A DNA stretch of 64,000 nt from Geobacter sp. DSM 9736 (GTDB lineage Bacteria; Desulfobacterota; Desulfuromonadia; Geobacterales; Geobacteraceae). The DNA lies in contig NZ_LT896716.1 of assembly GCF_900187405.1 (NCBI RefSeq), positions 1,736,001-1,800,000 of the forward strand, given 5' to 3'. This document shows positions 1 through 64,000 of this stretch, piece after piece; within the stretch, counting starts at the first letter, position 1; each line of letters starts with the position of its first letter. The notes under the pieces are model-generated. The model made no database searches. It was not told the origin of the DNA and saw nothing but the letters and a program-made list of their open reading frames with translations. A program made the position numbers and the translations under genes.

Positions 1-157
1 ACCGGGAGTCGCAGCCAACGATGAGCCCCTTGTCTTTGTCCGGTCCTGCCGCCACATGGTCGGCGATGGCACGTGTAACGACCCTCACGTTGTCGAACAC
101 AAAATCATCGCATAAAATGCCGCGCCACCCCGATGTGCCGAAAGCGATACCCCCCAT
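1..157 (-). CDS. Phosphoglucomutase/phosphomannomutase, N-terminal fragment (runs off window)
   Basis: Only the first 52 codons are inside the window. The protein starts MGGIAFGTSGWRGI, the usual opening of alpha-D-phosphohexomutases, in which the GTSGWRG loop helps bind the sugar phosphate. Such enzymes interconvert hexose 1- and 6-phosphates in the cytoplasm and feed glycogen or cell-surface sugar synthesis. The ATG at 157 has a strong AGGAGG-type ribosome binding site directly upstream. The catalytic phosphoserine loop lies beyond the window edge, so glucose versus mannose specificity cannot be told. Confidence 0.85.
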   Translation of the reverse strand, partial: MGGIAFGTSGWRGILCDDFVFDNVRVVTRAIADHVAAGPDKDKGLIVGCDSR

Positions 158-312
158 CCCTCCTCCTTTTCTGTCAGGCAGGAAACTACTGCTCCCAAGT
201 GCGAGACGCCCTGCAAATGTGATAATGAATGGCTTGAAAAAACCTTTGACAAGGTTAATATAGAGGCATCCGTGAGTCAAGGGAAAGGGCCGGAAGCAGG
301 GGGTTTTTCCTG

Positions 313-342
313 TTGACTTTTTTCTTTCCTAATTGGTAGAGT
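313..342 (+). promoter_or_regulatory. Candidate sigma-70 promoter for the PxxKW gene
   Basis: TTGACT at 313-318 and TAGAGT at 337-342 are separated by 18 bp, about 48 bp before the start codon. The rest of the 158-389 gap holds the divergent upstream region of the mutase gene and nothing else I recognise. Confidence 0.4.
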
Positions 343-389
343 AGCTCTTGCCAACGATTTCGCAGCAGCAACAAGAGGAGGATTAACTC

Positions 390-686
390 ATGCAGTGTCA
401 AACGGTTCTTCCTGGTACCGAGTGTACTTTCTGGGGGAAACAAGGGTGTGCATTTTCTGACGGAGCTTGTCAGGTTGTGGTCGAGAATTGTGAGGGATGC
501 GAGCGGGTAGTCGAAAGTTCGATAGGCAAGGTCTGTAGTGCCTATCCTGCTCCCCAGAAAAAATGGCAGACCGGTCTCTGCAACTTCGCAACACACGTAA
601 AAGTGGAAATCAAGAGCGAAGAGACTAAAGTCAATCCTCTCAAAGCTTCCAAAAAAGCTTCCGGGGGCGGGGGCAAGAAGAAGTAA
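390..686 (+). CDS. PxxKW family cysteine-rich protein
   Basis: A 98-residue soluble protein with eight cysteines in its first two thirds, followed by a Lys/Gly-rich tail. The APQKKW segment near residue 55 matches the PxxKW signature that names a small cysteine-rich family of Geobacter and relatives. The spacing of the cysteines suggests a metal or Fe-S site, but the function of the family is not known to me. The ATG has a good AGGAGG ribosome binding site at about 375-380. It is monocistronic, with its own promoter and terminator. Confidence 0.75.
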   Translation: MQCQTVLPGTECTFWGKQGCAFSDGACQVVVENCEGCERVVESSIGKVCSAYPAPQKKWQTGLCNFATHVKVEIKSEETKVNPLKASKKASGGGGKKK

Positions 687-706
687 CAGCTCCTGGACCG
701 ACACGG

Positions 707-736
707 AAAAGGGAGGGGTTTCCCCCTCCCTTTTTT
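707..736 (+). terminator. Rho-independent terminator after the PxxKW gene
   Basis: GGGAGGGG at 711-718 pairs with CCCCTCCC at 723-730 and is followed by six T residues at 731-736. Confidence 0.85.
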
Positions 737-809
737 ATTGCTTCCGATCCGCGCGTCCTCTGGTAAACTTTCCTCCAGCGATTTTAGACCCTTCTCTCCT
801 GAGGACATC

Positions 810-1280
810 ATGGCTTATGAATTTTTAAGCTGCCCGACATGCGGCGCGAAGCTTAAGGAGTACCGTAACCCGCTGCCGACCGTTGACATCATCATAGAAG
901 TCGACGAGGGCATTGTCCTCATCGAACGGAAGAATTCTCCTCTAGGTTGGGCACTGCCCGGCGGATTTGTAGACTATGGGGAACCTCTGGAAAAAGCCGC
1001 CATCCGGGAAGCTTTGGAAGAGACATCGCTGCGGATCTGCAACCTGAGGCTTCTCGGCTGCTACTCGGACCCCGCACGAGATGTTCGTCATCACACCATC
1101 TCCGTCGTCTATGTGGCGAGCGGACACGGCATCCCTTGTGCGGCTGATGACGCCGCAAATCTACAAGTCTTTCCTCTTGATTCAATTCCGGCAAAACTTT
1201 GCTTCGACCATCGGCTGATCTTGGACGACTACCTGCGCCGCAGAAGCGAGGGGATGCTTATTCCGATAAATTCGGACTAA
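810..1280 (+). CDS. Nudix hydrolase with N-terminal zinc-ribbon-like start
   Basis: A 156-residue Nudix protein. The Nudix box begins at GGFVDYGE and continues REALEETSL, so the helix glutamates that bind Mg2+ are present, while the usual late glycine of the box is serine. The N-terminus has a CPTCG motif, half of a zinc ribbon. Such enzymes hydrolyse nucleoside diphosphate derivatives, with ADP-ribose or NADH-type substrates common for this layout; the true substrate is unknown. I chose the ATG at 810 because GAGGA lies just upstream and the protein starts [12 protein letters not shown]; an upstream in-frame ATG at 738 overlaps the terminator region. Its 3' end overlaps the convergent mqnA by 23 bp. 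Confidence 0.85.
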
Positions 1281-2094
1281 AGAGGCGGATCTGCGGTCTT
1301 TCTGCTATGATCCCCAGCTCAGATGCATAGCCGAAAAAGGTATCGACCCCTTTCAGGTGTTCAGGCGTCAGCTCATATGAAATAATCCGCCAGTAGTCGG
1401 CAAGATCCTCCTCACTCATCCAGCTCCGTTCTGCACACCTTGATGCTATGCGGGCATAGGTGCCGTAAGCGCGTTCCTTTGCCTGAACAAGCTCTCTCCA
1501 TAAAGCAGCAACCTCATTAGGCTTCCCCAACGCAGTTTTCTCCGTAACAAGCCAGAGGGCAAAAACGAAGGGAAGTCCGGTGAATCGCCACCACAGCTCG
1601 CCCAGATCATAAACATGCAGCCCATGAAACTTCATGCTTTCCCGAAGCGCGGCATCCCCTATCAGGAGCAGAGCGCTGAAATCCCTCAACGCTTCTGCGA
1701 GCGGCAGGCCGGTGCGCTCCATATCGTTGAGGAAGCCGAATTGCTTTCGAAGGATGATCTTCAACAGGTTAACGGACGTGTCGGAGTCGGTGGTAAGACC
1801 GATGCGGGCGCCGTCAAGCTGCTCCATCGGAAGTCGCGAAAAGAGCAGCACGCTTTTTACGGGACCTACGGAGCTTATGGACAATTCAGGAAGAAGCAGG
1901 TATTTCCCTGGTGATTTCCCATACTCTATGGAAGATGAGGGACAGACATCAATTTCCCCACTGCGGAGTAGGGCGTTGAGAACGGACGGAACGCCTCCTA
2001 CAAAAGAGTACTTACTGCAGGCGGGGCTATCCAGGAGTGCTGAAAAAATTGGTGTACAATTGGCATATTTGATATGGCCTATGTTCAGGGTCAT
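1258..2094 (-). CDS. mqnA: Chorismate dehydratase MqnA (futalosine menaquinone pathway)
   Basis: A 278-residue protein of the periplasmic-binding-protein-like fold used by MqnA, which removes water from chorismate to give 3-enolpyruvyl-benzoate, the first step of the futalosine route to menaquinone. Family-like stretches are the N-terminal strand [15 protein letters not shown], the SSSIEY segment, and [12 protein letters not shown]. The ATG at 2094 has GGAG six bases upstream and fits the conserved N-terminus, so I preferred it to the upstream ATG at 2115. Menaquinone is the expected quinone of anaerobic metal-respiring bacteria. It uses chorismate made by the aroQ-aroB-aroK-aroC genes further along this window. 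Confidence 0.85.
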
Positions 2095-2130
2095 GTGCAA
2101 CTCCGAAGTTATCAAGGGAAAACGCGGGGC

Positions 2131-2165
2131 AAAAAAAGAATCAGGCGAGAAAACTCTCGCCTGAT
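2131..2165 (-). terminator. Rho-independent terminator after gcvH
   Basis: ATCAGGCGAGA and TCTCGCCTGAT pair across 2140-2165. On the minus strand the hairpin is followed by a T-run (2131-2137). It closes the accB-accC-gcvH transcript. Confidence 0.85.
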
Positions 2166-2193
2166 CTCTATCAATACATACTGCCGTCAGTCT

Positions 2194-2595
2194 TTACTCT
2201 TCCCCTTCCGGTTCACCGTCTGAAGTGGTTTCTGTGTAATCTTCAGCAGAAAGCAGTGAATTCAGTTCCTCAGGGTCAGACATCTCTACAACGACAAGCC
2301 ACCCGCTGTCATATGGATCGTCGTTGATCAGTTCGGGAGCATCCTTAAGCTCCTCGTTAATCTCCACAACCTGCCCGCCGATAGGGGCATAAAGCTCCGC
2401 AACCGTCTTCCGGGCCTCTACCGAACCGAATGAATCATCCTGCTCCAGTTCGTCGCCTACATCAGGAAGATCAACACCGGAGACCGGTCCCAATTCATGC
2501 TGGGCGAAATCGGTAAGCCCGATCACGGCCCGGCGCCCTTCCAACCTTATCCAGACATGCTCCTTGCTGTACTTCAGCTCGTCGGGAAACTCCAT
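2194..2595 (-). CDS. gcvH: Glycine cleavage system H-like lipoyl protein
   Basis: A 133-residue GcvH-family protein. The sequence VEARKTVAELYAP aligns with the lipoyl-attachment hairpin of H proteins, making the lysine of RKTV the likely lipoylated residue. H proteins carry aminomethyl groups between the P, T and L proteins. Here no gcvP or gcvT lies nearby; it follows accC by 5 bp and is probably co-transcribed with the acetyl-CoA carboxylase genes. The tail is acidic (ending GEPEGEE) and extends past the usual end. It may be an accessory H protein, used in lipoate handling rather than in glycine cleavage itself; that is inference. Confidence 0.8.
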   Translation of the reverse strand: MEFPDELKYSKEHVWIRLEGRRAVIGLTDFAQHELGPVSGVDLPDVGDELEQDDSFGSVEARKTVAELYAPIGGQVVEINEELKDAPELINDDPYDSGWLVVVEMSDPEELNSLLSAEDYTETTSDGEPEGEE

Positions 2596-2600
2596 GATGA

Positions 2601-3941
2601 TTACTCCAACACGATCCGCTCAAGGAAACTCGTGTCTATATTCCCTTCTATGAAATCCTTGTTGGCCATGATGCGCTTGTGGAATGGGATCGTCGTCTTG
2701 ATGCCTTCGACTATATACTCGTCCAAAGCACGGGCCATTCTCCGGATTGCATCTTCACGCGTCTCTGCATGTACTATCAGCTTTGCGATGAGCGAATCAT
2801 AGTGAGGAAGCACGGAATAGTTCTCGTAGACGAAAGAATCCACCCGCACTCCAAGCCCCCCCGGAGTATGATAGGCGGTGATCCGGCCCGGGCATGGCGT
2901 GAATTTCACCGGATCTTCGGCATTTATACGGCACTCGATTGAATGGCCGTTTATTTTTATATCACTCTGCTTGTACCGAAGCTTCAGGCCGGCAGCCGAC
3001 CTTATCTGCTCCCTGATGATGTCCACACCGGTCACCATTTCGGTTACGGGGTGCTCCACCTGGATGCGCGTGTTCATCTCCATGAAGTAGAAGTTGTTAT
3101 CCTTATCGACAAGGAACTCCATGGTACCTGCACTGTTGTAGCCCACTGCACGCGCTGCGCGGGTGGCAGCCTCTCCCATTGTCTTCCTCAGCTCGGGTGT
3201 ACTCACCGAGGAGGGAGCCTCTTCGATAAGCTTCTGATGCCGACGCTGGATCGAACAGTCTCGCTCACCGAGGTAGATCACGTTACCATGCTTGTCGCCG
3301 AGAACCTGAATCTCCACATGACGGGGATTTTGGCAATATTTCTCGATGTAGACTTCAGGGTTGCCAAAGCCCGCTTGGGCCTCGGCACGCGCAGTAGCAA
3401 AGGCATTGGGAAGAGCGGCGGGTGAATGAACGATTTTCATTCCCCTGCCTCCCCCCCCGGCAGTCGCCTTTATAATTACGGGAAACCCGATTTCCTTTGC
3501 AATCCTTACAGCTTCGTTGACGTCACTCACACCTTCCTTGGTGCCGGGCAGAATGGGCACTCCTTCCTTGATGACGGCCTGACGGGCGCTGATTTTGTCA
3601 CCCATGAGTCGCATACTCTCTGAGGAGGGGCCGATGAAGGTTATGCCGCAGTTCTCGCAGATTTCGGCAAAAGCTGCGTTCTCCGAGAGAAAACCGTATC
3701 CCGGATGAATCGCCTCGGCGTCGGTCAGTTCGGCAGCGCTGATAATGGCATTGATGTTAAGGTAGCTCTGAAGGCTGGGAGCGGGACCGATACAGACGCT
3801 CTCATCGGCCAGCTTTACATGGAGCGACTCGCTATCGGCGGTTGAATAGACTGCAACTGTCCTGATGCCTAGTTCCTTGCACGCACGGATAATGCGCAGG
3901 GCTATTTCGCCGCGGTTGGCGATAAGTATCTTATGGAACAT
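2601..3941 (-). CDS. accC: Acetyl-CoA carboxylase, biotin carboxylase subunit
   Basis: 446 residues, the usual length. It opens [17 protein letters not shown], has the ATP-grasp glycine loop [14 protein letters not shown], the catalytic region [16 protein letters not shown] and the C-terminal lid domain. It carboxylates biotin on AccB using ATP and bicarbonate, the first half of malonyl-CoA synthesis. The ATG at 3941 has GGAG six bases upstream; the reading frame stays open to 4004 but the extra residues are not family-like. It lies 91 bp after accB on the same strand. Confidence 0.95.
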
Positions 3942-4032
3942 GTATATCTCCAGGGAAAGAAATCTTTCCGTATCGCTGAAACGTCGCTCCTGCTTTTCGG
4001 GCACATGGACCCGTCAGCATGGGCTATGTGCG

Positions 4033-4503
4033 TTATACGCGCTCGACCATGAAGAGGCTATCGCCGAATTCCACCGGCTGAGCATTTTCCTTCACAATTT
4101 TGACGATCTTGCAGCGGAACTCCGCCTCTATCTCGTTCATCAGCTTCATGGCCTCGACGATGCACAGGACCTGCCCCTTCTCGACAATCTGCCCTACCTC
4201 CACATACGGGGGTGCATCGGGAGCCGGTGCCCGGTAAAAGGTCCCTACGATGGGGGAGGTTATAGCGTCTCCCTGCTCCTCGACAGGTGTGGCCGCGGAA
4301 GCGGACTGCGCCGGTGCTGCAAGGGCAGCGGGAGCTGGAGCGGAAACCGCCTGCGGCATGGCTACGGGCGCGGCAACCTGCACGTATTGAGTCGCGCTTC
4401 CCCGCTTGATCCGTATCTTGTCCTCGGCATTCTCCAGCTCGAACTCGCTTATGTCGGTTTCCGTCACCATCTTTATCAGCAACTTGAGATCCTTGATATC
4501 CAT
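4033..4503 (-). CDS. accB: Biotin carboxyl carrier protein of acetyl-CoA carboxylase
   Basis: 156 residues. An N-terminal helix ([13 protein letters not shown]) is followed by an Ala/Pro-rich flexible linker at about residues 43-72 and a C-terminal biotinyl domain. The [13 protein letters not shown] motif contains the biotinylated lysine. The protein shuttles carboxyl groups from AccC to the carboxyltransferase. The start follows a purine-rich AAGGAGAAG site. Confidence 0.95.
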
Positions 4504-4570
4504 CCTCTTCTCCTTTCTTCATAACAGAAGGCCCGGAGTCCCGGGCACGCTGTGCATTTCGTCCCTGACC

Positions 4571-5638
4571 TCAAATGACAATGAGATCCTTGGGCACTTT
4601 GCTCAAGACGCGGTAACCGTCAGCTGTAACAATTACCGTGTCTTCTATTCTGACTCCTCCCCATTCGGGGATATAGATGCCCGGTTCAACAGTGATTACC
4701 ATCCCTTCTTTCAGGACTCCATCGCTCCGGAACGAGACGGTTGGCTTTTCGTGTACCTCCAGTCCAACGCCATGCCCGAGACCGTGCCCGAAACAGGATC
4801 CATAACCCTTGCTTTCGATATGGCCGCGCGCTATGGAATCCAGCTCCTTAAGCGCAACCCCCGGCTTTACCCCCGCCAGAGCAAGATCGTGGGCGTCCTT
4901 TACGATCGAGTAAATCTCGCGCTGACGTGAATCCGGTTTCCCTATGGCCACCGTCACCGTTTCATCCGAATGATAACCGTCGAAACGGGCGCCGAAATCG
5001 AGAGTAACAAGTTCACCGGCGGCAATGACCTTTTCGCTGGCGCGCCCGTGAGGAAGAGCTCCCCTTACACCGGAGGCGACGATAAAATCAAAGGCCTTAT
5101 CCTCCGCCCCTTTCTGTTTCATCAGAATTTCAAGTGCTAGGGCAACATCCCGCTCAACCGATCCCGGTCTCAGCTGATCCAGAACCTGGATCAACGCCTC
5201 GGATGCTATGGATGCACTTCTATCAAGAAGTTCAACCTCTGCCGCATCCTTCAGGAGCCGCAGTTCATCAAGCTCCGAACCTACCGCAACCAGCTCCACC
5301 CCGGGGAGAGCGGCGGATAGAGCGTCATGAAACGAGACGGTCATATGCTCCGCCTCGATTCCCAGACGACGGCTACCCGCCTTCTGGACGCATTCAGCTA
5401 TCCCCTCTACCTTGGACCGATATGTGACGGTGGAGGAGCAAAAAACCTCACGTTCTGCTTGGGTGGTATATCGGGAATCGGTGAGAAACCACCCCTCGTC
5501 ATGCCGAATGAGCAGTGCGCCATCACTGCCGGTAAAACCCGACAGGTAGCGGATATTCGGCAAATGCAGGAAGAGAAGGGCTTCGACCTCAAGCCTCTCC
5601 ATGAGGCGCCGGGCCGAAAGGATTCTGTCTTTTAGCAT
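4571..5638 (-). CDS. pepQ: Xaa-Pro aminopeptidase / M24 family metallopeptidase
   Basis: 355 residues with the creatinase-like N-terminal domain and the pita-bread catalytic domain. The metal ligands are visible: two Asp in LDFGARFDGYHSDETV, His in FGHGLGHGVGLEVHE, and Glu in VEPGIY and GVRIEDTV. Such enzymes remove residues next to proline from peptides in the cytoplasm. It begins one base after the aroQ stop, so it is the next gene of the same operon. Xaa-Pro dipeptidase (PepQ) and aminopeptidase (PepP-like) activities cannot be separated by eye. Confidence 0.88.
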   Translation of the reverse strand: MLKDRILSARRLMERLEVEALLFLHLPNIRYLSGFTGSDGALLIRHDEGWFLTDSRYTTQAEREVFCSSTVTYRSKVEGIAECVQKAGSRRLGIEAEHMTVSFHDALSAALPGVELVAVGSELDELRLLKDAAEVELLDRSASIASEALIQVLDQLRPGSVERDVALALEILMKQKGAEDKAFDFIVASGVRGALPHGRASEKVIAAGELVTLDFGARFDGYHSDETVTVAIGKPDSRQREIYSIVKDAHDLALAGVKPGVALKELDSIARGHIESKGYGSCFGHGLGHGVGLEVHEKPTVSFRSDGVLKEGMVITVEPGIYIPEWGGVRIEDTVIVTADGYRVLSKVPKDLIVI

Positions 5639-5639
5639 A

Positions 5640-6092
5640 CTAGGGACCTTCTGACAATCCTTTTTTAATATGATTAAAAATGGCCCGAAGCCCCATCAGA
5701 TAACTATCTACGCCAAATCCGGACACCTGCCCGACAACAACCGGGGCCACGTAACTGCGGGTCCGAAACTCCTCGCGCCGGTGGATGTTTGAGAGGTGCA
5801 CCTCCACGGCAGGCACAGCAACGGCTGCAAGGGCATCCCGTAATGCGACACTGGTATGGGTGTAGGCAGCGGGGTTGATGACAATTCCATTCACCGAAGA
5901 AGCCGATGCGTGTATCTTGTCGATTAGCGCCCCCTCCGAGTTCGACTGAAACGTTTCCACTTCTACGCCGAGTTCGACGGCAAGCTCACTGATTGCTGCA
6001 TCTATCTCCGCAAGTGTAAGGCTCCCGTATACTTCCGGCTCCCTTGTCCCCAGCAGATTAAGGTTCGGGCCATGCAGCACGAGCAGTTTCAT
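5640..6092 (-). CDS. aroQ: Type II 3-dehydroquinate dehydratase
   Basis: 150 residues, the normal size for the type II (dodecameric) enzyme. Visible are the N-terminal [17 protein letters not shown] segment with the catalytic tyrosine, the [17 protein letters not shown] strand, the catalytic histidine region [14 protein letters not shown], and [10 protein letters not shown] near the end. It converts 3-dehydroquinate to 3-dehydroshikimate. The start overlaps the stop of the upstream roadblock gene by 4 bp, showing tight coupling. Confidence 0.95.
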
Positions 6093-6451
6093 CGCTCCAG
6101 TTCCTCCCGAAGCCGAAGCGAAGCCTGCCGAAGCAGAAACCTTCCCTTGCCGGCACTACTGTTCCGATCCGTAACCAGAACGAGAAAAAAATCGCGGTTT
6201 ACATACCGTATGAGAATCGAAGCCGCTGATGTAGAGATACAGACTTCTTCCATACTACCACACCCAAGGCTCTCGGCGAGATTCCTGGTCTGATTCATGA
6301 CCGCGACATATTCGACCGCCAGCGCCTGGATATCGAGTGACGACTCCGGCAGGTATTCATCGATAGCGATGCCGTCGCATCCCATTATTACGGCGCCCAG
6401 CCCTCCGCCGACCCCATCGACAATATTGCTAAGCGTATCCCGAAACTTCAT
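6089..6451 (-). CDS. Roadblock/LC7 domain protein (MglB-like)
   Basis: A 120-residue single-domain protein with the roadblock/LC7 pattern: the N-terminal helix, the hydrophobic [14 protein letters not shown] strand pair, a long central helix, and the [21 protein letters not shown] strands. The best-known bacterial relatives are MglB-type activators of small Ras-like GTPases that set cell polarity and control type IV pili. Here it is translationally coupled to the TPR gene before it and aroQ after it, downstream of pilMNOPQ. No MglA-like GTPase is in the window. A pilus or polarity role is inferred from position only. Confidence 0.75.
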
Positions 6452-7248
6452 CTCCGCCTCCTGATTGCCGCCAGCCAGCGTTCCAGGGTCTCAAGGACCT
6501 GCGCCTCTTTACCCTTTTCCGGAAGGAGAGCGCCCCCCTCGATCCGTTCTTCCATGGCCCCGCCAGGAGAAGCGTCGACACTGCTTCGGCCCATGGCTGC
6601 AGAAAGCTCCTCCGCTCGCCGCTTCATCTGGTGATTTTCCGGATCGGCAGCCAGCAGTTCCGTGTATACCTGCAGCGCAAGCTCTGGCAACCCCTGAGCG
6701 GCATATAACTCGGCCACTGTGGCCGTCGCCAGCGGCCCTCCGCCGATTCCCGGAACTACCACCTCGTCGTTCAGTTCTTCTACCGCCATGCCGGAAGAGG
6801 GCTCCCCATCCTCCACTACTTCCGTCAGTTCCTCTATTTCTTCCAGGTCATCGGCTTCGGCACCGGAGGGCGATATCAAAGCAGCCTCCGCTGGATGCTC
6901 GCCCGCTCCACCAGAAATGTCAGGCCCCCTGGAAAATTCGTCCAGTTCCGAGAGCAGCCGGCGAGCCAGGAGGTTTTCGGGCATCACCTCGACTACCTTG
7001 CGGAGGGCCTGCCTGCTCTCCGTATAGAGCCCCTTCTCGAAACAAGCCCTGCCCAGCGCCATGTAGCCACCGATGTAGTCGGGGTGAAGCTCGCACCCTT
7101 TCAGCGCCACTTCCAGAGCTTCATCGAGAAGTCCCAGTTTTCGGTATACGTCTGAGAGAGGCGCAAAACAGTATGATTCAGGATCCCGCGCGAGAATATC
7201 CTCATATTTTTTGCTGGCAGCCATAAGAGCGGCGGTATCGTTCCCCAT
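6448..7248 (-). CDS. Tetratricopeptide repeat protein
   Basis: A 266-residue soluble TPR protein. Repeats are readable at about residues 12-100 (SYCFAPLSDVYRKLGLLDEA, IGGYMALGRACFEKGLYTES) and again near 170-210 (VAELYAAQGLPELALQVYTE), separated by an acidic, low-complexity linker rich in Glu. It probably acts as a scaffold. The ATG at 7248 has GGGAG seven bases upstream; a GTG at 7254 that overlaps the aroB stop is the alternative. It overlaps the roadblock gene by 4 bp, so the two products may work together. Confidence 0.75.
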   Translation of the reverse strand: MGNDTAALMAASKKYEDILARDPESYCFAPLSDVYRKLGLLDEALEVALKGCELHPDYIGGYMALGRACFEKGLYTESRQALRKVVEVMPENLLARRLLSELDEFSRGPDISGGAGEHPAEAALISPSGAEADDLEEIEELTEVVEDGEPSSGMAVEELNDEVVVPGIGGGPLATATVAELYAAQGLPELALQVYTELLAADPENHQMKRRAEELSAAMGRSSVDASPGGAMEERIEGGALLPEKGKEAQVLETLERWLAAIRRRR

Positions 7249-7250
7249 GG

Positions 7251-8333
7251 TCACTCTCCCTTACCTCCGCCATTGAACAGGGGTGAAACGTCGGTGATTC
7301 TGGTGATTTCAAAGTCCCCGACCCCCCGGTTGAAAACGAAATTGATCCCTCCATCGCGCACTTTCTTGTCCCGCATCAGGACCTCTCGGTACTCCGCCTC
7401 ATCGAACCCGGGCAGGTCGGTGGGGAGGCCGAGGGAATGTAGAAGCGCAGCGATCCGGCGCGTATCGTCGCCGGAGGCAAGTCCCAAGGCCTGGGAAAAG
7501 CGCGCGGCCTGCACCATGCCAATTGCCACCGCTTCGCCGTGAGAATAGGTACGATAGCCCGTCAACGTCTCTACCGCATGGCCCATCGTATGGCCGTAGT
7601 TGAGGACGGCGCGAACGCCGGATTCGGTTTCATCCTGCTCGACTATACCCGCCTTGATGGCACAGCAACGCCTGATCACGAAGAGCAGTGCTTCGCGGTC
7701 GCGCGCCAGGAGCCGGTCCGAGTGATTGGTCAAATACTCGAACAGCTCTGCGTCCAGGACAACCCCGTACTTGACTATCTCCCCGAGGCCGCCGCGATAC
7801 TCTCTGTCAGGAAGGGTGTAGAGTGTCGAGACATCCACAAGCACCAGCCTGGGCTGATAAAAGGCGCCGATGAGGTTTTTCCCCTTCGCGTGGTTGATGC
7901 CGGTCTTTCCCCCAACGCTGCTGTCTACCTGGGCCAGCAGTGTAGTAGGCACCTGTATGAAGGGGATTCCGCGAAGATAGGTTGCTGCGGCAAATCCCGC
8001 GATATCCCCGACCACTCCACCGCCGAGGGCCAGTATGAACGAGTTCCGCTCCATTCCGAAATCGATGAGAGAATCATAAATGGCATGGAGGCTTGAACTG
8101 TTTTTGTATTCCTCCCCATCGGGAATCTCTATGGATGTGACGGCGTATCCCGCCCCGGACAGGGCCGACGCGACGAGCCCCCCATACAGAGCACCGACTG
8201 TGGGATTTGTCACCATGGCCACCTTTGTACCAAGGTTCAATTCACGGCAGAGATTCCCGATTCTGTCGAGTACCTCTTCGCCGAACTGTATCAGGTAGCT
8301 ACGATCTGCCAGACCAACCTGAAGAGAATCCAC
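7251..8333 (-). CDS. aroB: 3-dehydroquinate synthase
   Basis: 360 residues. It has the NAD-binding segment [22 protein letters not shown], the [20 protein letters not shown] metal/substrate region, and the zinc-ligand histidines in [12 protein letters not shown] and [11 protein letters not shown]. It makes 3-dehydroquinate from DAHP, using NAD+ and a divalent metal. The start is GTG with AAGGA upstream. It follows aroK by 18 bp. Confidence 0.95.
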
Positions 8334-8351
8334 TCTAGAGTTCCTTATCCT

Positions 8352-8867
8352 TTATTTTAGCCATACTAAAATTTCTTCTGCGATTGATTCCGGAGCTCTT
8401 CCGGTCGTGTCGATACGGACGGCAGCATCTTGGTAGTACTGTTCCCGCTCAGCCAGCATTGCCATGACTTTCTCGGGAGACTTGTCTTCCCGCAGCAGTG
8501 GGCGGCCCTCGTCATGACGAAGCCGCTCCACGACTGTCTCGACCGAAGCGGTGAGATTGATGACGATGCCGCTCTCTCGCATGAGACGGCGGTTTTCATC
8601 CCGCAACACCACGCCTCCGCCCGTCGCAACAACAAGAGGGTCTTTGGTTGCCAGCTTCCCGAGAGCCTCCTGTTCCCGGTCACGAAAATATGTTTCACCA
8701 TGACGTGCGAAAATATCGGGTATCGACAAGCCGGAATCAGCTACAATACAGGCATCGAGATCAACGAACCTACGTCCCAGCCGATCGGCCAGGATCCTGC
8801 CGACAGTACTCTTCCCAGTCCCCATAAATCCTGTCAGAAAAACATGTTTATCAGAAACTGCGGACAT
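8352..8867 (-). CDS. aroK: Shikimate kinase
   Basis: 171 residues. Walker A is FMGTGKST at the N-terminus, followed by the substrate-binding FVDLD Asp, the [15 protein letters not shown] loop and the LID segment HDEGRPLL. It phosphorylates shikimate at O3. I chose the ATG at 8867 ([13 protein letters not shown]), which overlaps the 3' end of aroC by 17 bp and fits the family length; the frame is open further upstream inside aroC. Confidence 0.93.
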
Positions 8868-10035
8868 ACTGCATGTGCCGTTCGTAAGTTCGGCGAATTT
8901 CCGCAACCGAGTCGCCGCCGAATTTCTCGATAAATGCCCCGGCTATCTCCATAGCCACCACTGTCTCGGCCACCACCGCTGCCGCAGGCACGGCACAGAT
9001 ATCGGAACGTTCAACCGTCGCCTCGATAGTTTCCTTGGTAGACATGTCCACTGACCTGAGAGGCTTGTACAAGGTAGGGATCGGCTTCATCGCCGCCCGC
9101 AGCACAATCTCTTCGCCGTTGCTGATTCCCCCCTCTATTCCGCCTGCACGGTTGCTCGTGCGGTAGAAACCGCCGCTGCCGGGTCTCTTTTCCGCGATTG
9201 CGGGGTCATAGGAGATCTCATCATGAACGCGGGAGCCGGGATTTCGGGATGCTTCGAATCCCATGCCTATCTCAACTCCCTTGATTGCCTGGATACTCAT
9301 AAGAGCCATGGCAAGCCGGGCATCAAGCTTTCTGTCCCACTGCACATGGCTTCCGAGACCTACCGGTACGCCGGAGACGAAGATTTCGACTACGCCTCCA
9401 AGAGAGTCTCCTTCGGCCTTGGCCTTATCTATCAACAGCTTCATTTCCTCATCCACACGCTGATCGTAGGTATAGAGTTCGGAGCGAGCGGCAAGCTCAC
9501 GCAATTGCGCTAAAGGCGCATCGGGCCGTACGGCCCTGATCCCCCCCAGTTCCGCAACAAAACCGGAGACGGTAATGTTGAATTCCTGGAGAAAGAGTTT
9601 TGCCAGAGAACCCACGGCCACGCGGACAGCGGTCTCCCGGGCGCTGGACCGCTCGAGAATATTTCGCACGTCGTCGTGTCCGTATTTGATCGCTCCTGGA
9701 AGATCGGCGTGACCCGGACGTGGACGGGTGACACGTATCGATTCGTCGCGGCAGGAAGGATCGACCGACATCTTCTCCTGCCAGTTGGCCCAGTCGCGAT
9801 TAGTTACGGCGAGAGTGACCGGAGAACCTAGTGTTTTCCCCCAGCGCACACCGGAAAGAATCTGGACCCGGTCCTTTTCTATCTGCATTCGGCCGCCCCG
9901 GCCATACCCTCCCTGCCGACGCGCGAGGTCGGCATCGATCGCATCTGCTGTGACGGCAACGCCGGCGGGCATGCCTTCCACAATTGCGGTAAGCTGGGGG
10001 CCGTGCGATTCGCCGGCGGTAAGATATCGTAGCAA
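8851..10035 (-). CDS. aroC: Chorismate synthase
   Basis: About 394 residues. The conserved FMN enzyme opens [15 protein letters not shown], with [13 protein letters not shown], a conserved RPRPGHAD segment and the RSSARET signature. It makes chorismate from EPSP with reduced FMN. No ATG fits: either TTG at 10035 (spacing six from AGGAG) or the adjacent GTG at 10038 is the start. I took TTG because relatives begin [12 protein letters not shown]. It is the first aro gene after pilQ, and a hairpin sits between them. Confidence 0.93.
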
Positions 10036-10060
10036 CACGCTCTCCTTGAACCTAACAGAA

Positions 10061-10086
10061 ATGCCAGGGGCGCAAACCCCTGGCAT
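10061..10086 (-). terminator. Hairpin between pilQ and aroC
   Basis: ATGCCAGGGG and CCCCTGGCAT form a perfect 10-bp stem with a 6-base loop. Read on the minus strand it is followed by TTTCTGTT, a weak T-run, so it may attenuate rather than stop transcription between pilQ and the aro genes. It ends just before the aroC ribosome binding site. Confidence 0.6.
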
Positions 10087-10147
10087 TTTTAGCACACTAT
10101 AACGATTTCCGCAAACAAACTCGATTTGTCTTGAGCCCGCGGACCCG

Positions 10148-12934
10148 CTATCCGACGATCCTCGGGGTGATGAATATAAGCAGTTCCGTCTTGGTTTTCG
10201 TCTTAGTGTTGGATTTGAAAAGCCAGCCGAAGAGAGGTATGTCCTGAAGGAAGGGCACACCTCTGTCCTCCTCCGTATCACCGTCAACATAGATTCCGCC
10301 TATGACAGTAGTCTCACCGTTTCTGATCTGGAGCTCTGTCGTTGCTTCCTTCTTGTTGATCGGTGGAGGAGAGCCAGTGCCTGCGGAGTTATTGGATGCC
10401 TTTATCTTCATCCCGATGTTGCCGTCGGCGGTAATGTGCGGCGTAACCTCCAGTGTCAGCGCCGCTTCAACGAACTCCGTTTTGGTCCCTTCGGCCGACA
10501 CCGTCTGGTATGGGATAGATTGCCCCTGGGATATCTTTGCAGCTTTGTTGTTGAGCGTTACGACTTTGGGAGTGGAAATGATCTTGATCTGTCCGTTCGT
10601 CGCTGCCGCCGAAAGACGCAGGTCAAGCTGAACATTGCTCGTCAGCCGGCCGAAGGACATGCCGATCGCCGCGCCAGGGCCAGATGTCCCCGTTGATGGG
10701 GGAGGGATGACGATCCCGCCGAAGCCGGTATCGAGCTGCTCCAGAAACGCGCCGGAGCCGTCACGATAGTGAATCCCCCACTGTATTCCTAGCTCCCTGG
10801 TAAAGGTAGAGGTAGCTTCAACTATGCGGGCTTCTATCATCACCTGCCTCTCCGGAATGTCTATGTTCTTCAGGAGGGATTTCATCTTTTCAAGGGCAGG
10901 AGCGATATCGGTCACTATCACCCGATTGGTGCGTGCATCCTGTGAAATACTTACTCCCTCGCGGGATGTCTTAAGGTTATTGAGCTGTGCCACTACATCG
11001 CCGACCGAAGCGTAATTGATGTCGAAAATTACCGTTTGCAGTTCCATCGCCCGCTCGCGTGCCCTCTTCGACTCCTGCTCCCCCTGCTCCATGCTTTTGA
11101 ACTTACCGGCCGGCTTGATCTGGACGATGTTGCCATCCCGTTTCATCTCTAGGCCCTTCGACTCAAGGATCACATCGAGCGCCTGGTCCCATGGAACGTT
11201 CACAAGCCTGAGGCTTATGGTTCCGGTAACATCGTCCGAGATGAGGAAATTGAGGTTACTAACCTCCGCGATAAGCTGGAATATCTTCCTAATGTCGGCA
11301 TCCGAAAATTCCAGGGACACCCTTCTGCCTGTGTACCTTTTCCCATCCCCCGCCACGGTCACCGACTGCGGCTGCTCTGCGACAGGCGAAGCTTCATATT
11401 GATCGCGTACAACGTCCGACATGAATGAAGGCTGCTCTCCTGCTTCGGAGTTCTTGAAGTCCCAGTTGACAGTGCGGCCCTCCTGCTTGATGGTGAATGG
11501 TGCGGCAGAGCGCATTTTGACGAGAATCCTCGCCATCTTTCGGCCCTTGCTGGTTACCTGATAGGGAGTTATGGAGAGCACCGGCGTCACGAACGACCTG
11601 GCATCCAGCATCCTCTGCAGCTTCCTCGGCACCTGACAGTTATCAATGGTAAGCAGCCATCCCCGGGGGCTCTTCGTCGGCTCTCCAACCTTGCATGCCT
11701 CGTCCAGGACGATTGAGACACGGGAATAACCATCTACCTGCTTGAATTCCACATTTTCGACAACGGGCACGGCAGGCTCGGCCGGGCGAGCTTGCCCTGG
11801 AGGAACCGGTGCAGGAGCGGTTTTTTCAACCGCCGACTCCCTTTGCTTCCTCTCGGGCAGCTGTTCCAGCACGACTTTCAGCCCCCCCTGGCGTGTAACA
11901 ACCTGTCCCGGCGGCAGATGCTCGCCCGCAGCATCCAGAACGACCCGTACTTTCTCGGGTGTCAGGCCAATCCTCGCATTTGCTACCCCGAAGTTGTTAA
12001 TAGGGACAACCCGGGAAGCAGATGCTCTGGTGATGCCAAAGAGGTCAATCACCATCCTGTCAGGCTTGGCCAGACGAAATGTAGCAACCTTCTCCGGCAC
12101 ATCGCTGAGGTCGATCTCGATACCGTCGCGGACTTTTCTCACTGCAGAAAGATTTTTCCCCTGGAGGCCCGGTTTCTGCTTTTCAGCAGACTCAGGAGAT
12201 TGAGCCGACGGTTTTTCGCCGGGCTTGTCCGTCTCCGTAGCAGGTGCCTCAGAGGGTACGGCTACAGGGGGTTGGGCTACAGGGGGGGGAGCGACCACTG
12301 AACCGGTCTCTTTCTGCAGCGCAATTCCCGTCCCCTTAGCCCCAGCGTCTTCTCCGGCACTTGGCTCTTTCTGTGCCTGGGGTGTAACTTCAGCCGATGA
12401 AGGAGTCTGCACGGGGTCCGCAGAAGCATCAGCCTTTATCTCCGGAGAAGGTACAGCAGCCGGTGCCGAATACTTTGCCTCCGCCGCATCGGCAGATGGA
12501 TCAGAATACTTTACCTGCAGCCTGTCCCTCTCCCCCAGCGGCGTGACAACCGCATCCTCGTCCCGCTCCTGCATTATCTCCACACGGCTGAGAAACCCGC
12601 TGCCGTACCCGTGCTTGGTTACCAGTATCTGGCGGATGTTCCCCCTGTTCACCTCAATCGGGGCAGTGATATCCCCTGGTTCAGTCTGTGCGAGATCTAT
12701 GACGGTTTTCGGAGGAGATGAGATTTTGTATGACGTGTAGGTAAGAGGCCTGTCGGCGTAAATATCCACCAGCAACCCGTCAGCGGAAACCTTGACCTCG
12801 CGGAGCACAACCGAGGGGAGCGTGCCGTCGGAAGCATCGCCACCGGCAAGAGGCTTATGAGCGCAGCCCATCACCCCCGCCAGGAGAATGGAGCCAAAAG
12901 CTATGCCTAGAAGCCTTCCTGAGCCGAATACCAT
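10148..12934 (-). CDS. pilQ: Type IV pilus secretin PilQ
   Basis: 928 residues, the outer-membrane pore through which the pilus exits. An N-terminal hydrophobic segment ends in VMGC, a possible lipobox. Three AMIN-like domains can be read (about 45-145, 265-362 and 400-505), the first two separated by a long Pro/Ala/Glu-rich linker. An STN domain follows ([21 protein letters not shown], about 545), then an NolW-type N1 domain, and the secretin barrel from about 690 to the end, including [15 protein letters not shown] and [18 protein letters not shown] domains bind peptidoglycan. It closes the pilMNOPQ set, 10 bp after pilP. Confidence 0.95.
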
Positions 12935-12944
12935 TGAAGCCTCC

Positions 12945-13472
12945 TTACTTTTTCTGGGGCAGGGAAAGCACTACCGTGCGCTTCCTGGCGCGACCGTTAT
13001 CGGCCACGTATTTTTCTTCCACTTCGACCGCAGCCGCGGAAATCCTGGTTATGCGACCATTGCTGGTGCCGATGCTCATTCCCGGCTTCACCACATATCC
13101 CTTTCCATTCGGGTCGATGATGAGGGCGGAACTCTGCTTGTGACCGATGACAATGCCGGCTACCCGGAACCTGCTCAGCTCAAAGCTCTCCATGGGAAGG
13201 CCACTTCCACTCCGGGAATGGTCGGTTGCAGGCGCAGGCTTCGGCGGCTGTGCTATGAACGGTTTGAACGGATCTTTCGCCTTGCTGAAATCAAACTGCT
13301 GCGGATTTTGCTGCACCATTGCCGAAGAAGTCTGTTTCTGGACCGGCTGCTGCTTGGCAACCTGTTCCGGCTTCGGCGGAGGGGATGTCTGGACCTGCTC
13401 CTCTTTCTTGCAGCCCCACAACAGAAGGGCAAGAAGAAGCAGGACCACGATTGCATCTTTATTTTTTCTCAT
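12945..13472 (-). CDS. pilP: Pilus assembly lipoprotein PilP
   Basis: 175 residues. A short signal segment VLLLLALLLWGC ends in a likely lipobox cysteine; then comes a Pro/Gln-rich linker, the KDPFKPF box typical of PilP, and a C-terminal beta domain (FRVAGIVIGHKQSSALIIDP). It bridges the inner-membrane PilN/PilO pair to PilQ. The ATG at 13472 overlaps the pilO end by 14 bp; the frame is open further upstream but only this start gives a lipoprotein signal. Confidence 0.93.
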   Translation of the reverse strand: MRKNKDAIVVLLLLALLLWGCKKEEQVQTSPPPKPEQVAKQQPVQKQTSSAMVQQNPQQFDFSKAKDPFKPFIAQPPKPAPATDHSRSGSGLPMESFELSRFRVAGIVIGHKQSSALIIDPNGKGYVVKPGMSIGTSNGRITRISAAAVEVEEKYVADNGRARKRTVVLSLPQKK

Positions 13473-14052
13473 CCTTGATCTCTTTCTTGTCGAGAAAACG
13501 AAAGGTTGTGGCGAGACAGTTGACTTTGACTGTTGTTCTTCCCCTTTCGTTCTTGATATCACCGAACTGCACGTTACTGATGTTGACAATCCGCGGAAGA
13601 TCTCCCACTGCTACAAAAAAGTTGGCCACTTCATAAAAAGAACCTGAAACCGAGATGTCGACGGGAACTGCTGAATAAAAATCCTTGGGCTCCTCCGGCT
13701 TCGGCCGGAACAGAAGAAAGTCGAGGCCCGCATTTTTTCCGACGGAGGAGATGCTCGTGAGCAGTCCCGGGATTTCCTTCTGGTTGGGGAGCTCAGTGAG
13801 AGCCCTCTCCAGCTCCTTCTCCAACTTTGCGTAATCATCCCGGAACTTCGGTAAGTTATTGGCAATCCGACGATTCTCCTCAACCTTGCTCTGAAGCTCG
13901 TCGCGCCGGCCTTGCAACTCCTTCAGCTCCTTCATTTTGGGCTGCTGGAGTGCGAGAAAGAACACACCCGCCTCAAGGATAAGAACAGCGACCAGAAGGC
14001 CTAATTTTTGCCTGTTGGGGAGCTTCAGGATTTTGTCTAGTCTCGGATCCAT
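13459..14052 (-). CDS. pilO: Pilus assembly protein PilO
   Basis: 197 residues. One membrane helix (LGLLVAVLILEAGVFFLAL, about 17-35) is followed by a periplasmic coiled coil (KELKELQGRRDELQSKVEE) and a ferredoxin-like domain with the VDISVSGSFYEVANFF strand-helix unit. It pairs with PilN to form the inner-membrane alignment platform. Confidence 0.93.
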   Translation of the reverse strand: MDPRLDKILKLPNRQKLGLLVAVLILEAGVFFLALQQPKMKELKELQGRRDELQSKVEENRRIANNLPKFRDDYAKLEKELERALTELPNQKEIPGLLTSISSVGKNAGLDFLLFRPKPEEPKDFYSAVPVDISVSGSFYEVANFFVAVGDLPRIVNISNVQFGDIKNERGRTTVKVNCLATTFRFLDKKEIKDEKK

Positions 14053-14094
14053 ACCGTCCTCAGTTACTGCTTATTCGAAAAAGCCACTGATTCT

Positions 14095-14643
14095 TCATTG
14101 TTTAAGGCTCTTGATGGCACAGGTCATATCGAACCTCTTCATCTTCTGTCCACCTGCATCCGTCTGCTCCGACACCATGAGTTCCACATTGGTAAACTCG
14201 TCGGAGCTCTGGAGGTTGCGCATGAAGTTGGCGATAAGGTCCTCGTTCATTGCAACACCCGATATGGAGACGTCCGCACCGCTTTCCGCATACCTGGTTA
14301 ACCAAAGCTGCTCCGGAACCGCTCCACTGAGTTTGGCGAGCCGGCTGGCAGGGCCGGTTTTCTGTTTGCGCAGCTGATCGAGCACGCCAAGCTTCTTCTT
14401 CACCTCTGCTTGCAGTTTCTTCAGATTGTCTATCTCACCGATCTTTTTCTTGAGCAGTTCGATTTCCTGCTCGGCGGCTGAAATTTCCTGCTTGGCAGTT
14501 GAAATTTTGAGGAGAGTGACCGAGTAGACCGTCACCAATACTAGAAGCATGGACAGTACGGAAACAGCAGCTATCAGGATCTGCTGCTGCATGATCTCTT
14601 TCTTTTTTACGGCACGTACCGGGAGAAGGTTGATTTTAATCAT
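14095..14643 (-). CDS. pilN: Pilus assembly protein PilN
   Basis: 182 residues. The cytoplasmic N-terminus MIKINLLPVR carries the INLLP motif that docks into PilM; a membrane helix follows (about 22-45), then a coiled coil and a periplasmic domain with the VSISGVAMNEDLIANFMRNL unit. It overlaps the pilM stop by 4 bp and precedes pilO by 42 bp. Confidence 0.95.
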   Translation of the reverse strand: MIKINLLPVRAVKKKEIMQQQILIAAVSVLSMLLVLVTVYSVTLLKISTAKQEISAAEQEIELLKKKIGEIDNLKKLQAEVKKKLGVLDQLRKQKTGPASRLAKLSGAVPEQLWLTRYAESGADVSISGVAMNEDLIANFMRNLQSSDEFTNVELMVSEQTDAGGQKMKRFDMTCAIKSLKQ

Positions 14644-15692
14644 TTGTCCCCGAACCTCCTCAATGCCAATCCGACGGCAACGGTAACGACAGGACCCATC
14701 TCCTGAAGATAATCGGGGTCGAACTCCTTGTCGTTACAGATGATCTTCTGAAAAGGATTGATGATCTCCACCGGAAGCCCGAGGCGTTCCCCTATGACAT
14801 CGACGAGCGACGGCGTCTTTGCACATCCGCCGCTCAGGAAAACCTTGTCGATCTTTCCATCGGGTGCAGCGGAATTATAAAAATCGAGGGCCCTCCGCAC
14901 TTCCATGGCAACGGTATCATTTATCCTGCTAAAAATGGCTTCCAGCCTTCCTGCATTGTCTGTCTCATGGGACAGCTTGATGTGCTCAGCTTCGGCTGCA
15001 TCCACCGCCAGTTGCTTCTGGATTTCCTCGGTGTAAAGGTTTCCCCCCAGCTGCACGTCCCGAGTGAAAAGCGATGAGCCTGCTTTGACGATGTTGATGT
15101 TCATGATGCTGGCGCCGATATTTATCAGCGCCGATACCTCTGCCGGCTCCGGATCGTAGTTCAGCTCAAATGCGTTCTGAAGCGCAAAGGCGGTGACATC
15201 CATCACGGCGAGTTTAAGTCCCGCTTCGGAGAAAACAGAAATGTAATCGTTAACGATGTCTTTTTTGCTGGCAGCCAGCAGGACCGACATTTTAGTAGGA
15301 TCAGTCTCGTCGGAGCCTAAAATCTGGAAGTCGATGTGCACATCGTTTATGTCGAAAGGAATATACTGTTCCGCCTCCCACTGGATCTGGTCATCCAGTT
15401 CCTCCTGGGTCATGAGCGGGATCTGGATTTTCCTGATGATGATGGAGTTACCAGAGACAGAGCTGGCAACATCGCTGTTCTTTATTGCCAGACTTTTGAG
15501 AAGATTGCGCACTCCCTCGACAACAGCGGATGTATCCATCAGGGTGTTGTCAACGATCGCCTCCGGGGGAAGGGGCATTATTCCGATGCTCTGAAGGGCG
15601 TAGGTGCCTTTCTGCTCTTTAAGGCCTACTACCTTTATCGAACCCGAGCCTACGTCAACCCCGATTACCTCTTTTTTCTTCGACAAAAACAT
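14640..15692 (-). CDS. pilM: Type IV pilus actin-like ATPase PilM
   Basis: 350 residues of the actin/FtsA fold. The phosphate-1 motif IGVDVGSGSIKVV is at the N-terminus, and KVFLSGGCAKTPSL near residue 275 is the adenosine-binding motif. It sits on the cytoplasmic side of the membrane and binds the PilN tail. It is the first pilus gene after a small HTH gene, 20 bp away. Confidence 0.95.
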   Translation of the reverse strand: MFLSKKKEVIGVDVGSGSIKVVGLKEQKGTYALQSIGIMPLPPEAIVDNTLMDTSAVVEGVRNLLKSLAIKNSDVASSVSGNSIIIRKIQIPLMTQEELDDQIQWEAEQYIPFDINDVHIDFQILGSDETDPTKMSVLLAASKKDIVNDYISVFSEAGLKLAVMDVTAFALQNAFELNYDPEPAEVSALINIGASIMNINIVKAGSSLFTRDVQLGGNLYTEEIQKQLAVDAAEAEHIKLSHETDNAGRLEAIFSRINDTVAMEVRRALDFYNSAAPDGKIDKVFLSGGCAKTPSLVDVIGERLGLPVEIINPFQKIICNDKEFDPDYLQEMGPVVTVAVGLALRRFGDK

Positions 15693-15712
15693 GACGTATC
15701 CCTGTCCTGGTG

Positions 15713-15913
15713 CTAGTCCTGAAAGACCTTGTCTTTTTCCGCTAGTGAGAACCCCAAAGCGAGAATGATCTTACGCTTCGTTTCCATCCGGCACTCTTCC
15801 CCGCGCTCGATCCTGTCGATGGTGATCGGTGACACTCCCGCCAACCGAGCCAACTCCGCCTTGCTCATCAGGTTCGCAACCCTGATTTTCTTCACATGAT
15901 TTTTTGTCTTCAT
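15713..15913 (-). CDS. Small XRE-type helix-turn-helix protein upstream of pilM
   Basis: 66 residues made almost entirely of one Cro/C1-type HTH: KAELARLAGVSPITIDRIERGE. There is no room for a ligand or oligomerisation domain beyond a short C-terminal tail. It sits between a strong promoter and pilM, so it is likely the first gene of the pilM operon and a candidate autoregulator of it. Inverted repeats that could be its operator overlap the promoter and start region. Confidence 0.8.
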   Translation of the reverse strand: MKTKNHVKKIRVANLMSKAELARLAGVSPITIDRIERGEECRMETKRKIILALGFSLAEKDKVFQD

Positions 15914-15957
15914 GCCGCCACCATACGAAATATGTTCTTATCTGGTATTTCGGCATG
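15911..15957 (-). promoter_or_regulatory. Candidate operator: nested inverted repeats at the HTH/pilM promoter
   Basis: CGAAATA (15926-15932) pairs with TATTTCG (15946-15952), and CATGCCG (15911-15917) pairs with CGGCATG (15951-15957). Both lie between the -10 element and the HTH start codon. That position suits repression by the HTH protein; this is inference from symmetry and location. Confidence 0.45.
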
Positions 15958-15985
15958 AATTTATAACAATTGAATTTAATGTCAA
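15958..15985 (-). promoter_or_regulatory. Sigma-70 promoter for the HTH-pilMNOPQ transcript
   Basis: On the minus strand a perfect TTGACA (15980-15985) and TAAATT (15958-15963) are 16 bp apart in a strongly AT-rich stretch that stands out from the surrounding GC-rich DNA. The start of transcription would fall near 15951, inside the inverted repeats. Confidence 0.6.
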
Positions 15986-16150
15986 CAAATTTTGCATAAT
16001 TATATGTAATTATGCTTCAGTGACTGCGGAGGGAAGCTGTTGCGCATGTAATCTTGACTACACGGAATAGGAAGGTCGTTGTCAGATGGGGCGCTATTCT
16101 TTTGTTATTGTCCCTTCTTCGGCATGCCGGAGAAAAAACTTTATTTCTTC

Positions 16151-16792
16151 TTAGTAAGCGTAAAGGACTTCAAATATGGCCTTTTCCGCTGAAGCGCCCT
16201 CCCTTTCACCCTGAACCTCAAATGTATAGAGCGTCGGCTGCTGCATTACCGAGGGATTGTTGTTGACGGAAGCCACGCCTCCGCCAGCTTCGAGGTCGAG
16301 TCCGCTGCTGTCGGACATCCCCGGAACGTTGTTGACAATCTTTGCATACAGGTTGAATCCGGTGGTATCTCCTCTCAGCCTGAAGGTCATGTCGGGAGCC
16401 AGTTTCGGGTCGATCCCTCCCGCCCTGCTGGCAGCATTACAGGCCGTCCATCCCGCACTGTCCGTGGTTACCTTCTGCTTGAGGCACAGGTTTGGAGCTG
16501 TAACGTTAAGGTCGATATTGCTGAATGTGCTCGAAATCCTTGTGACTGCAGCAGTCGCAGAAGTGTACGTCCCAAAATTCATTACGAGTGTCGGCAGGAT
16601 GTCCTTGGGGTACAGGTTCGTAGCAGCCGCATAGCTAGCTTCGAACGAGCTTTTATAGCGTTTTTCAGCTCCGGACATTCTCGTCTTTACGGTAACCAGG
16701 TAGAGCAGCGACATGGTTATGGCAAGAGCAAGCATTGTCAGCATGAGTGCCGTTACCATCGCTATGCCGTCTTCATTCCTGAGAGTACGCAT
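16151..16792 (-). CDS. pilX: Minor pilin PilX (GspK-like, no Glu5)
   Basis: 213 residues. The prepilin leader MRTLRNEDG is followed by the hydrophobic helix IAMVTALMLTMLALAITMSL. Position 5 after the cleavage glycine is threonine, not glutamate, as is usual for PilX/GspK-type tip subunits. I chose the ATG at 16792; a TTG at 16816 overlapping the pilW stop is open but gives an odd leader. It is the last gene of the minor pilin run. Confidence 0.85.
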   Translation of the reverse strand: MRTLRNEDGIAMVTALMLTMLALAITMSLLYLVTVKTRMSGAEKRYKSSFEASYAAATNLYPKDILPTLVMNFGTYTSATAAVTRISSTFSNIDLNVTAPNLCLKQKVTTDSAGWTACNAASRAGGIDPKLAPDMTFRLRGDTTGFNLYAKIVNNVPGMSDSSGLDLEAGGGVASVNNNPSVMQQPTLYTFEVQGEREGASAEKAIFEVLYAY

Positions 16793-16812
16793 ATGCCACC
16801 ACCCGCCCCCGC

Positions 16813-18030
16813 TCAATTAAGGTTCCCCAACGGCACCACAAGCGTGTATACCCGCCAATGGTACTTCTCCCAGTCCCTGATGTTCTGGTTCTCGAAAACA
16901 AAGCTCCTGCCAAATGGGACTCCGTTAATGGTTTCCCCTACCCAGATCCTGTCGTCAGGATATCTGAAGGTATTTGATTTCCGCCCTTCCTGCGCAAGGA
17001 TGTAAACCCTCACCTCGCGTACCTGAGCACGTATAGCCGCCGCCCTGTCGGCACCAGTGGGAGGCGTATCGGAGTGAAGGTTGACCACCCCGTCACCATC
17101 CGTGTCGAGAGAGTGCACAACCTGCATGTCTGCCACGCAGTCCAGAAGCGGGTATGGAGCCGAAAAACCACCCCCGGGATCGGGCTCGCTCGGATCAGCG
17201 GAAGCCGGCTTTTGACCCGCTATGGAGCGATAAAGTATACCGACCCCTTCGGCGATATTGGACGCATCCAATGGCTTGGCGCACATTTCAGGCATGCTTT
17301 TGGTGTCTTCGGGGCGTTTGATATAGTAGTCGGAACGATTGAAGGGCATCCGCAACGGCCGAGTGTCTTCCTCACCGTCTTTGGGAGAAACACCGTATAC
17401 CATGTGAGTTTCCAGCATCTCCCGCGGACGGAAACCGGAGGGAAAATCCGCAGGATTAGGGGAATAGCTGACGGTGAATCCGGAGGAATTAAGGAGGACC
17501 TTGTTTGACAGAATCCCATTTGCATAGCTGTTCCTGAGAACTATGAGCCGCTCCTTCGCAACCATCGAATTCGACGTGTATTTCGTAAAGGTAGCCATGT
17601 ACCATTTCTTAGCGGTGTCATTCAGCCCTGTCATCGTAGATTTCACGACCAGGTAATCCGACCCGTTGAACCCAGCGTTGTCTCCGCTGGTGACGGCGCG
17701 GGGAGGAGATCCGGGTGCGTCGTTGTACACCTTGGAATCCACACCCGGAGCGGGATTACCGGTGGCGAGGATAATTTCGGCGTAGGTCACTCCAGTCACG
17801 TCCCACGGTAGGCCATACCCCGCTTGAGCAAGGTCTCTACGCAGCATCTCAAGACCCACTATCCCCTCGATCTCCGACTCCGCGCTTTTTGACTCGTGCA
17901 GAGACCTGCTGATAATCCTGTCGAATGAAACACCTGCAAGCGCAAGGATGATAACGAAGATCCCCATGACGATCACGAGTTCGGTCAGGCTGAATCCATC
18001 TCTGCTCTTCAAAAGCGAAGCTGTTCGCAT
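16813..18030 (-). CDS. pilW: Minor pilin PilW
   Basis: 405 residues with leader MRTASLLKSRDG and mature start FSLTELVIVMGIF (Glu5 present). The large periplasmic domain (residues about 40-400) fits PilW/GspJ-like subunits. It is expected to build the tip complex with PilV, PilX, the FimT-like protein and PilY1. It is 16 bp from pilV. Confidence 0.88.
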   Translation of the reverse strand: MRTASLLKSRDGFSLTELVIVMGIFVIILALAGVSFDRIISRSLHESKSAESEIEGIVGLEMLRRDLAQAGYGLPWDVTGVTYAEIILATGNPAPGVDSKVYNDAPGSPPRAVTSGDNAGFNGSDYLVVKSTMTGLNDTAKKWYMATFTKYTSNSMVAKERLIVLRNSYANGILSNKVLLNSSGFTVSYSPNPADFPSGFRPREMLETHMVYGVSPKDGEEDTRPLRMPFNRSDYYIKRPEDTKSMPEMCAKPLDASNIAEGVGILYRSIAGQKPASADPSEPDPGGGFSAPYPLLDCVADMQVVHSLDTDGDGVVNLHSDTPPTGADRAAAIRAQVREVRVYILAQEGRKSNTFRYPDDRIWVGETINGVPFGRSFVFENQNIRDWEKYHWRVYTLVVPLGNLN

Positions 18031-18046
18031 ATGCTCCCCTGGGCGG

Positions 18047-18454
18047 CTACCGAGATACTACGGCGACGACCTCATGATTCGTGGTCATATTCTTGAACGC
18101 CCAGCGTACATTGACGCGAAGCCTGTACGAATCCTCAGGCACCCTGCTCGTCAGGGCCTGCCGTGTGCGCTCTATGCGAAAGTTCCTGCTCCCCGCACCC
18201 ACCTTTACCGAGACAGTAGTGAATTGCGCGAAGGTTTGAGGAATGGGATCGAAGTGCTTCAGCTTCATCAGATTGTGCATCTGCTGTTCGCCTACCGCGA
18301 CGGCACGATCCCGCAGCCCTCCCCTGAGGTTGTGCTCCATTGCCACGTTCACAGCCTGAAGAAGCCCGAGGAGCCCCACGATGAGGATTACCATGGCAAC
18401 AACCATCTCTATGAGGGTAAATCCGTTACTGGAGAGTAATCGAGCTTTCAACAC
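18047..18454 (-). CDS. pilV: Minor pilin PilV
   Basis: About 135 residues with leader ending LLSSNG and mature start FTLIEMVVAMVILIVGLLGLLQA, typical of PilV/GspI. No ATG is well placed. GTG at 18454 has GGAGG five bases upstream, giving the short leader expected of prepilins; the GTG at 18490 would make an unusually long one. It overlaps the end of the FimT-like gene by 29 bp. Confidence 0.85.
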   Translation of the reverse strand: MLKARLLSSNGFTLIEMVVAMVILIVGLLGLLQAVNVAMEHNLRGGLRDRAVAVGEQQMHNLMKLKHFDPIPQTFAQFTTVSVKVGAGSRNFRIERTRQALTSRVPEDSYRLRVNVRWAFKNMTTNHEVVAVVSR

Positions 18455-18920
18455 AACTTCCTCCGGAGACTCTTTTCCCGAGATCGACACGAGTGGGTGA
18501 TACGATGAGGCTGTCGACTGCAGCCGAATTCGCCTTAGTGGGCTCTATGCAGACAAAAATGGCTCCGGACTCGCTGGTGCCCGACATCCCGAAGGTGTCG
18601 AAGCTCAGCACCAGCGGATTGTCTGCCGTGCTCCACGCCATCGGGTAGACGAGCCGACGCTGGATGACGGGTACAGCAGTGATGTCATCGCCGGGATAGG
18701 TGGCAAACTCAGTGGCAGTGATCTTTGCAGCGCGCTCTGTTTTTTCGTAAAGTGCCTTCTGTCGCAACTCAGCCAGGTCCACATGGATTTTCTTCACCTG
18801 CTCTTCGATGGCGGATTTACGGCTCATCTCGTTAAATTGCATAACTCCGATGGAGACCAGAATCGCAGCTATAGCCATCGTGACGACCAATTCAACGAGA
18901 CTGAATCCTCTCGTACCCAT
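18426..18920 (-). CDS. FimT/GspH-like minor pseudopilin
   Basis: 164 residues: leader MGTRG, mature start FSLVELVVTMAIAAILVSIGV with Glu5, then a GspH/FimT-like domain (FNEMSRKSAIEEQVKKIHVDLAELRQKAL). GspH-like subunits sit near the tip. The ATG at 18920 follows GGAAAGG; a GTG at 18926 overlaps the pilY1 stop. A related gene lies at 25127-25618. Confidence 0.85.
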   Translation of the reverse strand: MGTRGFSLVELVVTMAIAAILVSIGVMQFNEMSRKSAIEEQVKKIHVDLAELRQKALYEKTERAAKITATEFATYPGDDITAVPVIQRRLVYPMAWSTADNPLVLSFDTFGMSGTSESGAIFVCIEPTKANSAAVDSLIVSPTRVDLGKRVSGGSCVESSITLQ

Positions 18921-18922
18921 CC

Positions 18923-21900
18923 TCACCTTTCCTGTATGTGAAGTATCTTCTTGACCGGCTTGTTATTGGCATTGGTAACGACAGGCGGCGGATCTCCCGG
19001 TGGTTTGCCCGGGAGGGGAACAGCTGTTCTCCGGCCGGCCCTTGCGGTGAAAGCGCTCTTGATATCCACCTGCTCGAAACTGCCGGTGGACAATTGCAGC
19101 ACGATCTTCCCGACCATGGCTCTAGAAGGAACAGCCGCGCCGGTATTGTATTTGGTCGCCCAGACAAGGGAGCTTCCCCCGAATCCGCACGGGTCCGCTG
19201 TCGGCTTGTACGACGTGAAAAAGACAGAGCCGTTGGTCAACGCAACGGGATCTGTGACAACCCGTTCAGCCTTGTTTGTGGCATCCACTGCATCGAGATC
19301 GATGAACCAGCCGTTGTTCCGGGCGGCATCCAGCGCATCCGTAGCTGCATCTGAGGTCTGGTCGGTAAGGTTTTCGCGAGCGAGCGCAGCTGCAGAGCAG
19401 GTGGGATTTAGCCTGTCCTCCGCGGTGTTTACATAACATGGCTCTTTCACGCCGTAGATGGACCGCCTGCTCCCTTCGTCGTCTCCGTTGAAGTAGTATC
19501 TGCCACTCCCGAAGTAGAGCCAGAAGTTGTGGCTTTTCCGGTCGGTTAGTCGTGCGACGGCCGTCGTAACCGGCCCGGTATTGTCAATAACCTTGCTAAT
19601 GCTCCATTGCGCCGGGTCGGTATTTTCCTTTGTCAGCAGCCGCATAACTCCACCCTGGGTCCAGTTCCCCGCATCCGGCTTCACATAACCGAAATATAGA
19701 GCATCGTCCTTGTAGTGCCCGTTGGAGTAAATGTTCCATCGATCGGCATCGGTCTGCGCTCCGAGCAGGGAGCCGGCGAAAGCCGTCGAAAGGTCACTGA
19801 AACTGTACGGAGCAGCAGTAGCATCGATAGTGCGTAGAAGAGCACCAGTTTTCAGGTCGAGCACAAACAGCTTGAGGGGCTTGTCCGATTTGGCCAGGAA
19901 CTGATGCGTATCGGTATTTATGGGGCCGGTAGGTCCCGTAGCCACCACGGCAAACCATTTCCCGTTCTTGTTCCTGTCACCGATCCGGATAATGGCAGGA
20001 CCGGTTGTGGCGTATCCGAGATCTTCATGGGAGAACTCCCACAGCAGGCTAGGATTTGCAGGATCGGTAATGTCGAGGGCGAAATAGGATGAATAGCCCA
20101 CAGCTTTGTTTGCCGGATCGCTTGGGTCATCGATGGGAGTCTGCACGCAGTTGGCACCGGAAGCGCATGTTTTCCGGGAAGCTCCTCCCAACCCCATGCT
20201 TCCGATGAGAATAGAGCGCCATGAGGTTTTGTTCAGATCGAGATTGTTGCTGGAATCCACGGCTGAGATGTTCTTGTCGCAGAGGGAGTAATCACCTGCA
20301 CATCCGGTAGGTATCCCGATGCTGGCGTCCAGGAGCAGAGTTGGACCGTCAATGTAATAGAGATGGTTGTAAGAAGGATCAGCCAGATACTTCAGATAGG
20401 GAAGCGCATTTTTCGGGATGAATGCCCATTGCTCCTCGCCCAGGTTCTCTTCCGTGAGTCGTGCCTTTCGATCTCCCAGGGGAGTCACATCCAGCTTTCC
20501 CAGCTTGAATGCATGGAGCATCCCGTCATTCGCCCCTACATATACCATCCCGCGGTTACGGTATTGGTTGGAGTTGACGAACGATCTATAGGAAGAATCG
20601 CTGTACCCCGCACTGGGGGGGGAGTCATAGGTATTGAGCCTGCTGAATGACTGAAGGCGTGGAGTTGAAGAGATGATGTCGCCGAGCTTCCAGACCCCGG
20701 TGACGCCGCCTGATGTAACCGTACGGCTACGATAACCCGTCTGGTCGACTCCTTTCGCATAGTTTATGATCTTGGTCGCTTCCAGCTCGTTTGCCGCCTG
20801 CAAAAGGGACTGATTGGCTGCTGTGGCAGGGTTGAAGGCAGCGGCACTTGTGAAATTCAACAGAGTGCCGTTGGTATGAGTGTATATCGTTCTTGCCGTA
20901 TTACGTTGATGCAGTAGCTTTCCCGCCCGCCAGAGACTCTTTACATCATCCGGGGTGACCGTTTCGCTTGCGGCATCGCCGGAGCCGTTACCATCGGTGT
21001 CGGTAAGAAGATCCACCACTGTCTGACCATTTTCGAAACGGAAGCGGGCGACCTTGTCCTGTCTCAGGTCGAGGACCTTGTCAGCGTCCGAGTCTTCCCT
21101 GACGGTACTGTTATTGAGTCGCGGGTCGATGTAGTACCAGAGGTTCTGCATCTCCCCTATCCAGCTCACCTCGGAGCCTTCAAAGGCCTTCCTCGGATAG
21201 AACACTGCCTGAAGGATATTGGCGCCACTCCCCTCACTGTTGCTGAGGATAGATGCTGCCGTGCCTGAAGAAACTCTGGCCAGGATGTCGAGAATCGCCC
21301 TTTCAAGCTGCTGGGCCAATGCAGTGCCGTTCTGTGCTTCGTAAAAGGTATCCGGGACTCCGTCCCCGTTCTTGTCCCATTTGGAAGCACGGTCAGGTTT
21401 GCCGGTGTTGTCGTAATCATCGAACCCGCCATACTTCGCAGTTTTCTTCAACAGGTCTCGCCCAACCGGTGAGTCATCGAAGGCAAATACGGCATAGGTG
21501 GTCAGGTTCTGTTTACCCGCAATGGCCGACTTCCCGAGCGTACTGCTCCTCAAATCGGTGTTGTGAGCCCAGTAGGCCACCCCTTCCAGGTAATAGGTGC
21601 CTCCATCGGTATTGGCATTGCTGCTCCATTGACTCGCATACCCCTCCTGGGTGGCAATGCTGTCCATATACGTTCTCACGTCAAATGCTGCGTCCGTTAC
21701 CTTGCCGTCTGCGTTCCAGTTGCCGCCGGGGATGTTGCGATCCTTGGTAGCTTCTCCATCCGTGAGAATCAGCACAAAGTTCTTCTGGCAGGGGTACAGG
21801 ATCGGGTCCTTTCCCGAATATGTTCCACCGTTGTATGCACTGGTCGTTGCCTGGAAATAGCGGGTGGCTTCGTAGAACGCTTCACCGAGCGGAGTCCAGG

Positions 21901-23671
21901 TGCTGGGGTCTGTATTTTCGATCTGAGTGAGCAGGTTCGTACCGGTCGCTCCGATATCGACAGCAACGTAGCCGCCATCCTTTACGCTGTTTCTCTGATC
22001 TTCGTAGCGATGCCCGGTATTGAAGAACATGATGCCGAAGTTGAGCTTGTCGGCGTAGCGCAGTATAAGGCCTTCCTGAGGCGGTTGATCTCCAACGTAT
22101 ATCTTGACGTTATAGCTTCTGTCGTTGGAAATGTCGTTTATGACCTCTGTCGAGGTACCTTCCTCGATCTGGTAGTTGACGTTGTTGTAACTCTTGTAGT
22201 AGTCCCTGTCGGGGGAATTGGCCGCATAAAGATAGTTGGCGGTACCTGCCGATCGTGGTTGCGTCTTCCCTCCAACGAGCACCTTTCTCACAATATCGAT
22301 CCTGCGCATCGTGAGCCAGTTCAGGAAATTCCCAGACCAGAAGCTGCCGTTATCCTGTGCCCTTGAAGTGTCCACCCTGAAAAATCCACCCGAAGAAGTG
22401 ACGTACTCGTACATCTTGTTCGAGTCGAAGTAGCCGTAATAGTTAGTTGAAGGATTATAGCTCCTGTCGTACGAACTATTCCCGGTACCGGGAGTCTTGT
22501 AGGCAAACTCATACATGCTGCCCGAATTGTCCACCAGCAGAAGGACATTGGGCTTCACTGCGGTTGAACTGTTGGTAACGAATGGAGGTATCTGGCAGTA
22601 GTAATTGGAGGAGAATTGCGCCGGTGCACGAACCGTGGTGAATGTCCATGTCTTGGCTTGGGCCATTGCATTGGCCGCAAGGTCGGTTACTCCCGTAGTT
22701 ATGGTAGCCGTGTACGTCGTCCCGTATGCCAGAGGGGCCGATGGGGTGAACCTGGCGGCAAAGGACGAAGCATCATAGGTGACGCTTCCGGTAACGCCGT
22801 TATTTACGGTGAAAGTGGAAGTAGTCACTGTAGCCGGGTCCAGAGCTTCACTGAAGGTCGCGACCAACGCCGTTCCCACAGCAACATCGGTAGCTCCGTT
22901 CAGGGGAGTGACAACCGTGACCGTCGGAGGAGTAACGTCGCTTTTAACCGTCCTGAAGTCCCATACATAGTTTGCCGCAAGCGAATTTCCGGCGGTGTCT
23001 CTTACGCCTGTCGAGACGGTAACTGTGAAGGTGGTAAACTGCGGCAGATTGGAAGAGGGAACGAAAGTCGCCACCCTCCCTCCGGCATCAAGGCTGACTG
23101 TCCCGGTGACCCCGTTGTTAACCGTTATATTGCTTGTAGTTATAGTTGCCGGGTCCATCACCTCACTGAAAGTTACGGCAATCGGGGCGGAAACGCCTAC
23201 ATCTACGGCCCCGCTGACGGGCGATGTAGCGGCAACTGTGGGAGGAGTAACATCGGTAAGGGGTTTCGCCATCGTGGTGAATGCGAATTTATATGCCGCA
23301 AGCATCTGTTTGTTGTCATCGTCTGAAATTTGTTTAGCCAGTGTTACCGTATATTTCGTGCTGTAATTTAAATTTGCGGCAAGATCGATTTTGAGCTGGT
23401 ATACCCTCACACCCAGAACCATATACTCACTGTATCCCCATCGAGCGATGGTTGCTCCGTTGTCTATGGTGATTCGATCCTTAAAGCTGCCGGAGTCCAT
23501 GGATTCGTTGAAGAAGACGTATATTGATTCTGTAGCGTCATTAACATTGACAGCAGCATTTGAGGGAGTTGTCGATACAACCTGCGGCTCTCCCCATCCC
23601 CACGCTTCATCGAAACCGGCTGCAACGCATAAAACCAGCATCGTCAGAAAAGTCAGCATCAGTCTTTTCAT
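18923..23671 (-). CDS. pilY1: PilY1-type tip adhesin with three N-terminal Ig-like domains
   Basis: 1582 residues, larger than typical PilY1. After a signal peptide (about 1-24) come three Big_5-type Ig-like domains (about 29-135, 142-243 and 246-347; the second and third are nearly duplicate, each with TPP.V...P..GA.DV). A von Willebrand A domain starts at DNSGSM (about 376), with the later MIDAS Thr in PLGEA and Asp in LTDGEATKD. A calcium loop DKNGDGVPD follows. The C-terminal propeller carries the PilY1 signature ALDITDPANPSLLWEF. PilY1 acts at the pilus tip in adhesion, calcium-dependent retraction control and assembly. It abuts the FimT-like gene and is part of the minor pilin operon. 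Confidence 0.93.
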   Translation of the reverse strand: MKRLMLTFLTMLVLCVAAGFDEAWGWGEPQVVSTTPSNAAVNVNDATESIYVFFNESMDSGSFKDRITIDNGATIARWGYSEYMVLGVRVYQLKIDLAANLNYSTKYTVTLAKQISDDDNKQMLAAYKFAFTTMAKPLTDVTPPTVAATSPVSGAVDVGVSAPIAVTFSEVMDPATITTSNITVNNGVTGTVSLDAGGRVATFVPSSNLPQFTTFTVTVSTGVRDTAGNSLAANYVWDFRTVKSDVTPPTVTVVTPLNGATDVAVGTALVATFSEALDPATVTTSTFTVNNGVTGSVTYDASSFAARFTPSAPLAYGTTYTATITTGVTDLAANAMAQAKTWTFTTVRAPAQFSSNYYCQIPPFVTNSSTAVKPNVLLLVDNSGSMYEFAYKTPGTGNSSYDRSYNPSTNYYGYFDSNKMYEYVTSSGGFFRVDTSRAQDNGSFWSGNFLNWLTMRRIDIVRKVLVGGKTQPRSAGTANYLYAANSPDRDYYKSYNNVNYQIEEGTSTEVINDISNDRSYNVKIYVGDQPPQEGLILRYADKLNFGIMFFNTGHRYEDQRNSVKDGGYVAVDIGATGTNLLTQIENTDPSTWTPLGEAFYEATRYFQATTSAYNGGTYSGKDPILYPCQKNFVLILTDGEATKDRNIPGGNWNADGKVTDAAFDVRTYMDSIATQEGYASQWSSNANTDGGTYYLEGVAYWAHNTDLRSSTLGKSAIAGKQNLTTYAVFAFDDSPVGRDLLKKTAKYGGFDDYDNTGKPDRASKWDKNGDGVPDTFYEAQNGTALAQQLERAILDILARVSSGTAASILSNSEGSGANILQAVFYPRKAFEGSEVSWIGEMQNLWYYIDPRLNNSTVREDSDADKVLDLRQDKVARFRFENGQTVVDLLTDTDGNGSGDAASETVTPDDVKSLWRAGKLLHQRNTARTIYTHTNGTLLNFTSAAAFNPATAANQSLLQAANELEATKIINYAKGVDQTGYRSRTVTSGGVTGVWKLGDIISSTPRLQSFSRLNTYDSPPSAGYSDSSYRSFVNSNQYRNRGMVYVGANDGMLHAFKLGKLDVTPLGDRKARLTEENLGEEQWAFIPKNALPYLKYLADPSYNHLYYIDGPTLLLDASIGIPTGCAGDYSLCDKNISAVDSSNNLDLNKTSWRSILIGSMGLGGASRKTCASGANCVQTPIDDPSDPANKAVGYSSYFALDITDPANPSLLWEFSHEDLGYATTGPAIIRIGDRNKNGKWFAVVATGPTGPINTDTHQFLAKSDKPLKLFVLDLKTGALLRTIDATAAPYSFSDLSTAFAGSLLGAQTDADRWNIYSNGHYKDDALYFGYVKPDAGNWTQGGVMRLLTKENTDPAQWSISKVIDNTGPVTTAVARLTDRKSHNFWLYFGSGRYYFNGDDEGSRRSIYGVKEPCYVNTAEDRLNPTCSAAALARENLTDQTSDAATDALDAARNNGWFIDLDAVDATNKAERVVTDPVALTNGSVFFTSYKPTADPCGFGGSSLVWATKYNTGAAVPSRAMVGKIVLQLSTGSFEQVDIKSAFTARAGRRTAVPLPGKPPGDPPPVVTNANNKPVKKILHIQER

Positions 23672-23952
23672 CTCGGCATCCTCTCGACCAACACAACTTC
23701 TGCAACTCCGCCCCGCTCTGTAACGCGAACGATGGAATGAAGCGGGATCTTCTTAAGAGAAATCCGCCTTCCTTCACTCAAGGCCAACGTTTTGTCGTCC
23801 ATTGCAAAAGAACGCGTCCCGGAACGGGGGATATCAATGGCAAACCTGCCCCCCTTAATCCCGGCAAAATATCCCTGGAAATCCTCTTCAGCATTGGCAG
23901 TTATCGGTGTAACGAGAAGGAGGAGAGCATATAACATCGCGCGGAACTTCAT
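23668..23952 (-). CDS. Small secreted protein of the PilY1 operon
   Basis: 94 residues with a clear signal peptide (MKFRAMLYALLLLVTPITANA, cleavage after ANA) and a small beta-rich mature part of about 73 residues. The ATG at 23952 has GGAG upstream; the frame is open to 24045, but only this start gives the signal. Its stop overlaps the pilY1 start by 4 bp, so they are translated together. I do not recognise the family; a periplasmic helper of PilY1 or the minor pilins is a guess from position. Confidence 0.7.
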   Translation of the reverse strand: MKFRAMLYALLLLVTPITANAEEDFQGYFAGIKGGRFAIDIPRSGTRSFAMDDKTLALSEGRRISLKKIPLHSIVRVTERGGVAEVVLVERMPR

Positions 23953-23985
23953 TGGCTTCTCCAATAGCTTTGTAGCGGATGCCCG

Positions 23986-23999
23986 GCAAGAGCACCCCC
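23986..23999 (-). promoter_or_regulatory. Possible sigma-54 (-24/-12) element before the PilY1 operon
   Basis: On the minus strand GG (23998-23999) and GC (23986-23987) are ten bases apart with TTGC at the -12 side, 22-35 bp before the predicted start of transcription and start codon of the 94-residue gene. The -24 side is a weak match. It overlaps a hairpin-forming stretch (GATGC 24001-24005 side with GCATC), so another reading is a structured leader. The neighbouring NtrC-type regulator makes sigma-54 control plausible. Confidence 0.25.
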
Positions 24000-24080
24000 T
24001 TGCATCGTTGCTTTCAATTTTGGTGCCGCCGGAAACATAGTTCATAAGTCCTAAAGATCGCTATGCTTTTTGGGGAACAG

Positions 24081-24134
24081 AAAAAGGGCTCGCGGAAACC
24101 ATGAAATAATTTCATAGTATCGGCACGAGCCCTT
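24081..24134 (-). terminator. Terminator-like hairpin after the DsbC-like gene
   Basis: AAGGGCTCG (24084-24092) pairs with CGAGCCCTT (24126-24134), enclosing a second short palindrome at 24101-24115. On the minus strand the stem is followed by TTTTTCTG. It separates the DsbC-like gene from the PilY1 operon. Confidence 0.65.
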
Positions 24135-24234
24135 GGATATGAAGCGGTATATTCTCGAAATGAAGAGCTTAAGGTATCCGCAAGAGTGAGGTCACCACAC
24201 AATCAGGATAGAAAACCGGCGGCACGGCATGAGA

Positions 24235-25029
24235 CTACTTTACCTGTTCCTGCGGCGACACTGTCAGCAGCTTCTTGATCTCAGCCGCCTCCTTGTAGCC
24301 AGGCATGATTCGCCCGTCGGATAGAATTAGTGTAGGAGTGGCGGTGACCCCGATGGATTCCGCAAATTTGATGGTACTGTCCACCGCCTCCGCCCCCTCC
24401 TTCCCCTTCGGCGCGGGAAGCTTTTCTCCGGAAAAGGCCTGATCGAGCAGATAGAGAGGATTCTCCCCGGACAGGATCGTTCGGGCCTTGTCATATGCCT
24501 CAGGGTGCATCTTGAGGGGAAAGAGCTTTATGTATATCGCCAAATCAGGACCCATGTACATTAGCTTGACCAGCTCGCGATGGAGCTTTGCGCAGAAAGG
24601 GCAATCGGGGTCCGTGAAGACGAACAGCTTCTTCGTGCCTTCGGGGTTACCCATCAGAACCGAATCCGTCAATGGAATGGTTGACGGGTTGACCGTTGCC
24701 GGCTTTGCCGGTTGGGGCTTGGTGCCGACTATGTTTTTTGTCGTGACGTCAAATATCGGACCCGCAATGAGGTGCTTTTTGCTGAAGTCCAAGTATGCGA
24801 CCCCCTGCTGTCCCTTGCTCTCCAGAGTCAACTCGAAGAGTCCGGATATCGGAGCCGGCTTCACAACCTTAACCTCACCCACCCCTTTGAGGATGCTGTT
24901 CGCCTCCGGAAGAGAAAGGGTGTGGCAGGCACCACACTCCTTCTTCCCGTCGCCGCACTGTTCATGCGGGACGGCAGATGCCATGACGGGAACAAAAAGC
25001 ACAAGAAGGAGAATAAAGAATTTCGGCAT
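24235..25029 (-). CDS. DsbC-like thiol-disulfide protein with N-terminal CXXCH motif
   Basis: 264 residues. A signal peptide (about 1-19) is followed by CGDGKKECGACHTLS, in which CGACH matches a c-type heme attachment site. Then comes a DsbC/G-like domain: dimerisation part with YLDFSKKHLIAGPI, redox motif FTDPDCPFCAKL, and the cis-proline loop GVTATPTLIL. DsbC proteins isomerise wrong disulfides in the periplasm. The gene lies among pilus tip genes whose products (PilY1, pseudopilins) have many cysteines, which suggests clients. AAGGA lies upstream of the ATG. Whether heme is attached cannot be seen from sequence. Confidence 0.85.
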   Translation of the reverse strand: MPKFFILLLVLFVPVMASAVPHEQCGDGKKECGACHTLSLPEANSILKGVGEVKVVKPAPISGLFELTLESKGQQGVAYLDFSKKHLIAGPIFDVTTKNIVGTKPQPAKPATVNPSTIPLTDSVLMGNPEGTKKLFVFTDPDCPFCAKLHRELVKLMYMGPDLAIYIKLFPLKMHPEAYDKARTILSGENPLYLLDQAFSGEKLPAPKGKEGAEAVDSTIKFAESIGVTATPTLILSDGRIMPGYKEAAEIKKLLTVSPQEQVK

Positions 25030-25126
25030 AAGTGGTTCCTTCGAGGTAGTGTGAGGGGCGCATGCAGGTATGGAGGTAAAGATATCAGAAGAAGGGGCTG
25101 CTGCCTAGAGCATAGGTGAGAGGGAA

Positions 25127-25618
25127 TCACTTGAGATAAACAAATTCTGCCTTACAGCTCTTGCCTGCCATTCGCTTGCCGATTCTGACGCGAGTCTTGG
25201 AGATTACGATGGAGTCTGCGCCCGCAGATGCGGAATCCTGATCCACGCACACCGTCACAGGGGAGTTACAGACCCCCCACGTGTCGTAGGCCACGGTGCA
25301 TTGGCCACCGCCGCTCCACGTGACGGGATGGACAAGATCACGCACCTGAACGGGAAGTACCGTCGTATCCGTTCCCGGATAGATCGACATCTTTCGCTCC
25401 GCGAACTTGACTGCACGGGGGGATTTTTCAAGAAGGGCCTTCTGTCTGATTTCCAGGAGATCGGCATACATCACGCGGATCTGATTTTCCACCGAGCTCT
25501 TTATAGCAGCATTCCTGTATATCAATCCAGCAATTGTGACGAGTACTGAAATAACTGCCGCCACGATGACCAGCTCGAAAAGGGTTAATCCTCCCTGATT
25601 TTTGAACGATAGGCGCAT
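25127..25618 (-). CDS. Second FimT/GspH-like pseudopilin
   Basis: 163 residues: leader MRLSFKNQGG, mature start LTLFELVIVAAVISVLVTIAGLIY with Glu5. The body resembles the FimT-like protein at 18426-18920 (SSVENQIRVMYADLLEIRQKALLEKSPRA against the same region there), including the C-terminal SIVISKTRVRIGKR-like segment, so the two are paralogues. It is separated from pilY1 by the DsbC-like gene. The 130 bp before it are AT-rich and probably hold its promoter. Confidence 0.8.
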   Translation of the reverse strand: MRLSFKNQGGLTLFELVIVAAVISVLVTIAGLIYRNAAIKSSVENQIRVMYADLLEIRQKALLEKSPRAVKFAERKMSIYPGTDTTVLPVQVRDLVHPVTWSGGGQCTVAYDTWGVCNSPVTVCVDQDSASAGADSIVISKTRVRIGKRMAGKSCKAEFVYLK

Positions 25619-25748
25619 ATCTGCTTCTCCGACAGTGTGTGTCGAATACGAGACATGCAGATCCTACATTAATATCTTTGTGCGGTAAATACGTATTTAT
25701 TAAAAGGGACAAAATATTTTATTCAAATGTTCCACAGGCAAATACCAG

Positions 25749-27119
25749 TCATTCCAGCCCGTATTCCTTCAGCTTGTACAAAAGAGCACGGTGGCTGATT
25801 TCAAGGAGCTTGGCAGCGTGAGTCCGGTTACCGCCGGTTCTTGTTAAAGCCCTTTTTATAAGGCTCCGCTCCATAAGCTCCTCGGCACGCTTTATCGACA
25901 GACAGCCGGATGAACCATCAGGAGCAGGAGCAGATAATACATGCTGCAGCTTCTCCGGAAGCATGCTCCTTTCTATCACATCCCCCCCACACAGGATCAG
26001 ACTCCGTTCGATGCAATTTTCAAGCTCTCTCACATTTCCCGGCCATTCATATTCCATCAGAATCGAAATCACCTCGGGAGAACAGCGCACCTTCCTGTCG
26101 GGGCTGAATTTCTCGATGAAGTGCCGCGAGAGCAGGGGAATGTCCACGACACGCTCGCGCAGGGGAGGCAGCGAGATGGTAAAGACATTGAGCCGGAAAA
26201 ACAGGTCTTCCCTGAACCGCCCGTTAGCCGACTCCTGCTCCAGGTCCCGGGCCGTCGCTGAAATGACGCGCACATCTATCCTGCGGGAAGATTCGGAGCC
26301 GAGAGGGCGGACCTCCCCCTCCTGCAGTACGCGAAGAAGCTTCACCTGAAGCGGCAGCGGCATCTCTCCGATCTCGTCGAGGAAGAGAGTGCCTCCGTGG
26401 GCCTGCTCGAAGAGCCCCCTCTTCCCCTCTGTTGCATCGGTGTAAGCTCCTTTCACGTGCCCGAACAACTCCGATTCCAGAAGGTTCTCAGGAATTGCAC
26501 CACAATTGACTGCAACAAATGGAGCAGAGGCACGGCAGCCGTTGTAGTGGATCGCTCTGGCCACCAGCTCCTTCCCTGTGCCGGATTCCCCCTGAACCAG
26601 CACTGTGGTTTTGAGATCGCAGAGCTTCCCCACCAGTGAGAAAATCTCCCTCATTTTTCCGCTTCTGCTGATGAGTCCTGCGAAGGAAAATTCCTTCCTC
26701 ACTTCTTCCCTGAGCAGCAGGTTCTCTGCCTTCAGGCGCTCACGCTCTTCCGCTTTTTTCAGTACCAGCATTACCTCGTCCTGCCGGAAGGGCTTGGAGA
26801 TATAATCGTACGCTCCATTTTTCATGCATTCGATGGCGGTATCGATGGAGCCGTACGCCGACATCATGATGATGGTTGCGCATATTCCGGACTCCGCGGC
26901 ATTGCCCAGGAAAGCCAGACCATCCATACCTGGCATCCTGATATCGCATAGAACGAAGTCGTACGATTTGACCAGAGCCATGGAAAGAGCGGTTTCTCCA
27001 TCAGGGGCTCCGTCGACCGAATACCCCTGCTTACGCAACATAACCTGCAACATGTGACGCATGTTCTCTTCATCATCCACCACGAGAATTCTCTGCCCAC
27101 CCTCTGGATGCCTCTTCAT
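25749..27119 (-). CDS. NtrC-family response regulator (PilR-like)
   Basis: 456 residues in three domains: receiver (about 10-125, acidic VVDDEEN, phosphorylated Asp in LCDIRMPGMDG, lysine in ISKPF), AAA+ sigma-54 activator (about 150-375, Walker A GESGTGKE, Walker B GGTLFLDEIGEMP, arginine fingers in the FREDLFFRLNVF region) and a Fis-type HTH at the end (GGNRTHAAKLLEISHRALLYKLKEYGL). The loop that contacts sigma-54, normally GAFTGA, reads GAYTDA. It overlaps the kinase gene by 4 bp and lies in the pilus cluster, so control of pilus genes is likely but not proven. Confidence 0.88.
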   Translation of the reverse strand: MKRHPEGGQRILVVDDEENMRHMLQVMLRKQGYSVDGAPDGETALSMALVKSYDFVLCDIRMPGMDGLAFLGNAAESGICATIIMMSAYGSIDTAIECMKNGAYDYISKPFRQDEVMLVLKKAEERERLKAENLLLREEVRKEFSFAGLISRSGKMREIFSLVGKLCDLKTTVLVQGESGTGKELVARAIHYNGCRASAPFVAVNCGAIPENLLESELFGHVKGAYTDATEGKRGLFEQAHGGTLFLDEIGEMPLPLQVKLLRVLQEGEVRPLGSESSRRIDVRVISATARDLEQESANGRFREDLFFRLNVFTISLPPLRERVVDIPLLSRHFIEKFSPDRKVRCSPEVISILMEYEWPGNVRELENCIERSLILCGGDVIERSMLPEKLQHVLSAPAPDGSSGCLSIKRAEELMERSLIKRALTRTGGNRTHAAKLLEISHRALLYKLKEYGLE

Positions 27120-28717
27120 CCGTTCTCCTTCCCCGCGTTGCCGGAAGCCGGGACAGGCAGCAGGATGAAGAAGGTACTCCCACTCCCCTCCTCACTCTGT
27201 GCGACTATCCTCCCCCCGAACGAGTCGATGATGCGAGCACAGATGGAAAGTCCGAGCCCCGTCCCCTCTCCCGGTTCCTTTGTTGTGAAAAAGGGATCGA
27301 AAATCCTGCCCAGGTCTTCGGAAGGAATTCCTATTCCGTTGTCTGCTATGGCAATGATCACCCAGCTACCGGTATCAGAACGAGGATAGTCCGCGCAGAA
27401 TGCGCCATGAAAATCCTCGCGGCGTCTTCCCATGACACGTACAGGTGGAGCAGGCGCCTGATATCCGGGAAATTCATTGGGGTCCGCTTGGCGGGTTTCC
27501 ACCCGGACTTCTCCCCCTGCCGGCACGGCATCACGGGCATTCAGCAACAGATTGACAAGCACCTGCTGAAGTTCATGACGGTCCACCGCGATCGGAGGCA
27601 GCTCGTCCTCCAAACCGAGTGTCAGCCGGAGCCCCTTCAGGACCCCCTGCGCTGCAAGCAGATCGATAGCCGAGGAGACCACCACGTTCACCCTCACCAT
27701 CTCCAGCGCAGCGGTGGAGGGGCGGGCGTAGTCAAGAAGGCCACGCACGATACGGTCTATACGGAAAGCCTCATCTTCGATACGGCACATAAAATCCAGT
27801 CTGCGGGGGTCATCGCACACCTCGTCCCGCAGGATGCCTGCAAAACCGATAATGGCAGCGAGTGGCGTACCGATTTCGTGGGCCGTTCCTGCGGCAAGCA
27901 GCCCCACCGACGCCATCTTTTCCGACCGGACTGCCTCTTCCCGGGCGGCCTTAAGCTCAGAGTTGGCATTCTCCAGAGACCGCACATGGTCATCCACCTC
28001 CTGACGTTTCGCCTGGAGAGCGGACACCATTACGTTAAAGGATGCGGCGAGTTCTGCGACCTCGGCAGGACCGGGGACATGCACCCTTTGCTCATAGTCC
28101 CCCGCCGTCACCCGTTGCGTAGCGGAAAGCAGCCTGTCAAGGGGAATGGAAACTGTTCTCCTGAGCATGAAATACCCGATACCCACCAGAAGGAGTGAAT
28201 CGAGAAGAAAATACGCGAGAAACAGGTTTCGGGAATCATCCAGCCGGGCACGTTGCCGGGCAAGTGTAAGGGAAAGCCGGGCCGCTCCGGCCACCCTTTC
28301 CTCTTCCTTGATCGGAGCATAGGCAATCAGAAATTTCCCGTCGGATGAGAAGAGCAGCGACTCTTCCCCCATCCGCACAGTCTCCCGCAGGCGCTGGTCC
28401 GCATTCTCGGTGGAAGGTCGAGCGAATATGCCTGCTCCAACTGCATCAACCAAAACCACTGACGAGACATCGCCGTCCTGCATCAATCTTTCGGTGAAAC
28501 GAGCAAAGGTCGCATCATGTGCTGCATCGGCAACATTACGCGGGATAACTGTGAGCAGGCTCCCCAGGAGCAGTCGCGCTTCCTGGCGCTTCTCCCCCAG
28601 CAGGTCGTTCTCGGCCGTCTTGTAAGATATGAGGCTGAGAAGCAGCCAGGTGAGAAAAAGCAGAAATAGGAGGGAGGCAAGAAATGCAAACCCGAGACTG
28701 AAACGGAAAGCTTTCAT
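27116..28717 (-). CDS. Membrane sensor histidine kinase (PilS/NtrB-like)
   Basis: 533 residues. Two membrane helices (about 8-30 and 175-200) flank a periplasmic sensor region of some 140 residues; a HAMP domain, a HisKA box with the phosphorylated His in GTAHEIGTPLAAIIGFA, and an HATPase_c domain (NLLLNARDAV, DNGIGIP, GTGLGL) follow. It should phosphorylate the regulator just downstream. I preferred the ATG at 28717 because GGAG lies eight bases upstream. The signal is unknown. Confidence 0.88.
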   Translation of the reverse strand: MKAFRFSLGFAFLASLLFLLFLTWLLLSLISYKTAENDLLGEKRQEARLLLGSLLTVIPRNVADAAHDATFARFTERLMQDGDVSSVVLVDAVGAGIFARPSTENADQRLRETVRMGEESLLFSSDGKFLIAYAPIKEEERVAGAARLSLTLARQRARLDDSRNLFLAYFLLDSLLLVGIGYFMLRRTVSIPLDRLLSATQRVTAGDYEQRVHVPGPAEVAELAASFNVMVSALQAKRQEVDDHVRSLENANSELKAAREEAVRSEKMASVGLLAAGTAHEIGTPLAAIIGFAGILRDEVCDDPRRLDFMCRIEDEAFRIDRIVRGLLDYARPSTAALEMVRVNVVVSSAIDLLAAQGVLKGLRLTLGLEDELPPIAVDRHELQQVLVNLLLNARDAVPAGGEVRVETRQADPNEFPGYQAPAPPVRVMGRRREDFHGAFCADYPRSDTGSWVIIAIADNGIGIPSEDLGRIFDPFFTTKEPGEGTGLGLSICARIIDSFGGRIVAQSEEGSGSTFFILLPVPASGNAGKENG

Positions 28718-28753
28718 CTTTGCAGCTCCATGCACGTCTCGTGAAGAGCTCCC

Positions 28754-29554
28754 CTAGCGGAACCCGAGGGAAAGGTACCAGGTGATGAGCTGCCTGCCCC
28801 AGAAGATGTATATAACCGCCGCCATTGAGAGAAATGGCCCGAAGGGAATTGCAAGTTTTGAGTCCTTCTTGTTTGTCACCATCAGGGCGATGCCGATTAT
28901 CGAACCGAGAAGGGAGCTGGTAAAAAGTATGAAGGGAACGGCGCGCCAGCCGAGAAAAGCTCCCATCATGGCGAGAAGCTTGATGTCACCCCCCCCCATA
29001 CCCTCTTTCTTAGTTAAAAAATGATACGCAGTGGCAACCAGCAGGAGGCTCCCTCCACCGGCAACGATACCGATGAGGGAGTTCAGCCAGCCTACGGTTT
29101 GCGATGGGTGTAGAGGATCGAGAATCGCGAAGGAAGCAGCAAAACCGGCGATGATGCCCGGCAGGCTTATGACGTCGGGGATTATCTGATGCTCCAGGTC
29201 GATGAAGGTAATCGCCACGAGAGCCCAAAGAAGCAGAGACAGCACTAGAAAGGTGAGAGAAGGCCCGAACTTGAGAAAAAGGAATAAGGTGAGCAGGCCG
29301 TTCAGCAGCTCTACGAGAGGGTACTGCAGTGATATGCGGCCGCCGCAGGAGCGGCACCTGCCGCGAAGCAGCAGGTAACCTATCAACGGTATGTTGTCAT
29401 GCCACCTGATGGAGGTTCCACATGCGGGGCAGTGGGACGGGGGAAATACGACCGATTCCCCCCGCGGCAATCGCCATATGCAGACATTGAGAAACGATCC
29501 GACTGCTGCGCCGAACAGGAAGACAAATAGGTAAAGGAGGAATGACTGCGACAT
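28754..29554 (-). CDS. pilD: Prepilin peptidase PilD
   Basis: 266 residues with about seven or eight membrane helices. The zinc motif is C-x2-C (CPACG) with C-x2-C (CRSCG) in the cytoplasmic loop, and the two active aspartates are in ITFIDLEHQIIPD and GMGGGDIKLLAM. It cuts the leaders of PilX, PilW, PilV and the FimT-like proteins after glycine and methylates the new N-terminus. Start either 29554 or 29563, nine bases apart. Confidence 0.93.
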   Translation of the reverse strand: MSQSFLLYLFVFLFGAAVGSFLNVCIWRLPRGESVVFPPSHCPACGTSIRWHDNIPLIGYLLLRGRCRSCGGRISLQYPLVELLNGLLTLFLFLKFGPSLTFLVLSLLLWALVAITFIDLEHQIIPDVISLPGIIAGFAASFAILDPLHPSQTVGWLNSLIGIVAGGGSLLLVATAYHFLTKKEGMGGGDIKLLAMMGAFLGWRAVPFILFTSSLLGSIIGIALMVTNKKDSKLAIPFGPFLSMAAVIYIFWGRQLITWYLSLGFR

Positions 29555-29630
29555 GGGCCCCATCCAGGTCTGTGTTGTATCTTTGTCGGTTACTCGGCCC
29601 GGACCTTAAGCGATGGAGTGCACCCGAGCA

Positions 29631-32291
29631 TTATTTAAGGCGACGTATCTTCTCCAGGCTATCTTCCAGAAGCCTTTTCTTGCCGGAAAATTCGGCCACC
29701 TTCTCCCGCTCCTTGGCTACCACATCCGCAGGCGCCCGCTCGACGAAACTCGGGTTCTCAAGCTTCTTCGCAAGGAATTCCAGGTCCTTCTCGATCTTCC
29801 CGATCTCCTTCAGAAGCCGCTTCTCTTCCTCCTCCACATCTACCAGCCCCCTTAGAGGAACCACGATCTCCACGTCCCCCGCCACCTGCAGAGCAGCGTC
29901 GGCGGGCTTTTCGAGATCAGCTCCGATAACGAGTTCGGACACCCTGCCCAGGCTCTTGATGTAAGCCTCGTTCCCCCGCAGCATCGCCAACGAGGAGGAA
30001 GAACTGCAGCTAAGGAGCACTGAAATCTCCTTGCTGGGAGGAACCTCCATTTCACCCCTGATATTTCGAATGCCGCTGACGACGGCCATCATCTTTTCAA
30101 TTTCCGCAGCAGCCTCAGGGTGTTCGCGGGAGCTGCACGCTTGAGGGTAATCGGCCAGCATGATGCTCGGTGCAGCTTTTTCACCCGGCAGGGCCTGCCA
30201 GATCTCTTCGGTGATGAAGGGAATGAAGGGATGAAGCAGGCGCAGCAGATGCTCCAGGGTGTACCAGAGGACATACTGAACCGTGCGTTTCCGCTCCGGG
30301 TCGTCGCCATAGAGATCTTTTTTGGAAAGCTCCACATACCAGTCGCAGAACTGGCTCCACGTAAAGTGGTAGAGGTCCATGGCCGCCTCGTTGTAGCGGT
30401 AGTCTGCAAGAGCGGCATTGACCCGGCCGGCGGTATCGTTGAGAGCGTTGAGGATCCATTTGTCGGCGTCGGCAAGTCTGAGGTCGCCGTACGACATGGA
30501 GCCGGGATCGAAGCCCTCCAGGTTCATCAACGTAAAGCGTGCGGCATTCCATAACTTGTTCACGAAGTTCCGGTACCCGGCAATCCGCTCCTCCGCCAGC
30601 TTGATATCGCGCCCTTGCGCAGCGAAGGCGGCCAGGGTGAAGCGGAATGCGTCGGTGCCGTAAGCGTCGATGATCGTGAGGGGGTCGATGACGTTCCCCT
30701 TCGACTTGCTCATTTTCTGCCCCTGGGCGTCACGGACAAGGGCATGGATGTAAACCTCCCGGAACGGCACCTCCCCCATGAAGTGAATCCCCATCATCAT
30801 CATTCGCGCAACCCAGAAGAAGAGGATGTCGAAGCCGGTGACGAGGCAAGACGTGGGGTAGAAGGTACCCAGCTCCGGCGTTTTCTCCGGCCACCCCATT
30901 GTGGAGAAGGGCCAGAGCGCCGAGGAAAACCAGGTGTCGAGAACGTCGGTTTCCTGAGTGAGTGCGCCGCTGCCGCAGTGGGAACAGGATGCAGGGTCGG
31001 TGCGTGATACGGTAATGCCGCCGCACTCGCCGCAGTACCATGCAGGTATGCGGTGCCCCCACCAGATCTGGCGGGAAATGCACCAGTCCCTGATGTTTTC
31101 GAGCCAGTCGAAGTAGGTGTTCTCCCACTGCTGTGGGATGATGCGGGTCCGTCCCTCCTTCACCGCCGCCAGAGCGGGCTCCGCCAGGGGTGCGACCTTT
31201 ACGTACCACTGAAGAGACATATACGGCTCGACTACTGTCTTGCAACGGTAGCACCCACCTACAGACAGAGCGTGGTCCTTTATCCCGTCCAGGAGCCCCT
31301 GCGCTTCCAGGTCCTGGAGCACCTTCTTCCTGGCCTCGAACCTGTCGAGTCCACGGTAGGCGCCTCCGTTCTCGTTGACGACTCCCGATTCGTCGAAGAC
31401 GTTGATCCGCTCAAGGTTGTGCCGTTTTCCCACCTCGAAATCGTTGAAATCGTGTGCAGGGGTGATCTTGACCACTCCTGTCCCGAAATCCATGTCCACG
31501 TAATCGTCGGCGATGATGGGAATGCGCCGGTTGACGAGGGGAAGTAGCACCGTTTTCCCGATAAGGTCACGGTACCGCTCGTCAGCCGGATTTACGGCTA
31601 CGGCGGTATCACCGAGCATCGTTTCGGGCCGAGTGGTGGCGACGACAAGGAAACGGTCGCTACCCTCTACCGGATAGCGGAGGTGCCACAGGTGGCCTCC
31701 CTTCTCTTCGTGCTCCACCTCGATGTCGGAAAGCGCAGTGTGACAGCGGGGGCACCAGTTTATGAGCCGGTTGTCGCGGTAGATCAATCCTTCTTCATAG
31801 AGGGAGACGAATACCTCGCGCACCGCACGTGACAGGCCTTCGTCCATGGTAAAACGCTCACGCTCCCAGTCGCAGGACGCTCCGAGCCGTTTCAACTGGC
31901 CGATGATCTGCCCGCCGGACTCCCCCTTCCATTTCCAGACGCGTTCGATAAAGGCTTCACGCCCCAGTTCGTGGCGGCTTTTTCCTTCCGCCGCCAGTTG
32001 CCGCTCCACCACGTTTTGCGTGGCGATGCCCGCATGATCGGTGCCCGGCATCCAGAGAACATTGCAGCCGCTCATACGCTTCCAGCGGCAAAGGATGTCC
32101 TGGAGGGTATTGTTGAGGGCGTGCCCCATATGGAGCGCACCAGTTACGTTAGGAGGAGGGATGACGATGCTGTATGGGGAACGGTTGGAAACGGCCTCTG
32201 CATGGAAGTAACCATTCTCCTCCCACTCACGGTACCATTTTCCTTCCACTGCCTGTGGTTCGTAAACCTTCGCCAGTTCTTTCTCGGTCAT
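29631..32291 (-). CDS. valS: Valyl-tRNA synthetase
   Basis: 886 residues, full length. The class I HIGH motif appears as PPPNVTGALHMGHAL and the KMSKS loop as GQKMSKSKGNV. An editing (CP1) domain lies between, the anticodon-binding domain follows, and a C-terminal coiled coil (about 820-886) resembles the tRNA-binding arm of ValRS. It charges tRNA-Val in the cytoplasm. The ATG follows GAGGTAG. Confidence 0.96.
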   Translation of the reverse strand: MTEKELAKVYEPQAVEGKWYREWEENGYFHAEAVSNRSPYSIVIPPPNVTGALHMGHALNNTLQDILCRWKRMSGCNVLWMPGTDHAGIATQNVVERQLAAEGKSRHELGREAFIERVWKWKGESGGQIIGQLKRLGASCDWERERFTMDEGLSRAVREVFVSLYEEGLIYRDNRLINWCPRCHTALSDIEVEHEEKGGHLWHLRYPVEGSDRFLVVATTRPETMLGDTAVAVNPADERYRDLIGKTVLLPLVNRRIPIIADDYVDMDFGTGVVKITPAHDFNDFEVGKRHNLERINVFDESGVVNENGGAYRGLDRFEARKKVLQDLEAQGLLDGIKDHALSVGGCYRCKTVVEPYMSLQWYVKVAPLAEPALAAVKEGRTRIIPQQWENTYFDWLENIRDWCISRQIWWGHRIPAWYCGECGGITVSRTDPASCSHCGSGALTQETDVLDTWFSSALWPFSTMGWPEKTPELGTFYPTSCLVTGFDILFFWVARMMMMGIHFMGEVPFREVYIHALVRDAQGQKMSKSKGNVIDPLTIIDAYGTDAFRFTLAAFAAQGRDIKLAEERIAGYRNFVNKLWNAARFTLMNLEGFDPGSMSYGDLRLADADKWILNALNDTAGRVNAALADYRYNEAAMDLYHFTWSQFCDWYVELSKKDLYGDDPERKRTVQYVLWYTLEHLLRLLHPFIPFITEEIWQALPGEKAAPSIMLADYPQACSSREHPEAAAEIEKMMAVVSGIRNIRGEMEVPPSKEISVLLSCSSSSSLAMLRGNEAYIKSLGRVSELVIGADLEKPADAALQVAGDVEIVVPLRGLVDVEEEEKRLLKEIGKIEKDLEFLAKKLENPSFVERAPADVVAKEREKVAEFSGKKRLLEDSLEKIRRLK

Positions 32292-32324
32292 GTCGCTACC
32301 TCGTTACTTAAATTACCAAAGCTT

Positions 32325-32446
32325 GCCACAGAGACTCAGAGGCACGGAGATTGATTCCTGCAAAAAAGTGAGAACCTGGAAGATATCTGGTGGATACCGA
32401 AACCCTCCGCGTCTCAAAAGGCTCTGTGTCTCCGCGTATTTGTGGC
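32325..32446. repeat. Dispersed repeat of the GCCACAGAGAC...CGGAG type, inverted arms
   Basis: GCCACAGAGACTCAGAGGCACGG at the left (32325 on) and the reverse complement-like TCTGTGTCTCCGCG...TTTGTGGC at the right (32423-32446) form imperfect inverted arms. A partial second copy lies at 43283-43305. This fills the gap between valS and the response regulator at 32524. Confidence 0.6.
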
Positions 32447-32462
32447 GGATTCGAATCTTTCT

Positions 32463-32491
32463 AAAATAAAAAGGGGATCGTGAAATCCCCT
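32463..32491 (-). terminator. Terminator of the response regulator gene
   Basis: AGGGGAT...ATCCCCT hairpin (32472-32491) followed on the minus strand by TTTTTATTTT. Confidence 0.85.
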
Positions 32492-32523
32492 CCGGCTTCA
32501 TGCTTCTGATGACCCTGGGGCCG

Positions 32524-33582
32524 TCAGATCCCTTCCTTTATCTTCCGTATCTCTTCCTTTATAAGGGTTTCAGCCAGATCCGGAACCACTTCCCATACGA
32601 CCCGTTCGATCACCTCGCGAGATATGCGTGAAACAATTGCTGTCAGTTGCTCCTCGCTCAACTCGGGGAGAGCCTTGGAGGGGGTAGCCCCGGGAGATAC
32701 GCGAGAAGCTGTTTCGACTTCCCCAGCGGGGGAAACTGATTCCGCGAAAAAATATTCCTCTGCTCCCGCAGGGGATGGAGCAGGCTCGGGCGCGACACCT
32801 GCGGGGAAAAAGGGTTGCCCCTCCGTATCGGTTTCAAAACCCGGCACCGGCGGTGCGGCGGACGCATCTTCATCCCCTGTCGATAGCGCAAATGGGTCGA
32901 AAGGAGGTTCCTCCGCGAGCGGTGCATCTGCTCCTGAATGAGCCGACTGGTCGTCTGAAAAGGCATCCCAAGAAACCGGGGCTCCTGTAAATTCGATAGT
33001 CTCTTCGACCGGCCCTGCAGCAGGTTGCTCCTCATGCTCCTTTGACTGATCAGCCCCTATGCTGGCAAGGTCTATCATCCCCCATGGGTCATCCTCTAGA
33101 GGGACGACTTCGGCAGTGCCTGCAAAATCGCCGGCCGGTGCAGCACCAGAGAGGGTATTGGGAGCAATTCCAGGTTCCACCGCCATCTCGCGTGCAGAAG
33201 ACTTTCGTTCCCTGCCGAGTTCGATAAGCGAGCGCACCTTGTCGATAAGGCCCTGGGATTCGAACGGCTTCGAAATAAAATCGTCGGCGCCTGAAATACT
33301 GGCCTTTTCCGGGTCGAAGGGCTCGAAGGCTCCTGTAAGCAGGAGGATGGGCGTCCCACGCAGCCGATGATCCCGCCTCACCGCCTCGCATACCTCGTAT
33401 CCGGACATCCCTGGCATCAGGGCGTCGAGAAGCATTATGTCGGGAAGGATTTCGACGGCCTTCTCCACCGCGGCAATTCCGTCGCCCACGATGGTAAGTT
33501 CGCAGTCTTCACCCGCAAAGATGATGCTTACCACCTTCTGGATAGTGATGCTGTCATCAGCGAGGAGCAGTTTATAGCCCAT
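32524..33582 (-). CDS. Response regulator with long acidic linker and C-terminal helical tail
   Basis: 352 residues. An N-terminal receiver domain (about 1-125; LLADDS, phosphorylated Asp in IMLLDALMPGMSG, ISKPF) is followed by some 170 residues of Pro/Ala/Glu/Asp-rich low-complexity sequence and a C-terminal helix pair (LSEEQLTAIVSRISREVIER, VVWEVVPDLAETLIKEEIRK). That tail type is seen on receivers in delta-group bacteria and probably binds a partner. No DNA-binding domain is present, so it signals through protein contact. It has its own terminator. Good GGAGGAG site before the ATG. Confidence 0.8.
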   Translation of the reverse strand: MGYKLLLADDSITIQKVVSIIFAGEDCELTIVGDGIAAVEKAVEILPDIMLLDALMPGMSGYEVCEAVRRDHRLRGTPILLLTGAFEPFDPEKASISGADDFISKPFESQGLIDKVRSLIELGRERKSSAREMAVEPGIAPNTLSGAAPAGDFAGTAEVVPLEDDPWGMIDLASIGADQSKEHEEQPAAGPVEETIEFTGAPVSWDAFSDDQSAHSGADAPLAEEPPFDPFALSTGDEDASAAPPVPGFETDTEGQPFFPAGVAPEPAPSPAGAEEYFFAESVSPAGEVETASRVSPGATPSKALPELSEEQLTAIVSRISREVIERVVWEVVPDLAETLIKEEIRKIKEGI

Positions 33583-33709
33583 CGATTCTCCTCCGTCGGA
33601 AGCAGGGAAGCGGATGCTGCGAAGATGCAGATGTGCAGGCCGCAGAACGCGTCATTTCGGCAGGAAAACTAACATAGGGTACCTGGAGTGTCAAGCATTT
33701 AGCCTGCCA

Positions 33710-34879
33710 TCACAGGGGACTTGAAGTCAGCTCCTGAGTCCAGGGAAAAGGCCCGTACAACTCGGCAGCAAGGGAGGAAACCCGCTTCCGCAGTGCATTG
33801 AATTCTCGGGTGTTCCGGTAATCTAGGCGGGAGGTCAGCAGCACGACGAAGAGATCTGCATCCGGATCTATCCAGAGCGACCCACCGGAATATCCGGTAT
33901 GACCAAAGGACCCCTCGGAGAAGCCCGTGCCTTTGGGGGATGAATAGGGAGAGGCAATGTCCCAACCGAGACCACGAATGACGTTCCCGCCCCGGGAAAA
34001 GTAGGGAGCCGTCATCTGTCGCACTGCGCGATTCGACAGGATCTGCCGACCGGCGTGCTCCCCTTCGTCGAGAAGCATCTGGGAAAATCGAGCTAGGTCC
34101 TGTGCGGTGCCGAAGAGGCCCGCATGTCCGGCCACCCCCCCGAGCTGCCGTGCATTGTCGTCCTGAACCTGCCCTACGAGAAGGACGTTGCTTGAGGTGA
34201 GCGTCGCGGAGCAGCGGGTAAGTCGGGAATCATCGGGCTTGAAGGAAGTATCCTTCATACCGGTGGGGATGAAGATCTGTTGATGGGCATACTGATCCAG
34301 CGAAAGACCTGTCGCTCGGTGCACCATCTCGCCAAGCAGGATGAAGTTGATGTCGGCGTACCTGAAACGGCTGCCTACCTCTCCCTTCAGCTTCTGTCCC
34401 GCCGCCCCCTCTACTGCATGCTGCAATGGGTCGACAGGCGATAGGGAAAAATCGTCGAGCCCGGACGTGTGGGTGAGCAGATGCATGACGAGCAGGTCAT
34501 CCTTGCCTCTCCCCGCAAATTCCGGAAACCACATGGTAACCGGGTCTACCAGACTAAGCCTGCCCTCTTCCGCCAGCTTTAGTATTGAGGGGGTAGTTGC
34601 AACTACTTTGGTCAGGGAAGCCAGATCGAATATCTCATCAACCTCCATCGGCCGGGCGTCCACCGCGGAGGATGTCCTGCCGTAGGCGCGCTCGAGGTGA
34701 ATCTCGCGATGGCTGCCGACGATGACGACCCCGCCGGCGATGAGCCCCCGAAGGATCGCCTCGTTCATAACGAGATCAAGTTTTTCGCTGCGGTGCGGGT
34801 CGTAGGAAGATGCCCAGGAAAACCTAGAGAAGAGAACTATGATAAGAATAAAGACTACAGAAGATCGTGCCACTACCAT
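33710..34879 (-). CDS. Serine hydrolase of the beta-lactamase/class C family
   Basis: 389 residues with an N-terminal signal (about 1-23). The active serine-lysine pair is in ASLTKVV (SxxK); the second motif appears as RYADINF and the third as GHTGYSGG in place of KTG. This matches esterase/D-alanyl-peptidase relatives of class C beta-lactamases acting in the periplasm. GHTG with a YxxxN variant is typical of such non-lactamase members. The substrate is unknown; resistance to beta-lactams is not implied. Confidence 0.82.
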   Translation of the reverse strand: MVVARSSVVFILIIVLFSRFSWASSYDPHRSEKLDLVMNEAILRGLIAGGVVIVGSHREIHLERAYGRTSSAVDARPMEVDEIFDLASLTKVVATTPSILKLAEEGRLSLVDPVTMWFPEFAGRGKDDLLVMHLLTHTSGLDDFSLSPVDPLQHAVEGAAGQKLKGEVGSRFRYADINFILLGEMVHRATGLSLDQYAHQQIFIPTGMKDTSFKPDDSRLTRCSATLTSSNVLLVGQVQDDNARQLGGVAGHAGLFGTAQDLARFSQMLLDEGEHAGRQILSNRAVRQMTAPYFSRGGNVIRGLGWDIASPYSSPKGTGFSEGSFGHTGYSGGSLWIDPDADLFVVLLTSRLDYRNTREFNALRKRVSSLAAELYGPFPWTQELTSSPL

Positions 34880-34906
34880 ACCTTACAATGTGTCGCAGCT
34901 GGAACC

Positions 34907-35296
34907 TCAGTTCATCCTGAACTTGACACTCTTGAGAACACTACCGCCACTATCCACGGCATCCACCCGCCACTCGCCGGCCGACCCCTTCCCGACCGGG
35001 TGCGAGCTGGAGGCGCGCCACCTTTTTCCCTTCACCGGAAGTTCATATTCCGCCACCGGCTTTTCGTTTTTATACCAGATATGTTTGATGACCGTGTGCT
35101 CTTCGGCTGATCCGCCGAAGATTCTCGTAAAACAGAAAAGCTCGCGGGCGGGAGTGGATGAGATGCGATGCACCGAGTCGACAGGTCTTCCGTCGATGAG
35201 CCGAGTGGTCACCGCCATTTCGGTCACCTTCAGATCGGCCCCGGCAGCCGGGGTGCAGATACAAAGAGTCAGCAGGATTATGGCTAGAAATCTCAT
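34907..35296 (-). CDS. Periplasmic DUF2914 domain protein
   Basis: 129 residues with signal peptide MRFLAIILLTLCICTPAAGA. The mature part matches the DUF2914 pattern as I remember it: FCFTRIFGG, HIWYKNEKPVAEYELPV, and GEWRVDAVDSGG. This domain is thought to be a small beta fold in envelope proteins; function unknown. It precedes the serine hydrolase gene by 27 bp on the same strand and may be co-transcribed with it. Confidence 0.75.
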   Translation of the reverse strand: MRFLAIILLTLCICTPAAGADLKVTEMAVTTRLIDGRPVDSVHRISSTPARELFCFTRIFGGSAEEHTVIKHIWYKNEKPVAEYELPVKGKRWRASSSHPVGKGSAGEWRVDAVDSGGSVLKSVKFRMN

Positions 35297-35384
35297 CGCT
35301 TATGACCTCTCCACTGCCTTATCGTCGTCGAGCTGGAAACATTAAGCTTTTTTTCTGAACACTTGCTCAGCAAGCCGGACACTA

Positions 35385-36563
35385 TCAGGTGCGGTAGTCT
35401 GCATTGATTTTTACATAGTCATAGGAAAGATCGGAAGTGTACACCGTTGCCGTTCCTTTGCCGACCTTCAGATCGACCGTCACGGTAAACTCCTTCCTGT
35501 TGAGCACCTCTGTCCCCCTCTGCTCCGCGTCCCCGCCGGCAAAGACCCCATCGCTGGCCATCTGGACATCATCGAAAAATATATCGACACTATCCGGGTC
35601 GACAAGGGCGCCGGAATAGCCGACAGCTGCGATGATCCGCCCCCAGTTGGCATCCTGCCCGAAGAAGGCAGTCTTCACAAGGAGAGAATTTGCAATGGCC
35701 ATGGCTGCCTGCTTCGCCTCCGCCACGGAGCTGGCATTATTGACGCGTATGGTGACGAACTTGGTCGCCCCTTCTCCATCCTTCACGATCTGCTTTGCCA
35801 GAGAAAGGAGGAGATCATGGACGAGCCCGGCGAAGCGGGAAGCCTCGGGCATTCCCTCACCGATCAGCGGATTTTCCGCCGCCCCGTTGGCCATGATGAG
35901 TGCGGTATCGTTAGTGGAGGTATCACCGTCAACACTGATTACGTTGAAGGAACTGTCGCACGCCTCACGGAAGATCCGTTGCAGGCAGCCAGGGTCAACG
36001 GCGGCATCGGTGACGATGAACGCAAGCATCGTAGCCATGTTGGGCATGATCATTCCGGCGCCCTTGGCTATTCCCGCAACAGTGTAGGGAACTCCCCCAG
36101 CCTCGCCGCTTCGGGTTTCAAGCTTCGGAAACGTATCGGTGGTCATGATGGCACGAGAGATATCGTCAAGGGTGCCGGTGGAAAGCCCTTCGATAAGCTG
36201 CGGGATTGCAGCCGTTATGCGATCCATCGGAAGGGGCTGGCCGATCACACCTGTCGAGGAAACAAGGGCTGCCTCATCGGGAATGCCGAGGCCTTCCGCC
36301 ACCAGTTGAGCCGTTTTCCGTGCGTCCTCCATCCCCCGGCTTCCTGTGCAGGCATTGGCGTTTCCGCTGTTCACCACAAGCGCCTGGCATGGCGCCCCCA
36401 CCCGCTCCATGCAAAGGAGGACGGGGGCGGCTTTAACCCTGTTGGTGGTGAAAACAGCCGATACTGCAGCCGGCGTCTCGGAAAAAATCAGCCCGAGGTC
36501 CAACCGCCCCGGCTTCTTGACAGCCGCTTCGACAGCTGAGAATTTAAAGCCCTTCACCTCCAT
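35385..36563 (-). CDS. argJ: Glutamate N-acetyltransferase / amino-acid acetyltransferase
   Basis: 392 residues, full length. The self-cleavage site KGAGMIMPNMATMLAF holds the nucleophile threonine that starts the beta chain; VVNSGNANACTG is near the N-terminus and the family C-terminus is intact. ArgJ moves the acetyl group from N-acetylornithine to glutamate in arginine synthesis, and some also make N-acetylglutamate from acetyl-CoA. It lies 42 bp after secA on the same strand. A GNAT gene at 42799-43251 could supply N-acetylglutamate too. Confidence 0.95.
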   Translation of the reverse strand: MEVKGFKFSAVEAAVKKPGRLDLGLIFSETPAAVSAVFTTNRVKAAPVLLCMERVGAPCQALVVNSGNANACTGSRGMEDARKTAQLVAEGLGIPDEAALVSSTGVIGQPLPMDRITAAIPQLIEGLSTGTLDDISRAIMTTDTFPKLETRSGEAGGVPYTVAGIAKGAGMIMPNMATMLAFIVTDAAVDPGCLQRIFREACDSSFNVISVDGDTSTNDTALIMANGAAENPLIGEGMPEASRFAGLVHDLLLSLAKQIVKDGEGATKFVTIRVNNASSVAEAKQAAMAIANSLLVKTAFFGQDANWGRIIAAVGYSGALVDPDSVDIFFDDVQMASDGVFAGGDAEQRGTEVLNRKEFTVTVDLKVGKGTATVYTSDLSYDYVKINADYRT

Positions 36564-36605
36564 ATCGCCCCCTCATCTCCCACTATGCAACCATTCGTGC
36601 GCAAC

Positions 36606-39296
<2,691 letters not shown>

Positions 39297-39514
39297 TAAA
39301 AAACTCCATGAGAGAGAGTTGAGTTGCAACGAAAAAGGCTACCACAATCGGCGTGAGAGCTCAACATAAAAGGTCCGGCTTGATCCTTGTGGCAAGCGAC
39401 TTTACGGCTGCTCCGCAGAAAGAGGCTCCCGGTGCGCCGCACGGGAAATCTCTTCAGGAGGGAACGCTTCCTTTTTTTCGCAGAGGAGAAAACTTTGACA
39501 ACGGAGGTAGCTAA

Positions 39515-41407
39515 TCAGTGATGGATACCACGAGGAAGCTTCAGCTTCATACCGAGCTTGTTCCCCAGCTCCAGAGCGCCCGGGTCGAGAGGATCGAGGG
39601 AAAGTGCATGCTTCACCGCCTCCCGGGCTTCACCCTCCCGTCCCCTTGCCATAAGAAGAAACGCACGGGCGGAGTGCTCCATCGCCAGATCGGGCTTGAG
39701 CAGGCGGATGGCCTCCAGATCCCTCAGGGCCATTTCGTGGTAAAGGGGGCCCATGCTGTACAGGAGGAATACTCTCGCCAGCACAGGCTCCTGGTTCGCG
39801 GGATTGAGGGCAATCTCGCGATTGATCTGTGCAAGGGCATCCGTTGCCGCAGGACCACGAAACCGATCCAGGTACTTGAAATCGTAAAAGTTGGGCTTCG
39901 CTACCCGGTATTCTCCGGCAGCTATGAGCCTCTCGCGTGCCGGTGTTCTCTTCAGATAAACGGCAGAATGGTTGTCCCAATAGACGAGGGCCCATTGCGG
40001 GTTGTCGTTCAGATGAAGAGGGAAACGCTTGCTCAACATGTCATATTCGACGACGGCATAATCGAATCCGTATCGCTCTTCGGCTGCCTTCCATGCTGCG
40101 GCACTTTCAACGATGTCAGTATAGCTGCCGTAGAAGGCGGGGTTATAGAGCCTGCGGTATCGGCCGTCGAAAAAGACCTTGCGCTCCGGAGCACGCCAGA
40201 TGATGTACCCTCCCAGGGAATAGCTGTTGAACATGGTCCCGGTGACCTGCTCCCGGTCAAGGAATTGGAGTGCTTCTTCAGGAAAGGCATCCTCCTTCAC
40301 ATCTGCACCCAGCACATACGTCGTATTCCCAAGAACCGAGAGCGGGACAACCAGGACGATAGCCCCCGCCACAAAGACATTCGCCCATTTTTCCGCGCCG
40401 GGGATCCGGGTTACCACCGCGACGAGTGCCGTTCGCACAACCGTTGCAAACGCCGGCGCTGCCACAAGGGCAAAAAACTCTACCATTCTTATCTGCAGCA
40501 CCGACTCGACGAGGAACAACAGATAGAGAAGCAAAAGGTAGATGTTTCTCCACCCCCTCATTGCGACGAAATATAATGCGGATACGAATGCTAGTATCTG
40601 GAAAGCGAGGGTATATTTCAGCCCGAAACCCCAGAGTATCTCGGGAGACATCGGCTGGTACTCCCCCACCAACGCCTTGTACGGATCACTGGAAAGGTCC
40701 AGCGTGAGAGTCCAGATTCGCCATGTTTCCGGATTTACCATGGTGGCCGCAAGCAGCCCCACGAGCACCAGAACGTTGGTCCTTATGCCGGATCTGTCGC
40801 GGACTGCCCTGTCGACGGCAAAGAGAAAGAAGATGACGGGACCGAAAACGGCGCCCACGCTCATGTTCGCCCAGAATACCTGGAAAATGGGTAGCAGGAA
40901 GAGCAGTTTCTGGTTCCCTGCATGGCGGCTGCGACCGAGAATGAAGAGAAAGAGTGCGGTGAACAGAAGGGAAAAGAGATATGGCCTGACGAAAAGACGG
41001 AACCGGATCGCGAAAAGAACAGTGACGAGAGTTATGATGGCTGCGGCAAAACCTGCCCGTGAATCCGGCTCCGCATCCCGCATGGTCCGGTAAAGAAAAA
41101 AGAAGGTGCCTGAAAGCACCAGAGCTTTGAGCAGATTAACACCGGCGATCCCACCCGTATGGTAGGAGAGGAATATCAGGAGATCCGCGATCCATTCGCC
41201 GCAATACTGAGATTTTCCGGCAAATGTGTATGAGAAGGTATCCGTGAAAAAGGGCTTGCCGGTTTCAAAAACGCTCTCTCCCAGCTTCAGGTGCCACCAG
41301 AGATCGTAGTCGGCGTACCGTGTCATGGAGAAAAGTACGAGGAGCACTGAAAACAGTATAATCACAAGGTACTGCAGCCAGTCCCTACCTCCTTCAGAAA
41401 CAGTCAT
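39515..41407 (-). CDS. Polytopic membrane protein with C-terminal helical repeats
   Basis: 630 residues. About ten membrane helices fill residues 10-350, with charged loops DYDLWWHLKLGESVFETG near the first helix, a layout like GT-C-type glycosyltransferase relatives. A soluble part (about 370-500) and a TPR-like end (about 520-620: REIALNPANQEPVLARVFLL, EAREAVKHALSLDPLDPGAL) follow. No catalytic motif is certain, so I leave the function open; transfer of a lipid-linked sugar is one possibility. It lies just after the pmbA-like gene on the same strand. Confidence 0.65.
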   Translation of the reverse strand: MTVSEGGRDWLQYLVIILFSVLLVLFSMTRYADYDLWWHLKLGESVFETGKPFFTDTFSYTFAGKSQYCGEWIADLLIFLSYHTGGIAGVNLLKALVLSGTFFFLYRTMRDAEPDSRAGFAAAIITLVTVLFAIRFRLFVRPYLFSLLFTALFLFILGRSRHAGNQKLLFLLPIFQVFWANMSVGAVFGPVIFFLFAVDRAVRDRSGIRTNVLVLVGLLAATMVNPETWRIWTLTLDLSSDPYKALVGEYQPMSPEILWGFGLKYTLAFQILAFVSALYFVAMRGWRNIYLLLLYLLFLVESVLQIRMVEFFALVAAPAFATVVRTALVAVVTRIPGAEKWANVFVAGAIVLVVPLSVLGNTTYVLGADVKEDAFPEEALQFLDREQVTGTMFNSYSLGGYIIWRAPERKVFFDGRYRRLYNPAFYGSYTDIVESAAAWKAAEERYGFDYAVVEYDMLSKRFPLHLNDNPQWALVYWDNHSAVYLKRTPARERLIAAGEYRVAKPNFYDFKYLDRFRGPAATDALAQINREIALNPANQEPVLARVFLLYSMGPLYHEMALRDLEAIRLLKPDLAMEHSARAFLLMARGREGEAREAVKHALSLDPLDPGALELGNKLGMKLKLPRGIHH

Positions 41408-41422
41408 TACCGCAAATCCCCC

Positions 41423-42760
41423 TTATTCCCCGCTTACGTCCAGAGCAGCTATGCGAAGAGCCGGGGCTCCCACCGAACCGTAGAACCGCAGGTCGTTTCC
41501 GACCTGCTCGACGTTGCGAAAAAGCTCAATAACATTGCCTGCGATGGCAACTCCTCTCACGGGAGCGGTGATCGTGCCACCTTCGATGAGGAACCCTGCC
41601 GCACCCACAGAAAAGTCACCCGATATCGGGTTGGCGGTATGCATGCCTATCACGTCGGTAATGAGCATTCCACGCTCTATACCCGCGCACAGATCAGCAG
41701 GGGGCGTCCGGCCGTTTTCGATGAAGAAGTTCGTTACCCCCATATGGGGTGCGCCCTTCACACCACCCCGCGTAGAATTGCCGGTGGAGTCGGTACCGAG
41801 CTTACGGGCGTACAGGGTATCGTAGAGGAAACCCTGCACCACACCTTCGGCAACGAGAGTCGTGTTGCGATGCGCCACACCCTCACCGTCGAAAGGAGTA
41901 GTGGCCATCCCCCCGGAGAGCGTCCCGTCGTCCCGGATACTCAGACAGGGAGCAAAGAGCAGTTCTCCGGTCCTGCCCGCGAGAAGGGATTTCTGCTTCA
42001 GAACATGTTCAGCAAGGAAGGAAGGGGCAAGGACTTCCAGAAACTCGGTTGCCACGTGGTTGTCGAGCACGACGGGGCATCGCATTGTTGATATGCGGCG
42101 TGCGCCGAGCCCCCCCACAGCCTTAGAGGCGGCACTGGCAGCCACCGCAGCGACGTCAACTCCGCTGAACCTGGGGCTGAAACCGAAATCCCACCCCATC
42201 TGTGAATCGTCACCCTCCTCGGCGACTACCGAGACGCTGCTGGAAACAGACGTGCCGCGATAGCTGCCTCGTACCCCCCGGGAGTTGACAATCATGACTT
42301 CATAGTTCGATTCGCCATAAGTCGCTTTCCTCACACGCTTCACCCGCGGATCGAAAGCAAGGGCAAGGCGCTCCAACTCCATGGCCCGCGCAACCTTTTC
42401 AGCCTCATCCACCCCCGCCATCTCCCCGTCGAAAATATCGGGCATCTCGCGGTAGGTCTGGGGCTCCGGAAACCCGTAGAATTCGTCCGGGGTCTGGCTC
42501 GCTGCGCCTATGACCGCATTGTCTATCATTCGTGAAAGCGCGCGCTCTTCCAGGCTTGTAGAGTAGGAGAAACCCATTCCGCCATTCCTGAGGACGCGGA
42601 TGCTCACCCCGACGGGGGTGGAACACTTGAAGGTATCCACCTTCTGCTCCTTTACCTCCACCGACAGATTGCGGGAGGTGCCGAGCATGATCTCGTACCC
42701 TTCGACGGAACGTTCCTTGAGAAGCTTCTCTATGACGGCTATGGCTGCAAGGTAGTCCAT
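41423..42760 (-). CDS. TldD/PmbA family protein, PmbA (TldE)-like
   Basis: 445 residues. It has the family's N-terminal half (VEVKEQKVDTFKCSTPVGVSIRVL) and the C-terminal beta part with GNSTRGGVKGAPHMGVTNFFIENG and PISGDFSVGAAGFLIEGG. The HEXXXH metal site of TldD is not seen, so it is the PmbA/TldE-like partner of a TldD protease that would be elsewhere. Such pairs trim peptides and degrade linear precursors. GGGGAGGAACC precedes the ATG at 42760; the upstream frame is not coding-like. Confidence 0.82.
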   Translation of the reverse strand: MDYLAAIAVIEKLLKERSVEGYEIMLGTSRNLSVEVKEQKVDTFKCSTPVGVSIRVLRNGGMGFSYSTSLEERALSRMIDNAVIGAASQTPDEFYGFPEPQTYREMPDIFDGEMAGVDEAEKVARAMELERLALAFDPRVKRVRKATYGESNYEVMIVNSRGVRGSYRGTSVSSSVSVVAEEGDDSQMGWDFGFSPRFSGVDVAAVAASAASKAVGGLGARRISTMRCPVVLDNHVATEFLEVLAPSFLAEHVLKQKSLLAGRTGELLFAPCLSIRDDGTLSGGMATTPFDGEGVAHRNTTLVAEGVVQGFLYDTLYARKLGTDSTGNSTRGGVKGAPHMGVTNFFIENGRTPPADLCAGIERGMLITDVIGMHTANPISGDFSVGAAGFLIEGGTITAPVRGVAIAGNVIELFRNVEQVGNDLRFYGSVGAPALRIAALDVSGE

Positions 42761-42777
42761 TGGTTCCTCCCCGGAGA

Positions 42778-42819
42778 TTACTGCAGGTCCATGATCATTT
42801 ACTGCAGGTCCATGATCAT
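42778..42819. repeat. Perfect 21-bp tandem duplication at the GNAT gene 3' end
   Basis: Two identical 21-bp units (42778-42798, 42799-42819) repeat the last codons and stop of the GNAT gene, encoding MIMDLQ-stop twice in frame. Only the first stop is used. Confidence 0.95.
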
Positions 42820-43251
42820 CGCTATCTCGTCGCAATCGGGAAACTTCACGCACTTCATGCAGTCTCCCCACACCTTGTGGGGTAGTTCCGACTTGTCGAC
42901 GATCCTGAACCCGAACTTGGCGAAAAAATCCGGCTTGTAGGTAAGACAGAAGACCCGCCTGAGGCCGAGCTCCCGGGCCTCGTCGATGCAGGCTTGCACC
43001 ACCCGGGTACCGATGCCGCGCCGCCCTGCGTCCTCCGCCACCGCCACTGAGCGTACCTCCGCCAGGTCCTCCCAGACGATGTGGAGCGCAGCCGTCCCCA
43101 TCAGTTTACCATCTTCCTCGACAACATAAAAATCCCGGAGCGCTTCGTACAGTTCTGCCAGCGATCGGGACAGCATGTCGCCGCGACTCGCGAAGTGGGT
43201 GAGAAGCTTCTGGATTTCCTTCACGTCCTGAATACGGCCTTTACGGAGCAT
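42799..43251 (-). CDS. GNAT family N-acetyltransferase (short ArgA-like)
   Basis: 150 residues of the GNAT fold. Acetyl-CoA motif A is VRSVAVAEDAGRRGIGTRVVQACIDEARELG; then YKPDFFAKFGFRIVDKSELPHKVWGDCMKCVKFPDCDEIAM. The KVWxDCxxCxxxxxCDE ending is typical of short N-acetylglutamate synthases that catalyse the first arginine step in many delta-group bacteria; three cysteines lie in it. argJ lies in the same window. AAGGAAAAAAG precedes the ATG at 43251. Confidence 0.8.
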   Translation of the reverse strand: MLRKGRIQDVKEIQKLLTHFASRGDMLSRSLAELYEALRDFYVVEEDGKLMGTAALHIVWEDLAEVRSVAVAEDAGRRGIGTRVVQACIDEARELGLRRVFCLTYKPDFFAKFGFRIVDKSELPHKVWGDCMKCVKFPDCDEIAMIMDLQ

Positions 43252-43282
43252 CTTTTTTCCTTTCAACGAGAACCTTCGGCCT

Positions 43283-43305
43283 GCCACAGAGACACGGAGG
43301 CAGAG
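43283..43305. repeat. Partial copy of the GCCACAGAGAC repeat
   Basis: GCCACAGAGACACGGAGG here matches the left arm of the repeat at 32325-32446 apart from small changes. Confidence 0.55.
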
Positions 43306-43353
43306 AAAAGCAGGGAATCAATGACAGCTACGCCTCTTGAAGAGCACAATCAA

Positions 43354-43473
43354 GGGCTGCGGATTTTGCGCCAGATCGTCGCACCCGCAGGAGCGACCGC
43401 GGAGGCGTAGCAGCGCTACGCCGCACAAGGGAGTAACGAGGAGGGCGGCGAGATGGCGTGAAAGCCGCAGCCC
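43354..43473. repeat. Large palindromic dispersed element, copy A
   Basis: Arms GGGCTGCGG...CGCC (43354 on) and the matching inverted arm ending at 43473 enclose a perfect hairpin core of two 8-base arms with a 3-base loop (GGCGTAGC AGC GCTACGCC, 43404-43422). It ends at the recN stop. A related copy lies at 58524-58637. Confidence 0.7.
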
Positions 43474-45135
43474 CTATCCCCGTGCGCTCTCTATCATCTC
43501 CCGGGCATGGTCCAGTGTAGTCTCGGTTATCTTCACCCCGCCGAGCATGCGTGCCATCTCTCCGACCCGCTCCTCCCCCTGCAGGGGCGTTACGGAGGTT
43601 GTGGTGCGGCCGGAATCGACACGCTTCTCCACACGGTAGTGATGGTCCGCATATGCCGCTACCTGGGGAAGATGCGTGATACAGAGAACCTGCTGGACCG
43701 CAGCCACCCGCTTCAGCTTCTCCCCCACAACAGCCGAAGTCGCGCCGCCGATTCCCGTATCCACCTCGTCAAAGACAAGGGTGGGGACGTCGCTTTCCGG
43801 ATGAATCTGCTTGAGCGCCAGCATTAGTCGGGAGAGCTCCCCCCCCGACGCTATCTTCACAAGCTGGCGAGGCTCCTCCCCCGGGTTTGGAGAGAAAAGA
43901 AATTCGGCCTTTTCATAGCCTGCAGACCTGGGCTCGGCGAGTGTGGAGAATGATACGGTGAAGACCGCATTCTTCATCGCCAGTTCGTTCAGTTGACGTT
44001 CCATTGCCTCCTGAAGCTTTGCAGCGGCTTGGCGGCGGCCAGCGGAAAGCTCGCCCCCTTTCTCCCTCAGGCGGTTTTGCAGCTCCGCCAGAGAACGGTC
44101 CATCTCCTCCCGCGACTGCTCCCTGTTCCGGAGCTGCTGCAGCTCATGGTCGATCCGCTCTTTGTAATCGAGAATTTCTTCAATGGTCGGGGCGTATTTT
44201 TTCTTGAGCCGCCCTATCAGGTCGAGGCGGTCCTCCACCTGACCGAGGCGTTCCGGGTCGGCCTGCACCGCTGCCGCATAATCTCTCAGGGCCAGGGCGG
44301 CGTCCTCCAGCTGATAGGCCGATTCGCTCAACGATGCAAGAACTCCAGTCAGTGATTCGTCTATGGCACTGATTTCCGTTACATCACCCGTGACTCGTTG
44401 CAATTGCCCCAGCAGACTCGCGTCCCCGCCGTATAGAAGTTCGAATGCCCGCTGGCTGTGGAGGAGAAGTTTCTCCCCATGAGCAAGAAGCTGCCGTTCG
44501 CGCAGCAACTCCTCCTCCTCCCCGGCCACCAGAGACGCCCCGGCAATCTCATCAGACTGGAAGGAAAGCATGTCCTGGCGACGCTCCACATCGCGCTCTC
44601 CCTCTTCCAACTCCTTCAGTGCGCCGAGCACCCTGCGGTACTCCTGGTACAGCAGGGAAAACTCGCCGGCGAGAGGTTCAAGCCGACCATATCCGTCCAG
44701 CAGCGCCAGATGGTTTTCCGGACGCAGCAGTGTCTGGGATTCGTGTTGCCCGTAAATGTTGATGAGGAGCCGCGCAATATCCGCGAGGGCAGCAATGGTG
44801 GAAAGTCCGCCGTTGATGAAAACCCGGTTTCTGCCGGAACGGGAGACGACCCGCTTCACCAGCAACTCTCCGTCGCATTCGATCCCCGTTTCGGCAAGGG
44901 TCGAAAGGATTCCGGGAAAAGATGAGAGGTCGAAGAGCGCCTCGACCACCGCGTCCTCCTCCCCCGTACGGATCAGGTCGGCAGAAGCCCTTCCTCCGAG
45001 TACGAGATTGACGGCATCGATGATGATCGACTTCCCGGCTCCGGTCTCACCTGTCAGGATGCTCAGGCCAGGCTGGAAAGGCACATGCAGGGTATCGATG
45101 ATGGCGAAGTTTTTGATCGTGAGATCGGTGAGCAA
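43474..45135 (-). CDS. recN: DNA repair protein RecN
   Basis: 553 residues, an SMC-like ATPase. Walker A GETGAGKSIIIDAVNLVLGG is at the N-terminus, coiled coils fill about 150-370, and the C-terminal signature ASGGELSRLML and Walker B TLVFDEVDTGIGG follow. It helps repair double-strand breaks. The start is TTG, with AGAGG eight bases upstream and no other good start. It lies 45 bp after nadK. I did not identify a LexA box. Confidence 0.94.
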   Translation of the reverse strand: MLTDLTIKNFAIIDTLHVPFQPGLSILTGETGAGKSIIIDAVNLVLGGRASADLIRTGEEDAVVEALFDLSSFPGILSTLAETGIECDGELLVKRVVSRSGRNRVFINGGLSTIAALADIARLLINIYGQHESQTLLRPENHLALLDGYGRLEPLAGEFSLLYQEYRRVLGALKELEEGERDVERRQDMLSFQSDEIAGASLVAGEEEELLRERQLLAHGEKLLLHSQRAFELLYGGDASLLGQLQRVTGDVTEISAIDESLTGVLASLSESAYQLEDAALALRDYAAAVQADPERLGQVEDRLDLIGRLKKKYAPTIEEILDYKERIDHELQQLRNREQSREEMDRSLAELQNRLREKGGELSAGRRQAAAKLQEAMERQLNELAMKNAVFTVSFSTLAEPRSAGYEKAEFLFSPNPGEEPRQLVKIASGGELSRLMLALKQIHPESDVPTLVFDEVDTGIGGATSAVVGEKLKRVAAVQQVLCITHLPQVAAYADHHYRVEKRVDSGRTTTSVTPLQGEERVGEMARMLGGVKITETTLDHAREMIESARG

Positions 45136-45180
45136 ATGGTCGGCCTCTGGGTACGGTACTATCTGGCGGGCAGGTATGTG

Positions 45181-46035
45181 TTACCGCTCGCCCCACTTCA
45201 GTTTGGTCCGCAGGACCTCGAAATAGTCCTTGCTTTGCGAAATGACGAGCCGCGTGCGGTGTTCGGCCCGCCTGATCATGATCCTGTCTCCCGCCTTGAG
45301 CTCCATCCCCACCTGACCGTCAAGGGTGAGGAAGACATCCTCGTTCATCGACCTGAGGATGATGCTGATGCGCGCACCGGCATCCACCACCACCGGTCGG
45401 TTGGTGAGTGTGTGAGGACAGATGGGGGTAATGACCAGGCAATCCAGGGCCGGATGGACGATGGGGCCGGCCGCTGCCAGGGAATAGCCTGTGGACCCGG
45501 TGGGGCTGGATATGATAAGGCCGTCCGCCTTGAACGTCGTGAGGTGGTAGTCGTCGACGGATGTTTCCAGGTCGATGATCCGGGCAAGGGCACCCTTGTT
45601 GATAACGACATCGTTCAGCACCTGGTGCGAAGAGATAACCTCCCCTTCCCGGGTAACCTCCGTTTTCAGCATCATCCGTTCCGAAACCTGAAAATTGCCG
45701 GCAATACAACGCTCCAGGGCCGGGTACATCTCATCGAGGGTAATCTCGGTAAGGAATCCGAGGCTCCCGAGATTGACTCCGAGGATCGGGACCTGGCGCT
45801 CACCGATCAGCCGGGCGACGGAAATGAGAGTGCCGTCGCCGCCGAGAACTACGACAAGATCCGCACTGTCCGGTATCCTTTCCGGCTCCGTTCCCGGCTC
45901 GAATTTCAGGTGCCGAGCAAGGTGCGCCTCGACCACCGGCTCCAGCCCTCGGGCTTCCAGCCAGGTCACCAGCTCTTCGGCAACTCCGAGGCAACGGGGG
46001 TCGTGGACTTTCGCAAAGATTGCGATTTTTTTCAT
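45181..46035 (-). CDS. nadK: NAD kinase
   Basis: 284 residues. The GGDGTLIS motif near residue 65 binds the phosphoryl donor; NDVVINKGALARIIDLE and SPTGSTGYSLAAAGPIVHP are the other family blocks. It makes NADP from NAD. Together with recN it forms a two-gene unit; the weak -35/-10 pair TTGTAT/TATATC in the 135-bp gap before it (divergent from glgP) may be its promoter. Confidence 0.94.
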   Translation of the reverse strand: MKKIAIFAKVHDPRCLGVAEELVTWLEARGLEPVVEAHLARHLKFEPGTEPERIPDSADLVVVLGGDGTLISVARLIGERQVPILGVNLGSLGFLTEITLDEMYPALERCIAGNFQVSERMMLKTEVTREGEVISSHQVLNDVVINKGALARIIDLETSVDDYHLTTFKADGLIISSPTGSTGYSLAAAGPIVHPALDCLVITPICPHTLTNRPVVVDAGARISIILRSMNEDVFLTLDGQVGMELKAGDRIMIRRAEHRTRLVISQSKDYFEVLRTKLKWGER

Positions 46036-46170
46036 TTTGCGGGCCTATGAATGGTGATATAAGGTAAAATTTAGTAGCATACAAGGCATAGCTCTGTCCA
46101 ATGGAAATTCCGGAACACTCCCTGCTGCAAAGATTGATAAAACCGACGTCCGCAGGTCGAAAGGAAAGGA

Positions 46171-48690
46171 ATGGAGAGCCTCGACACCCCACCTGAGCTG
46201 GTCCCAGAACTCGACACCACGATGCAGATCATAAAGTCCTTTCTCGAGCACCTGGAGTACACGCTCGGGAAGGACAAATACACCGCCAGCCGCTTCGACA
46301 CTTACAATGCACTGGCGTACGCTGTCCGCGACCTTCTCGTCGAGCGATGGCTCGACACCCAGCAGGCTTACTACAACAGCGACCAGAAGCGGGTCTACTA
46401 CATCTCGATGGAATTTCTCATGGGCCGGGCCCTTGCGAACAGCCTCATCAACCTCGGACGGCTCGATGACTTCCGGGAAGCAATGACTTCGCTCGGCTTC
46501 GACTTCGACGAGATCATAGAGGTCGAGCAGGATGCCGGGCTCGGCAACGGCGGCCTGGGACGGCTGGCCGCATGCTTCCTCGATTCCATGGCCACCATGT
46601 CCATCCCCGCGTACGGTTACGGCATCCGCTACGAATACGGCATTTTCAGGCAGAAAATAATAGATGGCGCGCAGGTGGAGATTCCCGACAACTGGCTCCG
46701 CTACCGCAACCCCTGGGAGCTCGATCGCCAGGAGCACCTTCACCCGGTCAAGTTCTACGGAAGGGTCACAACCAGGGTGGACGACAACGGGAAGATCGTC
46801 TACGACTGGATCGATACAGAGGATGTCATGGCCATGGCCTACGACACGCCTATTCCGGGGTACGACACCACCACCGTCAACACGATGCGCCTCTGGAGCG
46901 CCAAATCGACCCGCGAGTTCGACCTGAACTTCTTCAACGAGGGAAACTACATAAGATCGGTCGAAAAGAAGATGCTTTCGGAGAACATCTCCAAGGTCCT
47001 TTATCCTGCCGACGACATCCCCGAAGGGAAGGAGCTGCGCCTCAAGCAGGAATATTTCCTCGCCTGCGCAACGGTCCACGACGTGCTATACCGCTTCAGG
47101 AAGAAGCATGACGACCTGCGGATGCTCCCGGAAAAGGTCGCCATCCAGCTGAACGACACCCACCCGGCTCTGGCGATTCCGGAACTGATGCGGGTGCTCA
47201 TGGACCAGGAAGGGCTCGAATGGGACGATGCGTGGCGCATCACCGTCGCCACCTTCGCCTACACCAACCATACGATTCTCCCCGAAGCGCTGGAACAGTG
47301 GCCGGTCTGGTTCTTCGAGCACATCCTGCCGCGCCACCTTCTAATAATCTACGAGATCAACAACCGGTTCATGGAGGAGGTACAGCGCCGCTTCCCGGGG
47401 GACGTAGCCCGGCTCCAGCGGATGTCGCTCATAGATGAGCACTGGGAACGTAAGATCAGAATGGCGCACCTTGCGGTGGTGGGAAGCCACTCGGTGAACG
47501 GCGTCGCCGCCCTGCACACGAATATCCTCAAGCAGGAGGTCTTCCGCGACTTCTACGAGATGTTCCCGGAGCGGTTCAACAACAAGACCAACGGTATCAC
47601 CCAGCGCCGCTGGCTCAGGGCTGCTAATCCCCCCCTTTCGCGCCTTGTCGATTCGCGCCTGGGAAACGGCTGGGCAAAGGACCTCTTCGAGCTGAAAAAA
47701 CTCCGCCCCCTGGCGGACGATGCCTCCTTCCGCCAGGAATGGCAACGGGTCAAACGTGAGAACAAGCAGCGGCTCGCGGACTACATCCTGCGGCACAACT
47801 GCATGGAGGTCGATGTCGACTCGATGTTCGACTGCCAGGTCAAGCGCTTCCACGAATACAAGCGCCAGCTCCTCAACGTGCTGCACGTCATCACCCTCTA
47901 CAACCGCATCAAAGCCGACCCGAAGAGGGAGGTGGTCCCGCGGACCGTCATTTTCAGCGGCAAGGCCGCCCACTCCTATGTCATGGCGAAGCTGATCATC
48001 CGGCTCATAAACGGAGTCGCTCATGTGGTCAACAATGACCCGGACGTGGCTGGGCGCCTGCGGGTCGTTTTCCTGGCAAACTACAGCGTCTCGCTCGCCG
48101 AGCGGATCTTCCCCGCCGCGGACCTCTCCGAACAGGTATCCACTGCCGGCACCGAAGCATCGGGTACGGGAAACATGAAGTTCGCCCTGAACGGAGCCAT
48201 TACCATCGGCACCCTTGACGGGGCAAACATCGAGATAATGGAAGAGGTTGGAGAAGAGAACATTTTCATCTTTGGGCTCAAGGCACAGGAAGTGGCCGAA
48301 CTGAAGGCTCGGGGTTACAATCCGTGGGACTACTATCACAGCAATCCTGAACTGAAGCAGGTCCTCGACATGATCGCCGACGGGGACTTCTCTCCCGAAG
48401 CTCCCGACCTTTTCCGCCCTGTTGTCGACTCCCTCCTCAACCAGGGGGACCGCTACCTGCTTCTCGCGGATTACGCCTCCTACTCAGCATGCCAGGAACG
48501 GGTGAGCGAACTGTACCGCAACCGGGAGGAATGGACCCGCAGAGCCATCCTCAATACCGCCGGCATCGGCAAATTTTCCAGCGACCGGACCATCGCCGAG
48601 TACGCCATGGATATCTGGAAGGTGCAGACCCTCGCCGTCGCCGCCAACGCCCGCCACTGCCTCCATGACAAGGCGTGCAGGCCTGAGTAG
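46171..48690 (+). CDS. glgP: Glycogen/starch phosphorylase
   Basis: 839 residues, full length. The PLP-lysine motif EASGTGNMKFALNGA is present, along with the N-terminal RTYYISMEFLMGRAL-type block (here RVYYISMEFLMGRAL) and DNWLRYRNPWE. It releases glucose 1-phosphate from glycogen. It starts a plus-strand run of sugar and DNA genes; the pfkA gene two genes later and the hexomutase at the window start suit glycogen use. GAAAGGAAAGG precedes the ATG. Confidence 0.95.
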   Translation: MESLDTPPELVPELDTTMQIIKSFLEHLEYTLGKDKYTASRFDTYNALAYAVRDLLVERWLDTQQAYYNSDQKRVYYISMEFLMGRALANSLINLGRLDDFREAMTSLGFDFDEIIEVEQDAGLGNGGLGRLAACFLDSMATMSIPAYGYGIRYEYGIFRQKIIDGAQVEIPDNWLRYRNPWELDRQEHLHPVKFYGRVTTRVDDNGKIVYDWIDTEDVMAMAYDTPIPGYDTTTVNTMRLWSAKSTREFDLNFFNEGNYIRSVEKKMLSENISKVLYPADDIPEGKELRLKQEYFLACATVHDVLYRFRKKHDDLRMLPEKVAIQLNDTHPALAIPELMRVLMDQEGLEWDDAWRITVATFAYTNHTILPEALEQWPVWFFEHILPRHLLIIYEINNRFMEEVQRRFPGDVARLQRMSLIDEHWERKIRMAHLAVVGSHSVNGVAALHTNILKQEVFRDFYEMFPERFNNKTNGITQRRWLRAANPPLSRLVDSRLGNGWAKDLFELKKLRPLADDASFRQEWQRVKRENKQRLADYILRHNCMEVDVDSMFDCQVKRFHEYKRQLLNVLHVITLYNRIKADPKREVVPRTVIFSGKAAHSYVMAKLIIRLINGVAHVVNNDPDVAGRLRVVFLANYSVSLAERIFPAADLSEQVSTAGTEASGTGNMKFALNGAITIGTLDGANIEIMEEVGEENIFIFGLKAQEVAELKARGYNPWDYYHSNPELKQVLDMIADGDFSPEAPDLFRPVVDSLLNQGDRYLLLADYASYSACQERVSELYRNREEWTRRAILNTAGIGKFSSDRTIAEYAMDIWKVQTLAVAANARHCLHDKACRPE

Positions 48691-48698
48691 GGAAGCGC

Positions 48699-50015
48699 AT
48701 GGACCTCTTCGATAACCGGGCGGCAGCAGAACGGCTGCGGGAAGCGCCCCTTGCGGAACGGATGCGTCCCCGCACTCTGGAGGAGTATGTCGGGCAGGAA
48801 CACCTCCTCGGGCAGGGAAAGCTCCTGCGGCGGCTCGTGGAGTCGGACCAGCTCACATCCCTCATCTTCTGGGGGCCACCCGGCTCCGGCAAAACCACCC
48901 TCGCCCGCATCATCGCCAACGCCACCCGGGCCCATTTCATCTTTTTCTCCGCCATCCTTTCGGGGATGAAGGAGATACGCGAGGTGATCAAGGAGGCGGA
49001 GGATGAACGGAAGTTCCGCGGCCGCCCCACCATCCTCTTCATCGATGAGATTCACCGCTTCAACAAATCGCAGCAGGACGCCTTCCTCCCCCACGTGGAA
49101 AGGGGAACCTTCACCATCATAGGCGCCACCACCGAAAATCCCTCCTTCGAGGTGATCGCGCCCCTTCTATCACGCTGCAAGGTGCTCGTCCTAAACCCCT
49201 TGACTGAGGAGGAAACGGCATCAATACTTTCATCAGCCCTGCGCGACGAGGAGCGGGGGCTCGGGAGTCAGCGTCTCGCCATCGCCCCGGAGGCTCTTAC
49301 CTTTATCGCAGGTCAGGCCGGTGGGGACGCGAGGGTGGCCCTTAACACCCTGGAAACGGCGGCGCGGCTGGCAACGGAGGGGGTGATAACCCTGGAGTCG
49401 GCAAGGGAAGCCGTGCAGAAGAAGCCGCTCCTATACGACAAAGGCGGGGAAGAGCATTACAACGTCATCTCGGCCTTCATCAAGTCGATGCGCGGCAGCG
49501 ATCCGGACGCCGCCCTTTACTGGCTTGCGAGAATGCTCGAATCGGGGGAAGACCCTCTCTTCATACTGCGGCGGATGATTATCCTGGCCTCGGAGGACAT
49601 CGGCAACGCCGATCCGCGCGCTCTCCAGATGGCGGTGGCTGCGCTCCAGGGATTTCAGATGGTGGGGATGCCGGAGGGACGGATCATACTCGGGCAGGCG
49701 GCGACATATCTGGCTACGGCTCCGAAATCGAACGCTTCATACGTCGGGATAGACGAGGCGATCGCCGAAGTCCGGCAGTCGGGTGCCCAGCCGGTTCCGC
49801 TCCACGTCAGGAACGCCCCTACCAGACTGATGAAGGATCTCGGATACGGCAAGGGATACCTCTATGCCCATGCCTATGACACCGGTTACGTGGCACAGGA
49901 CTACCTACCCGACCAGCTCGCCGGAAAGAAATTCTACCGCCCCGCGGGACATGGGTATGAGAAAACCATCAAGGAAAGGATGGAATACCTGAAGGGCAAA
50001 GAGGAGAAGAAATAA
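48699..50015 (+). CDS. rarA: Replication-associated recombination ATPase RarA (MgsA)
   Basis: 438 residues, AAA+ clamp-loader-like. Walker A GPPGSGKTTLARII, Walker B ILFIDEIHRFNKSQQDAFLP, then the winged/tetramer domain HYNVISAFIKSMRGSDPDAALYWLARM. It acts at stalled replication forks. The start is 8 bp after glgP. Confidence 0.94.
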   Translation: MDLFDNRAAAERLREAPLAERMRPRTLEEYVGQEHLLGQGKLLRRLVESDQLTSLIFWGPPGSGKTTLARIIANATRAHFIFFSAILSGMKEIREVIKEAEDERKFRGRPTILFIDEIHRFNKSQQDAFLPHVERGTFTIIGATTENPSFEVIAPLLSRCKVLVLNPLTEEETASILSSALRDEERGLGSQRLAIAPEALTFIAGQAGGDARVALNTLETAARLATEGVITLESAREAVQKKPLLYDKGGEEHYNVISAFIKSMRGSDPDAALYWLARMLESGEDPLFILRRMIILASEDIGNADPRALQMAVAALQGFQMVGMPEGRIILGQAATYLATAPKSNASYVGIDEAIAEVRQSGAQPVPLHVRNAPTRLMKDLGYGKGYLYAHAYDTGYVAQDYLPDQLAGKKFYRPAGHGYEKTIKERMEYLKGKEEKK

Positions 50016-50119
50016 AGGGGCGTGGCGGAATGTCGAAGAGAAGGAAGAGAGTCGAGACAAGCTTCCCGTCGTGGCTCTCACAGCACCTGATTTGAATATC
50101 CTTTCCCCGGAGGAGATAC

Positions 50120-51079
50120 ATGAAACGAATCGGCATACTGACCAGCGGGGGTGACTGTTCCGGCATGAACGCCACCATCCGCAGCGCCATGCGCACCGCC
50201 CTCGGAAAAGGGGTCGAGATGCTCGCCTACCGCAAGGGTTTTCTCGGCCTGATCAAGAATGACCACTTCCTGATGGACAACCGTTCCGTCTCCGGGATCC
50301 TCCAACGGGGGGGCACCTTCCTCCAGTCGGCCCGCTGCGAAGAGTTCAAGCTGGAGACGGGGCGGCAGAAAGCCCTTGCCAACCTTCACGAAGCAGGTGT
50401 CGAAGGGCTCGTGGTGATCGGAGGAGACGGCTCGCTCAAAGGCGCCCTGACCCTACATGGTATGGGCTTTCCGGTGATAGGAATCCCCGCCAGCATCGAC
50501 AATGACATCCCCTTCACCGACATGTCGCTCGGTGTCGATACCGCCCTCAATAACATCATCTACGCCGTGGACTGCATCAAGGACACCGCCAGCTCACACG
50601 CCCGCGCATTCGTCATCGAGGTCATGGGCCGGAATTCGGGCTATCTCGCGAGCGTCAGCGCCATCGCCTGCGGAGCCGAGTACGCCATAGTCCCGGAGGT
50701 GCAGTTCGACCTCTCCGACATCTGCGCGCACCTTCGCCACCGTTTTCAGGAGGGACGGGACAACGCCATCATCATCGTTGCGGAAGGGGCAGGAGAGGCC
50801 AAGACCATCGCCGACGCCATCAAGGACGCCATCGGGTTCGAGACACGGGTCACCGTACTCGGCCACTACCAGCGGGGAGGGGCTCCCTCGGTCTTCGACC
50901 GGCTCCTGGGGAGCCGCCTCGGAAAACGGGCGGTGGAACTGCTCGTCGAGGGGGAATCGGGGAAAATGGTTGGGCTTTCCTGTCACAGCATCGTCGCAAC
51001 CCCTCTGGAAGAGGTTGTACGCTCCGCGAAAATGCCGCAGGAAGATATGCTGCGGCTGGCCGAAATGCTGGGAATCTGA
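50120..51079 (+). CDS. pfkA: 6-phosphofructokinase (ATP type)
   Basis: 319 residues. LTSGGDCSGMNATIR binds nucleotide; GGDGSLKG marks the ATP type (Gly at the position where PPi enzymes have Asp). The catalytic loop reads PASIDNDIPFTD, with Ala in place of the usual Gly before the Ser/Thr-Ile-Asp. EVMGRNSG and VLGHYQRGGAP follow. It commits fructose 6-phosphate to glycolysis. GGAGGAG lies upstream of the ATG. Confidence 0.93.
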   Translation: MKRIGILTSGGDCSGMNATIRSAMRTALGKGVEMLAYRKGFLGLIKNDHFLMDNRSVSGILQRGGTFLQSARCEEFKLETGRQKALANLHEAGVEGLVVIGGDGSLKGALTLHGMGFPVIGIPASIDNDIPFTDMSLGVDTALNNIIYAVDCIKDTASSHARAFVIEVMGRNSGYLASVSAIACGAEYAIVPEVQFDLSDICAHLRHRFQEGRDNAIIIVAEGAGEAKTIADAIKDAIGFETRVTVLGHYQRGGAPSVFDRLLGSRLGKRAVELLVEGESGKMVGLSCHSIVATPLEEVVRSAKMPQEDMLRLAEMLGI

Positions 51080-51090
51080 TTAAATTAAGA

Positions 51091-51122
51091 AACCGGGGCA
51101 GATTTACGACTCTGCCCCGGTT
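51091..51122. terminator. Strong hairpin shared by pfkA and the small minus-strand frame
   Basis: AACCGGGGCAGA and TCTGCCCCGGTT form a perfect 12-bp stem with an 8-base loop. On the minus strand it is followed by TCTTAATTTAA, on the plus strand by no T-run, so it better fits stopping a minus-strand transcript, though it may serve both. Confidence 0.65.
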
Positions 51123-51142
51123 CCGACTTCTCTTCAACCTTT

Positions 51143-51307
51143 TCAAGCCCCCGTGGGCTTGAGATGCTGCACAAACCACAGAACGGCCGCCTGCGAACAC
51201 TCCTCGAAACAGCCCCCGCATAGGCATCGAAATGCCCCCCCCTTGAACACCACGAGCTTCTTCGGCTCCTTCGCCTGCTAGACCTTCACTTCCCCCGCAG
51301 GGCCCAT
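51143..51307 (-). pseudogene. Small cysteine-rich frame with an in-frame TAG at codon 10
   Basis: An ATG at 51307 with an excellent GGAGGGG site four to five bases upstream opens MGPAGEVKV, then TAG (51278-51280), then 44 further codons before TGA at 51143. The downstream part, LVVFKGGAFRCLCGGCFEECS, has four cysteines (C-x-C-x2-C-x3-C) and continues as a Trp/Phe-rich amphipathic helix. A terminator-like hairpin follows the TGA. Possible readings: a gene broken by a nonsense mutation, a sequencing error, or a shorter gene starting at a GTG pair after AAGGAG (about 51250-51260). I do not recognise the family. Confidence 0.5.
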
Positions 51308-51381
51308 TGCCCCTCCGGCACCGACTGGTATAGTTAAGATAACGTCAACAACGATCAGTCGCCGCACGGCGGGAGGTATAC

Positions 51382-51636
51382 ATGCAGCGTGTGAGGTCAA
51401 AGTTCATCGTGGTTGAAGAGGCTGCCGCCTTCGAGAAGAGCCTCCTCGACAGAGGATTTCTTCACGTAGTCAAGGAAGATCCCGAAGAGCTTCATCCTAG
51501 AGAGTTCCTGAAGCTGCGGGCGACGCGCAAATCCCCTGAAGGAACGCTGCTTGCCAAGGGATTCACTTTTGTGTGGGTGGAAAAGGAGGTGCCGGAAGAA
51601 CCTCCGCATCTGGCGCCGAGGAATCATTCCAGATAA
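51382..51636 (+). CDS. Small conserved-looking hypothetical protein
   Basis: 84 residues, no signal or membrane segment, no cysteine. It is charged and reads like a small folded domain (RSKFIVVEEAAAFEKSLLDRGFLHVV, GFTFVWVEKEV). GGGAGGT four bases before the ATG supports translation. The function is unknown; it stands alone on the plus strand. Confidence 0.6.
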   Translation: MQRVRSKFIVVEEAAAFEKSLLDRGFLHVVKEDPEELHPREFLKLRATRKSPEGTLLAKGFTFVWVEKEVPEEPPHLAPRNHSR

Positions 51637-51671
51637 GAGTGCTTTTAGCCATGTACTGACTGGGACTGCAG

Positions 51672-53561
51672 CTATTCCCCCTGCTCCGGCTCTCTTCTGA
51701 GAACCGGAATGGTGAAGAAGAAGGTGGAGCCTTCTCCAGTTCTCGACTCCACCCACATGCGCCCGTGATGCCGTTCGACGATACGCTTGCAGAGGGCGAG
51801 GCCGATGCCGGTTCCCGGATATTCCTCCCGTGTGTGCAGCCGCTGAAAGATCAGGAATATCCGGTCGCTGTACTCCGGTTCGATGCCAATCCCGTCGTCA
51901 GATATCGCGAATACCCACTCGCTCCCCACCCTCTCCGTCGAAACATGCACCGTCGGCAGGGTATCGGGTTTCCTGAACTTGATGGCGTTGCCTATGAGGT
52001 TCTGAAGAAGCTGCGTCAACTGCAATTCGTCTCCGAAAATGTTGGGCAGGCCGGCATTCGTGACAGTGGCGCCGCTATCACGTATTGCTACGGTGAGATT
52101 GGTAACGACACTTTGAAAGACAGCATCCATTCTGACCAGTCTGAACTCGCCCCCTCCCGTTCCGATTCGGGAGTAAGCCAGCAGCCCTTCGATCAGCTTC
52201 TGCATGCGTTTCGCTCCATCCACCGCATACCCGATATATGTCATACCTTTTTCATCCAGATTTCCGCCGTAACGCTTCTCGAAGAGCTGCATGAAGCTTG
52301 CAACCATCCTCAACGGCTCCTGAAGGTCGTGTGACGCCACGTAGGCAAACTGCTCAAGCTCCCGGTTCGATCGCTGCACTTCAGCAAGGAGGCGCTCACG
52401 CTCTTCCTCCGCCCGTTTCCGGTCGGTGATGTCGACGTTCATCCCGATCCACTCCCGGACCGTCCCATCGGCGTGCAATACCGGGGCTGCCTGCACCGAC
52501 ATGTGCCGGTATTCTCCCGTGTGGTGAAGCATCCGGAACTCAACCCGGTAGGGACCGCCGGTGGCCACGGCAGTACCCCATGCCTCCGAAAGCCCCTTAC
52601 GATCATCCGGATGGACCACGTTCAGCCAGTTACGGCCTGCCCACTGCTCATAGGTACGGCCGGTGAAGGCGCGCCAGGAAGGTGAATCCTCTACCGCCTC
52701 ACCACTGGAGTCGGTCACCCAAACGATCTGGGACGAGACCTCCACGAGCCGCCGGAACCGCTCCTCGTTTATACGCAATGCATCTTCGACATTTTTCCGC
52801 TCGGTTATCTCGTTTTCAAGAGCGACGTAAGAGCGGCGCAACTTCTCGGACATGGAGTTGAACGCCGACACGAGGTCTGTGAACTCGTCCTCCCCCCTGT
52901 CTTCCAGACGATAATCGAGATCTCCCTCCCCGATCATTGCGGCCCCCCGGCTCAGCGAGCCGATACGTTTCATAATAATCCGAAGCATGGACCAGGAATT
53001 GAATCCCGCCACCACCGTTACGAGCACGAGCAGCCCCAGTATGCTCCAACTCGCATGCGTCATTTCGGCTGAGAGCCGTTTTCCTGCAGCATCCCGCAAT
53101 TCCCGGGCGTAGAAGGCTTTGTCGTAGACCCGCATGTCCAACAGGCGGATCAGCCTGCTCTCGGTTTCATCCGCAAGCTCCGTTGACCTGTCCCCCCCAG
53201 CTTTCTCACGATTGGCCACAATGGCGGAAAACAGCTTTACCACCGCCTCATGGTTCTGAATGATGTCATCGAGCAACTTTTTGTCGTGAGGATCGGTAAA
53301 CGTTGTGGATGCAGAGCTGAGAAGTTCTTCGATCTGCCTGCTCTTGGCAAACCACTGTGCCCGCGCCCGCTCATTGCCGGTCCGCAGATAATCTGTCCGC
53401 AGCGCGGTTCTCTCGAATGCAGTGATGATGATTTCACCGGCGAGTTCGGACTGGCGCCTTGCGGTGTTGACCCTGTTGAGCATGAAGATGACGATGATAC
53501 CGACGAACAACACCGTCAGGACCAGAACCGCAATGTTCACCAACAGTTTTCTTTTAAGCAT
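51672..53561 (-). CDS. Sensor histidine kinase with CHASE-like sensor, HAMP and PAS
   Basis: 629 residues. Two membrane helices (about 8-28 and 175-195) flank a mostly helical periplasmic domain of about 145 residues. HAMP (about 197-250), a PAS domain (about 270-385, ending REWIGMNVDITDRKRAEEE) and HisKA with His in YVASHDLQEPLRMVASFM follow; then HATPase_c (NLIGNAIKFRKP, DDGIGIEPEY, GTGIGLALCKRIVERHHG). No receiver or regulator gene is adjacent. It lies 18 bp after an orphan binding-protein gene, suggesting that the binding protein helps sense the ligand. Confidence 0.88.
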   Translation of the reverse strand: MLKRKLLVNIAVLVLTVLFVGIIVIFMLNRVNTARRQSELAGEIIITAFERTALRTDYLRTGNERARAQWFAKSRQIEELLSSASTTFTDPHDKKLLDDIIQNHEAVVKLFSAIVANREKAGGDRSTELADETESRLIRLLDMRVYDKAFYARELRDAAGKRLSAEMTHASWSILGLLVLVTVVAGFNSWSMLRIIMKRIGSLSRGAAMIGEGDLDYRLEDRGEDEFTDLVSAFNSMSEKLRRSYVALENEITERKNVEDALRINEERFRRLVEVSSQIVWVTDSSGEAVEDSPSWRAFTGRTYEQWAGRNWLNVVHPDDRKGLSEAWGTAVATGGPYRVEFRMLHHTGEYRHMSVQAAPVLHADGTVREWIGMNVDITDRKRAEEERERLLAEVQRSNRELEQFAYVASHDLQEPLRMVASFMQLFEKRYGGNLDEKGMTYIGYAVDGAKRMQKLIEGLLAYSRIGTGGGEFRLVRMDAVFQSVVTNLTVAIRDSGATVTNAGLPNIFGDELQLTQLLQNLIGNAIKFRKPDTLPTVHVSTERVGSEWVFAISDDGIGIEPEYSDRIFLIFQRLHTREEYPGTGIGLALCKRIVERHHGRMWVESRTGEGSTFFFTIPVLRREPEQGE

Positions 53562-53579
53562 TCCAGCGCGCCCTCAGCT

Positions 53580-54572
53580 CTATCGAAGTATTCTTACAGC
53601 TTCCGGCCTTACCGACTTCATGCCGTCGATGTAAAGGAAGTTCCAGTAATCGGGCATCTGTCTTTTCTCTGTCAGCCTGTTGTGGATCGCCCATTGGGCA
53701 ACGTCCTCGTAAGTAAGAAGCAGTGTCTGGTCGAGGGAGAGATCGAATCGATAGTCATCCCAGGTCGTGTCTAGGAACTTTCTATCCAGATCGAGTCTCT
53801 TAGCGATAGTTCGTATAGATTGTTCCCTGTTGCTAAGGATAAAAGCGTCAGCCCTTTCGACGGCCTTCAGGATTTTCTTCACCGTTTCGGGATGACCTAG
53901 GAGATAGCTTTTCATCGCGACGAGACTGAAGGTTTCCCTCAGAAGTTCCGTTTTTGGCAGGCGCGCCGACTTCTCAGGCAATTGCGCCAAGGTCGAATAC
54001 CCATAAGGCTCGAACACCGAAACAGCATCCACCTCCCCCCGCGCCAGGGCGTCGGGCAGATCCTTCTGGGGGATATCTAACAGTGTGACTTGAGAAATCA
54101 GCATACCGTAGTAGTTCAGGTATGCATCGAGATAGAAGTGCGCCGAGGTGCCTAAAGTTGTGCCTACTCTCTTTCCCTTAAGGTCGGCCACTGTCTTTAT
54201 GCCCCGGTCGGTGCGAACGAGTATCTTCGAGTCGTCATAGTTATGAACGAAGGTCCCGACAACGGCATAATCCGTCCGGCTGAAGCTGTTCATCACGATG
54301 GGAGTTTCCGCAGCCGTCGCAAAATTTACCTGCCCGGCAAAAAGAGCTTCAAGCGCCAGTTTCCCGAAAGTGAACTGCTTCAGTGTCACATCCAGCCCCT
54401 CGGCAGCGAAGAATCCTTTTTCATGTGCCATTAAGATGGGGGTGGAGAGCACCTGGGATCCGATGCCAATTATTACGGCCTCTCTTGAGACATCCTTTTT
54501 TTCCGGCCCTCTGTCGCAGCCGGAAAGAACAAAAGCCATAACCATTACGAGAACGGCAGCGTTATGTTTCAA
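53580..54572 (-). CDS. Lipoprotein of the NMT1/SsuA-type substrate-binding family
   Basis: 330 residues. A lipoprotein signal ends VLSGC; the mature part is a two-lobed binding protein (STPILMAHEKGFFAAEGLDV, ALFAGQVNFATAAETPIVM, LKGKRVGTTLGTSAHFYLDAYL, GEVDAVSVFEPY), the pattern of proteins binding sulfonates, nitrate-like anions or pyrimidine precursors. No ABC permease or ATPase gene is adjacent; instead a histidine kinase follows. The likely start is TTG at 54572 with GGGAG seven bases upstream; a GTG at 54581 is too close to that site. Confidence 0.82.
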   Translation of the reverse strand: MKHNAAVLVMVMAFVLSGCDRGPEKKDVSREAVIIGIGSQVLSTPILMAHEKGFFAAEGLDVTLKQFTFGKLALEALFAGQVNFATAAETPIVMNSFSRTDYAVVGTFVHNYDDSKILVRTDRGIKTVADLKGKRVGTTLGTSAHFYLDAYLNYYGMLISQVTLLDIPQKDLPDALARGEVDAVSVFEPYGYSTLAQLPEKSARLPKTELLRETFSLVAMKSYLLGHPETVKKILKAVERADAFILSNREQSIRTIAKRLDLDRKFLDTTWDDYRFDLSLDQTLLLTYEDVAQWAIHNRLTEKRQMPDYWNFLYIDGMKSVRPEAVRILR

Positions 54573-54801
54573 AGTACACACTCCCTATTGATCGGCCATA
54601 TTCATCAGGCCGAAGCGGCGCTAGCCCCCGCACCACAGGCCGCAGACGATACGAGAACACCAGGAAAACCCCGATACTTTAGCAGCAGAGAACCATAGCG
54701 TCCAGACCTAGATGAGATGCCTCACATTTTACTGCATAAGAGCATCTCGCCACGGATGAAATCGTACTGAAAATGTGTATCCTGAAAGGAAGGAGAAAAC
54801 C

Positions 54802-55158
54802 ATGGAACAGCCGGAAATGGAACCTGTGGAACTGGATCGGGTAAAGCGGGATGCCGCCTGCGTCATTATCCGCGTGGGCCTCGGAAGCTACGACCTGCAG
54901 GGGCCGGCCGAGAACGTCCTAGTGCCGGAATCGCACGTGGCTTGGTCAACCGTTATCAATGACCTGCAAGGTGAGGGCTACTTCTTCGTAACACCGGGAG
55001 AGTATGCTGATATGGAGGGAATATCGGAAGACGAGGTACACGACCGGGTCGAAAAGGAGGGATGTCTCTTCGGCCTGATGTACCGCGACTCGCTCGTAGT
55101 GCCTCTCCCTCGGAGGGAAGCGCTTCTCCCCCATATCGACGTTCCCGGACGATTGTGA
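54802..55158 (+). CDS. Hypothetical protein, acidic, cytoplasmic
   Basis: 118 residues without signal or membrane segment. It has CVIIRVGLGSYDLQG near the start and GYFFVTPGEYADMEGISEDE in the middle. The ATG at 54802 has GGAG six or so bases upstream (AAGGAAGGAG); the frame is open from 54775. I do not recognise the family. A 7-bp inverted repeat (GAGATGC 54714-54720, GCATCTC 54742-54748) lies upstream. Confidence 0.6.
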   Translation: MEQPEMEPVELDRVKRDAACVIIRVGLGSYDLQGPAENVLVPESHVAWSTVINDLQGEGYFFVTPGEYADMEGISEDEVHDRVEKEGCLFGLMYRDSLVVPLPRREALLPHIDVPGRL

Positions 55159-55188
55159 ACCATAGGGGCGGAAGCGGAGGGAAAGTCG

Positions 55189-55653
55189 CTATGAACGAAC
55201 GTTCTCCCGCATCATCTTCGTCAGAGTGCGGTCCAGGGCCGATGCGAATTTCTGCCGGTCCGTAAGCCCCATTTGGGCAGGCCCGCCTGTTACCATCCCC
55301 GACACGCGCAGTTCGTGCATCAGGTCGCGATAAGCCAGCTTCTCCCCCACATTATCCTCGGTGTAAAGCTCTCCGCGCGGGTCCAGCGCCACGCCCCCTT
55401 TTGCAACCACCCTGGCGGCGAGAGGAATATCGGCGGTGACGACCAGGTCTGCGGCAGTGGCATTCTCCGCAATGTGATCATCGGCAACATCGGGTCCTTC
55501 CGGGACGATCACGGAGCTTACGAGCGGCGTGTGATGCTTCGTGAGCCCCGTGTTCGCCACGAGAATCACCGGAAGCTTCAGCCGTTCCGACGCACGGAAG
55601 ACGATCTCCTTGATGATGCGCGGGCAGGCGTCGGCATCGATCCAGACCTTCAT
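55189..55653 (-). CDS. YaiI/YqxD (UPF0178, DUF188) family protein
   Basis: 154 residues. The family signature is clear: [59 protein letters not shown], then [18 protein letters not shown]. The fold is PIN/NYN-nuclease-like with several conserved Asp, but its activity is not established to my knowledge. It starts 1 bp after the greB stop, so it is in an operon with greB. Confidence 0.9.
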
Positions 55654-55654
55654 C

Positions 55655-56134
55655 TCACTTCCCGTCCGGGCGCTTCGACGTGATGTCGAGGATGGTCACG
55701 GTGAGCGGCCCCGAGGGGCGTACGATCGTCACCTCGTCATCGATCCTTTTGTTGAGCAGCGCCTGCCCTACCGGCGAGTCGATGCTGATCTTCCCCTCAG
55801 GGACATCGAACTCGTCCGGCCCGACAAGCTGCCAGGTCCGCTCGTTCCCCTCTTCGTCTTCGTAGGTCACCCAGCAGCCGAAAGAGACCTTGTCCGGGTT
55901 CGCCGGGGCCGCTGCCACCTTCAGCACCTTCAGCCGCGATCCCAGGTGCTTCAGCTTCCGGTCGATCTCGCGCAGCCGCTTCTTTCCATAGATATATTCC
56001 GCGTTCTCGGAACGGTCCCCCTCGGCTGCGGCATCAGCCACCCCTTGAACGACCTTCGGGCGTTCCACGCGAAAAAGGTGATCGTACTCGTCCTGCAGCT
56101 TCTTAAGCCCTGCGGCTGTTATGAGATTGGTCAT
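55655..56134 (-). CDS. greB: Transcription elongation factor GreB
   Basis: 159 residues. An N-terminal coiled coil ([43 protein letters not shown]) carries the acidic tip residues that enter the RNA polymerase channel; [21 protein letters not shown] is typical for GreB, and a C-terminal FKBP-like domain follows. It rescues backtracked polymerase. The ATG at 56134 follows GGAGGATTCC. Confidence 0.92.
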
Positions 56135-56243
56135 GGAATCCTCCGGCACCACAGGGGAGATTGTTGAAAAACAGGCATCTCACAGCCCTCCTCGAAAGCC
56201 ACTTATGCGCTCTCTGCTGCGGGTGCGAACGATCTGTCTATTT

Positions 56244-56272
56244 TTGAACAACCTGAATCGGGTGCATTAAAT
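56244..56272 (+). promoter_or_regulatory. Sigma-70 promoter upstream of the rhlE-like gene
   Basis: TTGAAC (56244-56249) and TTAAAT (56267-56272) with exactly 17 bp between. Transcription would begin near 56279, giving a leader of about 230 bases before the helicase start. Confidence 0.55.
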
Positions 56273-56292
56273 AGCTTGTCAGAAAATAGAAA

Positions 56293-56434
56293 CCACAGGA
56301 GGATGCCCCCCTGTGGCGGACGTACGGTAACAGTTATACCTTTTTGTTGCGGCGGCGGCAAGTGCTCTTGGACCTGAACGGGCACCTCCCATCGGAATAA
56401 CTGGCACATCAGCGTCTTTATGTGATACCGTACG
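56293..56434 (+). promoter_or_regulatory. Structured leader before the DEAD-box helicase gene
   Basis: After the promoter come CCACAGG/CCTGTGG (56293-56299 with 56310-56316), enclosing AGGAGGATG, then nested pairs CGTACGGTA (56321-56329) with TACCGTACG (56426-56434) and CAGTTAT (56331-56337) with ATAACTG (56397-56403). A 24-codon frame (56303-56377) with five cysteines in it begins immediately after AGGAGG, spacing zero. No other gene fits the 375-base gap between greB and the helicase. An unnamed regulatory RNA or attenuator is the best reading. Confidence 0.5.
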
Positions 56435-56448
56435 CACAGCTTGAAAGG

Positions 56449-56489
56449 AAACCCGGAGCCTTCAGAAGCTCTCCGGGTTTTTGTTTTTT
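56449..56489 (+). terminator. Terminator inside the helicase leader
   Basis: AACCCGGAG (56450-56458) pairs with CTCCGGGTT (56471-56479), followed by a long T-run broken by one G. It ends 20 bases before the helicase start, so it must be read through for expression from the upstream promoter. Confidence 0.85.
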
Positions 56490-56509
56490 AAAGACAGAGG
56501 GAGAAGATA

Positions 56510-57802
56510 TTGGCATTTGAACAGTTCAATCTAGACAAGAGGGTGATGGAGGGGGTCCGAAAGGCCGGGTATACATCCCCCACACCCATCCAGGAGCGTG
56601 GAATCCCCGCGGTCCTGGCAGGCGGCGACATCATGGGCCTTGCCCAGACCGGTACCGGCAAAACAGCAGCTTTCCTCCTTCCCATCCTCCAGCGGCTGCT
56701 GAAGGGGGAACGACGCCGGGTGCGCGCACTGGTGGTCGCTCCTACGCGGGAACTTGCCGCGCAGATCGACGAAGCAGCAAATACGCTGGGCGCCGCTACG
56801 GGCTTGCGAAGCACCGCCCTTTTCGGCGGGGTGAACATCAAGCGGCAGATCGAGGAGATCCGCAAGGGTGTGGAGATAGTCGTGGCCTGCCCCGGACGGC
56901 TCCTCGACCACATCGGCCAAGGGACCATCGACCTCTCCCATATCGAGGTGCTTGTCCTCGACGAGGCCGACCAGATGTTCGACATGGGATTTTTTCCCGA
57001 CATCCGCCGTATCCTTAAGCACCTCCCGGCGAAGCGGCAGACGCTCCTCTTTTCCGCAACGATGCCGGACGAGATCCGGAAGCTGGCGAGCGAAGTCCTG
57101 CATAGCCCGAAAGCGATCCAGGTCGGCAGGACCGCCCCTGCAGTCACCGTGAGCCATGCAATCTACCCGGTGGCGCAGCACCTCAAGACACCGCTCCTGC
57201 TGGAACTCCTGAAGAAGAACGACGGAGAATCCATTCTAGTCTTCACCCGCACCAAGCACCGCGCCAAGAGGCTTCATGAACAGCTCTCGAAAGCGGGGCA
57301 CAAAGCGACTTCGCTCCAGGGGAACCTTTCCCAGAATCGCCGCCAGGAGGCGATGGAAGGTTTCCGCAACGGCACGTACCGCATCCTGGCAGCAACCGAT
57401 ATCGCCGCCCGTGGGATCGACGTCTCGCAGATTTCGCACGTCATCAACTACGACATCCCTGATACCCCTGAGACCTATATACACCGGATCGGCCGTACCG
57501 GCCGCGCAGCCCGTACCGGCGACGCCTTCACATTCGTCACCACCGACGACACGGCGATGGTGAAATCCATCGAGCGGCTGCTCGGGAGCGCAATCGAACG
57601 CCGGATGGTAGAGGAATTCGACTACTCGGCTCCGGCCCCGGAAGTGACGCAAGCTCCGCGAACCGCCAGACCGCCGCGAGCTGCCAAAGGCCCGGCCCAA
57701 AAAGAAGGCGGGCCCCGACGCCAGCCCCATGCACCTGAAACGAAACATGGGTCGGTAAAACCTCGTGGTACAAGGCGTACTTCTCCGCGAAAGCAGGGAT
57801 AG
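56510..57802 (+). CDS. DEAD-box RNA helicase (RhlE-like)
   Basis: 430 residues. Q motif FEQFNLDKRVMEGVRKAGYTSPTPIQ, Walker A AQTGTGKT, PTRELAAQI, DEAD box VLDEADQMFDMGF, SAT, and in the second RecA domain ILVFTRTKHRAKRL, ATDIAARGIDV, HRIGRTGRAARTG. The C-terminal tail is basic and disordered, rich in Pro/Arg. It unwinds RNA in ribosome assembly or decay. The start is TTG with GGGAG six bases upstream. Expression must pass a leader terminator. Confidence 0.92.
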   Translation: MAFEQFNLDKRVMEGVRKAGYTSPTPIQERGIPAVLAGGDIMGLAQTGTGKTAAFLLPILQRLLKGERRRVRALVVAPTRELAAQIDEAANTLGAATGLRSTALFGGVNIKRQIEEIRKGVEIVVACPGRLLDHIGQGTIDLSHIEVLVLDEADQMFDMGFFPDIRRILKHLPAKRQTLLFSATMPDEIRKLASEVLHSPKAIQVGRTAPAVTVSHAIYPVAQHLKTPLLLELLKKNDGESILVFTRTKHRAKRLHEQLSKAGHKATSLQGNLSQNRRQEAMEGFRNGTYRILAATDIAARGIDVSQISHVINYDIPDTPETYIHRIGRTGRAARTGDAFTFVTTDDTAMVKSIERLLGSAIERRMVEEFDYSAPAPEVTQAPRTARPPRAAKGPAQKEGGPRRQPHAPETKHGSVKPRGTRRTSPRKQG

Positions 57803-57868
57803 TCTCGACATCCACACTCGTCCCTAGGTCTCATCCCTGAACTGCCAACCGGATATGACCCTCTTCTA

Positions 57869-57897
57869 ACCCCGTCTTCAAAGGCGGGGTTTTTTTG
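57869..57897 (+). terminator. Terminator of the helicase gene
   Basis: CCCCG/CGGGG hairpin (57870-57889) followed by seven T residues. The remaining part of the 220-base gap up to rubrerythrin probably holds its promoter: TTGCCG and TAGTAT with 16 bp between, near 57899-57926. Confidence 0.8.
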
Positions 57898-58022
57898 TTG
57901 CCGGACTGAAATATCTCTGTAGTATACTTTCTTCCTCCCGATATGCAGGTACGGCACGGGAGGCCGATTCGGTTACCGGACCGGGATGTTTCCCGGCACA
58001 TTGCCCACAGGAGGAGTCGTCG

Positions 58023-58520
58023 ATGTCGAAGTCGGAAGAATATCTGAAAGAGGCGTTCGCGGGAGAATCACAGGCTAACAGGAAGTACCTGGCCTTCGCG
58101 AAGCAGGCGGAGAAAGAAGGGTTTCATCAGGCAGCCAGGCTGTTTCGCGCTGCCGCCGAGGCGGAGACCATACACGCCCACAATCACCTCAGGGCACTGG
58201 GGGGAATCAGAAGCACCAGGGAGAACCTTCAGGAAGCGGTGGCGGGAGAAACGCACGAATTCAAGGAAATGTACCCACCCATGATCGAGGCGGCGGTCGC
58301 CGAAGGGGCCACCCAGGCGGAACGCTCCTTCCGCTTCGCCAATGAAGTGGAAAAGGTCCATGCAGAGCTCTACCGGAAGATGCTCGACTCCCTCGAAGTC
58401 GGGGCCGAAACGTGGGACTACTACATCTGTCCCGTCTGCGGCCATACGGTAGAGAGGCAAGCGCCGGAAGCTTGCGTGGTTTGTGGCGCCAAAGGATCGG
58501 TCTTCTTCAAAGCTCCCTAG
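58023..58520 (+). CDS. rbr: Rubrerythrin
   Basis: 165 residues. An N-terminal four-helix diiron domain (EAFAGESQANRKYLAF, EAETIHAHNH, EAVAGETHEFKEMY, ERSFRFANEVEKVH) and a C-terminal rubredoxin-like Fe(SCys)4 domain (YICPVCGHTV...ACVVCGAKGSVF). It reduces hydrogen peroxide in anaerobes, in the cytoplasm. GGAGGAGT lies upstream of the ATG. Confidence 0.93.
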   Translation: MSKSEEYLKEAFAGESQANRKYLAFAKQAEKEGFHQAARLFRAAAEAETIHAHNHLRALGGIRSTRENLQEAVAGETHEFKEMYPPMIEAAVAEGATQAERSFRFANEVEKVHAELYRKMLDSLEVGAETWDYYICPVCGHTVERQAPEACVVCGAKGSVFFKAP

Positions 58521-58523
58521 AGG

Positions 58524-58637
58524 ACGCCATATTCGCGCCCTTCCGCCGCCGGCTCCTCCTCAGGCTCCTCGACGTAGCGCTGCTACGCCTGCGGGCCATC
58601 GTTCAGCGCCGACGACGGAATCATCGCGAATCTGACG
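58524..58637. repeat. Large palindromic dispersed element, copy B
   Basis: Centre GTAGCGCTGCTACGCC (58575 on) is shared with copy A at 43404-43422 (read in reverse). The arms GACGCCATATTCGCG (58524 on) and CGCGAATCTGACGCC (58623-58637) are imperfect inverted repeats. From there to the ABC-F terminator (58763) nothing was recognised. Confidence 0.65.
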
Positions 58638-58756
58638 CCGCTATCGACATCAATGGGTGGGGGTGCTACCCGGTCTTGCCCACTGCTCAGCGCAGAGGCT
58701 GTTTAGAACAACCTTGGTTTGCAAACCCGAGGCTGAAAGATCCTCGGGAGCAGTTC

Positions 58757-58799
58757 GAAAAAAGCCCCGTCCGCAACGAAGAACGTTGCGGCGGGCTTT
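58757..58799 (-). terminator. Terminator of the ABC-F gene
   Basis: AAGCCCGCCGCAACG/CGTTGCGGACGGGGCTT hairpin (58763-58799) with TTTTTTCG after it on the minus strand. Confidence 0.85.
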
Positions 58800-58807
58800 T
58801 CCATTTG

Positions 58808-60442
58808 CTACAGGCTCAGTTCGGCATGTCCCTGATACATCTCGTCCCTGAGCGCCGTTATCTCGGCGTTCTCCAGGTAGTCGTCGAACTCCATCACCCT
58901 GTCGATGATCCCCAGCGGCGTGATTTCCACTATTCGGTTAGCTACGGTGGAAACAAGCTGGTGATCGTGGGATGAGAAGAGCACCACTTCGGTGAAGGCG
59001 ATAAGCCCGTTGTTGAGGGCGGTGATCGATTCGAGGTCCAGATGGTTGGTAGGCTCGTCGAGGATAAGGGCGTTGGCGCCCGATAGCATCATCTTCGAGA
59101 GCATGCAACGTACCCGCTCCCCACCGGAAATGACGCTCGCCTTCTTGGTCGCCTCATCGCCGGAAAAGAGCATCCGACCGAGAAAGCCGCGAGCGAATGA
59201 CTCGCCGTCGCAAGGCGGGAACTGGCAGAGCCAGTCGATGAGAGACAGGTCGTTGTTGAAGTAGGCGCCGTTCTCACGCGGGAAGTAGGAGGGAGTGATG
59301 GTAACCCCCCAGCGGAAACTCCCAGCGTCCGGCTCCAGCTCCCCTGCCAGTATCTGAAAGAGGGTTGTCTTCGCCAGAGCGTTCCCACCGACGAAGGCGA
59401 TCTTGTCCCCCCGGTCGACGGTGAGGGTCAGGTCGTTGAGCACCTTCACCCCATCGATGGACTTGGTGAGCCCCTTGATCTCGAGAATCACGTCGCCGCA
59501 GGTCCGCTCAGGCTTGAAGACGATGTAGGGGCTCTTCCGCGAAGAGACTGGCATTTCTTCGACAGTCAGCTTCTCCAGGAGCCGCTTGCGCGAGGTCGCC
59601 TGCCTGGCTTTTGAAGCATTGGAACTGAAGCGCTGGATGAACGCCTTGAGCTCCTCCGCCTTCTCGGAGCTCTTCCGGTTCGCCTCCTGCTTCTGGCGCA
59701 GCGTGAGCTGGCTCGCCTCGTACCAGAAGTCGTAATTCCCCACGTACACCTTGATCATTCCGAAGTCGATGTCGGCGATATGGGTGCAGACCTGATTGAG
59801 GAAGTGGCGGTCGTGGGAAACTACGATCACGGTGTTCTGAAAGCGGGAGAGAAAATCCTCCAGCCAGGAGATCGACCTGAGGTCCAGATGGTTCGTCGGC
59901 TCGTCGAGCAGCAGCACGTCGGGGTTCCCGAAGAGTGCCTGCGCGAGCAGCACCCGGACCTTCTCGCCGCTCTCCAGTTCTTTCATCTTCCTGTGGCGAA
60001 GGTCCTCGGGAATCCCGAGACCGTTCAGGAGCACCGCCGCCTCGCTCTCAGCCTCGTACCCGTTCATCTCGGCAAACTCAGCTTCCAGCTCTGCGGAACG
60101 TATGCCGTCCTCCTCGCTGAACTCACTCTTCGAATAGATCGCCTCCCGCTCCGTCATCACCCTGTAGAGCCGCTCGTGCCCCATGATGACGGTATTGAAG
60201 ACCGTTTCCTCGTCAAAGGCGAACTGGTCCTGCTTGAGAACGGCAATCCGCTCGCCGGGAGAAACTGTGATCTCCCCCTTGTCGCACTCCACCTCCCCCG
60301 CCAGGATCTTGAGAAACGTGGATTTCCCCGCGCCGTTGGCCCCGATGAGCCCATAACAGTTGCCGGGGGTGAACTTTATGTTTACGTCCTTGAAGAGGAC
60401 TCGCTTCCCGTACGATAGTGTGACGTTGTTTGCTGCGATCAT
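58808..60442 (-). CDS. ABC-F family ATPase (YbiT-like)
   Basis: 544 residues: two ABC domains joined by a linker (about 240-320) and no membrane segments. Domain 1: GANGAGKST, LESGEKVRVLLAQA, VLLLDEPTNHLDL. Domain 2: Walker A reads GGNALAKTT (Ala where Gly is usual), ISGGERVRCML, ALILDEPTNHLDL. Such proteins act on the ribosome to adjust translation rather than in transport. It lies behind a leader with its own promoter and terminator. Confidence 0.9.
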   Translation of the reverse strand: MIAANNVTLSYGKRVLFKDVNIKFTPGNCYGLIGANGAGKSTFLKILAGEVECDKGEITVSPGERIAVLKQDQFAFDEETVFNTVIMGHERLYRVMTEREAIYSKSEFSEEDGIRSAELEAEFAEMNGYEAESEAAVLLNGLGIPEDLRHRKMKELESGEKVRVLLAQALFGNPDVLLLDEPTNHLDLRSISWLEDFLSRFQNTVIVVSHDRHFLNQVCTHIADIDFGMIKVYVGNYDFWYEASQLTLRQKQEANRKSSEKAEELKAFIQRFSSNASKARQATSRKRLLEKLTVEEMPVSSRKSPYIVFKPERTCGDVILEIKGLTKSIDGVKVLNDLTLTVDRGDKIAFVGGNALAKTTLFQILAGELEPDAGSFRWGVTITPSYFPRENGAYFNNDLSLIDWLCQFPPCDGESFARGFLGRMLFSGDEATKKASVISGGERVRCMLSKMMLSGANALILDEPTNHLDLESITALNNGLIAFTEVVLFSSHDHQLVSTVANRIVEITPLGIIDRVMEFDDYLENAEITALRDEMYQGHAELSL

Positions 60443-60510
60443 TTCTGACTCTCTTTCCTATCCTCAAGTTTGGGGGCACTTCACCAAGCATGAAACTTGC
60501 TTTGCCCAAT

Positions 60511-60537
60511 AAAAAACCACAGGGATGTCCCCTGTGG
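60511..60537 (-). terminator. Terminator/attenuator in the ABC-F leader
   Basis: CCACAGGG (60517-60524) pairs with CCCTGTGG (60530-60537), and the minus-strand reading continues into six T residues (60516 down to 60511). It lies 69 bases before the ABC-F start and 19 bases after the -10 of the promoter, so it can only stop the gene's own transcript. Confidence 0.75.
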
Positions 60538-60555
60538 CTCATCTTCCGCCACTAC

Positions 60556-60584
60556 TCTATAGCATGTTCCTGTGGCAGAGGCAA
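60556..60584 (-). promoter_or_regulatory. Sigma-70 promoter of the ABC-F gene
   Basis: On the minus strand TTGCCT (60579-60584) and TATAGA (60556-60561) have a 17-bp spacer, and the terminator hairpin follows. Confidence 0.6.
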
Positions 60585-60698
60585 GGGGTCGGGCTTCTGT
60601 GTGGAAAGATACCCTCTTCCCCCATGAAATTCACCGCATCTATGGACCTGTCCCCTCTCTGCTATACTTTATAAAAAAGTTCCACAAGACGGTATCGC

Positions 60699-61028
60699 AT
60701 GAAAGTAACCATCCACAAATTCATCCAGGGAGAGCGCCTGCCACACCTGGTCCCCCCTGCGTACCGTGAAGAGGTGGCCCGTCGCACACGGCCGAACTGG
60801 ATATACTCCCTCCTGCTCTTCGCCCACAACAGGCGTGACGTGGTGCCCTCTCCGCCTGTCCGGAGGGGGCTGAGGAGACTCGGAGAAGCCGCGCCCGACG
60901 GCATAGTGCTCGTAGGCGCTGTCTTTACCGAGGAAGCGCGCCACCTGGTGGAAGGGATGAAGGCGACGATCGTGACAATGCACAGGACATACTGGACCGA
61001 TGAGTCGGCCCGACTTCGCCAGCATTGA
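60699..61028 (+). CDS. Hypothetical protein, 109 residues
   Basis: A basic soluble protein without signal or membrane segment (TIHKFIQGERLPHLVPPAYREEVARRTRPNW). A possible -10 TATACT lies at 60662-60667. The ribosome binding site is weak. An antisense frame covers most of it; I preferred the plus frame because it is followed closely by the PAS-like gene and its ends are clean. Family not recognised. Confidence 0.5.
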   Translation: MKVTIHKFIQGERLPHLVPPAYREEVARRTRPNWIYSLLLFAHNRRDVVPSPPVRRGLRRLGEAAPDGIVLVGAVFTEEARHLVEGMKATIVTMHRTYWTDESARLRQH

Positions 61029-61055
61029 GCGGGGAATGAGACCCCAGGGGATGGA

Positions 61056-61670
61056 ATGAACGTGAAACGGTACCACGAGAGCTTTCCGGCCATACTCGAT
61101 ATCTTCAACCTGGAGACCCTGGAAAAGGACCCGCACTCTATCTATGGTCTGGGCGAAGACATGACCTTACACTATCTGAACCCGGGATGGTTCAGGTTCG
61201 CTGAGGAAAACGGCGGGGAACCGGCGATCTCCGAGAGGTTCAAGATAGGGACCAGCATTCTCGATGCCATCTCTGGGCCCCTGAAGGATTTCTACCACCA
61301 GGCGTTCCGGATTCCCCTGCAAACCGGAGAAGTCTGGAACCACGACTATGAGTGCTCCTCTTCCGAAACGTTACGAGTGTTTCATCTCTCTGCATATCCG
61401 TTGCACAACAGGAAGGGGCTGGTCGTCGTAAACAGCCTGATCAGGGAGCAACCCCACGACCGTAAGGCATTCAACCCTATGTATGAGCTGTACACCCAGA
61501 AGTCGGGCATGATAAGCCAATGCAGCAACTGCCGTCGCGTGCAGCGTCCCTCGGAGCCGGAAGTGTGGGACTGGGTCCCGGCGTGGGTACAACGGATGCC
61601 GGCCAATGTGAGCCACGATCTCTGCCTGATATGCTATGAGTACTACTACGAATTCAACTTCAGGAGATGA
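61056..61670 (+). CDS. PAS-like protein with C-terminal CxxC...CxxC motif
   Basis: 204 residues, soluble. An N-terminal PAS-like region (ILDIFNLETLEKDPHSIYGLGEDMTLHYLNPGWFRFAEENGG) ends near residue 140; then SQCSNCRRVQRPSEPEVWDW and SHDLCLICYEYYYEF give two CxxC pairs. This ending resembles the short metal-motif tail on some PAS or receiver proteins. Role unknown; probable sensor or adaptor. The 3' end is 12 bp from the convergent deformylase gene. Confidence 0.7.
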   Translation: MNVKRYHESFPAILDIFNLETLEKDPHSIYGLGEDMTLHYLNPGWFRFAEENGGEPAISERFKIGTSILDAISGPLKDFYHQAFRIPLQTGEVWNHDYECSSSETLRVFHLSAYPLHNRKGLVVVNSLIREQPHDRKAFNPMYELYTQKSGMISQCSNCRRVQRPSEPEVWDWVPAWVQRMPANVSHDLCLICYEYYYEFNFRR

Positions 61671-61681
61671 AGGGGGTCACT

Positions 61682-62212
61682 TCAGCCCTGCTCCATCAGT
61701 CTCGCGTACTCCTTCTCCGTAACCAGCTCTCTCGAATCCTGCACCCGGTCTACGAATACCACCCCCCGCACGTGATCGTACTCGTGCTGGAAGACGCGCG
61801 CTGCAAAACCCTCGAACTCCTCCTCGACCAGGTCGCCCGCACGCGTCAGGTACCGTACCCTTATCCGGATGTGCCGGGAGACTGGGGCACGAAGGCCGGG
61901 AATGCTGAGACACCCTTCCCAATCCTTCTCCATCTCGTCCGACGCCCAGATTATCTCGGGATTGATCATAGCCGTCGGCGCCGTCCGGGGTGCGTTCGGA
62001 TACCGCGGACTCGGGCGCGGCGCGACGATGAAAAGGGAGAGCGGCTCGAAGACCTGAGGGGCAGCTATACCCACCCCCTGCGCTTGCTCCATCGTTACCT
62101 GCATATCGTCTATGAGCCGCTGCAGCACAGGATCGCCAGGGTCCGCAACCCTTCCTGCCACCTCCCGCAAGACCGGCTGCCCCAGTTGCGCTATTTCCCT
62201 CGATACCGGCAT
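61682..62212 (-). CDS. def: Peptide deformylase
   Basis: 176 residues. All three motifs are present: GVGIAAPQV, EGCLSIPG and QHEYDHVRG, the last with the two metal-binding histidines and catalytic Glu. It removes the formyl group from new proteins. AAGGAGCGG lies upstream of the ATG. Confidence 0.94.
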   Translation of the reverse strand: MPVSREIAQLGQPVLREVAGRVADPGDPVLQRLIDDMQVTMEQAQGVGIAAPQVFEPLSLFIVAPRPSPRYPNAPRTAPTAMINPEIIWASDEMEKDWEGCLSIPGLRAPVSRHIRIRVRYLTRAGDLVEEEFEGFAARVFQHEYDHVRGVVFVDRVQDSRELVTEKEYARLMEQG

Positions 62213-62226
62213 ATACCGCTCCTTGT

Positions 62227-62258
62227 AAAAAAAGCCGCTTTCCCCACGGAAAACGGCT
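62227..62258 (-). terminator. Terminator between the HhH gene and def
   Basis: AGCCG/CGGCT-type hairpin (62233-62258) followed on the minus strand by a T-run (62233 down to 62227), immediately before the def ribosome binding site. Confidence 0.75.
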
Positions 62259-62313
62259 CATCGGTATCCTCTCGTTCTTGAAGTATCGTGCCGGAAGTTC
62301 CTCCCACAGAGGG

Positions 62314-62613
62314 TCAACCCATCCCCCTTCCTCCGGACTGCTGATATCCTCTCCGCCACTCCCTCTTCTCCAGGCGCCGGGGTTCCTCCTCGTCGCTGAC
62401 GGATATCTGAACCGTGTCACGAAGAATCATTACTTCGTCGGCAGAGAGCTGGGGTATCCGCATCAGCTCCTCCATCGACCTTATCCAGGCGTGCCGCTCG
62501 CGATACCGGACAATCGCATCCACGGCCTCCCAGCTCAATCCTTCTATAGTCTCCAGCTCCTCACGCGGCGCAGTATTCACATCCATCTTCTCTTCCAGGA
62601 CCCGTTCCGCCAT
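62314..62613 (-). CDS. Helix-hairpin-helix (ComEA-like) domain protein
   Basis: 99 residues. The core MDVNTAPREELETIEGLSWEAVDAIVRYRERHAWIRSMEEL contains the NTAxxEEL...IxG HhH repeat of ComEA-type domains, which binds DNA backbone or protein. There is no signal peptide when read from the ATG at 62613, which has GGGAGGTTGGT upstream, so it is not a canonical DNA-uptake protein. The C-terminus is basic and Gly-rich. Confidence 0.75.
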   Translation of the reverse strand: MAERVLEEKMDVNTAPREELETIEGLSWEAVDAIVRYRERHAWIRSMEELMRIPQLSADEVMILRDTVQISVSDEEEPRRLEKREWRRGYQQSGGRGMG

Positions 62614-62698
62614 ACCAACCTCCCTCACCGGCCATGGCCGTGTCTTATTTATATTAAATTCTACGGTCCGCAGCCGCAAGGTCAACCATGGAGCTTGT

Positions 62699-64000
62699 TC
62701 AGCGCACGGAAACGCTGCTCAAGGCAAGATTCCCGCCCTCAACGGTAATCGTACCAGACACTTCCACATTTTCGATGGCGGTCGAGCCGGCAAGCACTCT
62801 GACGCTGCCGGTAATTGCCGTAGTTCCCAGGATTGCGCCGTAGTTTCCGGCGTATCCGCCGCGAATTGTCAGGCTCGTTGTGCGGGAAAAGATTATGCTT
62901 TCTGCAAGGGGGGCACTGAGCTTGATGAGGTCTCCCTCCTCGGCAGCGCCGTAAGCGTGCTGCAGAAAGCTGTAGTACACGGGAACGCTTCGCTCCACCA
63001 TGACCGGCCCACCGTTGGAATTATCATACCTGCCTGCGGGGATGTGGGAAAGATTTCCAGCATTGTCCCGCAACCAGAGCGGTCCTCCGGTTCCAGGCCT
63101 GGTGGTGGCCTGCTGCCACTCCGAACCGTCACGCGACATCTCCACAGGGCCGCATATCGAGGGGTAGACGAGAAAACATGTGTGCCCGTTATCGGCTGCA
63201 TTGAGCGTCCACTCCCCGTAATAGAGTGCCAGCGTCCCCTGCGGCGGAGTCCGATCGACACGTATCGTGACGCCCGTTCCCGGTGTTTCTACATGCAGGT
63301 CGGTACTGGCCCTGCTCCTGATCGTGTAGCTTCCCTCCTGATTTGAGAGGGGGATATCTATTGTCCACATGGAGGTTCCCGCAGCTGCGTACCAGGTGGT
63401 ACCGTCGTCCACGGAAACCTCTACCAGGACAACCGTCCCCCCAGCAGGACCGGGACTGGCCGTCCCAGAAACGGAGAGTACGCTGCCGTTCGTAGCAGAG
63501 CCGGTTCCCGGGCTCGTTATGGTGGAGGTAGGAACATCGCTGGTATCGAGTATGATCGTATCGCCGAAGAGGGCGGTATTTCCTGCAAGGTCCCTCAGTT
63601 CCGCGTATATAGTCTTCTCCCCGTCCCCCGTGGAGAGGGTCCAGTTTCTTTCAGGCTGGGCCGGTTCCCAGTCGGACCACACAGTAGCGTCGTTGCTGAA
63701 CCGGATGAACAGCTCGCCGCATATGCGGGGATATATGCCGGAGCAGCTTACTCCGGGGTCCTGGGCGGTGGCGTGAATGGAGATCAGCACCCCGGTCGAT
63801 GAAGTCGTTGCCGCATCGTTGTCGATCCTGACCGTTCCCGCAGGTGGGGCGGTATCGACGGTCAAACGGATGCCCGGGCCGGGTATCTCCTCTGTGCCCG
63901 CAGCGTCGGTTCCCCGCGCCAGAAGGGTGTAGATCCCGTCGGCGGATGCCTGGAAAGTGTAACTCCAGGCGGCAGTCCCCCCTGCACTGTTCCAGGAGAT
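62699..64000 (-). CDS. Large Ig-like-domain surface protein, C-terminal part (runs off window)
   Basis: The frame stays open to the window end (434 codons), so the start is outside. It is built of Ig-like repeats with D/N-A-G-N-T turns (LRDLAGNTALFGDTIILDT, LARGTDAAGTEEIPGPGIR), and two segments with paired cysteines (VSCSGIYPRICGE, CFLVYPSICGP). The last 60 residues (YAGNYGAILGTTAITG, VSGTITVEGGNLALSSVSVR) look like short beta-helix turns. Such proteins are usually exported and act in adhesion or surface layers. No sorting signal is seen at the end. Confidence 0.75.
   Translation of the reverse strand: MSWNSAGGTAAWSYTFQASADGIYTLLARGTDAAGTEEIPGPGIRLTVDTAPPAGTVRIDNDAATTSSTGVLISIHATAQDPGVSCSGIYPRICGELFIRFSNDATVWSDWEPAQPERNWTLSTGDGEKTIYAELRDLAGNTALFGDTIILDTSDVPTSTITSPGTGSATNGSVLSVSGTASPGPAGGTVVLVEVSVDDGTTWYAAAGTSMWTIDIPLSNQEGSYTIRSRASTDLHVETPGTGVTIRVDRTPPQGTLALYYGEWTLNAADNGHTCFLVYPSICGPVEMSRDGSEWQQATTRPGTGGPLWLRDNAGNLSHIPAGRYDNSNGGPVMVERSVPVYYSFLQHAYGAAEEGDLIKLSAPLAESIIFSRTTSLTIRGGYAGNYGAILGTTAITGSVRVLAGSTAIENVEVSGTITVEGGNLALSSVSVR

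Follow-up and report, generated by a model that had tools for sequence, protein, structure and literature searches.

Within a 64,000-nucleotide stretch of contig NZ_LT896716.1 of Geobacter sp. DSM 9736 (hereafter the window), the pfk gene ends at position 51079 on the plus strand and an open reading frame (ORF) of 84 amino acids occupies positions 51382-51636 of the same strand. Between these two flanks, an initial annotation had placed a small cysteine-rich gene of about 54 codons interrupted by an in-frame TAG, without giving its strand. Such a frame is indeed present on the minus strand (51307-51143), the plus strand reading otherwise. It begins with an ATG and eight further codons (MGPAGEVKV, 51281-51307), preceded by a ribosome-binding-site-like GGAGG (51312-51316), meets the TAG at 51278-51280 and continues as QAKEPKKLVVFKGGAFRCLCGGCFEECSQAAVLWFVQHLKPTGA up to its terminal stop. 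The terminator-like hairpin reported after this stop was likewise recovered, as a 14-bp stem on the minus strand (51124-51089; z = -6.2 for the folding of 51170-51080). It belongs to a dispersed repeat of ~70-95 bp found in about five copies in the genome, 72-91% identical to the query copy and carrying a strong terminator hairpin, CCGGGGCAGA...TCTGCCCCGG. The copy at the locus (51087-51167, minus strand) is diverged, being 72% identical to the query copy, and overlaps the end of the frame. The other copies lie at G000:C1 1830281-1830346, 1831943-1832037, 1840022-1840117 and 2759032-2759102, three of them clustered within 10 kb, between unrelated genes. Rfam returned no match at the locus.

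Searching the peptide encoded after the TAG by tblastn against 7.3 Gb of plasmid sequences matched 24 records, with identities of 42-51% in the best rows. The annotated genes under these matches were alpha/beta hydrolases, aligned at their C-terminal end, and two unannotated matches (Streptantibioticus and Cupriavidus) read as the same hydrolase family. Conversely, an intact archaeal hydrolase from Haloterrigena, searched back on the Geobacter genome, returned to the same locus (48% identity, E 5.6e-4). A frameshift-tolerant alignment gave the locus a score of 96.6, where none of 391 other stretches taken from the window exceeded 37.6. Three independent Desulfobacterota homologs scored 105-112 with slips and 88-92 with slips forbidden, shuffled sequences remaining at or below 38. 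Tblastn and the frameshift-aware alignment delimited the homologous segment to 51161-51277 of the minus strand, starting at the codon that adjoins the TAG and covering the C-terminal ~40 residues of the hydrolase, from the region of the catalytic-histidine motif through the ...WF..HL end. The C-terminal homology expected of alpha/beta-hydrolase ancestry was therefore found, the conserved GGHF motif included.

The closest known system consists of uncharacterised alpha/beta hydrolases of ~300 amino acids (e.g. WP_012944945.1, WP_310819558.1 and those at loci L117-L120), which are matched by the Pfam models Peptidase_S15, Hydrolase_4 and Abhydrolase and of which intact representatives occur in some other Desulfobacterota families, the closest being only ~50% identical to the locus. 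Common to both is the C-terminal stretch x-A-x-EPK-x-LV...GGHFDAY...FE-x-x-S-x-A-A-x-x-WF-x-x-HL. The intact hydrolases have the whole fold, whereas the window keeps the tail only; a TAG immediately precedes this tail, in which the frame slips twice.

These slips also bear on the density of cysteines that had suggested a metal-binding peptide. Where the homologs have ...EPKKLV..KGGHFDAY...FE..S.AA..WF..HL, the initially annotated frame of the window gives EPKKLVVFKGGAFRCLCGGCFEECSQAAVLWFVQHL. The frameshift-aware alignment moves the frame by one at a run of eight G (51235-51242, minus strand) and returns it at or adjacent to five consecutive G (51213-51217, minus strand). Between them, frame 1 encodes the hydrolase motif GGHFDAYA (51217-51240, minus strand), given as GAFRCLCG in the annotated frame, so that in a three-frame reading GGHFDAYAG stands exactly over GGAFRCLCGG of frame 0. 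As RCLC overlies HFDAY one frame off, its cysteines are a product of the frame slip rather than of a metal-binding design. The cysteine pattern is not conserved in the homologs, HFDAY or similar standing where the window has FRCLC. Only the two remaining cysteines (GGCFEEC) lie within the hydrolase frame, at a variable part of the family. From these alignments, the cysteine-rich appearance comes mainly from reading the conserved GGHFDAY motif with a one-base shift, and the observation of a high cysteine density was thus partly an artefact. More generally, two frame slips that compensate each other within a gene relic can mimic a small cysteine-rich gene with an internal stop, and comparing the neighbouring frames with intact homologs exposes such mimicry.

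Upstream of the homologous segment, the coherent coding described on both sides of the TAG held for the downstream side, which is hydrolase-derived, but not for the upstream one. The nine codons before the TAG had no likeness to the hydrolase and no match in the family search, and no frame of 51278-51700 aligned with the hydrolase above shuffled sequences, so that roughly 85% of the hydrolase gene is missing. The GGAGG described as an ideal ribosome binding site is present and suggestive, but not rare: 57 of the 2017 ATGs of the window (2.8%) have a GGAGG or AGGAG at the same distance. The MGPAGEVKV stretch is probably open by chance, and these nine codons, their ATG included, would be adjoining sequence left open by accident, as would the Shine-Dalgarno-like GGAGG. 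The TAG itself may be a former hydrolase codon or the joint of a deletion.

The search of relatives proposed along with the initial annotation did not bring out a small gene of this kind. A protein search of the 48 genomes of the family matched only the Geobacter genome itself, and extension to the 277 genomes of the class added three marginal matches (E 0.006-0.008, 31-47% identity). The 54-residue read-through peptide gave nothing of value against Pfam and NCBIfam (zf-Paramyx-P at E 0.19), and a PDB search produced no match. With the peptide as query, no intact hydrolase homolog was found in the family to which Geobacter belongs. Matches to a Paraburkholderia hydrolase within this family were set aside as belonging to a remoter type (25-34% identity, in open frames some 360-435 amino acids long), and weak matches of the peptide elsewhere in its own genome (L002 and L003, E 0.2-0.8) offered no lead from their ORF lists.

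Taken together, the locus is very probably a non-functional 3' fragment, or pseudogene relic, of a ~300-residue serine hydrolase gene of the alpha/beta-hydrolase superfamily. Relative to intact homologs it is truncated by ~250 residues and bears two slips and the TAG, a combination of truncation with frameshift or stop that characterizes pseudogenes. No trace of the nucleophile serine motif or of the N-terminal fold was detected upstream in any frame, which points to a relic rather than to a functional enzyme. Instead of a real small gene of about 54 codons, the frame thus holds the C-terminal ~40 codons of a ~300-codon gene. The suggestion of a freshly broken gene was correct as to the break but not as to its freshness, given the ~85% loss, the two slips and the stop before the remnant. 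Counting against this reading are a composition by codon position that has stayed gene-like (GC3 0.76), the second slip, which brings back the original frame and is slightly unusual for pure decay, and the identity of only about 50% with the closest intact homolog.

Alternatively, the hydrolase tail may have been recruited as a new, small, cysteine-rich protein, produced by internal initiation beyond the TAG or by read-through of the TAG. The GGAGG ahead of the ATG, the hairpin after the stop and the frame open from the TAG to the stop are compatible with such a peptide, but we consider it highly improbable. Beyond the three marginal matches, the 277 class genomes contain no similar cysteine-rich peptide; the better matches are full-length hydrolases in which HFDAY or similar takes the place of the CLC segment; no promoter-like site was found upstream of the frame on the minus strand; and the hairpin belongs to a repeat that occurs about five times in the genome. 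Neither a shorter product initiated downstream of the TAG nor read-through of the TAG, both of which had been put forward, has any support: the pyrrolysine synthetase model matched the genome only below threshold (best 28.3 bits for a cut-off of 178.15), and similar sub-threshold matches occurred in nearly all control genomes. The narrower proposal, that paired G-run slips put the tail out of frame and so created a new short cysteine-rich protein from an internal start, is less probable still.

The position of the slips at or near G runs makes replication slippage a likely mutation mechanism. G runs are also the usual site of sequencing errors, and homopolymer errors may lie behind the slips. 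Yet that the slips and the TAG are all sequencing or assembly errors in a living gene is very hard to sustain, since no upstream frame contains the N-terminal ~250 residues of the hydrolase and correcting the errors would therefore still yield just a fragment. Hardly credible at all is a frame open by chance without any gene ancestry: its first nine codons match nothing and a GGAGG before an ATG is not rare, but the alignment scores stand far above controls and the matching to one protein family is reciprocal.

As a pseudogene relic, the locus would have arisen from a hydrolase gene acquired horizontally by the Geobacter lineage, whose 5' ~85% would then have been deleted and whose remaining tail would have drifted, the G-run slips being likely due to replication slippage. 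Prokaryotic pseudogenes from failed horizontal transfer are a known class (PMC522871), likewise truncated, frameshifted and belonging to genes absent from close relatives. The present case is the same in kind, except that just a short 3' tail remains. A relic of a known enzyme superfamily is an ordinary explanation. No hydrolase relics were found beside the four other copies of the terminator repeat.

The genomic context was compared across 80 named pfk loci, nearly all from Desulfuromonadia. On the other side of pfk, rarA was kept in 56 of them, and neither the hydrolase tail nor the 84-residue ORF adjoined pfk in any. The adjoining histidine kinase had only distant matches (31-37% identity at best), several kilobases off, in 15 of the 80 loci. 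By this comparison the relic segment is specific to the Geobacter lineage, which fits acquisition followed by decay. The 84-residue ORF belongs to no Pfam or NCBIfam family and had no relatives in the 277 class genomes or the plasmid collection. A sigma-70-like promoter for this ORF (TTGCCC-16-TATAGT with a TG, 51307-51334) overlaps the start of the relic.
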